Shown here: positions 1-64,000 of the stretch, one piece after another | How the letters are laid out: each line of letters begins with the position of its first letter | How positions within the stretch are numbered: the first letter of the stretch is position 1 | NCBI GenBank assembly: GCA_947649645.1 | Contig: CANSSP010000002.1 | Coordinates: 1-64,000, forward strand | Direction of reading: 5' to 3' | DNA length: 64,000 bases | DNA from: an uncultured Roseburia sp. | GTDB taxonomy: Bacteria; Bacillota; Clostridia; Lachnospirales; Lachnospiraceae | Position numbers and translations under genes: made by a program | The notes under the pieces: model-generated | The model's database searches: none | Told to the model about the DNA's origin: nothing | What the model saw: only the letters and a program-made list of their open reading frames with translations

Positions 1-51
1 GAACACCAGCCTTCCAAGCTGGATACGTGGGTTCGATTCCCATCACCCGCT
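1..51 (+). tRNA. tRNA-Gly (anticodon TCC), 3' part; 5' end lies outside the window
   Basis: Anticodon arm CCAGC-CTTCCAA-GCTGG, T-arm GTGGG-TTCGATT-CCCAT, acceptor 3' strand CACCCGC. Confidence 0.9.
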
Positions 52-93
52 TTTCTGCGGATTATCAGCCGTTTTTTAAAGTTCGTACAGTCG

Positions 94-131
94 GGGTGAT
101 AGAGACTTAAGAGTCTTATCACTCTTTTTTT
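94..131 (+). terminator. Intrinsic terminator of the tRNA unit
   Basis: GTGATAgAGACTtaagAGTCTtATCAC followed by TCTTTTTTT. Confidence 0.8.
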
Positions 132-159
132 ATCAACACAAAACCAGGAGCAGAAAATT

Positions 160-807
160 ATGGAAAAGAAACCCGATTTCAAAGCAATGTCTGCAAAAAC
201 AAAAATATCGTACATATGGGACTACTATCGCTGGCACATCATCGCATCCATCGGCACAGTCGCCCTTATCGTCTCCGTGATCGTCCACTTCGTCACCTAT
301 AAAGAACCGGTCTTAAACATCATTATGATCAATTGTGCTAATCCATACAACGCAAACAGCGGTTTTGACGCGTTCCTCGCCGAGGAGGGCTATGAAAACG
401 ATCCGTCTCTGATCGCGCTGTCATCCAATCTTTATTTCTCCGATGATTCCGGCCCCATGTCGTCCATGCAGGCTTACCAGGCACTTGCCGCCATGATCGC
501 GGCCGGCGGGCAGGACCTCTTTTTCGGTACCGGAGAGATTTTCGACGCATATGCCGATCAGGGAACCTTTGCCGATCTCTCTGTTCTCCTTCCCGAGGAT
601 CTGTTAGACACCTGCGCGGACTCCCTGATCTATTCGACCAACGACGGAACAACGGAAGCATATCCCTGCGCCATCGAAATAACTGAGAATAAATGGCTCT
701 CTGAGAACAACTACTATTATGGCACATGCCGGCTTGGCATTCTTGCCGGTTACGCACATCCCGAAACGGCAGTACAATTTGTCAGATTCCTGCTGGCTGA
801 ATCCTAA
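160..807 (+). CDS. Hypothetical protein with one N-terminal transmembrane segment and an extracytoplasmic domain
   Basis: ORF with AGGAGC upstream; hydrophobic segment IIASIGTVALIVSVIVHFV. Confidence 0.75.
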   Translation: MEKKPDFKAMSAKTKISYIWDYYRWHIIASIGTVALIVSVIVHFVTYKEPVLNIIMINCANPYNANSGFDAFLAEEGYENDPSLIALSSNLYFSDDSGPMSSMQAYQALAAMIAAGGQDLFFGTGEIFDAYADQGTFADLSVLLPEDLLDTCADSLIYSTNDGTTEAYPCAIEITENKWLSENNYYYGTCRLGILAGYAHPETAVQFVRFLLAES

Positions 808-857
808 GCCTCCGGATCACGCTCCGTCTTCATATTTCCCGGCTCTTCCATAATTGA

Positions 858-880
858 AAAAAGAGGGGGATCACCCCTCC
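858..880 (-). terminator. Terminator of the NlpC/P60 gene
   Basis: GAGGGGGATCACCCCTC hairpin with T-run on the minus strand. Confidence 0.6.
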
Positions 881-898
881 TTTCTCATTTCAATCCCT

Positions 899-2305
899 CT
901 ATAAGACACGCCGCACCGTCGAAATCGTGCGATATGTCGCATTTCCATAACAGATTCCTGTCGACGGCGTCGACGCATGGATAATCCTGCCGCCTCCCAC
1001 ATATATCCCCACATGTCCCGGATAACAGATCAGATCCCCCGGCTGTGCGTTGGCATAGCTGACGGCCTGTCCGCTCTGCTGCAGCGCATAAGAGCTGCGC
1101 GGAAGGGAAATTCCAAAGTGCTGGTACACCAGAGCCACAAAACCAGAGCAGTCCGTCCCGTCCGTAAGGCTGTTGCCTCCATACACATACGGATTTCCCA
1201 GAAAATTTGCGGCATATGCCACCACGTCATTTCCACTCACCCCGGTTCGAAAAGAAGGGTTCAGATTTCCATCTGTAAGCCCCGTTGAACTTCCGCCTCC
1301 GGTTCCTGTATTCCCTGTATTTCCACCTCCGGTTCCCGTATTTCCTGTATTTCCGCCTCCGGTTCCCGTATTTCCTCCCGCAGTGCCGCCTCCGGTCCCC
1401 GTATTTCCTGTATTTCCGCCTCCGGTACTCCCCCCGGCCCCTGTATTGTTATTTGCAGCTGCCTGATTTTTCTTTTTCTGCTCTTCTTCCCGCTTCTTTC
1501 TGGCCGCCTCTTCCTGCCGGATCCTCTCCTGTTCCGCCGCAATCACCTGATTCTGCTGGCGTATTGTCGAAGCGTATTGTCCTGCCAGTGAACGTGCATT
1601 GGTAAGCTGACGGTCAAAATCCGCAATCTCCGAGCGCTTCTGTGCAATCACCTGGTTGAGCGACTTCTCCTGCTCCTCATAACTTAGCTCCAGCTCTTCC
1701 ATCTCTGTCAGCTCATTTTCAAGACGCGCGGTAAGTTCCGTCACCTGCTGTACCGTATCCTGATAGGCGGTCAGAAGCTCCCTGTCATAGTCATACACCT
1801 CTGAGACATACTCCGCCCGGTTCAGAAACTCGGTGATGTCTTTCGACTCGATCAGAGCGGCCATAAAACTCTGATTTCCGTTTTCATACATGTACTGTAT
1901 CCGCAGCTTCATGGCCTCATACTGCGTCCGTTCTTCCTGCTCTGCGATCGCAAGATCCGTCTTTGCCTGATCTATCTCGACCTCCTTGTTGTCTATATCT
2001 TCCTGCAGAAGTGCCATATCGGTCAGAAGAGCCATAAGCTGATTATCATATGCCTTCATCTCTGTCCTGAGTCCGTTCTGCTCCTGCTCGATCCCCTGAA
2101 TCTGCCGGTTTACTTCGTTTAAATTTTCCTCCGCCTCGCTCTTTTTTTTCTGTGCGTCCTTCAGCGCAGAGGCCTGCGCAGAAGAAAAGCAGGCGAATCC
2201 GATCACTCCTGCCATGACAATGGCAATCATCCGCTTTCTCTCAACCGCTTTCTTCAATATGTATTCTGACTTCATCGGGCATGCTCCTTTTATCTTTTCC
2301 ATCAC
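899..2305 (-). CDS. Secreted peptidoglycan hydrolase: PcsB/CwlO-like coiled coil, Gly-rich linker, C-terminal NlpC/P60 domain
   Basis: Signal peptide, long coiled coil, TDCSGFVALVYQHFGISLPRSS and GHVGIYVGGGRIIHAS motifs of NlpC/P60. Confidence 0.9.
   Translation of the reverse strand: MMEKIKGACPMKSEYILKKAVERKRMIAIVMAGVIGFACFSSAQASALKDAQKKKSEAEENLNEVNRQIQGIEQEQNGLRTEMKAYDNQLMALLTDMALLQEDIDNKEVEIDQAKTDLAIAEQEERTQYEAMKLRIQYMYENGNQSFMAALIESKDITEFLNRAEYVSEVYDYDRELLTAYQDTVQQVTELTARLENELTEMEELELSYEEQEKSLNQVIAQKRSEIADFDRQLTNARSLAGQYASTIRQQNQVIAAEQERIRQEEAARKKREEEQKKKNQAAANNNTGAGGSTGGGNTGNTGTGGGTAGGNTGTGGGNTGNTGTGGGNTGNTGTGGGSSTGLTDGNLNPSFRTGVSGNDVVAYAANFLGNPYVYGGNSLTDGTDCSGFVALVYQHFGISLPRSSYALQQSGQAVSYANAQPGDLICYPGHVGIYVGGGRIIHASTPSTGICYGNATYRTISTVRRVL
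1288..1436 (-). repeat. Tandem ~30-bp repeat encoding GGGNTGNTGT linker
   Basis: Repeated TTTCCGCCTCCGGTTCCCGTATTTCCTGTA units on the plus strand. Confidence 0.85.
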
Positions 2306-2440
2306 AGCACACCTATTTTAACATATATTTTAGAAATGAGGTGAACCTTTCAGCGATTTCACAAATACTTAATCTTTTGTTCGCCCTTTCCCGAAACGCA
2401 CCGTCCCCGGTTGAAAGCGGGCTCCGCCTGCTGCAATAAC

Positions 2441-2482
2441 AAAAAAACAGTCTCCCTCGCCGCCAGATGGCCACAAGGGAGA
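2441..2482 (-). terminator. Intrinsic terminator after the SPOCS/LysM gene
   Basis: Minus strand TCTCCCT...AGGGAGA followed by CTGTTTTTTT. Confidence 0.75.
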
Positions 2483-2526
2483 TACCTTTTCATAAAATGA
2501 ATTTATTTCTTTCACCACATTTTCTG

Positions 2527-4086
2527 TCAGCTCACCTGTTTTACAATCAGAATCTTGGCTCCGGGCGCCAGCCTCTGATCCGTAAGCTGATTCGTCGCCA
2601 TGATATCCTGTATCGTCGTATGGTTTTCCTTTGCGATCGTCCACAAGTCGTCTCCGGCTTTTGCAATATAGCCGACAAGGCCGGGACGGTTTTTCAGTTC
2701 CTCCATATCGACCGGCTCTTCCGAGACTTCCTCGATATTTGAAACCGGGCATTCCTCAAACGCCATCAGATCCAGATGAACCACCGCTTTGATTTCAATA
2801 TGTTCCTGATCGAGCATGACGGCTGAAAGCTGTTCAATACCGCAGTCAAGCTCAATCCTCGTCCCCGCGGAAATATCGGGAACCTCAATCAGCTGGGAGA
2901 ATGGATAAATTTCCCGGATTGTTCCCACCGGCATCGTATCGTCCGTCGTTATGTAGAGCAGTTCCACCGTCATGGTACCTTCCGCCTGGACACCATTCTG
3001 TGTCGTCTCTTTTTTCTCCAGGCAGGCTGTTCCTTCACAGGCGCAGATCTGCAGAATCTTCTCCTGACTCTCCGGCAGCTCCATCTGCTCGTTCAGCCTG
3101 CATTTTGCAAAGTTTTTGATCAGCAGGCGGTCCAGTTTCCGCTCTCTGCGCACCGGAATCACATTTTTTCCGAGCGAGTAAATATCGCGGAGCAATTCCA
3201 GGCTCTCTTCTCTCCATACACGGATATCCATATCCAGGGCAATCTCCATGACCAGAATGCGCTCCTCGCCGTCGTAATCTGGTTTTACTTCCAGTTCCAT
3301 CGAGACGGGCGTGACGCGAATCCGGAAAATGCAGTCCTCCTCACCGGCCTCACAGTCCGTTCCGCAGGCGAGCGGTACCGTTGTCTCGTACCACTGCAGG
3401 CGCTGTCCTTCCTCCTCTTCGCTATAGAGTACCGATATCTGAATCTCCCCCGTGACTCCCGCCTTTCCCTCCTTCAGATAGCTCTCCACGTTCCTCAGCT
3501 CGATGCTTTTCCAGAGGATTTCCCGGACATTCGGCTTACTCGAGGGCAAAACAACCTCGCTCTTCTGGCGGCAGATATCTTTTGCCGCCACAAGCAGACG
3601 CAGAACATCCTGCCTGCCCACATTCTGCTCATATTCCTCCGCATCCTCCGCCTGCGCCGTCAGCTCCTCGTCAACTTCTTCCTCCGCCATTGCCTTTAAG
3701 ACGACGACGGCGCGTACGCTCAGTTTCCTGGAATTGATGACACCGATCGTGATGTCTTCAATATCTCCCGATGCCCTGACCGTCTCATACTCGGAAAGTC
3801 CGTCCATATTCAGTTTTTCCTGAAACGGAATTTCTCCGCGCAGGGAACTGATCTTTCCGTTTTCCTGATCACTTCGGTAGAGCACACGGAAAATAAGGCT
3901 TCCTTTTACCCAGACTGCCCCGCTCCCCGCCTTGACCTCGTCAAACCGGAGCTCTCCTTTTTCCTTTAACACCTTTACGATATCCGGCCGGTAATCTGGT
4001 ACGTTGTAATCGTCGTCCAGGGTAATCTGGCTGACAGCTGTACCTTTTTCCTGTTTTCTATGTATCTTCATTTTTTTCAGGTCCAA
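2527..4086 (-). CDS. sipL: DUF3794 (SPOCS) repeat and C-terminal LysM protein, SipL-like spore morphogenesis factor
   Basis: Repeated SPOCS-like regions, N-terminal ITLDDDYNVPDYRPDIVKVLKEKG, C-terminal LysM (GDDLWTIAKENHTTIQDIMATNQL). TTG start at 4086 (or ATG at 4071). Confidence 0.8.
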   Translation of the reverse strand: MDLKKMKIHRKQEKGTAVSQITLDDDYNVPDYRPDIVKVLKEKGELRFDEVKAGSGAVWVKGSLIFRVLYRSDQENGKISSLRGEIPFQEKLNMDGLSEYETVRASGDIEDITIGVINSRKLSVRAVVVLKAMAEEEVDEELTAQAEDAEEYEQNVGRQDVLRLLVAAKDICRQKSEVVLPSSKPNVREILWKSIELRNVESYLKEGKAGVTGEIQISVLYSEEEEGQRLQWYETTVPLACGTDCEAGEEDCIFRIRVTPVSMELEVKPDYDGEERILVMEIALDMDIRVWREESLELLRDIYSLGKNVIPVRRERKLDRLLIKNFAKCRLNEQMELPESQEKILQICACEGTACLEKKETTQNGVQAEGTMTVELLYITTDDTMPVGTIREIYPFSQLIEVPDISAGTRIELDCGIEQLSAVMLDQEHIEIKAVVHLDLMAFEECPVSNIEEVSEEPVDMEELKNRPGLVGYIAKAGDDLWTIAKENHTTIQDIMATNQLTDQRLAPGAKILIVKQVS

Positions 4087-4137
4087 AAAAATACCCCCGT
4101 ATTCGAATCTTTATCACCATTTTATTCGAATACGGGG
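4085..4137 (-). terminator. Strong hairpin between veg and sipL
   Basis: 14-bp perfect stem CCCCGTATTCGAAT/ATTCGAATACGGGG and T-run, directly upstream of the sipL start. Confidence 0.85.
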
Positions 4138-4191
4138 ATTTTTATACCTGCGGTTTTCAGATAGTTCTGTGAAAAACGGCAATTCTTTTGT

Positions 4192-4434
4192 CTAGCAGAG
4201 CGTCATCCGGATGTCTCTGGTAATAATGTCCGAATAACTGAATGATAACAGCTGCGGCGGATTTTCCTCCCGCTTGTCATCAACTAAGATGGTAAAAACA
4301 CTGGGATATGCATTCTGGATAATTCCCTCCTGAATATCAAATTTATTCCGCCCTCTGTCGAGCTGTATCATAACCTTTCTGCCGCACTGCTGATGCACGG
4401 AAGCGCGAACTTTGCTGATGTCTGTCTGCTGCAT
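4192..4434 (-). CDS. veg: Veg family protein
   Basis: 80 aa; DISKVRASVHQQCGRKVMIQLDRGRNKFDIQEGIIQNAYPSVF. Confidence 0.88.
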   Translation of the reverse strand: MQQTDISKVRASVHQQCGRKVMIQLDRGRNKFDIQEGIIQNAYPSVFTILVDDKREENPPQLLSFSYSDIITRDIRMTLC

Positions 4435-4578
4435 AGATCTACCTCCCGATCCGGCTTCATATCGTAATTCTCACCGGATTCATTCCGCTTCAGTATATCA
4501 TTGCGCTAAATTTGTGTCAAACAGAAATATTTTCCTTTCGCAAATTTTAAGAATCTTTTTCACAAATTTTTTCTTTTT

Positions 4579-5016
4579 TTACTCAAATATTACATTTTCC
4601 TCCCGCTTCTCTGTCTTTATCACTATGTATGGATAACTTGGGCCTTTACAGGTATTTTCCCCCTTCCTCGGTCCGATCAGCTCCGTATCAAACACAACCG
4701 CGTTCGTTGTCAGATAACACTCCCGTATGCGGATACTGTACCCGCCGGTCTCCTGTTCCCCGTATCCACGGACGATATAAAGGCCGGATTCCGCCTCGTA
4801 AGTCATTTTAAAATCCGCTGCTTTCTTCTCTTCCAGTCTGGCCGCCAGCTCCTCTGGCAGCTCATTCTCCTCGACAATTACATACGGCAGGTCGCTGACT
4901 TTCGTCCCGTTCGTCTCCTTTATGCTGCACCCTCCGATGAAAATACAGATCGCCGCCGCCATTGCCAGCCATGTTTTCCTGCTCTTCCTCCGAAATCGTT
5001 CCATTAATACCCCCAC
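4579..5016 (-). CDS. Lipoprotein with PrcB C-terminal-like domain
   Basis: Lipobox IFIGGC; DLPYVIVEENELPEELAARLEEKK...GYSIRI. Confidence 0.65.
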   Translation of the reverse strand: MGVLMERFRRKSRKTWLAMAAAICIFIGGCSIKETNGTKVSDLPYVIVEENELPEELAARLEEKKAADFKMTYEAESGLYIVRGYGEQETGGYSIRIRECYLTTNAVVFDTELIGPRKGENTCKGPSYPYIVIKTEKREENVIFE

Positions 5017-5231
5017 GATTGGCTTCTATCCTATTCTATGTGGAAAAAAGAAAAATATGACAAATCCCAATCTTGTTTTTCCATATATTTCTTTATATAA
5101 TGATACCAGAGTCAGAAGATTAACAGCCGTCACAGATGTAAAATACTTTTGGCCTCAATACCATATAATAATAACAAAAAACTGGAAAGCGGGCTGCCAC
5201 GGATATTGCGCAGCTCCGGAAAGGACTTTTT

Positions 5232-5966
5232 ATGCTGCGCATCAGCCTCACTTTACTTTTTGTCTTCCTGTTCCTTATCATCAGCATTCCCATTCTCGGA
5301 ATCGAATGGGTTCTCGGAAAATTCAGCCGTCATTCCTCCGACCTGCGGCAGCTTCACATGGTACAATGGGCATTCCGCGTCGTGCTTTTTCTCTGTGGAA
5401 CAAAAGTCACCGTGATCGGTGAAGAACGTGTGCCAAAAGACGAACCCGTACTGTACGTCGGCAATCACAGAAGTTATTTTGACACCGTAATCACCTATGC
5501 GCGCTGTCCGCGTCTGACCGGCTACGTCGCCAAAAACAATATAAAAAATATCCCGCTTTTGTCCACGTGGATGAAACGGCTTCACTGCCTCTTTATCAAC
5601 CGTGAGGACATCAAAGAAGCCATGAAAACGATTCTGGCCGGAATTGACAATATTAAAAACGGAATTTCAATGTGCATCTTTCCGGAGGGAACCAGGAACC
5701 GGACCGATGAATCCATGCTGCCGTTTAAGGAAGGCAGCTTTAAGATGGCCGAGAAAACCGGGTGCGCCATTATCCCTATGGCGATCTCAAATTCCGCCGA
5801 GATTCTTGAAAACCATTTTCCCCGGGTAAAATCCGCGCATGTCATACTCGAATATGGAGAGCCGATTTATCCAAAGGAACTGGACAAAGAAGCAAAAAAA
5901 AGACTGGGAAGCTATTGCCAGGGTGTCATCCAGGAAATGCTGAACCGGAATCAGACGCTGGTCTGA
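5232..5966 (+). CDS. plsC: 1-acyl-sn-glycerol-3-phosphate acyltransferase
   Basis: NHRSYFD (NHX4D-type) and FPEGTRNR motifs. Confidence 0.9.
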   Translation: MLRISLTLLFVFLFLIISIPILGIEWVLGKFSRHSSDLRQLHMVQWAFRVVLFLCGTKVTVIGEERVPKDEPVLYVGNHRSYFDTVITYARCPRLTGYVAKNNIKNIPLLSTWMKRLHCLFINREDIKEAMKTILAGIDNIKNGISMCIFPEGTRNRTDESMLPFKEGSFKMAEKTGCAIIPMAISNSAEILENHFPRVKSAHVILEYGEPIYPKELDKEAKKRLGSYCQGVIQEMLNRNQTLV

Positions 5967-5969
5967 CAG

Positions 5970-6013
5970 ATATGGGGGCTGCCGTAATACCTTTTATACG
6001 GCAGCCCCCATAT
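5970..6013. terminator. Bidirectional terminator between convergent genes
   Basis: 17-bp perfect stem ATATGGGGGCTGCCGTA/TACGGCAGCCCCCATAT. Confidence 0.85.
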
Positions 6014-6027
6014 GGTTCATTTCAGGT

Positions 6028-8403
6028 TCAGTTTTTCTCCCACTGTGCGTACAAAATCACAGATTCTCCGTTTTCCGCAGTCAGATTTTTCACGTTTGCC
6101 CGGTCTCCGTAATAGATGTCACCTCCGTCCGGCGCAGTATTCCAGCCGACAAACAGATATCCCTCACGTGCAAACACATTCCCGGGCAGCGTATATTCCT
6201 TGTCATATCTGCAGCCGCCCAGTTTTTTCATCGTTCCCTGCTGTGCACCGTTTCCGTCAAACACAATGGTATAATGATTTGCCTCCCACTTTGCGTACAG
6301 CTTATAGTTCTTTTTGCTCCCTTTTTTTATCTTTGTAATCTTATTCTGAAATTTTTTGTCGGTATACCATCCTTTAAATGTATATCCTTCCCGCTCCGGC
6401 GCCTTTAACGTGAACGTCTTCGTATTCTCATAATATGTCGACCTGTTTCCGTTCGACATAACGCCTCCGTTCAATTCATATTGAATAGAGTAAGATTTTC
6501 GTTTCCACTGGGCGTAAAGCGTAACGGTTTTGTTGTTTTTCGAAGACAGATTCTTGACCTTTGCCTTATTCCCGTACTCTTTTCCACTGCCGTCCGCTTT
6601 TGTATTCCATCCGGCAAATACATATCCGTTGCGTTTAAATTTGTTGGCCGGAAGTGTATATTTCTTTCCGTATCGGCAGACTGTCTCTGCCGGCATGCTC
6701 CCACTGTCCGCCTTATTTGCCTTATAAACAATTTTATATTGATTTACCTGCCACTTTGCATAAAGCGTCAGGTTGCCTGTGCTTCCCTTTGGAATCTGCG
6801 TCACTCTGTTACGGTAAGATTTTTCCCGGTACCACCCCAGGAACGTATAGCCGGTCCGCACCGGCGCCTTCAACGAGAATGTCTTCGTGTTCACCGTATA
6901 CTCTTCCCGGTTATCGTCCTGCATTGTACCGCCCATCAGCCGGTAATCAATTGTGTACGTCTGTCTCGCCCACTGGGCATAGAACGTAATCACCTTTCCG
7001 TCCTTCGCGGTGAGATTCTCCACGTTTTCCTTGTTGGAATAGTCTGCTCCGCTGCCGTCCGCCTTCGTATTCCATCCGGTGAACTTATAACCGGTGCGCT
7101 TAAATTTATTGGCTCCAAGCGTATAAATGCCGTCATACTCACAATTTTTCATTTCCGCCATGTTTCCGCTCGTCGCCTTATTGCCGTCAAACCGGATTGT
7201 GTAACAGATGGGGACCCATTTGGCATACAGTCTGATATTTCCCTTGCTGCCCCCCGGAATGGAGGTCACCTTAACCGTCATGGATTTGTTCTTATACCAC
7301 CCCTCAAACCGGTACCCCGTCCGGATCGGATTTTTCAGCACAATCGTTTTGTCTGAGCTGGCATAGCTGTCGGGATTATCCTCGTGATTCTCACCGCCGT
7401 TCATCACATATGTAATACTGTAATCATCCCCGACCGGAGCATCATCCACGTCATCCCCGGGTCCCGGATCTTCCCCGCTGTACATCGGCCAGTACGTGTC
7501 TCTTGCCAGGTTGCCCCTCGCCTCAAAATACACCGATGCACACCGCTCAAAATAACGCGCCCAGTTATATCCCGCCAGATACGCACCGGCCGCCGTATTT
7601 TCAACGTTCTTTACCATACTGCATGCCCGTCGTTCAGACGTCTCGAGTTCGTATTTCAGGTACTTTAACTGGCCATCCACCGTGCGGAAGTCATATCCTC
7701 TCTCATTACAATAGTCCTGCAAAGCCTCATAACGCGGACCATTCCACTGGCAGAGGCCGAAACTGATCAGACCGTTCGTGTCAATGACACTCGCCGTCGG
7801 ATTGAAACTGGACTCATTCTGAATATTGGCCAGCACGCCACATGCCGCAGCCATGTTAAATCCCATTTCATTCCGCATAAAGTTGTAAATCTTATTCTGC
7901 GTCTTTGTGGGTGTCCCAAACCGCATCGTGGAATCTCTTCCCAGAAATACGCCGATGTATGGCAGCTCCTTTACCTGCGCGCTCAATGCATACTGCAACT
8001 GGTCCCACTGCGGATTAAACTGATAATAAAAATAATTACTGCCGCTGTAATCTCCCACACATTCCCAGGAAACCGGAATCGACACCGGTTCCGGTTCCCC
8101 GTCCAGGTAAACCTGCAGCGAAGAAGGCATGCTGGCCAGCAACGTCTCAAGAGGCACCTTTTCCCTGACAGAAATGGAAGCTTCTGTCTTATCCAGCCGG
8201 ACAAAACCCGTAATTTTGTGCTGCGTTTTTGCCTCCCGGACCGCAAGGCCCGGGAGCTCATCCACAGATACTTTTTGCACACCGTCATTCCCCGACTGTC
8301 CCGCAGATACTGGCTGTACCCCCGTACTTCCGCCGACAAGCACCGCCGCGGCAAGCAGCCCGGCCAGAAAACGCTTTATGTCTCCTCTGTTTTTTCCTTT
8401 CAT
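6028..8403 (-). CDS. Secreted phage-tail-tip-lysozyme domain protein with six InlB B-repeat (Flg_new-like) modules
   Basis: GVLANIQNESSFNPTA...GLCQWNGPR lysozyme motif; repeated GYxFxGWY/GWNT...LYAKW/FYAQW modules. Real start probably ATG at 8403 (GAGG upstream), not 8466. Confidence 0.85.
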   Translation of the reverse strand: MKGKNRGDIKRFLAGLLAAAVLVGGSTGVQPVSAGQSGNDGVQKVSVDELPGLAVREAKTQHKITGFVRLDKTEASISVREKVPLETLLASMPSSLQVYLDGEPEPVSIPVSWECVGDYSGSNYFYYQFNPQWDQLQYALSAQVKELPYIGVFLGRDSTMRFGTPTKTQNKIYNFMRNEMGFNMAAACGVLANIQNESSFNPTASVIDTNGLISFGLCQWNGPRYEALQDYCNERGYDFRTVDGQLKYLKYELETSERRACSMVKNVENTAAGAYLAGYNWARYFERCASVYFEARGNLARDTYWPMYSGEDPGPGDDVDDAPVGDDYSITYVMNGGENHEDNPDSYASSDKTIVLKNPIRTGYRFEGWYKNKSMTVKVTSIPGGSKGNIRLYAKWVPICYTIRFDGNKATSGNMAEMKNCEYDGIYTLGANKFKRTGYKFTGWNTKADGSGADYSNKENVENLTAKDGKVITFYAQWARQTYTIDYRLMGGTMQDDNREEYTVNTKTFSLKAPVRTGYTFLGWYREKSYRNRVTQIPKGSTGNLTLYAKWQVNQYKIVYKANKADSGSMPAETVCRYGKKYTLPANKFKRNGYVFAGWNTKADGSGKEYGNKAKVKNLSSKNNKTVTLYAQWKRKSYSIQYELNGGVMSNGNRSTYYENTKTFTLKAPEREGYTFKGWYTDKKFQNKITKIKKGSKKNYKLYAKWEANHYTIVFDGNGAQQGTMKKLGGCRYDKEYTLPGNVFAREGYLFVGWNTAPDGGDIYYGDRANVKNLTAENGESVILYAQWEKN

Positions 8404-8419
8404 TTTTCCCTCATCTCTT

Positions 8420-11400
8420 TTAATAAGCCGTGTAGCTGACACTGATTGCAACATTCCCGTTGACACCGCTGACAGTTCCCTTATCCGTGTATTGCCACAT
8501 AATCACGCTTCCTTTTCCGGTGTAGCCATGTCCAAGGGATACATCCCGGTGGTTAACCACCCACAGATTATAGCCGGTGAGCCGGCTGTTGTCCAGATAA
8601 CCTGTCAGCCACCGCTGTGTCGTGCGCAGTGCAAACCGATATTGTCTCCCCGCATTGATCATCACATTTTTAAACGCATCGAGATTATCGTTGCGAATCT
8701 TATTGTCCAGACCATACAGCAGCGTCTCTTCCTGCATATCATACACAACCGGATAGTCGATTGCATGTCCGTTGAGAAGCTGTAACATTTTTGTGGCCTC
8801 CGCCCGTGCCTCGTTTACGTTTCTCGCCCTCGCGTAACAATACACACCGACTTTAAGCCCCGCCGTCTTTGCATTTTTGTAATTCGTTTCAAAGTTCGGA
8901 TCCGCCGTCGTACCGTCGCACACACGCAGCATCACATACTCATATCCGGACGCCTTTATCGCGTTAAAATCAACCGTTCCATTGTTGCTTGAAATATCAA
9001 TTCCTTTTCGGTCGAGCTGGTCTTTTACGGTCACGTTTATCGACTTTTTAATTCCGTTTGCCGTTGCATTCACTTTGGTCGTCCCGGCTTTCATGCCATA
9101 GATCACACCCTCGGATGTCACGACCGCAACAGACGGGTTGTCTGAAGTCCAGGCAATCACGCTGGCCGGATTTGCCGTCGCTGAAACCTTCACATTGCTG
9201 CCTGTTCTGATCAGCACATCGGTCACGCTCACCGAGAGGGAAGACGCGATCGCCGCAACACTGTCTGACATTTCGCTCTTTACGTCACCGCGCACTGCAT
9301 AAACCTTATAAAAATAGATTTTTCCAGCCACAACATTGTTGTCAGTAAACGAATTTGTATTGCAGATTTCACTCGCAATCTTATATGTCCCGCTCTCAGA
9401 AGTACTCCGCAGAATCGTATACGTCTCGGCCCCCGCAACTGCATTCCAGGTCAGCCTTACCTGTCTGTCACCGGCCATCTCAGCCTTTACATTCGTCGGC
9501 TTATTCAGTATCGGGACAGCACCTTTTACCGATGAAAAACTGCCATAAATCTTTTTCCCGCCTCTGGTACTGTATGCACGTACTTTGTAATAACCTGCAG
9601 TTCCCAGAACTGCCTTTTTGTCATTATAAGAAAGTCTGTTGGCCGACACTGTGGCGACTTTCTTAAAGGTCCCGTCTTCCGCCGCCGATTTATATACCTG
9701 ATAACCATCGCTTCCTTCAATCTTATTCCAGGATATTCCGATCGTGGTGTAGTCCACTGCCTTTACGGTGATCACCGGTGTTCCCGGAACAATCTTCTGC
9801 GAGCAGACATCCGAATACGGGCCGTAAATCTCCTTGTTGTTGACTTTACAATATGCGCGCATTTTGTAATAGTACGTCTCACCGATCTTAAGATTTTTGT
9901 CCGTATAGGAAGTTGTCGTTCCGCTGCTGATCTTTTTGAGCGTTGCATACTTCCCGTCCTTCGTGGTACTGCGATAGATCACATACCCGTTGACATATCC
10001 TCCCGATGTGGTCCCTTTTACCTTTTTCCATACAATCTTAACGCTGTTGTTTTTTCCCTTTTTCAGCGTGACCACCGGGGCGGCGGGCGCGGCAACCGCG
10101 CTCTTCACCTTTGAAAAATCGGATGTCACACTCTTTCCGCCGGCGATTTTTTTCTCACACCTGATTTTATAGTAATACCGCTTTCCGATCGATACGCCGC
10201 GGTCCTCATAGGAATATTCCACCACACCTGCACGCCGCGATACCGTTCCGATCTTCTTAAACCCGGATTTCTTCGAAGTTGAACGGTAAATAAGGTAGGA
10301 ATCCTCACCTGCATCGCTTGTCGCATTCCATGTAATGCGCATCCGATTGTTTGCGGACGGCTCCACCAATGTAATCTCAACCGCAAGCGGTTTCGGCGAA
10401 ACGGTCAGTGTCTTTGAATCGAGGCCGCGCACCACGCGCCCGTCGCTGTTTTTGACATACGCCGCGATCTTAAATGTATACTTCTGGCCACAGGTAAGAT
10501 TCTTCACCGTGTACGATGTCGTCGTCGCCTTACATGTCTTCAGTTTCTTTTCTTTCCCATTTACGACCTGATACACATAATAACCGCTGTTTTTGGAGGG
10601 AAGTCCCACTTTTTTCCAGGTGAGGCGGACGGCTGTCGTCCCCGCAGACTCCCATTTTAATTCCGGCGCGGCCGGTCTGACCTCATAAGCCACAGCCTCC
10701 GATCTGACCCCGTTTATCATCTCCCCATCCACGGTCCGATAAGCGCACACCTTATAGTAATATGTCCTGCCTACCTTAAGCTTCGTGTCCGTAAAGCGCA
10801 GCGTCCCGCTTCCTTTTGCATTTTTTACCGACTTATATTTTCCATTCCTGCTCTCCGCACGGTATACCCGGTATCCCTGCGCTCCGCTGACCTTGTTCCA
10901 GCTCACCACGAGGCTGGTATATGTATCGCCGTGCAGCTCCACAGACGGCGCAGCCAGCGTCGGCGTCACACTCTTCTCTGCCGAATAGTTTCCCCATACC
11001 TTACTGCCTCCAACCGTCCGGTAAGCCCGGATCCGGTAAACATACTTAAGCCCCGTCTGTACTGATTTGTCGGTCCACTTTACCGTCGAGCCGCTTTTGA
11101 TCGTCTTAATCTTCTTAAATGTACTGTTTCCGCTGACTTTCCGCTCTATTTCGTATCCGTTTGCACCTTCTGCTTTTTTCCAGTCAAGTCTCACAGTTTT
11201 GTAATCTGGCACGGAAACGGCAAGCTCCGGCGCCTGCGGCATCGGCTTTACCGATACTTCATCCGACTCCGCCCCGTATACCCTGGCGTTTTCTACCACA
11301 CGGTAGCCGGCCACCTTGTAGCGATAACTCTGCCCTGACGTCAGCCCTTTGTCCGTAAATGAACGGGCCTTCCCTTCCGCATGCCCTGCTTGCACAAAAT

Positions 11401-12682
11401 CACTGCTGCTGCCAGTGGCGCGGTAAATCACATAACCCTGGGCGCCGTCCAGCGGCTCCCATGTGATCTCTACGCTCACTGCACTCTTCGGAACGGCCTT
11501 TCCAATCGTCACGCCGCCAAGCTCCGGACTGCCCTTTATCACTGCTTTTCCCGTTGATTCTGCGTACCGGGCTGTCCCGTTTCCATCCTTATAACCGACA
11601 TATGCACAAATCTGATAGGCATATGTTTTTCCTGTCAGGACTGCTTTGTCTGCATAAGCGACCGTACCCTGGCCGGAAACCACCGCAAGCTGCGTATAGC
11701 TGCTTTCCTTGTCCGTTTTCCGGTAAATCACATACCCGTCTGCCCCGGACACACTCCCCCACTCAAGCTGTATCAGATTGTATGGTGCCCGCGCCACCGC
11801 CGCCTGCGACGGCGCCTCTGGTCTCACGACTGCCTGGAACACAGCCGAAACAGCTGCATCCGCTGCAAGCTGCAGCTTCAGAAATGCGACGCCTGCCTTT
11901 AACGCAGTCACCGTGCGCCCTGCAGCGTCAACCGAAACGATTTCCGGATTTTCGACTGTCCACTTTACGGCAGGGTTTCCCAGCGATGCGTCTGTTATGG
12001 TATACCCCGGCAACGGAATCGTCTGGCCGATCTCCATCAGTTCACAGACGGTATCCAGCCGGATGACATCTGATGCGGCTGCTCTTTTTACCTTTTTCTC
12101 CTCTGTGGCAGCTGTTTCTGTCTCCGGATTTTCCTTCGCAGGACCGGTCTGCTTCTCCGTCTCTGTACTCTCATCCGAAGATCCTGCCTCTGTCTCCGGA
12201 TTCCCCTCTGCGGGAACCGTTTCTGTCTCCGTACTCCCCTCCGCGGGAACCGTTTCTGTCTCCGTTCCTTCCTCCTCAGGAGACGTACTGATCTCTGTGT
12301 TTTCCTCCGTCGAAAGCGTATCCATATCCACACCGGCGGCAGGCACTTCGCCGTCGTCTGCGGTCATTGGACCGTTTTCGCCCGGCTCGTCATCCCCCTG
12401 TGTTTTGTCTTCTGTATTTTCTTCGCCAGAATCCTCTCTGTCCGGAAACAATCCTGCTTCTTCTGTCTCCGTGGGCAGCACCGGTTCTGCGTTTTCCTCT
12501 CCCGTCTCACCGGCTCCTGCCGGCCCGGCCTCCTCCGACGGCACATTGTCTTCGTACTCCGTTTCCATCGCCATGTCCCGGCCCGGCTGCGCCGCAAAAC
12601 CGCTGACATCCGAACAGAGAACAGCCGCCGCCATGCCAAGGCAGATGCCGCGTCTGATCCATCCCGCTATCTTTCTGATCAT
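8420..12682 (-). CDS. Giant secreted protein: Thr/Glu-rich region, Ig-like (Big2-type) domains, ~9 fibronectin-III-like repeats, C-terminal GH25-type domain
   Basis: Signal peptide, repeated V.L.W..V.GA.GY.IYR units, KGIDISSNNGTVDFNAIKASGYEYVMLRV GH25 motif. Confidence 0.85.
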   Translation of the reverse strand: MIRKIAGWIRRGICLGMAAAVLCSDVSGFAAQPGRDMAMETEYEDNVPSEEAGPAGAGETGEENAEPVLPTETEEAGLFPDREDSGEENTEDKTQGDDEPGENGPMTADDGEVPAAGVDMDTLSTEENTEISTSPEEEGTETETVPAEGSTETETVPAEGNPETEAGSSDESTETEKQTGPAKENPETETAATEEKKVKRAAASDVIRLDTVCELMEIGQTIPLPGYTITDASLGNPAVKWTVENPEIVSVDAAGRTVTALKAGVAFLKLQLAADAAVSAVFQAVVRPEAPSQAAVARAPYNLIQLEWGSVSGADGYVIYRKTDKESSYTQLAVVSGQGTVAYADKAVLTGKTYAYQICAYVGYKDGNGTARYAESTGKAVIKGSPELGGVTIGKAVPKSAVSVEITWEPLDGAQGYVIYRATGSSSDFVQAGHAEGKARSFTDKGLTSGQSYRYKVAGYRVVENARVYGAESDEVSVKPMPQAPELAVSVPDYKTVRLDWKKAEGANGYEIERKVSGNSTFKKIKTIKSGSTVKWTDKSVQTGLKYVYRIRAYRTVGGSKVWGNYSAEKSVTPTLAAPSVELHGDTYTSLVVSWNKVSGAQGYRVYRAESRNGKYKSVKNAKGSGTLRFTDTKLKVGRTYYYKVCAYRTVDGEMINGVRSEAVAYEVRPAAPELKWESAGTTAVRLTWKKVGLPSKNSGYYVYQVVNGKEKKLKTCKATTTSYTVKNLTCGQKYTFKIAAYVKNSDGRVVRGLDSKTLTVSPKPLAVEITLVEPSANNRMRITWNATSDAGEDSYLIYRSTSKKSGFKKIGTVSRRAGVVEYSYEDRGVSIGKRYYYKIRCEKKIAGGKSVTSDFSKVKSAVAAPAAPVVTLKKGKNNSVKIVWKKVKGTTSGGYVNGYVIYRSTTKDGKYATLKKISSGTTTSYTDKNLKIGETYYYKMRAYCKVNNKEIYGPYSDVCSQKIVPGTPVITVKAVDYTTIGISWNKIEGSDGYQVYKSAAEDGTFKKVATVSANRLSYNDKKAVLGTAGYYKVRAYSTRGGKKIYGSFSSVKGAVPILNKPTNVKAEMAGDRQVRLTWNAVAGAETYTILRSTSESGTYKIASEICNTNSFTDNNVVAGKIYFYKVYAVRGDVKSEMSDSVAAIASSLSVSVTDVLIRTGSNVKVSATANPASVIAWTSDNPSVAVVTSEGVIYGMKAGTTKVNATANGIKKSINVTVKDQLDRKGIDISSNNGTVDFNAIKASGYEYVMLRVCDGTTADPNFETNYKNAKTAGLKVGVYCYARARNVNEARAEATKMLQLLNGHAIDYPVVYDMQEETLLYGLDNKIRNDNLDAFKNVMINAGRQYRFALRTTQRWLTGYLDNSRLTGYNLWVVNHRDVSLGHGYTGKGSVIMWQYTDKGTVSGVNGNVAISVSYTAY

Positions 12683-12862
12683 AACCCATTCCCTCCCATT
12701 CCCATAAAATATTTGCAGGCGGTATTCCGTCCGGCTCCGCCTCTTTCGGACATTATATCATACCCTGACCGGAAACCACTACCCAATCTTTTATCTTAAG
12801 CAATTTTTAAGATCACCCCCTTATCGTTTTCCAATCACATTTTTCTATTTCCGTTTTCACTC

Positions 12863-14470
12863 TCAATACCAGTCAATATCCGTCCGCTCAACAACTTCTG
12901 AGAGCCGTACCACGATAAAACCGTCCGCCGGCACCACCGAACCGTCCGCCGGAAAGTCCGGCATTGTCTCCGCCAGAAGGACTGCAGCCCTGCGTTCTTC
13001 CTCCGTGCTCTCTTCATTTATCTCAATTCCCAGCCCGGCCTTTAACAGTCCCGCTATCCGGTGCGTGGCTCCCGTGGGCGTTTCTGCACGATAATCCCAC
13101 TCATAGAAAGACCATCCGTACATCTCCGTACGTCTGCAGTACCGATTCAGTTCCGGCTTCCGATACCCTACAAATAAAACAGGCTGCGTCGGAAACGTCC
13201 CCTCATTTGCCGCCGTAAGCTCCTGTATTACCTGGGCGGTAAATATCTTATCCTGCCTGAAACGTACGTCATCGGTATAAGAAAGCCTCAGCAGACAGAT
13301 AATCTGCGCCGCCGATACAGCCAGAACACAGCCCGATACAGCCCGGCGCATGGCTTCCCTTTCCTTCCAGAACGCCGAAAAACGGTCCATGCCGTACATC
13401 CCCAGAAACGCCGCCGATACAGGAAGCGCAAACTGAGAACGTGTCACCAGCATTTCTCCCATATACAGCGTCATAAGAAACGGTGCCCCCATCACGCCCG
13501 CCAGGGCAAAAAGAAGCAGCGCCAGCCTTCCCTTTGTCTTCGTTCTGCCTTTCCTCTCGTCTGTCAGTTCCACAATAAAAACCAGAATCATCCCGATTGT
13601 ATAAAATGAAAAATTGCGCGGTCCGATACCAGCCAGCACATTTCTGGCCGTGCGAAGCACATTTTTTATGCAGTCAGCCGCCGGATAATTCCCCCATCCC
13701 ATCTGGCTGTCCATATATCCCCCGGCCGCCATAAACCAGGTTTCCGCAATCCAGCGGTATAGCAGATAAGCAAAGAAAAACTGCATGAACCACGTCAGAA
13801 TCCCCCTACAGATCCTGCGATTCTGCGCCTGTTCTTCTTCTGCATTCTCTGCCGTAAGTTCCTTCAGATACACAAGAAAAAGCGTTATACAGATGACAAT
13901 ATAATAAGCCGCCAGTGCCTGATAGGCGCCGAGCCCAAGCACCAGAAGCGCAATTCCCGATAAAAAAAACAAAATTTTTTTCGCTTTGCCTGCGCGCGCC
14001 GCATTCTGAAACCAGATATGTACCGCCAGACAGGCCGCCGCCGCCGTCAGAAACATTGCCAGTCCGATTTCAGCCTGCTGTAGCGAAAAATAAACCTGAA
14101 AACTCCAGATATTTGATGTACAGTACAGAATCAGAAAAACCCAGTACGGATAACGCGCGCTTTTTCCCGAAAAACAGTAATACGCAAACGTAAGCAGATT
14201 GGCTCCCGCCAGAAAGAAGATAAGAAACAACAGACCGCTTTTCCACACACTGTGCACCGCAAGACCCAGCATCCTTTTAAAAAGCACCAGGCTGAATCTT
14301 CCGATGGCAAGCCAGCCGAGCGTCGTCCCGGGCGCGTTGACCAGCTCTTCCGTATCAATGCGAAGGTTGTCTGAAAACACGAGAAACCCAAAACCAGCCA
14401 GCGTTACAATGATTGACCAAAGAATCAGCTTTCCATGCCTCGCCACATATTCTCTCAGATCACGCATCAC
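12863..14470 (-). CDS. Polytopic membrane protein, GtrII-type glucosyltransferase family
   Basis: Multiple TM segments; N-terminal IDTEELVNAPGTTLGWLAIGRFSLVLFK as in the GtrII family. Confidence 0.7.
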   Translation of the reverse strand: MMRDLREYVARHGKLILWSIIVTLAGFGFLVFSDNLRIDTEELVNAPGTTLGWLAIGRFSLVLFKRMLGLAVHSVWKSGLLFLIFFLAGANLLTFAYYCFSGKSARYPYWVFLILYCTSNIWSFQVYFSLQQAEIGLAMFLTAAAACLAVHIWFQNAARAGKAKKILFFLSGIALLVLGLGAYQALAAYYIVICITLFLVYLKELTAENAEEEQAQNRRICRGILTWFMQFFFAYLLYRWIAETWFMAAGGYMDSQMGWGNYPAADCIKNVLRTARNVLAGIGPRNFSFYTIGMILVFIVELTDERKGRTKTKGRLALLLFALAGVMGAPFLMTLYMGEMLVTRSQFALPVSAAFLGMYGMDRFSAFWKEREAMRRAVSGCVLAVSAAQIICLLRLSYTDDVRFRQDKIFTAQVIQELTAANEGTFPTQPVLFVGYRKPELNRYCRRTEMYGWSFYEWDYRAETPTGATHRIAGLLKAGLGIEINEESTEEERRAAVLLAETMPDFPADGSVVPADGFIVVRLSEVVERTDIDWY

Positions 14471-14519
14471 AACACTCCTCCTGTGTCCCGGGTTTCCCTC
14501 ATAATCGTTGTAATCCAGT

Positions 14520-15389
14520 TTATTTCCTGTTCATATATTCATCCAGTGCCGTCTGCCAGTCTGCCATCCGATAGCTGCCCGTCAGACGCATCATGTAGTT
14601 GTCAAGTATCGAATACGCAGGCCGTTTTGCAGACGCCGGATTCATCCGCGCATACTCCTCACTCGTCACATGGGTGACTTTCATGCTTTTTCCCGCGCGT
14701 GCAAAGACAGCCTCCGCAAATTCCGCCCAGTTCGTGCTTCCCTCGCAGGTCGCATGGTATGTCCCATATCCCTCCGTCGGCTCAAAGTAACGGATGACAC
14801 GTGCAAGCTCGTCCGCACTCGTCGGGGAGCCCTGCTGATCACACACAACCTTCACCGTGTCATATCTCTCGGCAAGGCCGAGCATCGTCCGCACAAAGTT
14901 TTTTCCCTCTCCGTAAAGCCATGCGGTTCGGAAAATAAAATATTTCTGTGCAAATTCTTTTACAAACCGCTCTCCCCACAGTTTTGTCACACCGTAAGCG
15001 CTGACCGGCCTTGTCTCGTCAAACTCAGTGTACGGCCGCACGCCGTTTCCCTCAAACACATAATCTGTGGAAACATGGATCAGCTTCGCATCGACTTCCC
15101 GCGCGGCTATGCTTAAATTGCGCGGTCCGACTGCATTAATCTGAAAAGCGAGATCCCACTGCTGTTCACAGGCGTCCACATTGGTGTGCGCCGCACAATT
15201 GATAATGACCTGAGGCTCCGCTCTGCGCACCATTTCCATAACTGCGTCAATATTCGTGACGTCCAGCGCAGATACACCATCTTTTTCCGAAACGTCCGTA
15301 TTGATAAATTCAACCCCGCTTCCCTCATACTCTCTGCGGATGGCACGTCCGAGCTGTCCGTCACAGCCAGTCACCAGAATCTTCTTCAT
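14520..15389 (-). CDS. rfbD: dTDP-4-dehydrorhamnose reductase
   Basis: ILVTGCDGQLGRAI, STDYVFEGNG, YGVTKLWGE. Confidence 0.93.
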   Translation of the reverse strand: MKKILVTGCDGQLGRAIRREYEGSGVEFINTDVSEKDGVSALDVTNIDAVMEMVRRAEPQVIINCAAHTNVDACEQQWDLAFQINAVGPRNLSIAAREVDAKLIHVSTDYVFEGNGVRPYTEFDETRPVSAYGVTKLWGERFVKEFAQKYFIFRTAWLYGEGKNFVRTMLGLAERYDTVKVVCDQQGSPTSADELARVIRYFEPTEGYGTYHATCEGSTNWAEFAEAVFARAGKSMKVTHVTSEEYARMNPASAKRPAYSILDNYMMRLTGSYRMADWQTALDEYMNRK

Positions 15390-15401
15390 TCTCTTCTCCC
15401 T

Positions 15402-15665
15402 CTACTCACCAAGACCGTTTTCAATCGCGGTGACGAGGAAGGAGAGCGCCTCCGCCTCGTCCTCGCCATCACAGATCAATTCGATTTCATCCCCGGATTT
15501 GATGCAGGCGCCGAGCACACTCAAGACACTTTTGGCATTCGCCGTATTTTCCCGGTGCTGAAATGTAATATGAGACTTAAACTGCATCGCTTCCTTGCAC
15601 AGGATCCCGGCCGGCCTTAAATGTAACCCGGTCGGGTTTTTAATCATAACTTTCTGACTTACCAT
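15402..15665 (-). CDS. HPr family phosphocarrier protein
   Basis: GLHLRPAG (His15) and AKSVLSVLG (Ser46 region). Confidence 0.92.
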   Translation of the reverse strand: MVSQKVMIKNPTGLHLRPAGILCKEAMQFKSHITFQHRENTANAKSVLSVLGACIKSGDEIELICDGEDEAEALSFLVTAIENGLGE

Positions 15666-15708
15666 ATGTCATTCCCTCCAAAACACATATTTATACCCGT
15701 CTTTTGTA

Positions 15709-17058
15709 TTACAGCATAATTTTTGTAATAAGCTCTGCAAGTTTGTATGCTTCCTCATCAATCACCTGCTGATCCTTCCCTTCAATCATCACACGAACCA
15801 GCGGTTCTGTCCCCGAAGGCCGGATCAGTACCCTGCCCTCTCCATTAAACTTTGCCTCGACTGCCGCCACAGCCTCCGCAATCTCTGGATAATCCATAAA
15901 ATTCTCTTTTTTATGATTGGGCACCTTCGCATTCACCAGTGCCTGCGGGAGAACTTCCATCACCTGCGCCAGTTCCGACAACGTCTTTCCCGTTCCCCTC
16001 ATAACATCCAGAAGATGCAGCGCCGTCAGAAGCCCGTCTCCGGTGGTATTGTCATCAAGAAAAATCACGTGTCCCGATTGTTCGCCACCCAGATTATAGC
16101 CATTTTCCCGCATGTTCTCGAGTACATAGCGATCGCCCACCTTCGTCTTCTCCACATGGATTCCCTCTCTCTGCCCCATCAGAGAAAATCCAAGATTCGA
16201 CATGACGGTAACCACCACCGTATCTTTTTTCAGTGCCCCCTGCTCTTTCAGATATTTGCCGCAGATGGCCATAACCTGATCGCCGTCCACAAGATTCCCA
16301 TTTTCATCGACTGCAAGCATCCGGTCCGCATCCCCGTCAAACGCGATTCCGATATCCGCCTTCTCATATACAACGCGCGCCTTCAATTCGTCCATATGTG
16401 TGGAACCACAGTTCGCATTGATATTGGTGCCGTCCGGGTCTGTGTGTATCGTAACCAGCTCTGCCCCAAGTTCTCTAAGCGCCTTCACAGACGTATAATG
16501 TGACGCGCCTTCAGCACAGTCGACCACAATTTTCATTCCGGCAAGATTGACCGGCACGCACTTTTTCATAAATTTTACATACTCGTCCCGCAGTTCAAAG
16601 CGGTAATCAATCTTTCCCACCCCGGACCCGATCGGAAGAATCACCTCTTTCATGTTATTGCGGATCAGCTCTTCGATCTCATCCTCCAGTGCATCCGAAA
16701 GCTTATAGCCTTCTCCGTTAAAAAATTTGATCCCGTTAAACTCCATCGGATTATGGGACGCAGAGATAACAACACCGGCATCCACCTTGTGCTTTCTTGT
16801 CAGATATGCGATTGCCGGCGTCGGCATCACCCCGACAAAAATCGCGTTTGCACCGACGGAACAAATCCCCGCCATCAGCGCACTGGCCAGCATTCCCCCC
16901 GAAATCCTTGTATCACATCCCACAATGATCGTCGCCTGATGCGCACTTTCTTTTGTCAGAACATAGGCTCCGGCCTGCCCCAGCTTTGTCGCCAGCTCAA
17001 TTGAAAGTTCTGAACCTGCAATTCCACGCACGCCATCCGTACCGAATAATCTAGCCAT
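15709..17058 (-). CDS. glmM: Phosphoglucosamine mutase
   Basis: MARLFGTDGVRGIA, VISASHNP, GDADR, RPSGTEPLVRVM. Confidence 0.97.
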   Translation of the reverse strand: MARLFGTDGVRGIAGSELSIELATKLGQAGAYVLTKESAHQATIIVGCDTRISGGMLASALMAGICSVGANAIFVGVMPTPAIAYLTRKHKVDAGVVISASHNPMEFNGIKFFNGEGYKLSDALEDEIEELIRNNMKEVILPIGSGVGKIDYRFELRDEYVKFMKKCVPVNLAGMKIVVDCAEGASHYTSVKALRELGAELVTIHTDPDGTNINANCGSTHMDELKARVVYEKADIGIAFDGDADRMLAVDENGNLVDGDQVMAICGKYLKEQGALKKDTVVVTVMSNLGFSLMGQREGIHVEKTKVGDRYVLENMRENGYNLGGEQSGHVIFLDDNTTGDGLLTALHLLDVMRGTGKTLSELAQVMEVLPQALVNAKVPNHKKENFMDYPEIAEAVAAVEAKFNGEGRVLIRPSGTEPLVRVMIEGKDQQVIDEEAYKLAELITKIML

Positions 17059-17132
17059 CTCTTTTCCTCCACATATTCTTATTTTTATGTTTCCCCAGAC
17101 TACCTGCCAATTGCCTTAAATACCTATATAGT

Positions 17133-18605
17133 CTAAGACGGCTGCGGATTCACACTGCCTTTATCGCCATCTTCTTTATCTTCCTCATCTTCATCGGGTC
17201 TCTGACTCCCCGACGGACTACCGTCGGAAGAATCGTCTGTTCCGGCTCCCTGACTCCCGGAGCTGCCCGCTCCGTCAGCCGTTCCTGCTCCGCCGGAGCC
17301 TTCGTTTTCACCAGAATTTCCCTGTGCGCCGTCTCCCTCCGGCATTTCCGCGTCACGAATGGCCGCAAGCACTTTGGGCTCGTTTAACACATTATACGCA
17401 TCCTCACCGGGCGCCAGCGTCACCGCAAGATAATGCTCTCCGCCGCCAAGCCCCGTCGCATCTGCGGTTCCCGAAATCTTTTCCGCATCCAGGGCATCAA
17501 TCACACTTTTCGCCCCGCTGACCTCAATTGCAATACTCTCTTCCATGTAGTTTGCCAGAAAACCCTCCTGCAGATTCTCAATAACCAGATTTTTCACCGG
17601 AATCAAAAGCGTTCTCGTCACTACCGGCTCTATCGTAACCACAACCGTTATATTTGCATCGGAATTGAGCACGAGGGACGTTCCTTTCGGAAGATAGGAC
17701 GCAATATCCACCGTCGTCTCAATCGACGATGTCACGCCGGTCAGGTCAAGCACTTCCTCGGGTATCGTTATCTTATTGATCGGATTGAGCGTTGTCGATT
17801 CTCCCTTGATCCGGACACTTTCCGGAGAATAAGAGATGTCCGTTGCCACATATCCCGCTGCCGGTCTGCCCGTTGTCTGAAATTCCAGAGCCGCCTCTTT
17901 CGTGCTGAGAATCTGGGCAGCAACCGTGACAGTACTGATATTCAGCGTCAGCTTTGTCGTATCAATCACATTCCCTTCGGCGTCAAAAAATACCGGCACC
18001 ACACTGTCTGTGACATCCGACGACATTCCCTCCACATTGATCGTCGCCGTCACCTTATCGATCTGACTGATAATTGAGGCCGGACCGGAAATCTTCATCA
18101 GATTGGATCCGACAATCTGCACCTCACCAAGCGCACAGTTATCCGCAACCATACCTTTTGTGTCCGCGATAATCCGGATCTGTGTCCGCCCAAGATCCAC
18201 CAGTTCTATCTCCTTGTACAGTTGTTTTGAGACGATTCTGACATCATTGCCGGCCTTCTGGACCGAAACCGTCACAGGAACACGCCAGTTTCCGCTCTTT
18301 TCGTCGTGTTCAATTTTCTGCATATCGGCAGTAGCCTTAAAGTCAGAATTGGACAGCTCCCTCTGCACACTCCGCTTCGCAGATACACTGAAAGAAACGG
18401 TATTGTCCCCGCCCAGAACTTCGTAGTATTTATCCTGTTCCGTGATATAATTTTCATTTACGAGAGTTACGCTGGTGGTGTACGACTGGACATTTATGGG
18501 GTCGTCAATGTTGACTACGACAACCCATAACACCAGTGCAAACAACACCGCCAGAAATTTGAGGCCAAAGTTATTTACTACCTTTCTGATCAGCTTTCCT
18601 ACCAT
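17133..18605 (-). CDS. cdaR: YbbR-domain protein CdaR with acidic low-complexity C-terminal tail
   Basis: KFLAVLFALVLWVVVVNIDDP, YbbR repeats, cdaA-cdaR-glmM gene order. Confidence 0.9.
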   Translation of the reverse strand: MVGKLIRKVVNNFGLKFLAVLFALVLWVVVVNIDDPINVQSYTTSVTLVNENYITEQDKYYEVLGGDNTVSFSVSAKRSVQRELSNSDFKATADMQKIEHDEKSGNWRVPVTVSVQKAGNDVRIVSKQLYKEIELVDLGRTQIRIIADTKGMVADNCALGEVQIVGSNLMKISGPASIISQIDKVTATINVEGMSSDVTDSVVPVFFDAEGNVIDTTKLTLNISTVTVAAQILSTKEAALEFQTTGRPAAGYVATDISYSPESVRIKGESTTLNPINKITIPEEVLDLTGVTSSIETTVDIASYLPKGTSLVLNSDANITVVVTIEPVVTRTLLIPVKNLVIENLQEGFLANYMEESIAIEVSGAKSVIDALDAEKISGTADATGLGGGEHYLAVTLAPGEDAYNVLNEPKVLAAIRDAEMPEGDGAQGNSGENEGSGGAGTADGAGSSGSQGAGTDDSSDGSPSGSQRPDEDEEDKEDGDKGSVNPQPS

Positions 18606-19521
18606 TTTTCAGCCTCCTCTTTAACAACTCCAATTTCGTCGGTTCCTGCTCCCTCTTCTGGACAAAGGCAAGTTTATTTTTCAGAAACTCCGCATCGACA
18701 TTGCGGTACAGTTCTCCTCCCATAGCAATAGACACCCGCCCTGTTTCCTCCGAAACAGCGATGGTGAGCGAGTCTCCCACCTCACTGATTCCCACCGCCG
18801 CGCGATGCCTGGTTCCAAGATCTTTGCTGATTCGAAGCGAATCCGTAAGCGGAAGATAGCAGGTAGCCGCCGCCACGCGGTCTCCACGCACGATCACCGC
18901 GCCGTCGTGAAGCGGCGTGTTTTTCTCAAAAATATTGATCAGAAGCTGACTCGTCACCATCCCGTCCACTGCAATCCCGGTTCTCTCATACTCTGTCAGC
19001 AGTATCTCGTTTTCAACCACAATCAGAGCCCCTGTTTTGACCTTCCCCATTTCATAGCAGGCCTTTACAATCTCATTGATCGTCCGATCCGAAAACTTTC
19101 CGGCCTCTCCCTTTGAAAAGTCAAACGCAATAAGCGACGATAAAATATTTCTCCGCCCCAGATTTTCCAGTGCTTTGCGCATTTCGGGCTGAAAAATGAT
19201 GACAAGTGCAGTGATCGCCACGCTCATCGTATTTTGTGCAATCCAGATAATCGTATTCATCTGAAATACGGCCGCCACCCCTACAAACAGCAAAATAACG
19301 AGTAGTCCCCGCAGCAGCATCCAGGCTCTTGTACTCTTTATCCACACCAGCATATAGTAAAACAGAAAGGCAATGATGAAAATTTCCGCCACATCCGTCC
19401 ACATCATCCTTGGCAGATCCATATAAATAGAAGCTTTATCCCAAAAAGCATCCAATGTCGCTATCACGCTCTGCACACGCTCCACTTCCCTTCCTGACAA
19501 GCCGCCTGCTCCGCCGCTCAT
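18571..19521 (-). CDS. cdaA: Diadenylate cyclase CdaA
   Basis: Three TM segments and the DAC signature LHDGAVIVRGDRVAAATCYLPL...GTRHRAAVGISE. Confidence 0.95.
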   Translation of the reverse strand: MSGGAGGLSGREVERVQSVIATLDAFWDKASIYMDLPRMMWTDVAEIFIIAFLFYYMLVWIKSTRAWMLLRGLLVILLFVGVAAVFQMNTIIWIAQNTMSVAITALVIIFQPEMRKALENLGRRNILSSLIAFDFSKGEAGKFSDRTINEIVKACYEMGKVKTGALIVVENEILLTEYERTGIAVDGMVTSQLLINIFEKNTPLHDGAVIVRGDRVAAATCYLPLTDSLRISKDLGTRHRAAVGISEVGDSLTIAVSEETGRVSIAMGGELYRNVDAEFLKNKLAFVQKREQEPTKLELLKRRLKNGRKADQKGSK

Positions 19522-19527
19522 CGGTCT

Positions 19528-20526
19528 TTAATCCAACCAGTCTTCCTCGATATCCATCTCTTCCACCAGCTGTTTTTTCGACAGCCGTTCCTCATCCCTG
19601 CCGCTGAAACGTTTCACTTTTTTGTCGGTTCCCGGCACAAACGCTTTTGGCACTGCCCTGACATAATAATAATACTCGTCATCCTCAAACTGCAGCCGCT
19701 CCGTTCTGGAGTAATCCAGATTAAAAAATAAAAACTGCAGTAAAAACGCTATCACACATGCCGCCGCTCCCCCAAGCAGCACCTCAAATGTCTTTCCGTT
19801 GATTCCGAGAAGAAGGTAGCCCGCCATCAGCCCTACCGTCTCAAACACAATACCGGAAATAATCGCCACGGTCCATGCATACTCGATCGACATCCTGCGA
19901 ATCAGATACACAAGCACCAGTGTCGCCAGGAGCACTCCCAGCACAAGATACATTTCCTTGTTGCCGATCAGCTGATTTAACACAACCACAATCTTTGAGA
20001 CGGCTCCGTCCTCTTCCTCGGCGGCACTTGAGAGTACTGCGGCATTTTTCCGCACACCGTCCAGGAAAAAATAAACAACAATTCCGCACACCAGTGCAAA
20101 CGCTGAATACAATTCCCGTATCAGTCCCATTCCGAGCGGCATCACATAAGGGATATGAAGCTTAAAACACAGCGGCGTCAGAATCACATCGTAACCGTTT
20201 TTCGGAGCGAAGCGAAAATAAACGAAATAAACCAGAATCAACAGCACCAGCGTCACGGCGCATACCTCAAGCGAAAGCGCATACATATCCGCCAGTATCA
20301 CCGCAGAGGCAAAAAATATCATACATCCCGTCGGAAGGACCGAACACAACAGCGCCAGAATCAGGGCAACCGGCGTCTGGCTGATCGACTTCATATACCC
20401 GATACTGCTGTTAATCGTCATAAATAATGTTAATGCAACAAAAAAACGTATGACCGGTGTGATAAACACTTCGTTTCTGCTATAGAAACGTACCAGTTTT
20501 TCTTTCAGTTCCAATAAGGTTGTCAT
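19528..20526 (-). CDS. Polytopic membrane protein of unknown function, immediately upstream of cdaA
   Basis: 332-aa ORF, many TM segments, 6 bp before cdaA. Confidence 0.8.
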   Translation of the reverse strand: MTTLLELKEKLVRFYSRNEVFITPVIRFFVALTLFMTINSSIGYMKSISQTPVALILALLCSVLPTGCMIFFASAVILADMYALSLEVCAVTLVLLILVYFVYFRFAPKNGYDVILTPLCFKLHIPYVMPLGMGLIRELYSAFALVCGIVVYFFLDGVRKNAAVLSSAAEEEDGAVSKIVVVLNQLIGNKEMYLVLGVLLATLVLVYLIRRMSIEYAWTVAIISGIVFETVGLMAGYLLLGINGKTFEVLLGGAAACVIAFLLQFLFFNLDYSRTERLQFEDDEYYYYVRAVPKAFVPGTDKKVKRFSGRDEERLSKKQLVEEMDIEEDWLD

Positions 20527-20541
20527 ATATGCCTCCTGCTT

Positions 20542-20967
20542 TTACTGCCGGTCCCTGCCGCCAGGCATTCTGAGCTTTTCTTCCCGCTCATACATCTGAT
20601 TCACTTTTTTCAGACTGCCGTAATACCGTTTTACCTTTCTGCGGCCCGTCGTATATTTAACATAAAATACAATATATGTCGCAATGAGGTAAGACAGTAT
20701 AAATACCACGTATAAGGTCAGCAGTGTGGTCAGAAAACCGCGGATATCGAGACTGTTGATCTGCTCCATCAGTGTCTGCATGGAGTAAACTCCCCAGAGT
20801 CCGAGCAGCAGACCAAAACAGATCGTCCCCGTCACAAAGCTCCGCAAAAGCTGCAGCGAAATATAATCCTTCCTTGCATACTGCGTCATCGGTCTGCATT
20901 CCTTGCCGTCAAACGTGTCAAATCTCGAAATCTTTATCATGTGCCGTAAACGTTCTTCATTTACCAT
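20542..20967 (-). CDS. Two-TM membrane protein of unknown function
   Basis: ORF in the same operon; TM segments and basic C-terminus. Confidence 0.7.
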   Translation of the reverse strand: MVNEERLRHMIKISRFDTFDGKECRPMTQYARKDYISLQLLRSFVTGTICFGLLLGLWGVYSMQTLMEQINSLDIRGFLTTLLTLYVVFILSYLIATYIVFYVKYTTGRRKVKRYYGSLKKVNQMYEREEKLRMPGGRDRQ

Positions 20968-21083
20968 ACAGTAAAATTATCCTTTCCCTGCCTGCAAACC
21001 CACTGTTTTACCTGCTTTTATAAATTTGCACGCAGTAACGCATTCTTATAAAACATTATAGCACAATGACAGTATTTTTCAAA

Positions 21084-21122
21084 CAAAAAAAAGCAGGGTA
21101 TATCTCTCAGGCCCTGCTTTTT
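21084..21122. terminator. Bidirectional terminator
   Basis: AAAAAAGCAGGG...CCCTGCTTTTT. Confidence 0.8.
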
Positions 21123-21188
21123 ACTCTCTTTTTCTGTTTTCCTGCACACATGTCCCATACGGCGATTCCCGGAACAGCACGACGGAGG

Positions 21189-21614
21189 CTACTGAAGAAA
21201 ACGCATCTTGTTTCCGTCCCGCTCCTGCTTTTTTACCTCCTGCTCCTTTGGCTTGCCCAGAACACCTGTAAAAGAAGTGGACATGGCCGCTTTGCACTTA
21301 TCGCAGAAACGCCCGCTCTTGATCGGCTCCCCACAGTGCTCACAGTTGATCCCATCTGCTCCCGGCTCTGACAGCGACAGGCGCTCTTCCCTGATCCACT
21401 GCTTGATCTGCTTTGTCGACACATCCATCGCCTCGGAAAGGGCGCGGACGGAAGCCCCCGGATTCTCGTCCAGATACTCTTTCACCTCGCGGAATTTCTC
21501 TTCAAGCTTCTTCTGACACATACTGCAAATCGGCGGCCCACTCATATAATTAAACAATCGTCCGCAGCTTCTACAATTTCTTACATCCATGATTTTGCCC
21601 CTCCTGCTTATCAA
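21189..21614 (-). CDS. YvyF-like zinc-ribbon/HTH protein (flagellar operon associated)
   Basis: CRSCGRLFNYMSGPPICSMCQKKLEEKF...VRALSEAMDVSTKQIKQWIREERL, next to comF. Confidence 0.85.
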   Translation of the reverse strand: MISRRGKIMDVRNCRSCGRLFNYMSGPPICSMCQKKLEEKFREVKEYLDENPGASVRALSEAMDVSTKQIKQWIREERLSLSEPGADGINCEHCGEPIKSGRFCDKCKAAMSTSFTGVLGKPKEQEVKKQERDGNKMRFLQ

Positions 21615-22409
21615 TCAGAATCCTGTTCCAATGCTGATACAGATATAATAGATATTCTTTATTCCGGCAGAAAGCAGAATTTCCGCAACTGCATCCATTG
21701 TGCTCCCTGTAGTATATATATCATCTACCAACAATATCTGATTCCATTTTACTATATCCGGCTCTAAATGAAAAGCATTTTTTAAATTGTGTCTGCGTTC
21801 GCTCTCGCTCAGGGTTTTCTGTGGAACGGTATTCCGGACCCGCTTTACCAGAGACTTCGTCGGCAGATCAAGCTCCCTCCCAAGCGCCCTGGCGAATACT
21901 TCGGCCTGATTGTATCCGCGCAGCCGCGCTTTCCGGGAATACATCGGTATGGGAACAATCACCTCAATCCGGTGACGCGCAACCCATCCCCTGTATTGTT
22001 CCGCCGCCTCCCTGGCATAAAACAGGGCATATTCCCGCCGGTTACCGTACTTAAACCGATACATTGACTGGCGGATCCCACCTTTATATACAAAAACAGC
22101 CTTACCCTGCAGATATAAGTGCTTTTTCCTCTCACAGTCGCCACAATACTCTGCCCGGTCATCCCGAAGCGGCTTTCCACAACGCTTACACACCGGCTCT
22201 TTTGCCCTTTCGATCTCGTGCCTGCAGGATTCACAGATCATCACCCCCGGCAGCAGAATATCGTCGCATACCGGACAGCGCGGCGGATAGAAAAACATCA
22301 GAATCTCCCGCAGAACAGGGCAGATATATCTCCTCAGACTGCAGTTATATTTTTTCATCTCATCCTTTCCAAAAATCTCTCTGAAACCAATCGTACCATT
22401 TTTCCCCAA
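21615..22409 (-). CDS. comF: ComF family protein (phosphoribosyltransferase-like)
   Basis: CPVCDDILLPG...CESC, CKRCGKPL, ILLVDDIYTTGSTMDA PRTase motif. Confidence 0.92.
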   Translation of the reverse strand: MGKNGTIGFREIFGKDEMKKYNCSLRRYICPVLREILMFFYPPRCPVCDDILLPGVMICESCRHEIERAKEPVCKRCGKPLRDDRAEYCGDCERKKHLYLQGKAVFVYKGGIRQSMYRFKYGNRREYALFYAREAAEQYRGWVARHRIEVIVPIPMYSRKARLRGYNQAEVFARALGRELDLPTKSLVKRVRNTVPQKTLSESERRHNLKNAFHLEPDIVKWNQILLVDDIYTTGSTMDAVAEILLSAGIKNIYYICISIGTGF

Positions 22410-22474
22410 AGGAAACCATAAACATTTTCTTAATTTTTTCTAAGATATTCATTCGTTTCCATTTAATACACCGC

Positions 22475-22503
22475 TTGACGAATTGCATATTTATCTTTAT
22501 AAT
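22475..22503 (+). promoter_or_regulatory. SigA-type promoter of the ABC transporter operon
   Basis: TTGACG-N17-TATAAT. Confidence 0.85.
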
Positions 22504-22557
22504 CTTTTTCATTGATAACATTAAAGCTTTAATGTGTTAAAGGAGGAGAAGTACATT

Positions 22558-23658
22558 ATGAAAAAATCAAGCAGAGCACTTTCTATCATTATGGCAGCCA
22601 CAATGGCAGTATCAATGGCGGCCTGCGGCAATAAGAACGATGCCGGGACTTCCGGCAACGGCCCGGCCGATGCGGACGCAGCGTCTTCCGCAGATCAGAC
22701 GCCGGCAGACAGCAGCAGTTCAGCCCCGGAAAAGGTTTCGGGTACGGAGAGCCCGGCCCCGGGCGCAGACGGCCCTTTCACCATCGGCATCTGTCAGCAG
22801 CTGGAACACCCCGCACTGGATGCCGCAACAGAGGGATTCCAGGCTGCCCTGACCGAAAAACTGGGCGCGGAAAATGTCTCTTTCGACCTGCAGAACGCAC
22901 AGGGCGAACAGGCAAACTGTGCTACCATCAGCAGCAAATTCGTCTCCGATAATTACGATCTGATCCTGGCAAATGCGACTACCGCTTTACAGTGTGCCGC
23001 AGCGGCGACAAGCTCGATTCCAGTCCTGGGAACATCTGTGACAGACTATGCAACCGCGCTTGATATCGACGGCTGGACCGGCGCGACGGGAAGAAATATT
23101 TCCGGTACATCCGATCTCGCCCCGATTGACCAGCAGGAAGATATGCTCGTAGAACTCTTCCCCGACGCCAAAACCGTCGGCATTCTCTATTGTTCCGCCG
23201 AGCCCAATTCCGAATACCAGGCAGACGAATTTATAAAATGCCTCGAAGAAGACGGACTCTCCTATCAGGTGTACACAGCCGCAGACTCAAACGATATCAA
23301 CTCCGTCGTACAAAGCGCGGTCTCTGAGGTAGACGTCATCTACATACCCACCGACAATACGATGGCCGGAAACACGGAAGCCATCAACAATGTCGCCCTT
23401 CCGGCAGGCGTTCCGATTATCACCGGTGAAGAAGGCATGTGCAGAGGCTGCGGCGCCGCAACACTTTCCATCAGCTACTACGATATCGGATATACCGCAG
23501 GCGAAATGGCATATGACATTCTGGTAAACGGCGCCGACATCACCACCATGGACATCCGGTATGCGCCAGCCGTCACGAAAGAGTACAACGCGGAAATCTG
23601 TGAAAAATTAAATATCTCGATTCCCGAAGACTACGTCGCTATCAGCGCAGAAGAATAA
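22558..23658 (+). CDS. ABC transporter substrate-binding lipoprotein (PF04392 type)
   Basis: Lipobox SMAACG; TIGICQQLEHPALDAATEGFQ; AAGGAGG SD before ATG at 22558 (the ORF-track GTG at 22534 is upstream of the SD). Confidence 0.88.
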   Translation: MKKSSRALSIIMAATMAVSMAACGNKNDAGTSGNGPADADAASSADQTPADSSSSAPEKVSGTESPAPGADGPFTIGICQQLEHPALDAATEGFQAALTEKLGAENVSFDLQNAQGEQANCATISSKFVSDNYDLILANATTALQCAAAATSSIPVLGTSVTDYATALDIDGWTGATGRNISGTSDLAPIDQQEDMLVELFPDAKTVGILYCSAEPNSEYQADEFIKCLEEDGLSYQVYTAADSNDINSVVQSAVSEVDVIYIPTDNTMAGNTEAINNVALPAGVPIITGEEGMCRGCGAATLSISYYDIGYTAGEMAYDILVNGADITTMDIRYAPAVTKEYNAEICEKLNISIPEDYVAISAEE

Positions 23659-23670
23659 AAGGGGGATCTT

Positions 23671-24615
23671 ATGGCAATTCTTATGGCTCTGGACCCGGCC
23701 GCCCTGCTCCGCTCAATGCCCGGCGCTTTCGCGCAGGGCCTTGTGTGGGGCATTATGGCTCTGGGCGTTTATATCACCTACCGTCTTCTGGATTTTGCCG
23801 ATCTGACCGTGGACGGCTCCATTGCAACCGGGGGCGCTGTCGCCGTCATGCTGATACGCCTGGGCATAAATCCCTGGCTTGCACTTATTTTTGCGTTTAT
23901 CGCCGGTATGGCCGCCGGTTTTATCACCGGTATCCTCCATACCGCACTTGGGATTCCCGGCATTCTCGCCAGTATCCTGACACAGATCTCTCTCTATTCG
24001 ATCAATTTAAATATTATGGGCCGCTCAAATCAGGCCGTGAGCGTAGACAAATACAATCTGGTGGTATCGCTCCGCTACCTCTCGGATTCCGTCTCCACGA
24101 AAATCCAGATTTTTGTGACTACCATATTATTCTGCGCCGTAATCATCGCCGTCTTATACTGGTATTTCGGCACAGAACAAGGGCATGCCATCCGTGCAAC
24201 CGGATGCAACCAGCAGATGGCGCGGGCTCAGGGTATCAATACCAATTTTCACACAGTCCTGGCCCTGATGCTCTCAAACGGACTTGTAGGCCTCTCCGGA
24301 GCGCTGTATGCGCAATACCAGGGTGCGGCCGACGTCAATATGGGCCGCGGTGCCATCGTCATCGGGCTGGCCGCCGTGATTATCGGCGAAGTTGTATTTG
24401 GAAAACTCTGTGCCGGAAAACATTTTGCTTTCGCCTACACGCTTCTCTCCGTAATTGCAGGGGCAATTATTTACTATATTGTAATAAACATCGTCCTGTG
24501 GTTAAAGCTGCCCTCCGATGATCTGAAACTTTTTTCCGCAATCGTGGTGGCGATTTTCCTTTCGCTTCCCTACCTGAAGACAAAGTATCGGGGAAAGGAG
24601 AAACAAAATGGCTGA
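23671..24615 (+). CDS. ABC transporter permease
   Basis: Polytopic; LDFADLTVDGSIATGGAV, between substrate-binding and ATPase genes. Confidence 0.88.
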   Translation: MAILMALDPAALLRSMPGAFAQGLVWGIMALGVYITYRLLDFADLTVDGSIATGGAVAVMLIRLGINPWLALIFAFIAGMAAGFITGILHTALGIPGILASILTQISLYSINLNIMGRSNQAVSVDKYNLVVSLRYLSDSVSTKIQIFVTTILFCAVIIAVLYWYFGTEQGHAIRATGCNQQMARAQGINTNFHTVLALMLSNGLVGLSGALYAQYQGAADVNMGRGAIVIGLAAVIIGEVVFGKLCAGKHFAFAYTLLSVIAGAIIYYIVINIVLWLKLPSDDLKLFSAIVVAIFLSLPYLKTKYRGKEKQNG

Positions 24616-25411
24616 AATGTTAAAAATTGACAATATTTATAAAACCTTCAACCGTGGAACCATCAACGAAAAACATGCCTTAAACGGTGTCTGTCTGTCC
24701 CTTAAAGAAGGAGATTTTGTCACTGTCATCGGCGGCAACGGCGCCGGAAAATCGACAACCTTAAATGCCGTGGCAGGCGTCTGGCCAATCGATTCCGGCA
24801 GAATCTATATCGGCGGCGACGACGTCTCGCGCCTCTCGGAATACAAACGCGCCAGGTACCTGGGCCGCGTCTTCCAGGATCCCATGACGGGAACCGCGGC
24901 AACAATGTCCATCGAAGAAAATATGGCCATCGCAGCCAGGCGCGGGGAATCCCGCGGTCTCTCCTGGGGCATCACAAAAAAAGAGCGCGTCTCCTATCGC
25001 GAGATGCTCTCAACACTGGATCTGGGCCTGGAAGACCGCCTTTCCAGCAAAGTCGGCCTTCTCTCCGGAGGACAGCGCCAGGCAATCACACTGCTGATGG
25101 CGACAATTATGAAACCGAAACTATTACTTTTAGACGAGCACACAGCGGCGCTCGACCCCAAAACGGCCGCCAAAGTACTGGAGATTTCCGATAAGATCAT
25201 TGCAGACCATCATCTGACTGCGATGATGGTCACGCATAATATGAAAGACGCGATCGCGCACGGCAATCGCCTGATCATGATGCATGAGGGAAAAATCATT
25301 CTTGATATTTACGGAGAAGAAAAAAAGAAACTGACGGTGGAAGATCTGCTGCATCAGTTTGAAAAAGTCAGCGGAGAAGAATTTGCGAGCGACAAGGCAT
25401 TGCTGTCATAA
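24608..25411 (+). CDS. ABC transporter ATP-binding protein
   Basis: Walker A GGNGAGKST, signature LSGGQRQ, Walker B LLLLDEHTAALD. Confidence 0.95.
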   Translation: MAEMLKIDNIYKTFNRGTINEKHALNGVCLSLKEGDFVTVIGGNGAGKSTTLNAVAGVWPIDSGRIYIGGDDVSRLSEYKRARYLGRVFQDPMTGTAATMSIEENMAIAARRGESRGLSWGITKKERVSYREMLSTLDLGLEDRLSSKVGLLSGGQRQAITLLMATIMKPKLLLLDEHTAALDPKTAAKVLEISDKIIADHHLTAMMVTHNMKDAIAHGNRLIMMHEGKIILDIYGEEKKKLTVEDLLHQFEKVSGEEFASDKALLS

Positions 25412-25427
25412 ATCCTGCACGTTTTCT

Positions 25428-25465
25428 GAGTGTGCCAGATAGTAATATCTGCACACTCATTTTAT
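25428..25465 (+). terminator. Terminator of the ABC operon
   Basis: GAGTGTG-(AGATA/TATCT)-CACACTC then ATTTTATAT. Confidence 0.7.
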
Positions 25466-25490
25466 ATATCATACGTTTATATCCGCCATA

Positions 25491-26639
25491 TTATTCTTTT
25501 GTCCTCAATATCCCCAGCCGTCTGCCAACCGCGCGCACCGGATGTAAAACGGAATCTTTTATCTTCTCCTTCATGCTCCGAAATTCGCCCCTCACTTCCC
25601 TTATTTCCTCTCTAAGTGACTCATTTTCCCTCCGAAGCTGACTCATCCCCATCGCGGCGAAACAGATCACATCGTTTAGCATATAAGGATTGTCTTTCGT
25701 CCACTTTGGCAGTTCCGGAATCGTATCGGAAAACAGGCCGGTATCCGGCTCCCCAAGATACTCAGCGGCCACCCGCCGGTTGCCTTCTCCGTAACGGGCC
25801 AGAAATTCCCTGCATTCCTCCTGTGAAAACAACGATGTCGGATATTGCCCGGCACTGTAATCTCCAATGGCGATCAGCGTGTTTCGCATAAGCTCCATGT
25901 CTTCTTCACCGAGAGAAGACAACCCATTTATAATCCGCAAAATCTCGGGTGCACTTCCTTTTAATCCCGGGTTCTCCGTTTCCTCCGAAACGGTATACTC
26001 CCCTGTCATTTCCAGTCCGACCGCACGAAGAAAATCCGCATAGATCGAACCCCCAAAAAAGGTTCCTCTCTGAAAACGACGCACAATCACATTTTCTTTC
26101 CCCAAAACAGCCGCAATGGATTCTAATTTTTTATAATAATCCAGCTGGAAAGATTTTGGCAGTCTGGAAACATACTCGTCCCACGTCGTTACAATCCTTC
26201 TTCTCTTGACATTCTGCTTCCAGAAAGACTCCACATAAGAATCCTGTCTCCGCAGATAGACAATGATTTTTACCTGAAATCCATACCGATTTCCGTCCTC
26301 CTTCAGCTCCTTCCAGAGAGTTTTCCTTACCTTATGCGTGGAGCGGTAAATATGCTCGTCCGAAAGAATAATATTGTCATACGTATCAAAAAGCGTGCCA
26401 ACGATATCCATCCCCATCCGGTATCTGTTCTTCCCTTCCGACTTCGCATAGTCAGATTCGTCACTCACATCAATCAGAAAATAACCGTTTCTTCCGACCG
26501 TAATTTCCGGACAGACTTCACGCATATCCGGGAAAATATATCCGTATTTTTGAAAAACATCATTATTTTCCCAACAAAATTTTCGAATCGCTGTGGAGCC
26601 TGTCTTTGGTGTCCCGATATGCACATATAGTGTTTTCAA
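25491..26639 (-). CDS. Sulfotransferase-like P-loop protein
   Basis: N-terminal KTLYVHIGTPKTGSTAIRKFCWENN (5'-PSB-like loop); TTG start with GAGAGGTGG SD. Confidence 0.6.
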   Translation of the reverse strand: MKTLYVHIGTPKTGSTAIRKFCWENNDVFQKYGYIFPDMREVCPEITVGRNGYFLIDVSDESDYAKSEGKNRYRMGMDIVGTLFDTYDNIILSDEHIYRSTHKVRKTLWKELKEDGNRYGFQVKIIVYLRRQDSYVESFWKQNVKRRRIVTTWDEYVSRLPKSFQLDYYKKLESIAAVLGKENVIVRRFQRGTFFGGSIYADFLRAVGLEMTGEYTVSEETENPGLKGSAPEILRIINGLSSLGEEDMELMRNTLIAIGDYSAGQYPTSLFSQEECREFLARYGEGNRRVAAEYLGEPDTGLFSDTIPELPKWTKDNPYMLNDVICFAAMGMSQLRRENESLREEIREVRGEFRSMKEKIKDSVLHPVRAVGRRLGILRTKE

Positions 26640-26687
26640 CTGTTTTCCCACCTCTCTGCAGAAAATTTCTTTTTGACACAAAAAATA

Positions 26688-26731
26688 TAACATTAATTTC
26701 TGCCTATTTTACCAGGCAAAAATTAATGTTA
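26688..26731. terminator. Hairpin between recD2 and the sulfotransferase-like gene
   Basis: TAACATTAATTT...AAATTAATGTTA stem. Confidence 0.65.
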
Positions 26732-26753
26732 CATTAAAAGAGGCTCGTTGTTT

Positions 26754-28958
26754 CTAACTCTCCTGCAGTCTCTCACACAGCCCGCTGTAGCGTCTCTGCT
26801 GTGAAACATTCTGTATCATCTGTCCAAATGTCCCGTCATTTCCGACCAGCGTCACACAACGCCGCGCTCTTGTGACGGCTGTATATAAGAGGTTGCGGTT
26901 CAACAGCATCGAGGGACCGTTGAGCAGGGGAATCACAACAGCCGGGTATTCGCTCCCCTGCGACTTGTGAATCGTGATAGCATAGGCCAGTTCCAGCTCA
27001 TCCAGAAGCCTGTATGGATATTCCACCATACGTCCCTCGTCAAACTCCACCGTCATCATCTCCGCAAAATCATTGATCTGGCGGATAATTCCCATATCCC
27101 CGTTGAAAATACCGGTTCCCTTCTCTACCGTCATTCCAAGCTTTGTACGAATCTCCCATGGGATCTGATAGTTATTGCGTATCTGCATTACCTTATCGCC
27201 TTCGCGAAACATTACCTCCCCATGTTCACGCTCTGCCTTGTGTTCTGTCGGAGGATTTAAATAGCGCTGCAATATTTTATTCAGACGCTCCACACCCAGA
27301 AGTCCTTTCCGCATCGGCGTCAGGACCTGGATATCATACGGCGTCGCATCTACGAACTTTGGTAATTTCTGATAAATAAGCTGAAGCACCACATTGATGA
27401 TGACATCCGCATCATAACGCTTTAAAAAAAAGAAATCCATACTCTTATTGTCAAGCGTCACTTCCTCCCCGCGGTTAATTTTATGCGCATTTACAATGAT
27501 ATCACTGGTCGATGCCTGCCTGAAAATCTTTGTCAGCATAACCACATTACAGACGCGAGAACGGATAATATCCCGCAGTACACTTCCCGGTCCCACACTG
27601 GGAAGCTGATTTTCATCTCCCACCAGAATCAGCCTCGTCCCGACCGCGACTGCCTTGAGAAGAGAATGCATCAGTGAAATATCAACCATGGACATCTCGT
27701 CGACAATGATCACATCCGTCTCCAACGGATTATTCTCGTTGCGCTCAAATCCGGCGCTGCCATCCACACCGCCGGAGAGTTCCAGCATACGATGCACAGT
27801 TCTCGCCGGAAATCCGGTTGTCTCGCTCATTCGCTTGGCCGCACGCCCCGTCGGCGCCGCAAGAAAAATATCCAGTCCCGTCAGCTCAAAATACCTGATA
27901 ATCGTGTTGATCGTCGTCGTCTTTCCGGTACCGGGCCCCCCTGTGATGACCAGGAGTCCTTTCCGCACCGCTTCCCTCACAGCCGTCCGCTGACGCTCGT
28001 CCAGTTCCATCCCGGTCTGTCTTTCGATGGCGCCGATCCTTTCTTCAACCGCGCCATCCGGTTCGTCATAATCCACATTGAGCCGCTTTAACATCGCCGC
28101 CGTGTTGGCTTCCATAAAATAAAAAGACGCCGCATATATCTGCGTCTGCCCCTCCGGCGATTTTTTCAGCATCACCTTTCGTTCAATCGCCAGGTCCATG
28201 TATTGTTTTTCGATCTGTGCGCCATCCACGCCCAGAAGATGTCCGCCCCTCCTTGTCAGCTCCTCCTGCGGCAGATACGTATGGCCTTCTCCCGCCGCCT
28301 GCTGCAGCACATAGAGAATCCCGCTGCGCACCCTGAAATCAGAATCCATACGGATGCCGACCCGCGCGGCGATTTCATCGGCAGTGCGGAACCCGACTCC
28401 CTCAATGTCATCGGCAAGCCGATACGGATTTTCACGGATAATCCCGTACACTTCCTGTCCATACTCCTGGTACACTTTCACCGCCAGATTCATCGTTATA
28501 CCATACTGCTGCAGAAAAATCATCGCCTGGCGCAGATCCCGCTTTTCGTTAACCTGGTGGGCAATCTCCATCGCCTTTCGCTCGCTGATTCCTTTGACCT
28601 CAGACAGGCGCTCCGGCTCCTCTTCAATAATCCGGAATGTGTCATCTTTAAAGCGACGCACAATACGGGCTGCAAGCGCCAGCCCGACGCCTTTGATGGC
28701 GCCGGAACCCAGATAGCGCTCAATTGCCTCCTCGTCCTCTGGCATTTTCTCCTCAAAACGCTCCACTTTAAATTGCCTGCCATATGTAGGATGTTCCGTG
28801 TATTCCCCGGACGCCTCGATATTTTCTCCCTCCGCAAGCGCAGAAAAAATGCCCACGCAGATAACTTCTTCCTCCCCGCTCACCAGATTGAGCACCGTAT
28901 ATCCGTTGTCTGCATTTCGATATATAATATGCTCCACATACCCTGCCAGCTTTTCCAA
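26754..28958 (-). CDS. recD2: RecD2-type SF1B DNA helicase
   Basis: ITGGPGTGKTTTINTII, VIIVDEMSMVD, LVGDENQLPSVGPGSVL, AYAITIHKSQGSEYP. TTG start at 28958 after GGGAGG. Confidence 0.93.
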   Translation of the reverse strand: MEKLAGYVEHIIYRNADNGYTVLNLVSGEEEVICVGIFSALAEGENIEASGEYTEHPTYGRQFKVERFEEKMPEDEEAIERYLGSGAIKGVGLALAARIVRRFKDDTFRIIEEEPERLSEVKGISERKAMEIAHQVNEKRDLRQAMIFLQQYGITMNLAVKVYQEYGQEVYGIIRENPYRLADDIEGVGFRTADEIAARVGIRMDSDFRVRSGILYVLQQAAGEGHTYLPQEELTRRGGHLLGVDGAQIEKQYMDLAIERKVMLKKSPEGQTQIYAASFYFMEANTAAMLKRLNVDYDEPDGAVEERIGAIERQTGMELDERQRTAVREAVRKGLLVITGGPGTGKTTTINTIIRYFELTGLDIFLAAPTGRAAKRMSETTGFPARTVHRMLELSGGVDGSAGFERNENNPLETDVIIVDEMSMVDISLMHSLLKAVAVGTRLILVGDENQLPSVGPGSVLRDIIRSRVCNVVMLTKIFRQASTSDIIVNAHKINRGEEVTLDNKSMDFFFLKRYDADVIINVVLQLIYQKLPKFVDATPYDIQVLTPMRKGLLGVERLNKILQRYLNPPTEHKAEREHGEVMFREGDKVMQIRNNYQIPWEIRTKLGMTVEKGTGIFNGDMGIIRQINDFAEMMTVEFDEGRMVEYPYRLLDELELAYAITIHKSQGSEYPAVVIPLLNGPSMLLNRNLLYTAVTRARRCVTLVGNDGTFGQMIQNVSQQRRYSGLCERLQES

Positions 28959-29036
28959 GACAAACCTCCCGTCGTTTCCGCGGACAGCGGGCCGGACAGC
29001 CCATGTACCCACGCCCCGGTGCACACAAAAAGAAGG

Positions 29037-29066
29037 GCTGTGTTCTTACAACAACCCTTCCCAGGC
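29037..29066 (-). terminator. Terminator after the rod-binding gene
   Basis: GAAGGGTTGT...ACAGCCCTTC followed by TTTTTG on the minus strand. Confidence 0.75.
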
Positions 29067-29080
29067 ACAATTTAAAAATC

Positions 29081-29437
29081 TTATGATATATTATAATTCC
29101 GCTTCATCTGCTCATACAATTGCTGGGTAAAACTTGTAGCCACCTCATCGACTACCTTGTCTGCAACCATCTCAATCACGCTGTCCATATGAAAATCTGT
29201 CAGCGTAGACAGTGAGGCGTCTTCTTCTTCGTCTTCGGAGAGCAGATTTTCCTTTACTTCTTTTAAAATCTCTTCCACAAAATAAGACTCAAAATCTTTG
29301 CATACCTGCATCAGTTCCTCGTCTGTAGAATCAGACGAAATATTGCCCAGAGAACTTTTCAGCTCCGACGTATTGGCCGCGGCGTTATTCCGCGCCACAT
29401 CGGCCATCGACGATATCGCATCAAACGAAACACTCAT
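29081..29437 (-). CDS. Rod-binding (FlgJ N-terminal-like) flagellar protein
   Basis: DEELMQVCKDFESYFVEEILKEVKENL; adjacent to FlgG-type genes. Confidence 0.75.
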   Translation of the reverse strand: MSVSFDAISSMADVARNNAAANTSELKSSLGNISSDSTDEELMQVCKDFESYFVEEILKEVKENLLSEDEEEDASLSTLTDFHMDSVIEMVADKVVDEVATSFTQQLYEQMKRNYNIS

Positions 29438-29462
29438 ATTGGCACTCCTTCCTGTCTGTCAA

Positions 29463-30293
29463 TTAACGTTTCAGATTGTTGGCCTGCTCCAGCATCTCAT
29501 CCGATGTCGTAATCGCCTTGGAATTTAACTGGTATGCGCGCTGCGCAATAATCATATTTACCATCTCATCCGCGACCTGTACATTGGAACCTTCCAGATA
29601 GTTCTGACGTACCTGACTGCGGATCAGTCCCTGCCCTGTCGCCTCATTGAGCGGGGCGCCGGACGCTTCGGACTCTGCCAGCAGATTGGTTCCGATCTTC
29701 TCAAGACCGCCCGGATTATTAAACTGGTATAGCGCAAAGCCCTGGTTTAAATCCACAAAAGTGCCGTTCTGCGTGCGGTAGCCAAACTGACCGTTGCTGG
29801 TAATCTCCACCATCCCGGCGTTGACTCCCGCCGGAAGCGAAATGGGATTGCCGTTTGTCCCAAGCACCGGATAACCCTCCGCCGTCGAAAGCGTGACCTG
29901 ACCGTTTGCCCCCATAGCCCAGATAAAATTGCCTGCTCTGGTGTAATACGTCTCGCCGTCCGCTCCTCTGACCGCAAAAAATCCATCTCCCACGACAGCA
30001 AAATCCGTGTTGCTCTCGCTGGCAATCATCGCGCCCTGTGTGTATACCGATGTGTTGGACGCTACTCTCGTGCCAAGTCCTACCTGCGCTGAGATCGGCT
30101 TCTGCTCGCCGTTTGCCGACGTCGTCCTGGTCTGGATCGTTTGATACAGCAGGGATTTAAATTCTGTTTTCTGCTGCTTATACCCCACTGTGTTGACATT
30201 TGCCAGATTGTTCGAAATATTATCCACATTCTGCTGCTGTGCAATCATCCCGGTTGCAGCAGTATATAACGATCTTACCATATTATACCTCAT
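29463..30293 (-). CDS. Flagellar hook-basal body protein (FlgG/FlhP type)
   Basis: MVRSLYTAATGMIAQQQNVDNISNNLANVNTVGYK...VNMIIAQRAYQLNSKAITTSDEML. Confidence 0.93.
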   Translation of the reverse strand: MRYNMVRSLYTAATGMIAQQQNVDNISNNLANVNTVGYKQQKTEFKSLLYQTIQTRTTSANGEQKPISAQVGLGTRVASNTSVYTQGAMIASESNTDFAVVGDGFFAVRGADGETYYTRAGNFIWAMGANGQVTLSTAEGYPVLGTNGNPISLPAGVNAGMVEITSNGQFGYRTQNGTFVDLNQGFALYQFNNPGGLEKIGTNLLAESEASGAPLNEATGQGLIRSQVRQNYLEGSNVQVADEMVNMIIAQRAYQLNSKAITTSDEMLEQANNLKR

Positions 30294-30377
30294 TTCTGCG
30301 CGGTATTATGTACTTCCTTTATCTGTGGACACCGCGCCTCTCACAGATCAGCAATTACGGCAGACAAAAAATATTTT

Positions 30378-31172
30378 TTATACTTTGCCAACCTGATTTA
30401 CCGCTTTATCCAGCGTCTCATCGATCGCATTGATCACTTTCTGCCCTGCCTGATAAGCCCTGGAAATCGTAATCATATTTACCATCTCGGAGACAACGTT
30501 CACATTTGAAGCCTCAATAACGCCCTGCTCCACTTTGGCATCGGAGGCGATCCGCACGCCGCCCTCCACCATGTCATAAAGGTTCTCGCCAAATTTTGCC
30601 AGATAATTATAATCTTCAAAATCAACGGTGCCGATCGTCCCGACCAGCTGGTCATCCTGATAAATACCACCGGTCTCATCAATAATAATTTTTAAATTTC
30701 CATTCACACGGATACGGCTGTTCGGATCACCGTTCATGGCCCCGTTCCGGTCCAGAACGTAATCCCCATCCTTTGTCACCAGATAACCCTCCGTGTTGAT
30801 AATAAAAGCGCCGTCTCTGGTATATTTTACAGATGTATTTCCCGCTTTATCCGTATAGGCTATCGCAAAAAAACCGTTGCCTGCCAGTCCGAAATCGGTC
30901 TGATTATCCGTCACTTTAAAACTTCCCTGATCGTAATCCGTATAGGTCTCTCCGATATGAACGCCCATGCTCATCTCACCGAGCCCCTGCGGCATTCGCC
31001 GCACGGATGAATCCCTGATCCGGATTGCAAGCTCATCTGCAAACGTCCTGGACGTCGCCCCTTCTTTCTTATATCCGTTTGTATCGGCATTCGCAAGATT
31101 GTTGGAAAGAATATCCAGTCTCCTCTGTTCATTTACCATACCCGTATACGCCGTATACAATCCTTTAACCAT
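30378..31172 (-). CDS. Flagellar hook-basal body protein (FlhO type)
   Basis: MVKGLYTAYTGMVNEQRRLDILSNNLANADTNGYKKEG. Confidence 0.92.
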   Translation of the reverse strand: MVKGLYTAYTGMVNEQRRLDILSNNLANADTNGYKKEGATSRTFADELAIRIRDSSVRRMPQGLGEMSMGVHIGETYTDYDQGSFKVTDNQTDFGLAGNGFFAIAYTDKAGNTSVKYTRDGAFIINTEGYLVTKDGDYVLDRNGAMNGDPNSRIRVNGNLKIIIDETGGIYQDDQLVGTIGTVDFEDYNYLAKFGENLYDMVEGGVRIASDAKVEQGVIEASNVNVVSEMVNMITISRAYQAGQKVINAIDETLDKAVNQVGKV

Positions 31173-31271
31173 ATCTCTGCTCCTTTTTCCGTCCGGAAGT
31201 CCGCCAAAGACGGCGTTTTATCGAAATGTTGCTCCCAATATTGATATATATCGGCACAAACAGCCAAAAGC

Positions 31272-32288
31272 TTAATCGTCATCCCGCTTGCCTGACAGAA
31301 ATTCCACAAACTTCCCTGTGCCGATCGCCACGCATGTCATGGGTTCATCCGCCGTCATCGTATTGATGCCCGTCCGGTCCTCAATCAGTTCTTCGAGGCC
31401 GCGCAGCAGCGCGCCTCCCCCTGTCAGCACAATCCCGCGATCCGCCACATCGGCAGCCAGCTCCGGCGGCGTCTTTTCCAGCACGGAGTGAACCGCCTCT
31501 ACAATCTGCAATGTCGGTTCGCGCAGTGCCTCCTCCGTCTCCTCAGAAGAAACCGTCACCGTCTTCGGAAGACCGGTGACAAGGTTACGCCCCCTTACAT
31601 CCATAGTCTCATTTTGTGCAAGCGGAAAACAGCTTCCGATTTTGATTTTGATATCCTCCGCCGTCCGTTCGCCGATAAGCAGATTATGCTTTTTGCGCAT
31701 ATAGCGCACAATCGCCTCGTCAAAATCATCGCCCGCAATCTTTATGGACGTGCTGACTACAGACCCTCCCAGGGAAATGACCGCGATATCCGCCGTACCG
31801 CCGCCGATATCCACGATCATATTTCCACATGGCTTCGCTATGTCAATGCCTGCACCGATCGCCGCCGCGATCGGCTCTTCAATGATCTTTACCTCCCTCG
31901 CCCCCGCCTGGTATGTCGCGTCTTCCACCGCCTTTTTCTCCACCTCGGTGACGCCGCTGGGCACACACACACTGATCCGCGGTTTGCGGAATGTCTTTTT
32001 TCCGATCGCCTTCTGAATAAAATATTTGATCATCTTCTCGGTGACCGTATAATCCGATATCACGCCCTGCCTTAAAGGGCGGACCGCCACAATATTCCCC
32101 GGCGTCCTTCCAAGCATCAGCCGGGCCTCTTCTCCGATCGCCTTTATCTTATTTGTGTCACGGTCAAACGCCACCACGGACGGTTCCTTTAACACAACTC
32201 CTTTGCCTTTGATATAAACTAATATACTTGCAGTACCAAGGTCAATACCGATATCCGTACTCATCATCTTCTCATCTGCCCCTTTCAT
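31272..32288 (-). CDS. mbl: MreB/Mbl rod-shape-determining protein
   Basis: DIGIDLGTASILVYIKGKGVVLKEPSVVA; actin fold motifs; synteny with two FlgG-type genes. Confidence 0.93.
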   Translation of the reverse strand: MKGADEKMMSTDIGIDLGTASILVYIKGKGVVLKEPSVVAFDRDTNKIKAIGEEARLMLGRTPGNIVAVRPLRQGVISDYTVTEKMIKYFIQKAIGKKTFRKPRISVCVPSGVTEVEKKAVEDATYQAGAREVKIIEEPIAAAIGAGIDIAKPCGNMIVDIGGGTADIAVISLGGSVVSTSIKIAGDDFDEAIVRYMRKKHNLLIGERTAEDIKIKIGSCFPLAQNETMDVRGRNLVTGLPKTVTVSSEETEEALREPTLQIVEAVHSVLEKTPPELAADVADRGIVLTGGGALLRGLEELIEDRTGINTMTADEPMTCVAIGTGKFVEFLSGKRDDD

Positions 32289-32656
32289 TCTCTATGCAAA
32301 TCACCAATCTATATGGAATTTATTCCCATGCCAAAATGGACGCAAAACCGCATTTAATCATATTTTTACATATACAGTCCCATTATATACAAAAACTGGG
32401 ATTTTTCAAAGGATTTTTTTTCCTGAGGGGACTTTTTTCAAAAAAATAAGAATTTCTTCATTCTTTTTATTTTATATCAGATATTTTTCATTCTTTCATC
32501 ACACATCCATCACATTGCGACGTTATAGTAAATGCGTACCAACAAACCGGGTCAGACATTGCAGGACGGCAATTACTCTGACCGGCAGTACAATTTTTCA
32601 TAACTCATGCTTTCCGGAATCCAGCACATTCCGGAAAGCACTCCCCAGAAAGCATT

Positions 32657-35524
32657 TCACGGCGAATTTTCGAGCGCCGTTTTTTGTTTTTCCAGATACT
32701 TTCTGATATATTGCCCGGTATAAGATTCCGGTATTTGTGCCACCTGTTCTGGTGTTCCCGACGCGATAACCGTGCCTCCGCCATCCCCGCCTTCGGGCCC
32801 CATATCAATAATATAATCTGCCGTCTTTATGACATCCAGGTTGTGCTCGATTACAACTACCGTGTTTCCCCCCTCTGAGAGTCTGCGCAGAATCTCGATC
32901 AGCTTGTGTACGTCCGCAAAGTGAAGCCCCGTCGTCGGCTCGTCGAGAATATAGATCGTCTTTCCGGTGCTCCGCCTGGACAGTTCCGTCGCCAGCTTGA
33001 TCCGCTGCGCCTCACCGCCGGAAAGCTCCGTAGAGGGCTGCCCCAGCTTCACGTAAGACAGGCCGACATCGTAGAGCGTCTGTATTTTCCGGTGTATGGT
33101 CGGAACATTTTTGAAAAACTCCAGCGCTTCCTCCACCGTCATGTTCAGCACGTCATAAATATTTTTTCCTTTATACTTTACATCAAGCGTCTCTCTGTTG
33201 TAGCGCTTTCCTTCACACACTTCGCAGGGCACATAGACATCCGGCAGAAAGTGCATTTCAATCTTTAAAATCCCGTCCCCCGAACATGCCTCGCATCGCC
33301 CGCCTTTAACATTAAAGCTGAACCTGCCTTTTTTATACCCTTTTGCTTTTGCGTCCGGTGTTGATGCAAACAGATCCCGGATCATATCAAACACTCCGGT
33401 ATAAGTAGCCGGATTGGAACGCGGTGTGCGTCCGATCGGCGACTGATCAATGTCGATAACCTTATCCAGCTGTTCGAGACCAAGAATGTCACCATGCAGA
33501 CCCGGTATACAGCGCGCCCGGTTCAGATCGCGTGCAAGCCGCTTGTAGAGAATCTCGTTGGTGAGCGAACTTTTTCCCGACCCGGAGACACCTGTGACAC
33601 ACGTCATAATGCCAAGCGGTATCTTCACACTGATGTTTTTGAGGTTATTTTCTCTGGCCCCCTTGATCGTCAGATATCCGGCCGGCTTTCTGCGCTCTGC
33701 CGGAACCGGAATCTGTATCCTTCCACTTAAGTATGCGCCTGTGATGGAATTCTCATTCCTCATGATATCCTCCGCTGTTCCGCAGGCAACAACCGTACCG
33801 CCGTGGGAGCCTGCCCCCGGCCCGATATCCACAATATAATCGGCAGCAAACATCGTATCCTCGTCGTGTTCCACCACGATCAGCGTATTTCCAAGTTCTT
33901 TCAGATTTTTAAGAGCGCCGAGCAGCTTATCGTTGTCACGCTGATGCAGTCCGATAGAGGGCTCGTCCAGGATATATGCCACGCCCACGAGACCGGAACC
34001 GATCTGCGTTGCAAGACGGATACGCTGCGCCTCACCGCCGGAGAGCGTTCCCGTTGCCCTGGACAGCGACAGATAATCCAGTCCGACCTCATTCAGGAAT
34101 CCCACGCGCGCTTTGATTTCTTTCACAATCTGATCTCCGATCAGATGCTGCTGACGTGTCAGCTCCATATCACGCAGAAATATCTGCAGATTTTTCACCG
34201 ACATGGAAGTCATATCGGCAATATTCTTATCACAGACCGTCACCGCGAGAGACTCCTTCTTAAGGCGCTGTCCCTTGCATGACTCGCAGGGCGTGATGCG
34301 CATAAACTGCTCGTATTCCTGCTTCATATAATCGGAAGATGTTTCACGGTATCTCCGCTGTACATTCCGGAGCAGACCTTCAAACGCCACATCGTAAATC
34401 CCCTCCCCGCGCATTCCCTTATAATGCACCTTCAGCTCTTTTCCGTCCGTCCCGTAGATAATCACATGCTTTACTTCTTCCGGGTAATCCTGGTATGGCG
34501 TCTCCAGTGAGAAATGATATTCCTCAGTCAGCGCGTTTAAAATGGCATAAGTGAAACTGGATTTGTCCGTACAGGACTGCCATCCCGTCACCTGGATGGC
34601 GCCCTCAGCGATGGAAAGACGCTTGTCCGGTATCATCAGCTCCTCATCAAACTCCATTTTATACCCCAGGCCGAAACAGGTCGGGCAGGCTCCGAACGGA
34701 TTATTGAAAGAAAAACTCCTCGGTTCGATTTCATCCACGCTGATCCCGCAGTCCGGGCACGAAAAACTCTCGGAAAACTCAATCGGTTCCCCGTCCGCCA
34801 CATCCACTGTCATAATGCCGCCTGCAAGCTCCAGCACATTTTCAATGGAATCCGTCAGACGCTTCTCAATACCTTCTTTGACTACAAGCCGGTCGACAAC
34901 AATCTGAATGTTATGTTTTTTATTTTTTTCCAGCCTGATTTCTTCCGTCAGCTCATACATATTTCCGTCGACGATCACCCTGACGTAGCCGCTCCGCTTC
35001 GCGTGCTCGAACAGCTTCTGGTGCTCACCCTTTCTCCCTCTGACAACCGGGGCCAGAAGCTGGATTCTGGTACGCTCCGGCAGCTCCATAATCTGGTCTG
35101 CCATCTGATCCACCGACTGCTTTTTAATCTCCTTTCCACATTTCGGGCAATGTGGAATGCCGATTCTGGCATACAGCAGACGAAAGTAGTCGTAAATCTC
35201 CGTGACAGTTCCGACGGTTGAACGCGGATTGCGGTTTGTCGATTTCTGATCTATGGAAATCGCGGGAGAAAGCCCCTCGATCTTTTCTACATTCGGCTTC
35301 TCCATCTGCCCTAAAAACTGCCTGGCATAAGAAGACAGAGATTCCATGTACCGCCGCTGTCCTTCCGCATAAATTGTGTCAAATGCCAGCGAAGACTTTC
35401 CCGAACCGGAAAGTCCTGTCAGAACCACAAATTCATCTCTCGGAATATCTACATCAATATTTTTTAAATTGTGCTCTCCTGCCCCTCGGATTTTAATATA
35501 TTTTCTCTCGTTTGATTTTTTCAT
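32657..35524 (-). CDS. uvrA: Excinuclease ABC subunit A
   Basis: [35 protein letters not shown]; two ABC signatures, zinc fingers. Confidence 0.98.
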
Positions 35525-35665
35525 GATCTCTCCTGCTGTCTGTTCCTTCCCTTATACTTCCACGCTTCCGCAGGCCGGCATTACGCCCCAGACCCTGCCC
35601 GCAGGCACGGCGGTATTCACCGCGCACCGCCTTCAAAAAATATTCCACACGCATCCGTCCGCTTC

Positions 35666-37654
35666 CTACGCGCCAATATCCCGCAGCATATTTTTCAGCT
35701 CTACCATCCTGTCCCTGTATTCTGCCGCCGTCTCAAAATTCAGGTCCGCTGCCGCCTTCTGCATCTTTTTCTGGATATCTGCAATCAGCTTTGTCAGTTC
35801 CTCTCTGTTCATCGATTCCGGATCTTTGCGGAAGTTCATCTGCTCTTTTGCCACCTTCTTTGACACACTGATCAGTTCCCGCACCGATTTCTGAATCGTC
35901 TTCGGCGTGATACCGTGCGCCTGGTTGTACTCCTGCTGTATACCGCGCCGGCGCTCTGTCTCGTCAATCGCCACGCGCATCGAATCCGTGATGGTATCCG
36001 CATACATGATGACGTGGCCCTCACTGTTGCGGGCCGCCCTGCCAATCGTCTGTATGAGCGACGTCGCTGACCGCAAAAATCCTTCCTTGTCTGCATCCAG
36101 AATCGCTACAAGTGTAATCTCCGGTATATCCAGCCCCTCCCTGAGCAGGTTGATTCCCACCAGAACATCGAAAACGTCCAGGCGCAGATCCCTTATGATC
36201 TCCGCGCGCTCCAGCGTATCAATATCAGAGTGCAGATATTTGACACGGATGCCCACTTCCCGCATGTAATCAGTCAGATCCTCGGCCATTTTTTTTGTCA
36301 GCGTTGTAATCAGCACTTTGTTGTGCTTCGCCGTCTCCTTATTAACCTCCCCGATGAGGTCATCTACCTGTCCCTCCACCGGCTTTACCACAACCTCCGG
36401 ATCCAGGAGCCCGGTCGGACGGATAATCTGCTCGGTACGCATCAGCTCGTGCTCCTGCTCGTATACATTTGGCGTGGCGGAGACAAACAGCATCTGGTCA
36501 ATCTTGCTCTCAAACTCTCCGAAGTTCAAAGGACGGTTGTCCTTTGCAGACGGAAGGCGGAACCCATAATCCACCAGCGTTGTTTTTCTGGACTGGTCGC
36601 CCGCGTACATCCCCCGCACCTGCGGAATCGTTATATGGGACTCGTCCACAATAATCAGATAGTCGTCCTTAAAGTAATCCATCAGCGTATGGGGCGTAGC
36701 TCCCGCAGGAAGCCCGGCCAGATGCCTGGAATAATTTTCAATCCCACTGCAGAAACCGGTTTCTTTTAACATCTCAATGTCAAAATTCGTCCGCTCTGCA
36801 ATCCGCTGTGCCTCAAGGAGCTTGTCTTCCCCCTTAAAAAAGCGGACACGCTCTTCCAGTTCTGCCTCAATATTGTCACACGCCTTAAGGATTTTTTCCT
36901 GCGGCACAACATAGTGGGACGCCGGAAAAATCGCAAAATGCTCCAGCCTGCACTTAATCTCCCCTGTAAGAACATCAATCTCCGTAATCCGGTCGATCTC
37001 GTCCCCGAAAAATTCCACCCGGACGGCAGTATCTCCATAATTGGCTGGAAAGATCTCCAGGACATCACCCCTCACCCGAAAGGTTCCCCGATGGAAGTCC
37101 ATTTCATTCCTCGTATACTGAATATCAATCAACGCACGGATAACCTCATCTCTGTCCTTTTCCATGCCCGGCCGCAGTGAAACCATCATGCCAAGATAGT
37201 CGTCCGGACTGCCCAGTCCGTATATACAGGAAACAGACGCGATCACAATCACGTCCCTGCGCTCCACAAGCGCGGCCGTCGCAGACAGACGAAGCTTATC
37301 GATCTCCTCATTGACAGCAGAATCCTTGGCAATATAGGTGTCGGACTGGGGAACATAAGCCTCCGGCTGATAATAATCATAGTAGGACACAAAATACTCC
37401 ACTGCATTCTCAGGGAACATCTCCTTGAATTCTCCATATAACTGCGCCGCAAGCGTCTTGTTGTGGGCGATGACCAGCGTCGGTTTCTGCAATTCCTGAA
37501 TGACATTCGCCATCGTAAATGTCTTGCCGGAACCCGTAACCCCTAGTAAAGTCTGGAATTGATTGCCCTCCTTGAAGCCTTTGACCAGCTCGGCAATGGC
37601 CTGCGGCTGGTCGCCTGTGGGCTTGTAGGGGGCTTGAAGTTTAAATTTTGACAT
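35666..37654 (-). CDS. uvrB: Excinuclease ABC subunit B
   Basis: [37 protein letters not shown]-terminal UVR motif. Confidence 0.98.
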
Positions 37655-37863
37655 ATAAAAACCTCTCTTTCACGGAATAACTTCAACTACTATGAGCCAT
37701 AAAATTCGTGTAATTTAGAAATAATCTCGTGCAGATTTTCATTTTAAGATTGGCCTATAGGCAAACTTTTATAATTACACAAATGAAAGTCACAAATTTG
37801 TAGTCATAACTGTTTACAAAGTATCCTGTTTTGTATTTTGTATTATTTTGAGAAACAATTTCT

Positions 37864-38898
37864 TTATTTTCCTCTATCATAAATCAACTGATTTCTTTCC
37901 AATTCTTTCTGTAATTCGTCCAATGTCGGTAAAACAGTCATATACTTTGAAGCAAATATCTGTTCACTTTCATGGAGTACCGAATATTTCACAATCGTTT
38001 CGTCTTTATCTGTACAAAAGATAATCCCTATTGTCGGATTATCATCCTCTCTTCTTTTTAAGTCATCAAACATTCTGACATACATATCCATTTGTCCTAT
38101 ATCTTGATGTGTCAATTTCTTTGTTTTTAAATCAATAACGACAAAACATTTCAGAATATAATTATAAAAAACCAGATCTATATAGAAATCCGTTGTTTCT
38201 GTACATATCCTCATCTGCCTTCCCACAAATGAAAACCCTTTGCCCATTTCCAGCAGGAACTTCTGAAGATTATTTATAATGGTGGTTTCCAGGTCACTTT
38301 CTAACTGACTAATATTGGGAGTGACTCCCATGAATTCTAATATAAATGGATCTTTCACAAATTCCAATGCTTTATTTTCTTTATCAGGTAACTGTGTGGA
38401 TAACATTCTTTTGTAATATCCACTCTTAATATTGCGCTCCAGAACTCTTACAGACCAATTTTCTGTCAAAGCTTCCTTTAAATAAAAGTTTCTTTCCTCT
38501 TCATCGGAGATACGCATTATACTTCTTAGATGAGACCACGGAATTTTTCCAGCCATTGAAAATCCATATGAATCTTCTGGAAATACCAAATAAAACTGAC
38601 GGCAGTTTCTCAAATTTGCTACAGAAAATCCTGTTCCAAATTCATCTGATAACTGCTCTGATAAATTTTTTATTAAATAAGAACCATATCTTGCTTTCGT
38701 CTCACCATATTGTTCCTGCTCGACAATTCGTCTTCCCACATTCCAATAAGCATATGTCATGATACCATTAACGCTATTATATGCTTCTTCTCTTGCCCGT
38801 TGTAATATCAAACGCACATCTTCGTAAAATTGTTGTTCATTTGCTATTAAAATTTCTGAAGACTCTTGTTTTGGCAGTTCGCTCTTTTTCTCCATCAT
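37864..38898 (-). CDS. DUF1016/YhcG-type PDDEXK nuclease domain protein
   Basis: AYWNVGRRIVEQEQYGETKARYG N-terminal domain; DFYIDLVFYNYILKCFVVIDLKTKKL nuclease core. Confidence 0.9.
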   Translation of the reverse strand: MMEKKSELPKQESSEILIANEQQFYEDVRLILQRAREEAYNSVNGIMTYAYWNVGRRIVEQEQYGETKARYGSYLIKNLSEQLSDEFGTGFSVANLRNCRQFYLVFPEDSYGFSMAGKIPWSHLRSIMRISDEEERNFYLKEALTENWSVRVLERNIKSGYYKRMLSTQLPDKENKALEFVKDPFILEFMGVTPNISQLESDLETTIINNLQKFLLEMGKGFSFVGRQMRICTETTDFYIDLVFYNYILKCFVVIDLKTKKLTHQDIGQMDMYVRMFDDLKRREDDNPTIGIIFCTDKDETIVKYSVLHESEQIFASKYMTVLPTLDELQKELERNQLIYDRGK

Positions 38899-39057
38899 TC
38901 CTCCGCAGACTCACTACACGCGTGTAGCGAATTCCTCTAATTCATTATTTATATAATCATTTTCTTTGTATTTCCTTAAAAATCTTTAAATATATAATAG
39001 CATTTTGTGGTGTTTGCAAAACAACTCCCTTATTAATCCAATACCGATTAAAAATGA

Positions 39058-39948
39058 TCATTTTTTTCCACAAGCTGTATCTAATTCAAAGGAAACCTCT
39101 TCTGTTGATGGTGCCACCACAAAATCATATATGTTGTTATTTTCATTTATAACATATTCCGACTTCCCCTTTCGAATCAAAGTTTCAACTGAATCAATTC
39201 CTTTTACACATACAAATCTATCTTCTTCTTGTACTGTTTCTTATGCCATCATAAAATTCTCATACGACTCCTGATTCGAAAAATTTATTTCTCCTCCAAA
39301 TGAAATTTCTTCCTTTGAGAATACATTTTTTAGTTTATTGCCAAATTCTTTTGAAAATCAATTTCTACATCAATGCCATTATTACGCTTAAATTTGCGTT
39401 TCATTATTCCTCTCAATGGTTTTACAAAACACAAACGGTTTAATATATCATCTGCATAAATATCTAATACATCATCCATGCCCAATATCTGATTGATTAA
39501 ATTTAGATATATCTTTTGTATGATTTGAATATTCATTCAAATAATGTATTGGCTGTAGGTTATTTTTTTCACCCCAACCTTTAGAAAATGCAATTGCATA
39601 TTCCCCATAAAAATCTGTATGTGTATATTTACTTGGCACTTTTATTTTTTCATCTTCGCTTAAACTTTGATAGTGATCTCCTATAGCCTGCAATTGAAAA
39701 TTCTCAGTAAGCTTATGGAATGGAATATCACAAAAACATTTTTGTAACACAAATGCTTCTGCAAAGGAACTTCCTCCAATATTGAGATACTGCAAATCTT
39801 CCTTGCAGTATCTCGGAATCAACGCTTTCTTTTCTAATATTTCTTCCAAATATTCAAACTTTTTCATAAAATGAAATAATGTATTTGCACTTTGAGCATA
39901 ATCATCATAAGCTAATTTATATCTATCTTTAGTCATACTCACTCCCAT
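39058..39948 (-). pseudogene. Decayed abortive-infection locus: AbiGi-like antitoxin (frameshifted) and probable AbiGii-like toxin remnant
   Basis: 39948-39472 encodes ANTLFHFMKKFEYLEEILEKKALIPRYCKEDLQY; it continues in another frame (ILGMDDVLDIYADDILNRLCFVKPLRG...), then a third frame FSKEFGNKLKNVFSKEEISFGG...ENFMMA[TAA]ETVQEEDRFVCVKG. Confidence 0.65.
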
Positions 39949-40047
39949 ATATATTATAATTTATCGCCTTCATCATATTTGCTGAAAATCTCATACAAAA
40001 TATTTTCTTATAACAGCTTTTTCAAATATATAATCTATCTTTTATCG

Positions 40048-40278
40048 TTACATTGGACTGCCGAGAAAGACTCGGTAGTTGCTCCCACATTTAATTCTAC
40101 TTAATAATTTGTAAACACATGGTGTTATATAGTTCATTACACGAATCCATATAACAGACTCCACCCGTACGCCTGGCGTTATTTCGTCCATAGTCCCCCA
40201 TCCAGCCCACAAAATACGGTATAGTAAGCACCGGATAATAACTATAGTATGGTCCATTCACCTGGTTTTTCATTATAG
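40048..40278 (-). other. Orphan transcription unit with possible 69-codon ORF
   Basis: Extended -10 (TGCTATAAT) on the minus strand at 40273-40281; ORF MDHTIVIIRCLLYRILWAGWG...; CCGAG-TCTTT-CTCGG hairpin at its end. Confidence 0.3.
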
Positions 40279-40288
40279 CATATAAGCC

Positions 40289-40333
40289 AAAAAAAGTACA
40301 GCCAGAGCCGAACTTTTGTTCTGTACTTTTTTC
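40289..40333. terminator. Bidirectional terminator-like hairpin
   Basis: AAAAAGTACAG...CTGTACTTTTTT. Confidence 0.7.
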
Positions 40334-40529
40334 ATACGATTCGTCTATGATTTGTCATAATTTCATGCGGGAAATTTATCGATTTGTTCCATTGTCTCAA
40401 CAGCAGATATACCGTCAGCAAAAAGCGTGAGCAGCTCCGCAGACCATACGCCTGTTACCGGTAACAGTTTCGGCAATACCAGAAAGAATACCGCAATAAT
40501 CCAGCTGTCCGCTGGAGAAAACTGCCAAA

Positions 40530-40570
40530 AATAAATACGCCCCTTTTCCAGGACAAAAGAAAAAGGGCGT
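40530..40570 (-). terminator. Terminator downstream of the GGDEF gene
   Basis: CGCCCTTTTT...AAAAGGGGCG followed by TATTTATTTTT on the minus strand. Confidence 0.65.
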
Positions 40571-40617
40571 AAGATATTTGCTGTGGATGGAATACTGTGT
40601 TGGAGAATAATCCGCCG

Positions 40618-42528
40618 TCACCGGCCTGCCCGCCCGGACTTGCGGCATTTTTTGTTCTCGTACATTTTCTCATCGGCATCTTTTAGCAGCGCCTGGTAAT
40701 CGGCATGGCCTTCTGTCAGACAGTAACCGAAGGAAAAACCGAGCGGGACACACAAATCGTCGCTCAGACGCGCACGGCTGTTATTCTGCAGCTCCTCCAG
40801 AGCTGTGAACGCATCGGACAGCGCCGCCTTTGTCTGATACCGGTATAGAAACAGGACAAATTCATCGCCTCCCAGCCTGGCTGCAACACTGTGGCCGGGG
40901 GCAAATTCTCCGAGAAGGCCGGCAAGCCGCTTCAGATAAGCGTCGCCTGCCTCGTGACCGTATGTATCATTGATTACCTTTAAGTTATCCGCGTCGATCA
41001 TCACAAGCGCGCTCTCGCGAAATTCCTCCGGCTTATGGAAACAGGAAGCCAGAAAACTCTCCAGTCCCCCGCGGTTATACAACCCGGTCAGATGGTCATA
41101 ATCCCTCTCCCGTTCAATCTGCAGACGCTTTAATATATCCTCTGTCACATCGATGAGAACCCCGAAAACATTGTCGTTCTCATAAATTTCCTCAGCCTTG
41201 ATATAACGTTCATCCAGCTTAAAAATATTGGCCTCATCGCCAAAAGGATGACTGCGCAGATGGGAAAGAAACTCTCCAAACATCCGGTAATCACAGGATA
41301 ACTCTCTCGTCTTTTCGGGGGTAAGCCCGAGAATCTGCGGTACATACTCCGTAAAGCGGACCTGCCGCATGTGATCATTGTACTCGTACACCCCGATATA
41401 CATATTCGTTTTGCTGAGGACATAGGACATCTTCCGGCTGTTATCCAGAAGACTTTTTTTCATACGGTTGATGTCGCTGCTCAGCTCCGAAAGTTCTGTA
41501 CTGCTCTGAATGTCAATGACCTCGTCAAGATTTCCGGCGACAATGGAGTGAAGCTTTTTGTTGATGCGGTAAATATCGTCCACTACATAGTGGTTCATAT
41601 ACCTGGTCACGGCGCGCATAAGAACCAGGGCGATTATGATAAGGCAGAAACAAAGAACAACCGTGTTCATCATGACCCACCCGTAAAGCACACGGTTGGT
41701 AAGGATACGCCCGACATAATTGGTGCCAATGAGCTGAAACACACAGAAGGAATCCTGTCCGTTGACGGAGGCGTGAAATCCCTTCGGCTGGCCGGTAATA
41801 TCGCTGAGGCTCAGACCGATCGCCTCGCTATTTTTGTGCACACAGTCTGACTGCGTAGCTCCGACGATCTCTCCGCTCGTCTGGTCAATGGCATAATAGC
41901 TGGCCTCCGTATTCACCCGGAACAGGGAAAATATGTACGAAAGTTCATTTTTCTGTGTCGCTTTCATGACATTGACGGGGGACATGCCCACCTGTACAAT
42001 AAAGTTTTCGTCCGCGCTCCACAGGGCCGAATACTGCATCATCTTTGCCTCTGCAGTGTTCGGCATGATACCCTGCACAAGTTTTAAAGACTTATCGGTC
42101 AGCATCGGCTTGAAGAACACCATCTGCTCGCCGGAATCGAAAGTAAAGTCAAAATATTCCGGGTGGGTCCCTGCAAAAATACGTCCGGTTTTATCAAAAA
42201 TGTGGATCTCATCCACCTCCATAAAAACCGCGATCCGTCTGAGTTCGTCAACGCTGTCAAGCACAGATGGCTTATCCTGGATCAGATAAGCGATTGCCTC
42301 CGCATTGTACAGACAGGTCTGACTGTACTCCTCTCTTGTTTCCGCAAGCTCGGCATTGTTCTGTTCCAGAACCTGCTCAATCTGCTGAAGCGTCATGACG
42401 GCATCGTTGTACGCCTGTCGATGCGTATCGGCAACCTGAACAGAAATAATAACGATGGTCAGAAAGGAAACAAGGATCAACGTAACCAGATTCATGTACT
42501 GGCCGATCATTTTTCTGAGTGGCTTCAT
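40618..42528 (-). CDS. Membrane diguanylate cyclase (extracytoplasmic sensor, HAMP-like region, GGDEF)
   Basis: Two TM segments; DHLTGLYNRGGLESFL and RLGGDEFVLFLYRY. Start ATG at 42528 with GGAGG SD. Confidence 0.92.
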   Translation of the reverse strand: MKPLRKMIGQYMNLVTLILVSFLTIVIISVQVADTHRQAYNDAVMTLQQIEQVLEQNNAELAETREEYSQTCLYNAEAIAYLIQDKPSVLDSVDELRRIAVFMEVDEIHIFDKTGRIFAGTHPEYFDFTFDSGEQMVFFKPMLTDKSLKLVQGIMPNTAEAKMMQYSALWSADENFIVQVGMSPVNVMKATQKNELSYIFSLFRVNTEASYYAIDQTSGEIVGATQSDCVHKNSEAIGLSLSDITGQPKGFHASVNGQDSFCVFQLIGTNYVGRILTNRVLYGWVMMNTVVLCFCLIIIALVLMRAVTRYMNHYVVDDIYRINKKLHSIVAGNLDEVIDIQSSTELSELSSDINRMKKSLLDNSRKMSYVLSKTNMYIGVYEYNDHMRQVRFTEYVPQILGLTPEKTRELSCDYRMFGEFLSHLRSHPFGDEANIFKLDERYIKAEEIYENDNVFGVLIDVTEDILKRLQIERERDYDHLTGLYNRGGLESFLASCFHKPEEFRESALVMIDADNLKVINDTYGHEAGDAYLKRLAGLLGEFAPGHSVAARLGGDEFVLFLYRYQTKAALSDAFTALEELQNNSRARLSDDLCVPLGFSFGYCLTEGHADYQALLKDADEKMYENKKCRKSGRAGR

Positions 42529-42674
42529 CTGTGCCTCCTGTTTAGTGTGAAAATGACTGCGAAGCCTTTTGATACGATAATTTTGAGAAAAGAACAAACA
42601 AAAATGTCAGCAACAGCCTGCAGTCTGTCTTGTCCGCCTTCCCGACATGCCGACGATTCTTACAAATAAAATAT

Positions 42675-42703
42675 ATGGTAGCATAATCGATATGAATTGG
42701 CAA
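42675..42703 (-). promoter_or_regulatory. SigA-type promoter of the GGDEF gene
   Basis: TTGCCA-N17-TACCAT on the minus strand. Confidence 0.6.
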
Positions 42704-42717
42704 GAGAATTTCAGCTT

Positions 42718-43444
42718 CTAAACCCACTCCTCCCGCAGAAATTCCACAATATCCACCGCTTTTGGCGGACAGCCGCCCAGCGTTTTCTCAAAACCCCCCG
42801 TGCACTGTCCCACGCCGATTTTTCCCGTCTTTCACCGATATCCCTGCCCGATCGCGATCTCTCCTGTTTTATGCCCCCGCAGTCTGCCCTCGTCGCTCAG
42901 CCGGTCAAGCGCGTAAATCAGAGAACCATAGCAGGCAGAACAGGCTCCTTTTGCATCTGCATAGGCGGCCAGTTTCGTCACCCGCCGGCTGCGACGCATT
43001 GTTTTCATATCCGGCGCGCCTTCACTGATCGATATAAGCCTGGCATGCTCCACGTCTGTGCTTCCCACGCCAAGCTGCTCTGGCATATATATAAGCATAT
43101 CACGCGCGCGATGTCCCATGCTCTCAGCGGCAAAGCTGTCGCAGAGCACCGGATCCTTAAAGCCCGGCACACGGTTCATGACAACCGGATTTCCTCCCTC
43201 CTCAAAATCCAGATCGCCACAGATATTATCCACAAGAATAAAGTCCTGGTGAGAATGACAGTATTTAAGATGCGCGACCGGCCTGTGCAGGCCAGGCGTG
43301 TGAAATCTGCTTTTCTCGGAATTGGGAATAAGGTCGCTTTTTCCGGTCTCCGATATCCGCCGCCAGATCGGCCGCCTGTAAAATCCGAACGGCCATCTCT
43401 TTATAATCTTCTCCCTGTATTACATAAATATCATTTTTCCGCAT
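42718..43444 (-). pseudogene. DUF362 family protein, internally deleted and frameshifted
   Basis: N-terminal MRKNDIYVIQGEDYKEMAVRILQAADL, middle FILVDNICGDLDFEEGGNPVVMNRV...DPVLCDSFAAESMGH, C-terminal TGKIGVGQCTGGFEKTLGGCPPKAVDIVEFLREEWV* in different frames. Confidence 0.75.
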
Positions 43445-43557
43445 CCTCTGCCTCCACGATAAGACTGACAGTTCTTCTGGTAATTATAACAGTTTTTTGT
43501 GTTTTTTACATCTTTTTATGATATACTGATTTTAAATCGTAGAAAGGAGACATTTTT

Positions 43558-44529
43558 ATGAACAAAACACGTCTCAGAACAAAAATCACGGCTTTTCTCC
43601 TGCTCTTTGCTTTACTGCTGTCGCAGACATCCGGTACGGTTTCCGCCGCGTCTGCACGCGCAGCCGATGTGAACAAAGCAGGCGCGGGCAATCTGCTGGT
43701 CGGCGTTTCGGGCACCTATGAATATGTGAAAAAGGACACCATATTAAAAAGGATCAACGAAATCCGTAAAGAAGCCTGCATCAACGGTTACCGCAATCCC
43801 TCCACAGGCAAAAAACTCAGACGTTCAGACTATGTGCCAATCAAATGGTCCTCCAATCTGGAGTGGATCGCTCAGCTCAGAGCAGCCGAATGTACGGTCA
43901 ACGAGAGCCACACCCGTCCGAACGGAAAAACCTGTTTTAGCATACAGCGCAAAAAAGAACAGAGCTGGGCCGAAAACCTTGCCTGGAATAATTCCGGACT
44001 GATGGAAGGTATCGAACAGTGGTATGGCGAGAAAAACGACTGGGTAAAGCAGAACAAAGACGCCGTAACCGGACATTACACCAGCCTTATCAACCCGAAC
44101 TACAAATTCATCGGTCTCGGCTCCTTTCGCCGTGACACCGGAGGCTGGTACGGCGTATCCGCGGAGTTTGGTTATTCCACCAGCGGCTCACAGGCAAAAT
44201 CAAAATTAAGCGGAAAAACAGTACAGACGATCGAAGTCCGCACAGACCGCGTCAGTAAACCAAAACTTTCCGCCCCATCCTCAATCCAGTTAAAAAAGAA
44301 AAAAACCGCAACTGTTTCCTGTAATATCGTCTTCCCCGGGATCATGGGAGGAACCAACACGACAAAAGCAACCGTCACAAAAGGCATCACCTGGAAATCC
44401 TCAAAACCGTCGGTGCTCCACGTCAGTCCGGACGGCAGGATCACAGCCAGAAAAGCCGGAAAAGCCACAATTACCGCAAAGGTAAAGGGTGGTTTTACCA
44501 TAAAAAAAACCATCACTGTAAAACGGTAA
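43558..44529 (+). CDS. Secreted CAP (SCP/PR1-like) domain protein with C-terminal Big2-type domain
   Basis: Signal peptide; RAAECTVNESHTRPNGK...WAENLAWN; KGITWKSSKPSVLHVSPDGRITARKAGKATITAKV. Confidence 0.87.
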   Translation: MNKTRLRTKITAFLLLFALLLSQTSGTVSAASARAADVNKAGAGNLLVGVSGTYEYVKKDTILKRINEIRKEACINGYRNPSTGKKLRRSDYVPIKWSSNLEWIAQLRAAECTVNESHTRPNGKTCFSIQRKKEQSWAENLAWNNSGLMEGIEQWYGEKNDWVKQNKDAVTGHYTSLINPNYKFIGLGSFRRDTGGWYGVSAEFGYSTSGSQAKSKLSGKTVQTIEVRTDRVSKPKLSAPSSIQLKKKKTATVSCNIVFPGIMGGTNTTKATVTKGITWKSSKPSVLHVSPDGRITARKAGKATITAKVKGGFTIKKTITVKR

Positions 44530-44542
44530 GTTTACTTTCTTT

Positions 44543-44578
44543 GCCGCGGTGTGACAATGGCGCACCGCGGCTTCTTTC
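44543..44578 (+). terminator. Terminator of the CAP gene
   Basis: GCCGCGGTG...CACCGCGGC then TTCTTTCC. Confidence 0.7.
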
Positions 44579-44583
44579 CACAA

Positions 44584-44623
44584 AAAAAGGCGTGAGAGCC
44601 AAAGAATCCGGATCTCACGCCTT
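44584..44623 (-). terminator. Terminator of the flavodiiron gene
   Basis: AAGGCGTGAG...CTCACGCCTT with T-run on the minus strand. Confidence 0.85.
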
Positions 44624-44640
44624 ATATTCACTTTTTCCAG

Positions 44641-45849
44641 TTACTGTTCGCACAGCTCCGCGGCTATCGCGTCGGCCATCGCCGCAAGCTCATCTCCCTG
44701 ACCGGCCGCCATCGCCGATTTTATTGTCACCTGCGCATCAAGAATCCGGATGTCTTTCATCTCACCCAGCTTCTCCCGCATCTGTTTCGCCGTGGTCGCC
44801 GCCCACGTCCCATTTTCCATCAGCGCCACTGTCTTCTTCTGCACCGCCAGCGCTTTCATGTCGGAAAGCAGATTCTCCATCACCGGATAAATCCCTCCGT
44901 TGTAGGTCGGCGCGGCAAATACCAGATGGCTTGCACGGAAAATCTCACCGATCAGATCGGAGACATGTGTATTCGAGACATCACAGACAGCGATTTTTTT
45001 CACGCCCCGCTCCGCAAGACAGCCCGCCAGAGCGTCCGCCGCGGAAGCCGTATTTCCATACATGGAAGCGTACATGATAACAACCGCCTTATCCTCCGCT
45101 TCATATGTGCTCCACTTCTGATACTTCTCAAAGAAATAGTCCAGATTTTTTCTCCACACCGGACCGTGCAGCGGGCAGATCACAGATATTTTAAGCCCGG
45201 AAGCTTTTTTTAACAACGCCTGCACCGATGTACCATATTTCCCTACTATATTACAATAATAGCGCCTTGCATCATCCAGCCAGTCGCGGTCGAAATCAAC
45301 CTCGTCCGCAAATATATGGCCGCCCAGCGCGCCAAAAGAGCCGAAACCGTCCGCGGAGAAAAGAACCTCATCTGTTTCATCGTAAGTGACCATCGTCTCC
45401 GGCCAGTGCACCATCGGAGCCATGACAAAGCGCAGCGTATGTCTTCCGGCAGCCAGCGTATCGCCCTCTTTCACCGTGACTGTCTGCTCCGGAAAATCTG
45501 TCCCGAAAAACTGCTTCATCATCACAAATGTTTTTGTGTTTCCGACAATTTTCACCTCCGGATACCTGCGCACAAGTTCTCCGATCATTGCGCAGTGATC
45601 CGGCTCCATATGATTGACCACAAGGTAATCCAGCGCTCTCCCACTAAGGACATGCTCCACATTCTCAAAAAACTGTCCGCCGACCCCGGCATCTACCGTG
45701 TCGAGAAGAACCGTTTTTTCATCCAGCAGTACATACGCGTTATACGAAACGCCTCTCGGAATCGGAAAAATATTTTCAAACAGCGCAAGCCTTCTGTCAC
45801 TCGCCCCTACCCATACAATATCATCCGTCACCTTTCTTACGTTGTGCAT
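44641..45849 (-). CDS. FprA-family A-type flavoprotein (flavodiiron protein)
   Basis: Metallo-beta-lactamase HMEPDHCA plus flavodoxin MYASMYGNTASAADALA. Confidence 0.93.
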   Translation of the reverse strand: MHNVRKVTDDIVWVGASDRRLALFENIFPIPRGVSYNAYVLLDEKTVLLDTVDAGVGGQFFENVEHVLSGRALDYLVVNHMEPDHCAMIGELVRRYPEVKIVGNTKTFVMMKQFFGTDFPEQTVTVKEGDTLAAGRHTLRFVMAPMVHWPETMVTYDETDEVLFSADGFGSFGALGGHIFADEVDFDRDWLDDARRYYCNIVGKYGTSVQALLKKASGLKISVICPLHGPVWRKNLDYFFEKYQKWSTYEAEDKAVVIMYASMYGNTASAADALAGCLAERGVKKIAVCDVSNTHVSDLIGEIFRASHLVFAAPTYNGGIYPVMENLLSDMKALAVQKKTVALMENGTWAATTAKQMREKLGEMKDIRILDAQVTIKSAMAAGQGDELAAMADAIAAELCEQ

Positions 45850-45874
45850 TTTCTCTCAATCTCCCTTCCGGCTT

Positions 45875-48445
45875 CTATGCCATTCTTCCACAGCACTGCT
45901 TGTATTTTTTACCGGAACCACACGGACACGGATCGTTAGGGTAAACCTTGGCCGCCGCCCGCTTTTTCGGCGCCCGCGCCGCCGTCTCGTCCTTGTTTGT
46001 CCCGGTGACTTTTGCCACCTGCTCCCGCTCCACCTTCTGCTCGATCTTCACATGATAGAGCATACGGATGGTCTCCTCCTGAATATTGGCGATCATATCG
46101 TCAAACATATCGAATCCCGCCATCTTATATTCCACAAGCGGATCCCGCTGACCATATGCCTGCAGCCCGATTCCCTGGCGGAGCTGATCCATATCGTCGA
46201 TGTGATCCATCCATTTGCGGTCGATCACCTTTAAGAGCACGACACGTTCCAGCTCACGGAACTGCTCCGGTTCCGGAAATTCTGTCTCTTTCGCCTCATA
46301 AAGCTTCACCGCGCGCTCTTTGAGCAGATGCTTTAATTCTTTGTTGTTCCTGACCTCATCTATATCTGCAGCTGTCACCGTTTCCAATGGTATCATCCCC
46401 AGAAGAAGCTGGTTCAGCTCATTTAAATCCCAGTCGTCCTTGGGGATATCGGCAGAAATACAGGTATCCACGCTGGCCTCAACGCGGTCTGTAATCATCT
46501 TAAAGATCGCATCCCGCATATTTTCGCCATTCAGCACACTAAGGCGCTCCGCGTAAATAATCTCTCTCTGATCGTTCATTACCTGATCATACTCCAGCAG
46601 ATTCTTACGGATGCCGAAGTTGTTGCCCTCGATTTTGGTCTGTGCCTTCTCAATCGCGGAGGTCAGCATCTTGTGCTGTATCTGCTCGTTTTCCGGAACA
46701 CCGAGCGCGGTAAAAATCCCCATCAGCTTCTCCGAGCCGAACAGCCGCATCAGATCATCCTCAAGCGAAATAAAAAACTGGGACTCGCCCGGATCTCCCT
46801 GACGTCCGGAACGGCCACGGAGCTGATTATCAATCCGCCTTGACTCATGGCGTTCTGTTCCGATAATTTTAAGACCGCCCGCCGCCTTCGCGTCTTCGTC
46901 CAGCCTGATATCCGTACCACGGCCGGCCATATTCGTCGCAATCGTCACTGCGCCGTGTACCCCGGCGCCCGCCACGATCTCTGCCTCCATCTCATGAAAC
47001 TTTGCATTTAAGACGGTGTGCGGAATCCCCTCCCGCTTTAAAAGACCGCTGATCACCTCTGAAGTCTCGATCGTAATCGTGCCGACCAGCACAGGCTGTC
47101 CCTTTTCGTGAGCCAGCCTCACTTCCTCGACGACGGCGCGGAACTTTTCCTTCTTTGTCTTATAAACCACATCCTGCCTGTCCTCGCGGACCACCGGACG
47201 GTTTGTCGGAATCTCGATGACATCCATCCCATATATATCGCGAAACTCTTTTTCCTCCGTCAGCGCCGTACCCGTCATCCCGGCCTTTTTCTCAAACTTA
47301 TTAAAAAAGTTCTGGAACGTAATCGTGGCCAGCGTCTTGCTCTCCCGCTTCACCTTTACGTGCTCTTTCGCCTCAATCGCCTGGTGAAGACCGTCGGAGT
47401 AACGCCGTCCCGGCATGATGCGCCCCGTAAACTCGTCCACAATCATAACCTGATCGTCCGTCACCACATAATCCTGATCGCGGAACATCAGATTGTGCGC
47501 CCGCAGCGCAAGAATAATATTATGCTGTATCTCGAGATTCTCGGCATCGGCAAGATTTTCAATCCGGAAGAACTGCTCCACCTTTCTGACGCCGTCTTTC
47601 GTAAGGCTCACCACTTTGTCCTTCTCGTTGACGATAAAATCTCCCGTCTCTTCCTGCTCTAAGCCCATAATGGCATCCATCTTGGAATATTCCGGAATAT
47701 CGTCGCCGCGCTGCATCTGCCGAGCAAGGATATCGCACGCCTCATAAAGCCTGGTCGACTTACCGCTCTGCCCCGAGATAATCAGCGGCGTCCGCGCCTC
47801 GTCGATAAGAACAGAGTCCACCTCGTCGATGATCGCATAGTGAAGGCCGCGCTGCACAAGCTGTTCCTTGTAAATGACCATATTATCCCGCAGATAGTCA
47901 AATCCAAGCTCATTGTTTGTGACATATGTGATATCGCAGGCGTATGCCTCCCGCCGCTCGTCGTTGTTCATGGAATTTAACACGACGCCGACCTTAAGGC
48001 CCAGGAACTCGTGTACCTGCCCCATCCACTCCGCGTCACGTTTTGCCAGATAATCATTCACCGTCACGATACAGACGCCTTTGCCCTCCAATGCGTTTAA
48101 ATACGCCGGAAGTGTCGATACAAGCGTCTTTCCTTCCCCTGTCTTCATCTCTGCAATGCGGCCCTGATGCAGGATAACACCGCCGATAATCTGTACCCGG
48201 TAATGCTCCATGCCGAGAACACGCCGCGCCGCCTCACGCACCGCGGCGTAGGCTTCGGGCATCAGAGCATCCAGCGTCTCTCCTTTTTCGAAACGCTCTT
48301 TATATTCTCTCGTCTTATTTCGCAATTCTTCGTCGGAAAGCGCCATCATTCCGTCACGGAGCGCTTCCACCTTGTCCACAATCGGATAAATGCGCTTTAA
48401 TTCCCGCTCGCTGTGGGTTCCGAAAATCTTCGTCAATGCTCCCAT
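45875..48445 (-). CDS. secA: Preprotein translocase subunit SecA
   Basis: [40 protein letters not shown]-terminal [17 protein letters not shown]. Confidence 0.98.
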
Positions 48446-48581
48446 AAAAACTCCTATTCTTAGAACCTGTCTGAAATTACATTCCGCACAATATTTTTAT
48501 TGTATCACTTTTTGATGTCAATCACAACAAAAACCCGGGTAAACGATTTGTAAATTTTTTATTAACTGATCCCAAAACCGC

Positions 48582-48610
48582 TTGCATCTCTTTCAGCCCT
48601 TGTTTATACT
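48582..48610 (+). promoter_or_regulatory. SigA-type promoter
   Basis: TTGCAT-N17-TATACT upstream of the TSCPD gene. Confidence 0.65.
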
Positions 48611-48654
48611 TAATTCAGCGGTACATCCGTCACTACAATTCAGGAGGAAACAGC

Positions 48655-48915
48655 ATGACCTACACATACAAAACAAAAGGCACCTGTTCAACCGTCATCG
48701 AGCTTGAGCTCGACGGCGACATCGTACATAACGTAAAATTTACCGGCGGCTGCAACGGCAATCTGCAGGCCATCCCCAGACTCGTCGAGGGCCTGACCGT
48801 CGAGCAGGTCGAGCAGAAAATCGGCGGCATCTCCTGCAACGGGCGTCCGACATCGTGCGGCGACCAGCTCGCAAGAGCCTGCCGTGAAGCCTATAACGCT
48901 TCCCTGCGCCCCTGA
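48655..48915 (+). CDS. TSCPD domain-containing protein (TIGR03905 type)
   Basis: VKFTGGCNGNLQAIPRLVEGL...CNGRPTSCGDQLARA; AGGAGG SD. Confidence 0.9.
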   Translation: MTYTYKTKGTCSTVIELELDGDIVHNVKFTGGCNGNLQAIPRLVEGLTVEQVEQKIGGISCNGRPTSCGDQLARACREAYNASLRP

Positions 48916-49003
48916 GCCCGCAGGCACACACGACGGGCAGTTTCAGACCATCTTCCCGCCCCTTTTGCGCGCAGGAGCGCAAAATCGTGCGCAGAAAGAC
49001 AAC

Positions 49004-49036
49004 AAACCCGGACAGGAAAAACTCCCGTCCGGGTTT
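49004..49036. terminator. Bidirectional terminator
   Basis: AAACCCGGAC...GTCCGGGTTT. Confidence 0.8.
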
Positions 49037-49049
49037 GCCCTCTTCCAGC

Positions 49050-50769
<1,720 letters not shown>

Positions 50770-50770
50770 C

Positions 50771-50794
50771 AGCCCGGCCACAAGCGGCCGGGCT
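50771..50794. terminator. Hairpin between ytaF-like gene and the glpK promoter
   Basis: AGCCCGGCC-ACAAGC-GGCCGGGCT; no strong U-tract. Confidence 0.55.
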
Positions 50795-50840
50795 GCTGGT
50801 TTCTGGCAGTATTTCATTCATTTTCCACCGGTCCCGGACG

Positions 50841-51464
50841 TCAGACCAGTACTTTACTGAACGCCAGCCCCACGAACATCAGCCCTCCGAGCCATGAAAG
50901 ATCCACATCCTTTTTCAGTGCGGCCGCACGGCCCGCGGCGCTCCCGGTCCTCACAGCCATATATCCAAGCAGAAAATTACACAATACCGTAACCCATATA
51001 TTGATGCCGAGAAACGCTGCGCCCAGACCGCCGAACAATCCGTCGACCGACATTGCAAGCGCAAAAAAGATTCCCTCGGACACAGACATCACTGACGAAT
51101 GATCTTTATCCGCCATCACCGGATTATTATAAATACTTAAGATAAAGTTAAGCTGGGAAAATGTAATCTTTACCCGTTTACAGAGAAATTTGTGTTTTTT
51201 CAGATAAACTTTTATTCCATACTCGATCAGTTTTGCTGCCCCTATCAGGAAAAGCCCTGCAAAACACAGGATACTGGTATATTCTTTTTTTATAATACCG
51301 GTCAGAAAAGTTCCGGCCGTAAGTGACAAAAAGAGCACTCCGCTGCATATGAAGCTGATACAGAGTGCCGTTTTTCGATCTATTTTTATTTTTTCTGTTC
51401 CGCAGGCTGCGCTGGCCAGAAATACATCAATAGAAAGCGCGACAATCAATAGAACGATCTGCAC
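50841..51464 (-). CDS. ytaF: YtaF-like sporulation membrane protein (MntP-like fold)
   Basis: IVALSIDVFLASAACGTEKIKI...FFALAMSVDGLFGGLGAAF. Confidence 0.8.
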   Translation of the reverse strand: MQIVLLIVALSIDVFLASAACGTEKIKIDRKTALCISFICSGVLFLSLTAGTFLTGIIKKEYTSILCFAGLFLIGAAKLIEYGIKVYLKKHKFLCKRVKITFSQLNFILSIYNNPVMADKDHSSVMSVSEGIFFALAMSVDGLFGGLGAAFLGINIWVTVLCNFLLGYMAVRTGSAAGRAAALKKDVDLSWLGGLMFVGLAFSKVLV

Positions 51465-51511
51465 ATTTTTTACCTCAAAATGGTTCTCTGTTCTATTTTA
51501 TTCCCACGTTC

Positions 51512-52717
51512 TTATTTGGTGCCCAGAAGGCGATCGATCAGTGTGTGCCCTTCTGCGATCCTGATGCCGGCTGCTTCCGCTTCTCTTTCATTATAACGCC
51601 AGGTCTCCCTGCGCTCTTTCGTGCTGTCATAAAGAAGATACGGAACCGCGTCCGCCGAATGGGTCCGGATGCAGACCGGCGTCGGATGATCGGGCAGAAC
51701 TGCCATCCGGAATGCCTCCCCGGCTGCCGCAAGGCCTTCGGCAATCGGCTTTATGATACGATTGTCGAGATATTCGATTGCCTTTACTTTTTTTTCCACA
51801 CTGCCCTGATGTCCCATCTCGTCCGGCCCTTCCAGATGGACATACACAAAATCACAGCCGCCACTGGTCAGCACGTCGACAGCGGCGGCAGCCTTGCCCT
51901 CATAATTGGTATAAAGCCCTCCGGTGGCCCCTTCCACCTCGATAACCTTCATGGAAGTTCCGACTGCAATCCCCTTGAGCAGATCAACCGCAGAAATCAT
52001 CGCTCCTTTTAAATGAGCGCGTTCCTCAAAAGGATACAGGGCAGGTTTTGTTCCCGCTCCCCAGAACCAGCAGGAGTTTGCCGGGCGAAGTCCCTTTTTT
52101 TTCCGCTCAAGATTGACAGGATGGTTCACCAGAATATCATAACTCCTTTTCATCATGCCGCGCAGCGTCTCATTTTCCGGCAGTTTATCTCCGATCTTCT
52201 GCCCCAGGATATCATGCGGCGGCACCAGATCCGGTATTTCTCCGTTCTCCCAGATCAGACAATGACGATAGCTGGTCCCGGCATAAAAGCGAAACGGACC
52301 TCCCTCAAGATTTTCTTTTACCGACTCCAGAAGCGCAGTGCTCTCCTCCGTACTGATTTCTTCGGAACTGTGGTCGATGATCGTCCGCTCACCGTAACCC
52401 GCCTCTTCCTCAGACAGCGTGACAAGATTACAACGGATGGCGACATCCGTCTCCTGCATGAAGACCCCGATCGAGAGCGCCTCCAGCGGCGACCGGCCCG
52501 AATAAAACTGCCGCGGATCATACCCCAGAACGGAGAGATTGGCCGTGTCGCTTCCCGGTTTCATGCCGTCCGGTATCGTGCGGACCATGCCGATTTCTCC
52601 CTTTTGTGCAAGTTCGTCCATTACAGGTGTATTTGCATATTCCAGCGGAGTCCGTCCGCCCAGGCTTTCAATGGGCCGGTCCGCCATTCCGTCTCCAAGG
52701 ATTACCAGATATTTCAT
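51512..52717 (-). CDS. apgM: Cofactor-independent phosphoglycerate mutase-like (ApgM), putative alternative homoserine kinase
   Basis: MKYLVILGDGMADRPIESLGGRTPLEYANTPVMDELA; adjacent to hom. Confidence 0.88.
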   Translation of the reverse strand: MKYLVILGDGMADRPIESLGGRTPLEYANTPVMDELAQKGEIGMVRTIPDGMKPGSDTANLSVLGYDPRQFYSGRSPLEALSIGVFMQETDVAIRCNLVTLSEEEAGYGERTIIDHSSEEISTEESTALLESVKENLEGGPFRFYAGTSYRHCLIWENGEIPDLVPPHDILGQKIGDKLPENETLRGMMKRSYDILVNHPVNLERKKKGLRPANSCWFWGAGTKPALYPFEERAHLKGAMISAVDLLKGIAVGTSMKVIEVEGATGGLYTNYEGKAAAAVDVLTSGGCDFVYVHLEGPDEMGHQGSVEKKVKAIEYLDNRIIKPIAEGLAAAGEAFRMAVLPDHPTPVCIRTHSADAVPYLLYDSTKERRETWRYNEREAEAAGIRIAEGHTLIDRLLGTK

Positions 52718-52741
52718 TTTATCTCCAAGCTCCCTTCCTGA

Positions 52742-53944
52742 CTACGCGACACGGATCATCTGCAAAACGTTTCCAAGCTCCCGCGCCTTCTTTTCGTATT
52801 CCGCCTCACACATTACCTCTGTGATAAAACCGCACTCTTCTTTAAAACCTTCCACAGACACAAAGGACACATTCCCAAATACTTTTCTGATCGTTTCTTT
52901 TTCTACCGTCGTGCGCACAAAATAGCGGTTCTCAATCTGGCCAAAATCAACCAGCCTCTGCTTTTTCGTACTCCACTCCACCGCAATGTTGACGTCCAGA
53001 TGTCTCGCAATCTCAACAATATCCGCCGCAACCGCACTCGCCGTCGGAAGCTTTCCCGCTCCGCTCCCGTAAAACATAGCGTCGCCCAGTACGTTTCCAT
53101 GCACAAAAATGGCGTTAAACACATCGTTGACGTTATGCAGCGGATGCTTCGGCGGAAGAAGGAACGGCGCTACCATCGCGGCAAATCCATCCTTCGTCTT
53201 TCGGCTGGAAGCAAGAAGCTTTATTGACCTTCCCATCTTCGCGGCATAGCGGATATCGGCTGAGGTAATCGCAGTAATGCCCTCCGTGTGAATATCTTCA
53301 AAATCCACCTGCTGCCCACAGACCAGAGACGTCAGAATGGCAATCTTCCGGCAGGCGTCATACCCTTCAATATCCGCCGTCGGATCTTTTTCCGCATATC
53401 CCTTTGCCTGTGCGTCTTTCAGGACATCGTCAAACTCCAGCCCTTCCTCACACATCCGCGTCATCATATAATTGGTGGTTCCGTTCACAATTCCGGTAAT
53501 CTCCTCAATCTCGTCCGCCGTCAGACAGGAATTTAAAGACCGGATAATCGGAATGCCGCCGCCCACACTGGCCTCAAACATAAAGTTTACATTTTTTTCC
53601 TTCGCAAGCGCAATCAGCTCCGCACCGCGCGCCGCAACCAGCGCTTTATTGGATGTCGTCACATGCTTCCCCGCTTCGAGCATCGCCCTGACAAACGTAT
53701 AGGCCGGCTCCACCCCGCCCATCGTCTCTACAACAATACGGACCTCCGGATCGTTTACTATCATCCTGTAGTCGTGTACGATTTTATCCTGCACCGCTTC
53801 TCCTGGAAAGTCCCGCAGATCCAGAATATATTTTACCTCAATTTCCTCTCCGGAACGCCTGGCGATACTTTCCCGGTTGACCTGAAGCACCTCCGCAACT
53901 CCGGAACCGATCGTCCCATATCCCATTATCGCTATTTTAATCAT
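52742..53944 (-). CDS. hom: Homoserine dehydrogenase
   Basis: IAIMGYGTIGSGVAEVL, GIVNGTTNYMMTRM, C-terminal ACT. Confidence 0.95.
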   Translation of the reverse strand: MIKIAIMGYGTIGSGVAEVLQVNRESIARRSGEEIEVKYILDLRDFPGEAVQDKIVHDYRMIVNDPEVRIVVETMGGVEPAYTFVRAMLEAGKHVTTSNKALVAARGAELIALAKEKNVNFMFEASVGGGIPIIRSLNSCLTADEIEEITGIVNGTTNYMMTRMCEEGLEFDDVLKDAQAKGYAEKDPTADIEGYDACRKIAILTSLVCGQQVDFEDIHTEGITAITSADIRYAAKMGRSIKLLASSRKTKDGFAAMVAPFLLPPKHPLHNVNDVFNAIFVHGNVLGDAMFYGSGAGKLPTASAVAADIVEIARHLDVNIAVEWSTKKQRLVDFGQIENRYFVRTTVEKETIRKVFGNVSFVSVEGFKEECGFITEVMCEAEYEKKARELGNVLQMIRVA

Positions 53945-54011
53945 GATTCCTCCACATCTTTACCTGCATGCGCATATGCATCGCGCGCTGTACACATGTT
54001 TTTTGTGCGTT

Positions 54012-54467
54012 TCAGGAACGCCCCTGTTCCTGGCCAAGTATTTTGACATAATGGACGCCGGTCTGTTCCTCGATATGCGCAACCATCTCTGTCACATCGC
54101 CCGTCTCAGGCAGAACGTCCACACTCAGCGTCAGCGACGCAATCCCATTGCTCGGAATACTCTGATGTATCGTGAGAACATTTGCCTGGAACTCCGCGAC
54201 CTTCTTCAGCACAATCGACAACAGTCCCGGTTCGTCGTCCATCTGAATCACCATTGTGATCGTTTTGCCCTTCGCCGTCTCGTGAAAAGGAAAGATATCG
54301 TCTTTATACTTGTAAAAGGAACTTCTGCTGATTCCGACTTTCTCGGCCGCTTCCTGGACCGACGCGATTTTGCCGGAATCAATCAGACGCTTCGCTTCCA
54401 CCACTCTCAAAAGTACATCAGGCACCGCCCTCTCTTTCAGCACATAATACTGGCCTTTGTCCTTCAT
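54012..54467 (-). CDS. ACT domain protein (PheB/ThrR type)
   Basis: KYYVLKERAVPDVLLRVVEAKRLIDSGK-type N-terminal HTH and C-terminal ACT; next to hom. Confidence 0.85.
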   Translation of the reverse strand: MKDKGQYYVLKERAVPDVLLRVVEAKRLIDSGKIASVQEAAEKVGISRSSFYKYKDDIFPFHETAKGKTITMVIQMDDEPGLLSIVLKKVAEFQANVLTIHQSIPSNGIASLTLSVDVLPETGDVTEMVAHIEEQTGVHYVKILGQEQGRS

Positions 54468-54473
54468 CTCTGC

Positions 54474-55608
54474 CTAATCCTCTCCTATTGCACCTTTTGG
54501 ACACCCCAGTGAAAGCCACTTCAGATACCCGTTCATAAAAAGGTCAAGTCCTCCGTCCAGCACGCTGTCTGTATTTCCCGTCTCAACGCCCGTGCGGTGA
54601 TCCTTTACCATCGTATATGGCTGCATGACATAAGACCGTATCTGACTGCCCCAGCCGATCTCCGACACTTCACCGCGGATGCCGGCCGCTTTCTCCGCAT
54701 TCTCCTGCTGCTTTAAAAGATATAGCTTTGCCTTGAGCATCTGCATCGCCTTATCTTTATTCTGAAACTGAGACCGCTCATTCTGGCACTGTACCACGAT
54801 TCCCGTCGGAAGATGTGTGATGCGGATCGCGGACGACGTCTTATTAATATGCTGTCCGCCCGCACCGCTCGACCGGTATGTGTCTATCCGTATCTCATCC
54901 TCGTTGATCTCAATATCAAGGTCTTCCTCAAGCTCCGGCATGACATCACAGGAAACAAACGATGTCTGTCTTTTGCCTGCCGCATTAAACGGTGAGATAC
55001 GGACGAGACGATGCACCCCTTTTTCGGATTTCAGGTAGCCGTATGCATTTTCCCCGTTCACCTGGAACGTGACGGATTTAATGCCTGCTTCCTCGCCGTC
55101 CAGAGAATCCAGCACTTCCAGCTCAAATCCTTTGTCCAGCGCCCACCGCGAATACATACGGCAGAGCATCGCCGCCCAGTCGCAGGATTCCGTACCGCCC
55201 GCTCCCGCATGGAGGGAGACAATGGCATTATTTCTGTCATATTCGCCGGACAGCAGCGTCTTTGTGCGGATTCCTTCAAACCGGTTCGAAAATTCACACA
55301 AAAGTTCCTCAATCTCGGGGATCAATGACGCGTCATTCTCTTCATACCCCATCTCAATCAGCGTCTCTATGTCCTCAAACTGTGTCTTTAATGCGGCAAA
55401 AGTAGCCACATCATCCTTCATGCTCTTTAATTCTTTCATTTTCGTCTGGGACATGGCCGGATCATTCCAGAAATCCGGCGCCTCCATCTCCCGCTCTAAT
55501 TCCTGTATCCGCTGTTCTTTGCCGGCCAGGTCAAAGTGAATCCCTCACTTCCCGCAGCGGATCCCTGTAAGAGTTCAGGGTTACTTTAAATTGATCAAGC
55601 TCTACCAC
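54474..55608 (-). CDS. prfB: Peptide chain release factor 2 with programmed +1 frameshift
   Basis: Zero-frame GTG at 55608, 25 codons to CTT, TGA at 55533-55531, then +1 frame DLAGKEQRIQELEREMEAPDFWNDP...; GGQHINK motif. Confidence 0.95.
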
Positions 55609-55770
55609 AGTATCACCTCTTTCCTATATTTTAAAAAAGCTCTTCATTATTGTAATGGAAGCCGCTCATTTTCGCAATCTTTTTTCGTTCGGATTCCACC
55701 GCGGCAGAACTGGAATTTCTCCGGTACCTATGGTAGAATAAAAAAGATTTTTATCACAAGGAGGATTTTT

Positions 55771-56208
55771 ATGAAAAAAATAATCTGTCTTTTTACTACA
55801 CTCTCTGTCCTGCTTCTCACCGGATGCGGTTCCGGCACGGAAATGAAAGACGGCTTCTACACAGCCGAGATGTCTGACTATTCCCACGGCTGGAAGGAAT
55901 ACGTCTGCATCATGGTAAAAGACGATAACATCGTCTACACCGAGTTCAACGCCAAAGATCCCAGCGGTTATATCAAAGCCTGGGACAACGCCTACATGGA
56001 AAATATGAACGCCGAAATGAACACTTACCCAAATGCCTACACCAGGGCATACGCGGCACAATTGGTCGACACACAGGATCCGGCATCCGTTGAAACGGTA
56101 AGCGGCGCAACCCATTCGGGCGGCAACTTTTTAAAGCTCTCTGCCGCTGTTGTGGAACAGGCAAAAAAAGGAGATTCCTCTACCTTCATCGTGGAATCGG
56201 AGGAATAA
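55771..56208 (+). CDS. Lipoprotein with FMN-binding domain
   Basis: Lipobox LLTGC; VETVSGATHSGGNF flavinylation motif; AAGGAGG SD. Confidence 0.85.
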   Translation: MKKIICLFTTLSVLLLTGCGSGTEMKDGFYTAEMSDYSHGWKEYVCIMVKDDNIVYTEFNAKDPSGYIKAWDNAYMENMNAEMNTYPNAYTRAYAAQLVDTQDPASVETVSGATHSGGNFLKLSAAVVEQAKKGDSSTFIVESEE

Positions 56209-56791
56209 TGTCCGCACCGCCTTCCGCGCTATCTTCGCGGAAGGCCCTTTTAAGCATCATCAGTTCTTCCAGAAAAATGCAGTTCGGAATCCGGTTTTCC
56301 CTCACCGCCGCCACGCACTCTTCATAATCAGACCAGCATACCGCCGCGACCTCCTCTCTCTGCAGAACGAACCGTTCTGCTTCCCGGTCCAGCCACAGCG
56401 CATAAACATTGCTGACCTGACGGTCCACAAACGGCTTTCCGTGAAACTCTTCCCGAAACGTAAAGTTTCTCTGCCCGCAGAAAATCAGTTCCTCCGCTTC
56501 TGCCCTCACTCCAAGCTCTTCTTCCAGCTCACGCAGGGCAGACGGGACAAATCCGGCTCCGGCAGGAATATGGCCCGCACTTGAGATATCATAGCAGCCG
56601 GGGTAAGAGTCTTTTTTATCGCTCCGCTTCTGGAGAAGCACCTGCACAGCTCCCTCCCGCCGTCTGAGCAGCCATACATGAGATGTCCGGTGGCGGATCC
56701 CCCTGCTGTGGGCCGCCTCCCGCTCTATCGTCTCTCCTGTAGGCACACCGTTTTCATCTACAATATCAAGTATCTCCATCTTTCCCTCCAT
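56186..56791 (-). CDS. NUDIX hydrolase
   Basis: SAGHIPAGAGFVPSALRELEEELGV Nudix box. Confidence 0.9.
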   Translation of the reverse strand: MEGKMEILDIVDENGVPTGETIEREAAHSRGIRHRTSHVWLLRRREGAVQVLLQKRSDKKDSYPGCYDISSAGHIPAGAGFVPSALRELEEELGVRAEAEELIFCGQRNFTFREEFHGKPFVDRQVSNVYALWLDREAERFVLQREEVAAVCWSDYEECVAAVRENRIPNCIFLEELMMLKRAFREDSAEGGADIIPPIPR

Positions 56792-56799
56792 AATATATG

Positions 56800-58722
56800 C
56801 TATTCCTCAACGAAAATCATCAGATCCTCCTGATGCGCCTTACTCATCTTATGCCGCGCTTTCCGGTTCTCCACCGAATCAAATACAATGGAAAAATCAT
56901 AATCCTCCGGATATAATTCTTCCGCCCTCACTTTCAGTTTCAGCCGTTTCTGATTTACAATGCGTTTCTCTTTCTGGATCTGCACAAGAACATTTCCATC
57001 GCCGTCCTCAGACTTTACTACAATCCCGATTTTCTCCTCCGGAGATACGATGACACTGTCCCCCCTGCAGAACAAAGGCGCTGCTTTTCCTTTGGCTTTT
57101 TTCTGTTTTTTTATCCGCGGCGCCGGAAGCTTTTTCAGCTTTCTGTCTTCTTTCGGACACGTCTCCTTAAGCTCCAGCTCACCTGCAAGGCGTGGCGAAA
57201 CCGTCCCGTATGCCGCCAGAGCCGCATTTTTAAGCATTTCTTCCGGTACGCCGAGCCTTTTTGCAATATAGAGCGCGCAGCTCTCGCCCGCCTGTCCGGT
57301 TTCAAGACGATACAACGGTCTTAAACTGTCCCTGTCAAAGGCCATACGGGCGTTTTCAATCTCCGGACAACGGTCCGCATACTCTGCAACTTCCGGATAA
57401 TGCGTCGTCGCGAGAAACAGACAGCCAGACTTTCTGAGTTCCTCCAGAATCGCAATTGCAATCCCCATCCCTTCCGCCGGGTCTGTCCCGGACCCAGGTT
57501 CATCAAGAATGACAAAACTCTCCGCGTTGATGCTTCGAAGAATCGTGAGAACATTCCCGATATGTGCGGAAAAAGTAGACAGATTATCCGTCATGTCCTG
57601 CCCGTCTCCGATATCGCAGAGAACCTGGCTGTTCATAGTGACCACGGCGCTCTCGCAGGGAACATGAAGCCCCGCTCCGGCCATCTGACAAAAAAGAGCC
57701 GCCGTCCTGATCGCAACCGTTTTTCCCCCAGTGTTGGGTCCCGTGATCACGATCCCCCGCGTCCGGCCCCCAAGTTCGATATCGAGCGGCACGCAGGTTT
57801 CCCGGGGCAGCATCGGATGTCTGGCTCCCGTCAGGCGAAGCAGACGTTTTGTGTTTACCTCAGGCTCCACGGCGTCCATGTCCAGACTCAGTTTTCCCTT
57901 TGCGAACACAAAATCCATTTTCACCAGAATGCGGATATCTTCTTTTAACAGCGCCTCTTCCCCGGCAATCCGGTCGGAGAGCAGATATAAAATACGGCGC
58001 ACTTCGGAATCTTCCTCAATGCCAAGCAGTTCGATCTCTTCTCTGAGTCCCGCAGCCGCCTCCGGCTCTACAAAGAGCGTCGCCCCTGTAGAAGAAGCAT
58101 CCACAACATTCCCCCTTATCTTTGCCCTGCACTCTTTTCTGACCGGAAGACAGACACGGCCATTTCTGGTCACAACAAAGGCTTCTGTCAGATAAGCCTT
58201 ATTCGTCCTGAGAAGGCGCTCCACCCTGTCTTTTATTTCCTGTTGCTTTATCTCCAGCTCCTTACGGATTTCTTTTAAAAACCCGGAAGCATAGTCGTCC
58301 ACGCGGCCGCCGCGGACAGCGTTTGCGATCTCACTGGACAGCTCTTCCGGAATGCGGAGATTGTCACAGTAGAATGCCAGCCCGATCTGTTGCTCTTTTC
58401 CTTTTTCCAGGTAAGATTTCATGCGGTTTACGGCAGTTAAAAATCCACCGACCGCTTCAATCTCCTCCGCCGTAAGCATCTCTCCGCGCACCGCCGCGTC
58501 TATCTTCTCATCCATTGCTTCCATCAGAGGAATCGGCGGCGTGCCGATCTTTTCAAGACAGATACGCGCCTGCGTCGTCTCCCGCAGATTCCGCCGCAGC
58601 TCATCTTCTGCGAGATACGGGGTCAGCGTCGCCGCAAGGTGTTTTCCCGGAACGGTATTCGCACAGTCGGCGAGGCGTTTTCTGATTTCTTCAAAACCGG
58701 TCATTTCAAATGTATGATTCAT
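56800..58722 (-). CDS. MutS2-like ATPase lacking the C-terminal Smr domain
   Basis: GPNTGGKTVAIRT, VILDEPGSGTDPAEG, ATTHYPEVAEYA; protein ends without an Smr domain. Confidence 0.85.
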   Translation of the reverse strand: MNHTFEMTGFEEIRKRLADCANTVPGKHLAATLTPYLAEDELRRNLRETTQARICLEKIGTPPIPLMEAMDEKIDAAVRGEMLTAEEIEAVGGFLTAVNRMKSYLEKGKEQQIGLAFYCDNLRIPEELSSEIANAVRGGRVDDYASGFLKEIRKELEIKQQEIKDRVERLLRTNKAYLTEAFVVTRNGRVCLPVRKECRAKIRGNVVDASSTGATLFVEPEAAAGLREEIELLGIEEDSEVRRILYLLSDRIAGEEALLKEDIRILVKMDFVFAKGKLSLDMDAVEPEVNTKRLLRLTGARHPMLPRETCVPLDIELGGRTRGIVITGPNTGGKTVAIRTAALFCQMAGAGLHVPCESAVVTMNSQVLCDIGDGQDMTDNLSTFSAHIGNVLTILRSINAESFVILDEPGSGTDPAEGMGIAIAILEELRKSGCLFLATTHYPEVAEYADRCPEIENARMAFDRDSLRPLYRLETGQAGESCALYIAKRLGVPEEMLKNAALAAYGTVSPRLAGELELKETCPKEDRKLKKLPAPRIKKQKKAKGKAAPLFCRGDSVIVSPEEKIGIVVKSEDGDGNVLVQIQKEKRIVNQKRLKLKVRAEELYPEDYDFSIVFDSVENRKARHKMSKAHQEDLMIFVEE

Positions 58723-58842
58723 TGTATCTTTCCTTTCTGCACTCTTCGTTTTAAAGCTTCCAGCCTTCTGCGGCAGCAGACCGCACTGCGGGAGGAAAAG
58801 ACAGGCTGTTGGTCAGCCGCCCGGCTCATTGCACTTCGAAAT

Positions 58843-58876
58843 CGAAAAACCCGCGGACACTTTCTCCACGGGTTTC
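58843..58876 (-). terminator. Intrinsic terminator of the ncRNA
   Basis: 10-bp stem 58848-58857/58865-58874 with T-run. Confidence 0.85.
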
Positions 58877-59058
58877 CTGATCTGCGTTCTGCCGGATTCT
58901 CTCTGACTGAGGTATCCCGCCTCTCGTACACCTTCCATGGGCAATGGGCACAAAAATAACAGGCGCGATCTGCCGCACCGGATATCTCATCCCATCTTCT
59001 ATTATTTCCTCCCACAGTCCGATACAATTAACATACGTTTACGCTTCCTTATTTTATT
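58843..59058 (-). ncRNA. Unidentified structured RNA gene, ~215 nt
   Basis: Consensus promoter at 59065-59093, no convincing CDS, multiple nested hairpins, intrinsic terminator AACCCGTGGA-GAAAGTG-TCCGCGGGTTTTT at its end. Confidence 0.7.
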
Positions 59059-59064
59059 TTCTTT

Positions 59065-59093
59065 ATTTTATCCACACTGTCCGCACTTGTCAA
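59065..59093 (-). promoter_or_regulatory. SigA-type promoter of the ncRNA
   Basis: TTGACA-N17-TAAAAT on the minus strand. Confidence 0.88.
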
Positions 59094-59094
59094 G

Positions 59095-59136
59095 AAAAAA
59101 CGATCGCCCTGCAGAAATATGCAAAAAACGATCGCC
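59095..59136. repeat. Two 14-bp direct repeats AAAAAACGATCGCC, 28 bp apart
   Basis: Exact copies at 59095-59108 and 59123-59136. Confidence 0.85.
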
Positions 59137-59154
59137 GGATACAGCTTAAAATCT

Positions 59155-59925
59155 TTACGGCTGTACACCCATTGCACGCAGAAAATCCAGACTTTCCGCC
59201 ATGCAAAGGAAGGCATCCTTCTCCCATCGTTCCTGCTCTGCAAAAATCCACTTTACCCCGGTTTCTTCACAGGCCCGGATGACAGGCTTCCAGTCGATCA
59301 GCCCTTGTCCCACCGGAACCAGATATTCCTCGCCGTCGGCGTTCAGGCAGTAGTCTTTGAAATGAACAAATTCTATTCTCCCCCGATACCGGTGCAGCCA
59401 TGCCTCCGGATCCTGTCCCGCTCTGATTACGTGATACAGATCCAGACCCAGTTGAAAGGAATCCGGCGTGTTTTCCATCAGAATCTCCACGGCACTTCTG
59501 CCGCCAAAGCTGCAAAATTCCCGGACCCGCGGATGAAAAGATACCACTCTGCCAACAGCCTCCATCTGAGAAGCAAAATCGGTAAGTTCTCTGGCAAAAT
59601 CAAGACAGCCTTCCTCCGTAAGAAACGCTTCCGGGATTCCACTGACACAGATATTTCTGCTGCCGCAAAGTTCATGGATCCGCAGAGTGGCAGAAAGCTG
59701 CTCCCGCACTTTCTGGTAATAGTCCTGCGTAGAAACGCTTATAAGCCCTGTGCGCCGAAGCGCGGCGGCCACCCTCTCCGGCGGTATGTCCGGATTGATC
59801 CACTGTATCTGGATGACGCGATAACCAATGCTTTTTAGTTTTTCAAAAGTTTCCTCCATCTGCTCTGGCGTCTGCAGATAAGCCTGCAGACTGGAAATCT
59901 GTGCTCCTGCTGTAATCATAAACAA
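59155..59925 (-). CDS. Sugar phosphate isomerase/epimerase (xylose isomerase-like TIM barrel)
   Basis: GYRVIQIQWINPDIPPERVAAALR...SFQLGLDLYHVIRAG...IEFVHFKDY. Confidence 0.87.
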   Translation of the reverse strand: MFMITAGAQISSLQAYLQTPEQMEETFEKLKSIGYRVIQIQWINPDIPPERVAAALRRTGLISVSTQDYYQKVREQLSATLRIHELCGSRNICVSGIPEAFLTEEGCLDFARELTDFASQMEAVGRVVSFHPRVREFCSFGGRSAVEILMENTPDSFQLGLDLYHVIRAGQDPEAWLHRYRGRIEFVHFKDYCLNADGEEYLVPVGQGLIDWKPVIRACEETGVKWIFAEQERWEKDAFLCMAESLDFLRAMGVQP

Positions 59926-60092
59926 TTCCTCCTCACCTGATCGTACCGTATCCCTGCTGATCGCGGAATATGGATAGCTTTTCCCCTGTCTGCGTATACT
60001 TACTGAGAAGCACGATTGCAGCGTTTTGTGTCTGCGCGCTGCCTGTCACAAAACCGCTTACAAATGAAACGCAGCGCAGAAACGAGGTTTTT

Positions 60093-60248
60093 ATGGCATC
60101 TTATGTATCTCCCGAAATCAGGGAAAAATTTGAAACACTGTCCACCGATTTAAAAAACTGCATTCTGGACCGGAATGTCCGACTCAACAATATACATGAC
60201 CTGATCCGCGTCCTTGAAGAAATCGTGGAAGAAGGAGAAGCCGGTTAA
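60093..60248 (+). CDS. 51-aa small protein of unknown function
   Basis: ATG at 60093 after CGAGG; MASYVSPEIREKFETLSTDLKNCILDRNVRLNNIHDLIRVLEEIVEEGEAG. Confidence 0.7.
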   Translation: MASYVSPEIREKFETLSTDLKNCILDRNVRLNNIHDLIRVLEEIVEEGEAG

Positions 60249-60261
60249 CCGGCTTCTCCTT
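60232..60261. terminator. 30-bp perfect palindrome overlapping the small-protein stop codon
   Basis: AAGGAGAAGCCGGTTAACCGGCTTCTCCTT. Confidence 0.8.
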
Positions 60262-60318
60262 TCTAAATGTCTGCCGGACCGGTCACATCCATACCCGGTC
60301 CGCCGGAAGAAGGCGCAT

Positions 60319-60528
60319 CTAACAGATTTCTTTCACTTCATACCCTGCTTCCGTGACACTCTCCCTGAGCAGATCGTCTGTCACACTCTCGTCTGCAGTC
60401 ACGACTGCATTTTTCTCCTCCAGGCTGACTGTGACTGCCGTCACACCGCTCAGACTGCTCAACGCTTTTTCCACTCTCGCTGTGCAGTGTCCACAGGCCA
60501 TTCCCTCGATACGGATTGTTTTTGTCAT
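60319..60528 (-). CDS. Candidate internally initiated CopZ-like chaperone (69 aa), in frame within copA
   Basis: AAAGGAAG-AAAAAAAC-ATG: internal SD and start codon directly before the complete HMA domain. Confidence 0.4.
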   Translation of the reverse strand: MTKTIRIEGMACGHCTARVEKALSSLSGVTAVTVSLEEKNAVVTADESVTDDLLRESVTEAGYEVKEIC

Positions 60529-62949
60529 GTTTTTTTCTTCCTTTCTCTCTGCTTGTTCAGAATTTTCTGTTTTATAATCGCATACGGCCGTGTCTTCTTC
60601 CCGCGCCCCCGCTTCACCTCCGGCAGAATGTTCCAGACGCAGCGTTTTTAAGCGCAGTGCATTGCCCACAACGCATATACTGCTCAGACTCATTGCGGCG
60701 GCTCCGAACATCGGATTGAGCTTTAATCCAAAAAACGGATAGAGTGCGCCCGCCGCCAGCGGAATACCGATAATATTGTAAAAAAATGCCCAGAAGAGAT
60801 TTTCTTTGATATTGCGAATCACTGCCCGGCTCAGACGAATGGCTCCCGCCGCATCCAGAAGGTCATTTTTCATCAGAACAACGTCGGCACTCTCGATAGC
60901 CACATCCGTGCCGGCTCCGATGGCGATTCCCACATCCGCCGATGCCAATGCAGGCGCGTCATTGATTCCGTCCCCCACCATTGCGACTTTATGTCCCGCC
61001 GCCTTCAGGGCCGCAATTTTTTCTTCTTTCTGTGTCGGAAGCACCCCGGCAATCACCTCATCGATTCCGACCTGACTGCGGATCGCCTGCGCCGTCACCT
61101 CATTATCCCCCGTCAGCATAATTACATGAATGCCATATTCTTTCAGCTTCTTCACCGCCGCACGGCTGGTTGTTTTTACGACGTCCGCCACGCCAATAAT
61201 ACCGATGACTGACGTCTCATCCGCAAAGAGAAGCGGTGTCCGTCCCTGCCTGGCCAGACTTTCCATCCGTTCTTTCACGCTGCCGGGGACGCGGATCCCC
61301 TTTTCCTCCATCATTTTCTCATTTCCGGCATAATAGACGTTTCCGTCCAGTGTTCCCACAATTCCTTTTCCGAATACCGCAGTAAAATCCTCTACTTTTG
61401 ACAACGCTATCCCTGCGCTCTCACAACATTCCACAATCGCCTCTGCCAGTGGATGCTCGCTCCCCTTTTCCAGACTGCCGGCTATGCGCAAAAGCTCCCG
61501 CCCGGCGATCCCTCCGAAGCATTCTGTTTCTGTCACGACCGGTTTCCCCTGCGTAATGGTCCCCGTCTTATCCAGCACCACTGTGTCGATCAGATGCGCC
61601 GTCTCAAGTGCTTCGCCCGATTTGATCAGAATGCCGTTCTCCGCCCCTTTGCCGGTTCCGACCATAATCGCCACCGGCGTCGCCAGTCCCAGCGCACACG
61701 GGCACGAAATCACCAGAACGGCAATTGCACTCGACATCGCAAATTCAAATGCCGCCCCCGAGAACAGCCATACAGCAAACGTGACAGCGGCAATCCCGAT
61801 TACTGCCGGCACAAATACCCCTGCAATCTGATCCGCCAGCCTTGCAATCGGCGCCTTGCTTGCGGATGCCTCCTCCACCAGCCGGATAATCTGCGCGATC
61901 GTTGTGTCCTCCCCGACTTTTACGGCCCGCGCGCGGATCAGCCCCGCCTTATTGATCGAAGCAGAGACAACTTTATCGCCCTCCTGTTTTAATACCGGAA
62001 TGCTTTCCCCGGTGATCGCAGACTCATCAAATGACGACTTCCCTTCTTCGATTACACCGTCCACCGCAACGGCCTCGCCCGGTCTGATCACAAACAGATC
62101 TCCGACCATCACTTCCGCAACGTCCACCACTGTCTCGACATCGCCCCTGAGCACGGTGACCGTTTTCGGAGCGAGGTTCATCAGCCTCGTGATGGCCTCG
62201 CTGGTCTTTCCTTTTGATTTTGTCTCCAGATACTTGCCCACTGTAATCAGTGTGAGTATAGTTCCCGCCGATTCAAAATACAGATCATGGCGGTATTGCG
62301 CGACAACTGCCAGATCACCATGCCCCAGGCCATATCCGATCCTGTAAATCGCAAAAATTCCATAGACAATCGAGGCTCCCGCACCGATGGCGATCAGACT
62401 GTCCATATTGGGACTTCTCCTCAGCAGCGTCTGAAACCCGTTTTTAAAATATTTCTGATTTGCAATCAGAATGGGAATCAGAAGAAGAAACTGTGTAAAT
62501 GCATACGCCGCTGCATTTTCATTGCCGGAAAGAAAATGCATGGTGACCGGCGGCATCGGGATGTTGAGCGCCTCAAAAATCATATGTCCCATGGACACAT
62601 ACATCAACGGTACGAGGAAGCATACAGAAAGAATCAGACGCTTTTTCATATTCTGAATATTTTTCTGCTGCATGGATACGGCATCTCCCGAAACCGCTGC
62701 ACCGCCATCCCTGCCGCCCGCCGTCGGCCTGCCATTTTCTTTTACAGCGGCCCCGTACCCGGCGTCCTCGACCGCCTTTATAATCCGCGCTGTATTCAGT
62801 TTTCCTTCTTCGTATTCCACCTGCATGCTGTTCGTCAGCAGATTAACGCTGACATGCCCCATGCCCTCAAGCTTTGACACACTCTTTTCGACATGGACAG
62901 AACAGGCAGAGCAGGTCATACCTGTCACGTCATAATTTTCTTTTTTCAT
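60319..62949 (-). CDS. copA: Copper-translocating P-type ATPase with N-terminal HMA and a C-terminal CopZ-like HMA
   Basis: N-terminal MTCSACSVHVEKS, CPCALGLATP, DKTGTIT, GDGINDAPAL, C-terminal MACGHCTARVEKALS. Confidence 0.95.
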   Translation of the reverse strand: MKKENYDVTGMTCSACSVHVEKSVSKLEGMGHVSVNLLTNSMQVEYEEGKLNTARIIKAVEDAGYGAAVKENGRPTAGGRDGGAAVSGDAVSMQQKNIQNMKKRLILSVCFLVPLMYVSMGHMIFEALNIPMPPVTMHFLSGNENAAAYAFTQFLLLIPILIANQKYFKNGFQTLLRRSPNMDSLIAIGAGASIVYGIFAIYRIGYGLGHGDLAVVAQYRHDLYFESAGTILTLITVGKYLETKSKGKTSEAITRLMNLAPKTVTVLRGDVETVVDVAEVMVGDLFVIRPGEAVAVDGVIEEGKSSFDESAITGESIPVLKQEGDKVVSASINKAGLIRARAVKVGEDTTIAQIIRLVEEASASKAPIARLADQIAGVFVPAVIGIAAVTFAVWLFSGAAFEFAMSSAIAVLVISCPCALGLATPVAIMVGTGKGAENGILIKSGEALETAHLIDTVVLDKTGTITQGKPVVTETECFGGIAGRELLRIAGSLEKGSEHPLAEAIVECCESAGIALSKVEDFTAVFGKGIVGTLDGNVYYAGNEKMMEEKGIRVPGSVKERMESLARQGRTPLLFADETSVIGIIGVADVVKTTSRAAVKKLKEYGIHVIMLTGDNEVTAQAIRSQVGIDEVIAGVLPTQKEEKIAALKAAGHKVAMVGDGINDAPALASADVGIAIGAGTDVAIESADVVLMKNDLLDAAGAIRLSRAVIRNIKENLFWAFFYNIIGIPLAAGALYPFFGLKLNPMFGAAAMSLSSICVVGNALRLKTLRLEHSAGGEAGAREEDTAVCDYKTENSEQAERKEEKNMTKTIRIEGMACGHCTARVEKALSSLSGVTAVTVSLEEKNAVVTADESVTDDLLRESVTEAGYEVKEIC

Positions 62950-63030
62950 ATTTCACACTTTTCCTCATTTCTGTACCGATTTTTGCACATCCTAAGTCTG
63001 CCGACAGATAACGCGCAGACCGCCCCTGGC

Positions 63031-63339
63031 CTATTTCATCAATTTCTTCAGAAGTTCGCAGAGTTCGTCGACCGCTTCTTCCCTGCCGTCTCTGATATCC
63101 TGCGAAACGCAGGTTTTTATATGACGCGCCAGAAGTTCTTTATTAAAACCATTCAGCGCCGCCTGAACGGCAGATACCTGTGTAACGATGTCCACGCAGT
63201 AGCGATCGTCCTCCACCATCGCTCTGATGCCGCGCACCTGTCCCTCAATACGGCTTAAGCGGGTAATCAGATCTCTGCGCTCATCCACGTCTCTCTGCTT
63301 ATGCTTTACTTCCTCAGATCGTACATTCCGCTCCGGCAT
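63031..63339 (-). CDS. csoR: CsoR-family copper-sensing repressor
   Basis: RIEGQVRGIRAMVEDDRYCVDIVTQ...HIKTC: Cys-His-Cys copper ligand pattern. Confidence 0.93.
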   Translation of the reverse strand: MPERNVRSEEVKHKQRDVDERRDLITRLSRIEGQVRGIRAMVEDDRYCVDIVTQVSAVQAALNGFNKELLARHIKTCVSQDIRDGREEAVDELCELLKKLMK

Positions 63340-63393
63340 GGCCATTCCTCCGTCCTGTCTTTGTCTCTGCCATCTGCTTTGTCTCACGGCGCA

Positions 63394-63412
63394 TATACCC
63401 CCATAGGGTATA
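63394..63412. promoter_or_regulatory. CsoR operator
   Basis: TATACCC-CCATA-GGGTATA inverted repeat just downstream of the csoR -10. Confidence 0.85.
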
Positions 63413-63415
63413 ATA

Positions 63416-63444
63416 ACTATAACGCTCTTTTTCCGCGTTGTCAA
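63416..63444 (-). promoter_or_regulatory. SigA-type promoter of csoR-copA
   Basis: TTGACA-N17-TATAGT. Confidence 0.88.
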
Positions 63445-63459
63445 TACCAGCTTTTTTTA

Positions 63460-63488
63460 TTGCCGAAACTGACAATACGGGTTATACT
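63460..63488 (+). promoter_or_regulatory. SigA-type promoter of the zinc-ribbon gene
   Basis: TTGCCG-N17-TATACT. Confidence 0.75.
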
Positions 63489-63534
63489 ATGTAGTGAGAA
63501 AATGAAATGAAGTATATTCTGGGAGGTAATCTGG

Positions 63535-63909
63535 ATGGAGTTTTTTGACAAATTAGGAGAAACCATCGTATCCGCCGGAAAAGATGTCGGACAGAAGGCA
63601 AAGGACGTGTCCGAGATCGCGAAGCTGCGGATCGATATCAGGGCCAAGGAAGAATACGTACAGGAGCAGTACGCCGTCATTGGCGCCGCCTACTACGAAA
63701 AGCACAAAAACGACGAGGTCGTCGGAACCGATGAAGCGGAACAATTCTACCTGATCGGCGAGGCACTCGCGGAGATCGCGCGCATGAAAGCGGAAGTCCT
63801 TAAAATCAAGGGCGCTTCCGAATGCCCGAAATGCGGCGCAAGAATGCCCGAGGCGGCGACATTCTGCAGTGACTGCGGCGCAAAGTTAAACGACATCTTT
63901 GAAGAATAA
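63535..63909 (+). CDS. Zinc-ribbon domain-containing protein
   Basis: C-terminal CPKCGARMPEAATFCSDCGAKL; GGGAGG SD. Confidence 0.88.
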   Translation: MEFFDKLGETIVSAGKDVGQKAKDVSEIAKLRIDIRAKEEYVQEQYAVIGAAYYEKHKNDEVVGTDEAEQFYLIGEALAEIARMKAEVLKIKGASECPKCGARMPEAATFCSDCGAKLNDIFEE

Positions 63910-63932
63910 AATGCAAAAGGAGCCTGCAGAGT

Positions 63933-64000
63933 TTGAATACACACAAAAAAACAGCAGGAGAATATATAGGCGCGTATGCGCCTTTTATTCTGACTGCACT
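63933..64000 (+). CDS. Partial CDS running off the window (TTG start), unknown
   Basis: AAAAGGAG then TTG AAT ACA CAC AAA AAA..., open to the window end. Confidence 0.3.
   Translation, partial: MNTHKKTAGEYIGAYAPFILTA

Follow-up and report, generated by a model that had tools for sequence, protein, structure and literature searches.

In Listeria monocytogenes, the resistance gene hflXr (lmo0762) lies behind rli80, a leader with a promoter, a short open reading frame, alternative RNA structures and a terminator, and it encodes a homolog of a ribosome-splitting factor, made drug-inducible by its uORF attenuator; the short RNA is also seen alone (PMC6310831). The leaders of vmlR, cplR and other ARE ABC-F genes have a very short uORF inside a 5' hairpin, followed by a terminator, and the gene downstream encodes an ATPase that acts on drug-stalled ribosomes (PMC9226507, PMC10201436). 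Bacillus subtilis MutS2 also acts on ribosomes: its ATPase splits collided ribosomes and its KOW domain binds uS10, loss of mutS2 gives sensitivity to chloramphenicol, tetracycline and erythromycin, and without the SMR domain the binding to collisions is sharply lower (PMC10897456; PDB 8qpp, 8r55, 7qv3).

The leader described here lies in the window, the whole stretch of 64,000 nucleotides that was analysed, in front of a gene for a MutS2-like protein without SMR domain (Table 1). With the erm, ABC-F and hflXr attenuators it has in common its own promoter, a conserved uORF preceded by a Shine-Dalgarno sequence, the placing of this uORF in a 5' helix, and an intrinsic terminator. It has no sequence relation to the hflXr leader, whose uORF is 14 codons long with an RLR motif and whose product is an HflX homolog and not a MutS2 ATPase. 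The uORFs of the ARE ABC-F genes read MIN, MR[I/M] or MK[L/Q], as compared to the M(L/S)xV type found here, and their products belong to another protein family; the cplR terminator also hides the Shine-Dalgarno sequence of its gene, which is not seen in the window leader. We consider it likely that this 5' leader regulates the SMR-less MutS2 paralog by ribosome-mediated transcription attenuation, and that the gene is turned on when a ribosome stalls. The leader-peptide attenuator is a known kind of element; this type is not in Rfam and serves the SMR-less MutS2 family, and in the open literature that we searched we found no report linking MutS2 with a leader peptide; the single paper in which both terms occur is a Pseudomonas review that mentions each of them one time.

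Table 1. Features of the leader and of the gene behind it, in window coordinates.
Feature	Position	Strand	Basis or remark
Sigma-A promoter of the leader	59065..59093	minus	TTGACA-N17-TAAAAT, 11/12 consensus bases
Shine-Dalgarno sequence of the uORF, AAGGAAG	59044..59050	minus	Sequence; SD score 5 nt
Span bounded by the outer helix, GCGT (59044-59041) / ACGC (58887-58884)	58884..59044	minus	MFE fold
uORF, 10 codons, MLIVSDCGRK-stop, region 1 of the proposed switch	59002..59034	minus	Conserved in orthologs; coding-type variation
Inner hairpin 1, GGAT-GAGAT-ATCC	58980..58992	minus	MFE fold; region differs in the three-species consensus
Inner hairpin 2, GGTGCG-GCAGAT-CGCGCC	58962..58979	minus	MFE fold; base changes in G053 and G050 preserve pairing
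Region 2, GCCCATTGCCCATGGAAGGTGTACG, predicted partner of the uORF strand	58925..58949	minus	Pairing with the uORF
Intrinsic terminator between leader and MutS2-like gene	58845..58874	minus	Hairpin and T run, about -16 kcal/mol
Putatively regulated gene, 640-aa MutS2-like ATPase	56800..58722	minus	KOW domain; conserved tail replaces SMR

The earlier note saw no convincing CDS in this RNA, which was a mistake, as the 10-codon uORF is preceded by a Shine-Dalgarno sequence and conserved in orthologs. It begins about 24 nt past the expected transcription start and reads ATG TTA ATT GTA TCG GAC TGT GGG AGG AAA TAA. In the nearest relative, G053, which is 86% identical over the leader region, the only difference in the uORF is synonymous, TCG to TCA, and in G050 the peptide is MLIVSFRGRK-stop. 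One regular expression, composed after part of the data had been seen and used identically on the controls, found a uORF in 66 of 84 upstream regions of orthologs, some of them by chance (G107, G076 and G354, for instance), as compared to 10 of 258 random 600-mers and none of the regions before the 18 true MutS2 genes tested, so that the uORF leader sets the window gene apart from true MutS2. The ortholog uORFs are 4 to 14 codons long, the length variants differ by whole codons, and typical peptides are MLSVIVMEKIAK, MLRVVVMENTAN, MLIVSVKGYTAK, MLIASEYGA, MLSVVGE and MLTA. Among 75 curated leaders both the start codons (ATG 51, TTG 23, GTG 1) and the stop codons (TAA 56, TAG 13, TGA 6) interchange. 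In the 33 uORFs of twelve codons the third codon position is the most variable, and the synonymous share of single-base codon differences is 35%, as compared to 21% expected. From this variation we infer that the uORF is translated. Short uORFs also precede homologs beyond the family (MSVSVVMVIFN, MSVLSVKVINN, MLERVLSV, MIVGVLN, MSVVSI), for instance MSVVGI and MSVAGI in contigs labelled Enterococcus and Listeria, MLGVVLN in Cytobacillus and MSVNVLN in Paenibacillus; thus uORF-preceded homologs occur in other Clostridia and in Bacilli as well.

Orthologs were gathered at the level of the genus, of the family (397 genomes; Lachnospiraceae, as judged from Roseburia relatives) and of the class, and their upstream regions were then read. 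The MutS2-like gene is common in the family and was present in 78 of the 397 genomes. Searching the genus with the DNA sequence gave two convincing homologous leaders only, those of G053 and G050, and the others were collected via the protein. The usual order is a sigma-A promoter, a Shine-Dalgarno sequence, the uORF, hairpins, the terminator and the MutS2-like gene; no recognisable leader was found directly upstream of the ortholog in G333, G334, G398 and G370, and a few of these leaderless orthologs are in operons. A conserved 263-aa ORF ends immediately upstream of the MutS2-like gene in G197, G334 and G240. The promoter is found at the place claimed for it before, and 65 of 74 relatives have a promoter scoring at least 10/12 before their uORF, as compared to 3.6% in shuffles. 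The promoter is retained although the upstream neighbour gene varies among species, which implies that promoter and leader move together with the gene. The strong terminator also lies where it had been claimed, with the arms AACCCGTGGA and TCCGCGGGTT at 58874-58848 (minus strand) followed by Ts, and in G053 a change in the 3' arm preserves the pair (G-U to A-U). This predicted terminator is more than a chance hairpin, since a terminator is found at the same site in dozens of relatives, 3' of the conserved promoter and uORF. The 71 leaders analysed for pairing have a single-hairpin terminator. Many leaders of one subgroup of relatives (L039, L040, L042, L043) carry another terminator behind the first, its stem reading CCATGG/CCATAG, and attenuation may there use two stop signals.

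The 219 nt of the minus strand fold to -70.9 kcal/mol (z = -3.49), and 1 of 200 shuffles was as stable. Both inner hairpins described in the earlier note, and its possible outer pairing of GCGT with ACGC, appear in the MFE fold; the outer helix is kept in G053 and partly compensated in G050. Pairing between the uORF strand and region 2 was seen in 69 of 71 leaders and is cognate-specific, with a mean rank of 0.115 where 0.5 is expected. The covariation that the earlier note had asked for is seen in these strands, and in a consensus structure of 16 leaders from one subgroup 93% of the cells are paired and 13 pairs have changed on both sides, values that 0 of 500 shuffles matched. In the window leader and in those of its nearest relatives, G053 and G050, the helix between uORF and region 2, the outer helix and the terminator all hold, with some compensatory changes. 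Comparison among relatives thus supports the promoter, a conserved and apparently translated uORF, the predicted helix between uORF and region 2, the terminator, and one family of downstream genes.

We propose that during normal translation the ribosome would complete the uORF and depart, the free uORF strand would pair with region 2, and RNA polymerase would halt at the terminator (OFF). A ribosome stalled on the uORF, most likely through a ribosome-targeting antibiotic, would mask the uORF strand, leaving region 2 free to disturb the terminator, and the MutS2-like gene would be transcribed (ON). Unless it carries a stalled ribosome, the transcript probably ends prematurely; by analogy with rli80 of Listeria the resulting short RNA may accumulate, in which case it would be a by-product of attenuation. 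Region 2 is complementary to the loop and the 3' arm of the terminator, and is the candidate partner of these when the uORF is occupied. The complementarity is moderately cognate-specific across the family (mean rank about 0.28-0.31), with about a third of the leaders in the best tenth; it is strong in G311, G400, G315 and G107 and weak in the window copy. Between region 2 and the 5' arm of the terminator, and between the uORF and the terminator arms, there was little or no pairing signal. Equilibrium folding with the uORF masked showed the switch clearly in few leaders only (G186, G392, G115, G028, G016), and the terminator persisted in most, including the window copy (0.99 vs 0.99). For this reason the antitermination step is one that we infer, and folding during transcription, or pausing, may be needed for it.

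It is conceivable that the signal is an amino-acid shortage and not a drug. Leaders of the ilv type work in this way, and Leu, Ile and Val abound in the uORFs here, whose consensus ML(S/I)V(V/I)VMEKIAK has many branched-chain residues. However, uORFs as short as MLTA, MSV and MLSVVE exist, there is no run of one regulatory codon, and the downstream genes (MutS2-like, ABC exporter, GNAT, methyltransferase) are not biosynthetic, so that we find such a sensor improbable. A covariance model of the 16 leaders gave 34 matches in 33 of the 397 genomes, and those that were placed are mostly before MutS2-like genes. In four genomes (G409, G240, G224, G197) an ABC exporter operon follows the leader, and the exporter ATPase is nearest to DrrA in the two of four ATPases that were typed. 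One match stands before a GNAT gene (G227), another before a methyltransferase gene followed by a MutS2-like gene (G354), and in G016 a leader recognised by reading the upstream region itself is directly before a GNAT gene, with the MutS2-like gene behind it. Resistance determinants often belong to these types (exporters, GNAT proteins and methyltransferases), which suggests that the proposed stall-sensing attenuator responds to drugs. The leader-preceded operons for ABC-2-type exporters (DrrA-like ATPase and permease) were located at L153 1501-2833, L163 1501-2894, L168 1501-2871 and L169 1501-2880, and MutS2-type leaders immediately 5' of GNAT acetyltransferase genes at L164 1501-2280 and L044 (G016) around 650-1455.

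A contig labelled E. faecalis has a homolog with a KDGP aldolase on one side and an alkaline phosphatase on the other. Strain V583 has an eda-like enzyme as EF2975 (PMC7701990) and an alkaline phosphatase as EF2973; these match the flanking genes of the contig, and the homolog should therefore be EF2974. With chloramphenicol, EF2973 is up at all three times in V583, as one of 15 such altered genes (PMC2902013, Table 1). Read-through of the attenuator would explain this induction of a neighbour of the homolog, which gives indirect support to the drug as inducer.

The MutS2-like protein matches TIGR01069 (MutS2) over residues 2-501 with 522.7 bits and has a PF00488 (MutS V ATPase) match; the clamp region is present, and the KOW region (GDSV...VQI...KRLKL) aligns with that of true MutS2. 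The MutS-type ATPase and the KOW domain are thus common to this protein and B. subtilis MutS2 (PMC10897456), and the window protein differs in its lack of SMR, in its conserved tail and in that the genome has a second MutS2-family copy, at C11:95312-97057 in an open frame of 804 aa. The HGKG motif of SMR was found in 0 of 49 proteins of the short family as compared to 19 of 19 true MutS2, and in place of SMR the short proteins have the conserved tail PEDYDFSIxFDxVENRKxRH. In the tree the 49 short proteins are separate from true MutS2, with deep branches and a support of 0.45 for the grouping node. By analogy with B. subtilis MutS2 and with HflXr, the short protein probably serves in inducible ribosome rescue, and with its ATPase and KOW domain it would split or rescue stalled ribosomes. 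As the loss of SMR sharply cuts the collision binding of B. subtilis MutS2, the short protein may act differently.

MutS2 proteins have long been described as anti-recombination nucleases, and the attenuator could work as proposed while its product serves recombination or repair of DNA. This long-standing description speaks for such a role; against it are the KOW domain with its VQ motif, which is kept, and the nuclease-type SMR domain, which is absent. It would also be unusual for a DNA factor to be controlled by a stall-sensing leader, and B. subtilis MutS2 acts on ribosomes (PMC10897456), which makes a product in DNA metabolism decidedly improbable.

The earlier note took the RNA for a free-standing, abundant ncRNA gene. 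A structured RNA, driven by a promoter, ended by a terminator and outside Rfam, is what we also find; its being a free-standing gene is not. No Rfam family, be it 6S, raiA, SRP, T-box or any other, reached the gathering threshold in the leader, a relaxed search gave chance matches only (best E >= 1.7), and the leaders of 12 relatives had no match either. The strong promoter and terminator, the stable fold and the distance of about 130 nt from the terminator to the next gene would suit an RNA acting in trans. On the other hand, the element behaves as a cis-acting leader: it goes with one gene family in most relatives and across many genera, it holds a conserved ORF that appears to be translated, its inner sequence varies while the uORF and its pairing persist, and the stretch from the terminator to the MutS2-like gene yielded no sigma-70-like promoter. 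We therefore regard a trans-acting RNA as very unlikely. That the structured 5' leader with its terminator is a ligand-binding riboswitch is hardly credible, since it has no conserved aptamer-like core and no Rfam match, and its most conserved strand is the translated ORF. Amino-acid attenuation, the riboswitch and the trans-acting ncRNA are all ranked below the attenuator that senses drugs or stalling.

A wider reading, which we regard as evenly balanced, is that the SMR-less MutS2 family of Clostridia and Bacilli is an unrecognised drug-inducible factor for ribosome rescue or resistance, under its own M(L/S)xV class of leader peptides, which would also control the ABC exporter, GNAT and methyltransferase genes. 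If true, this would be the third type of ribosome-acting NTPase under uORF attenuation, besides the ABC-F proteins and HflXr. Commensals would then be predicted to tolerate translation inhibitors intrinsically and inducibly, and the leader peptides would form a conserved set in which reporters could directly show the specificity of stalling.

Searches of plasmids and phages gave distant homologs of the MutS2-like protein. Two of the records, L137 (OR846885.1) and L138 (OR846605.1), are labelled as Listeria and Enterococcus phage and resemble bacterial chromosome, and the neighbours there are a glycerol facilitator-like protein, KDGP aldolase and alkaline phosphatase. Elsewhere in the window, the RF2 (prfB) ORF at 54474-55487 starts inside the usual protein and may have the known programmed frameshift upstream, and positions 1-51 are the 3' part of a tRNA (RF00005, 39.4 bits), cut by the window edge.
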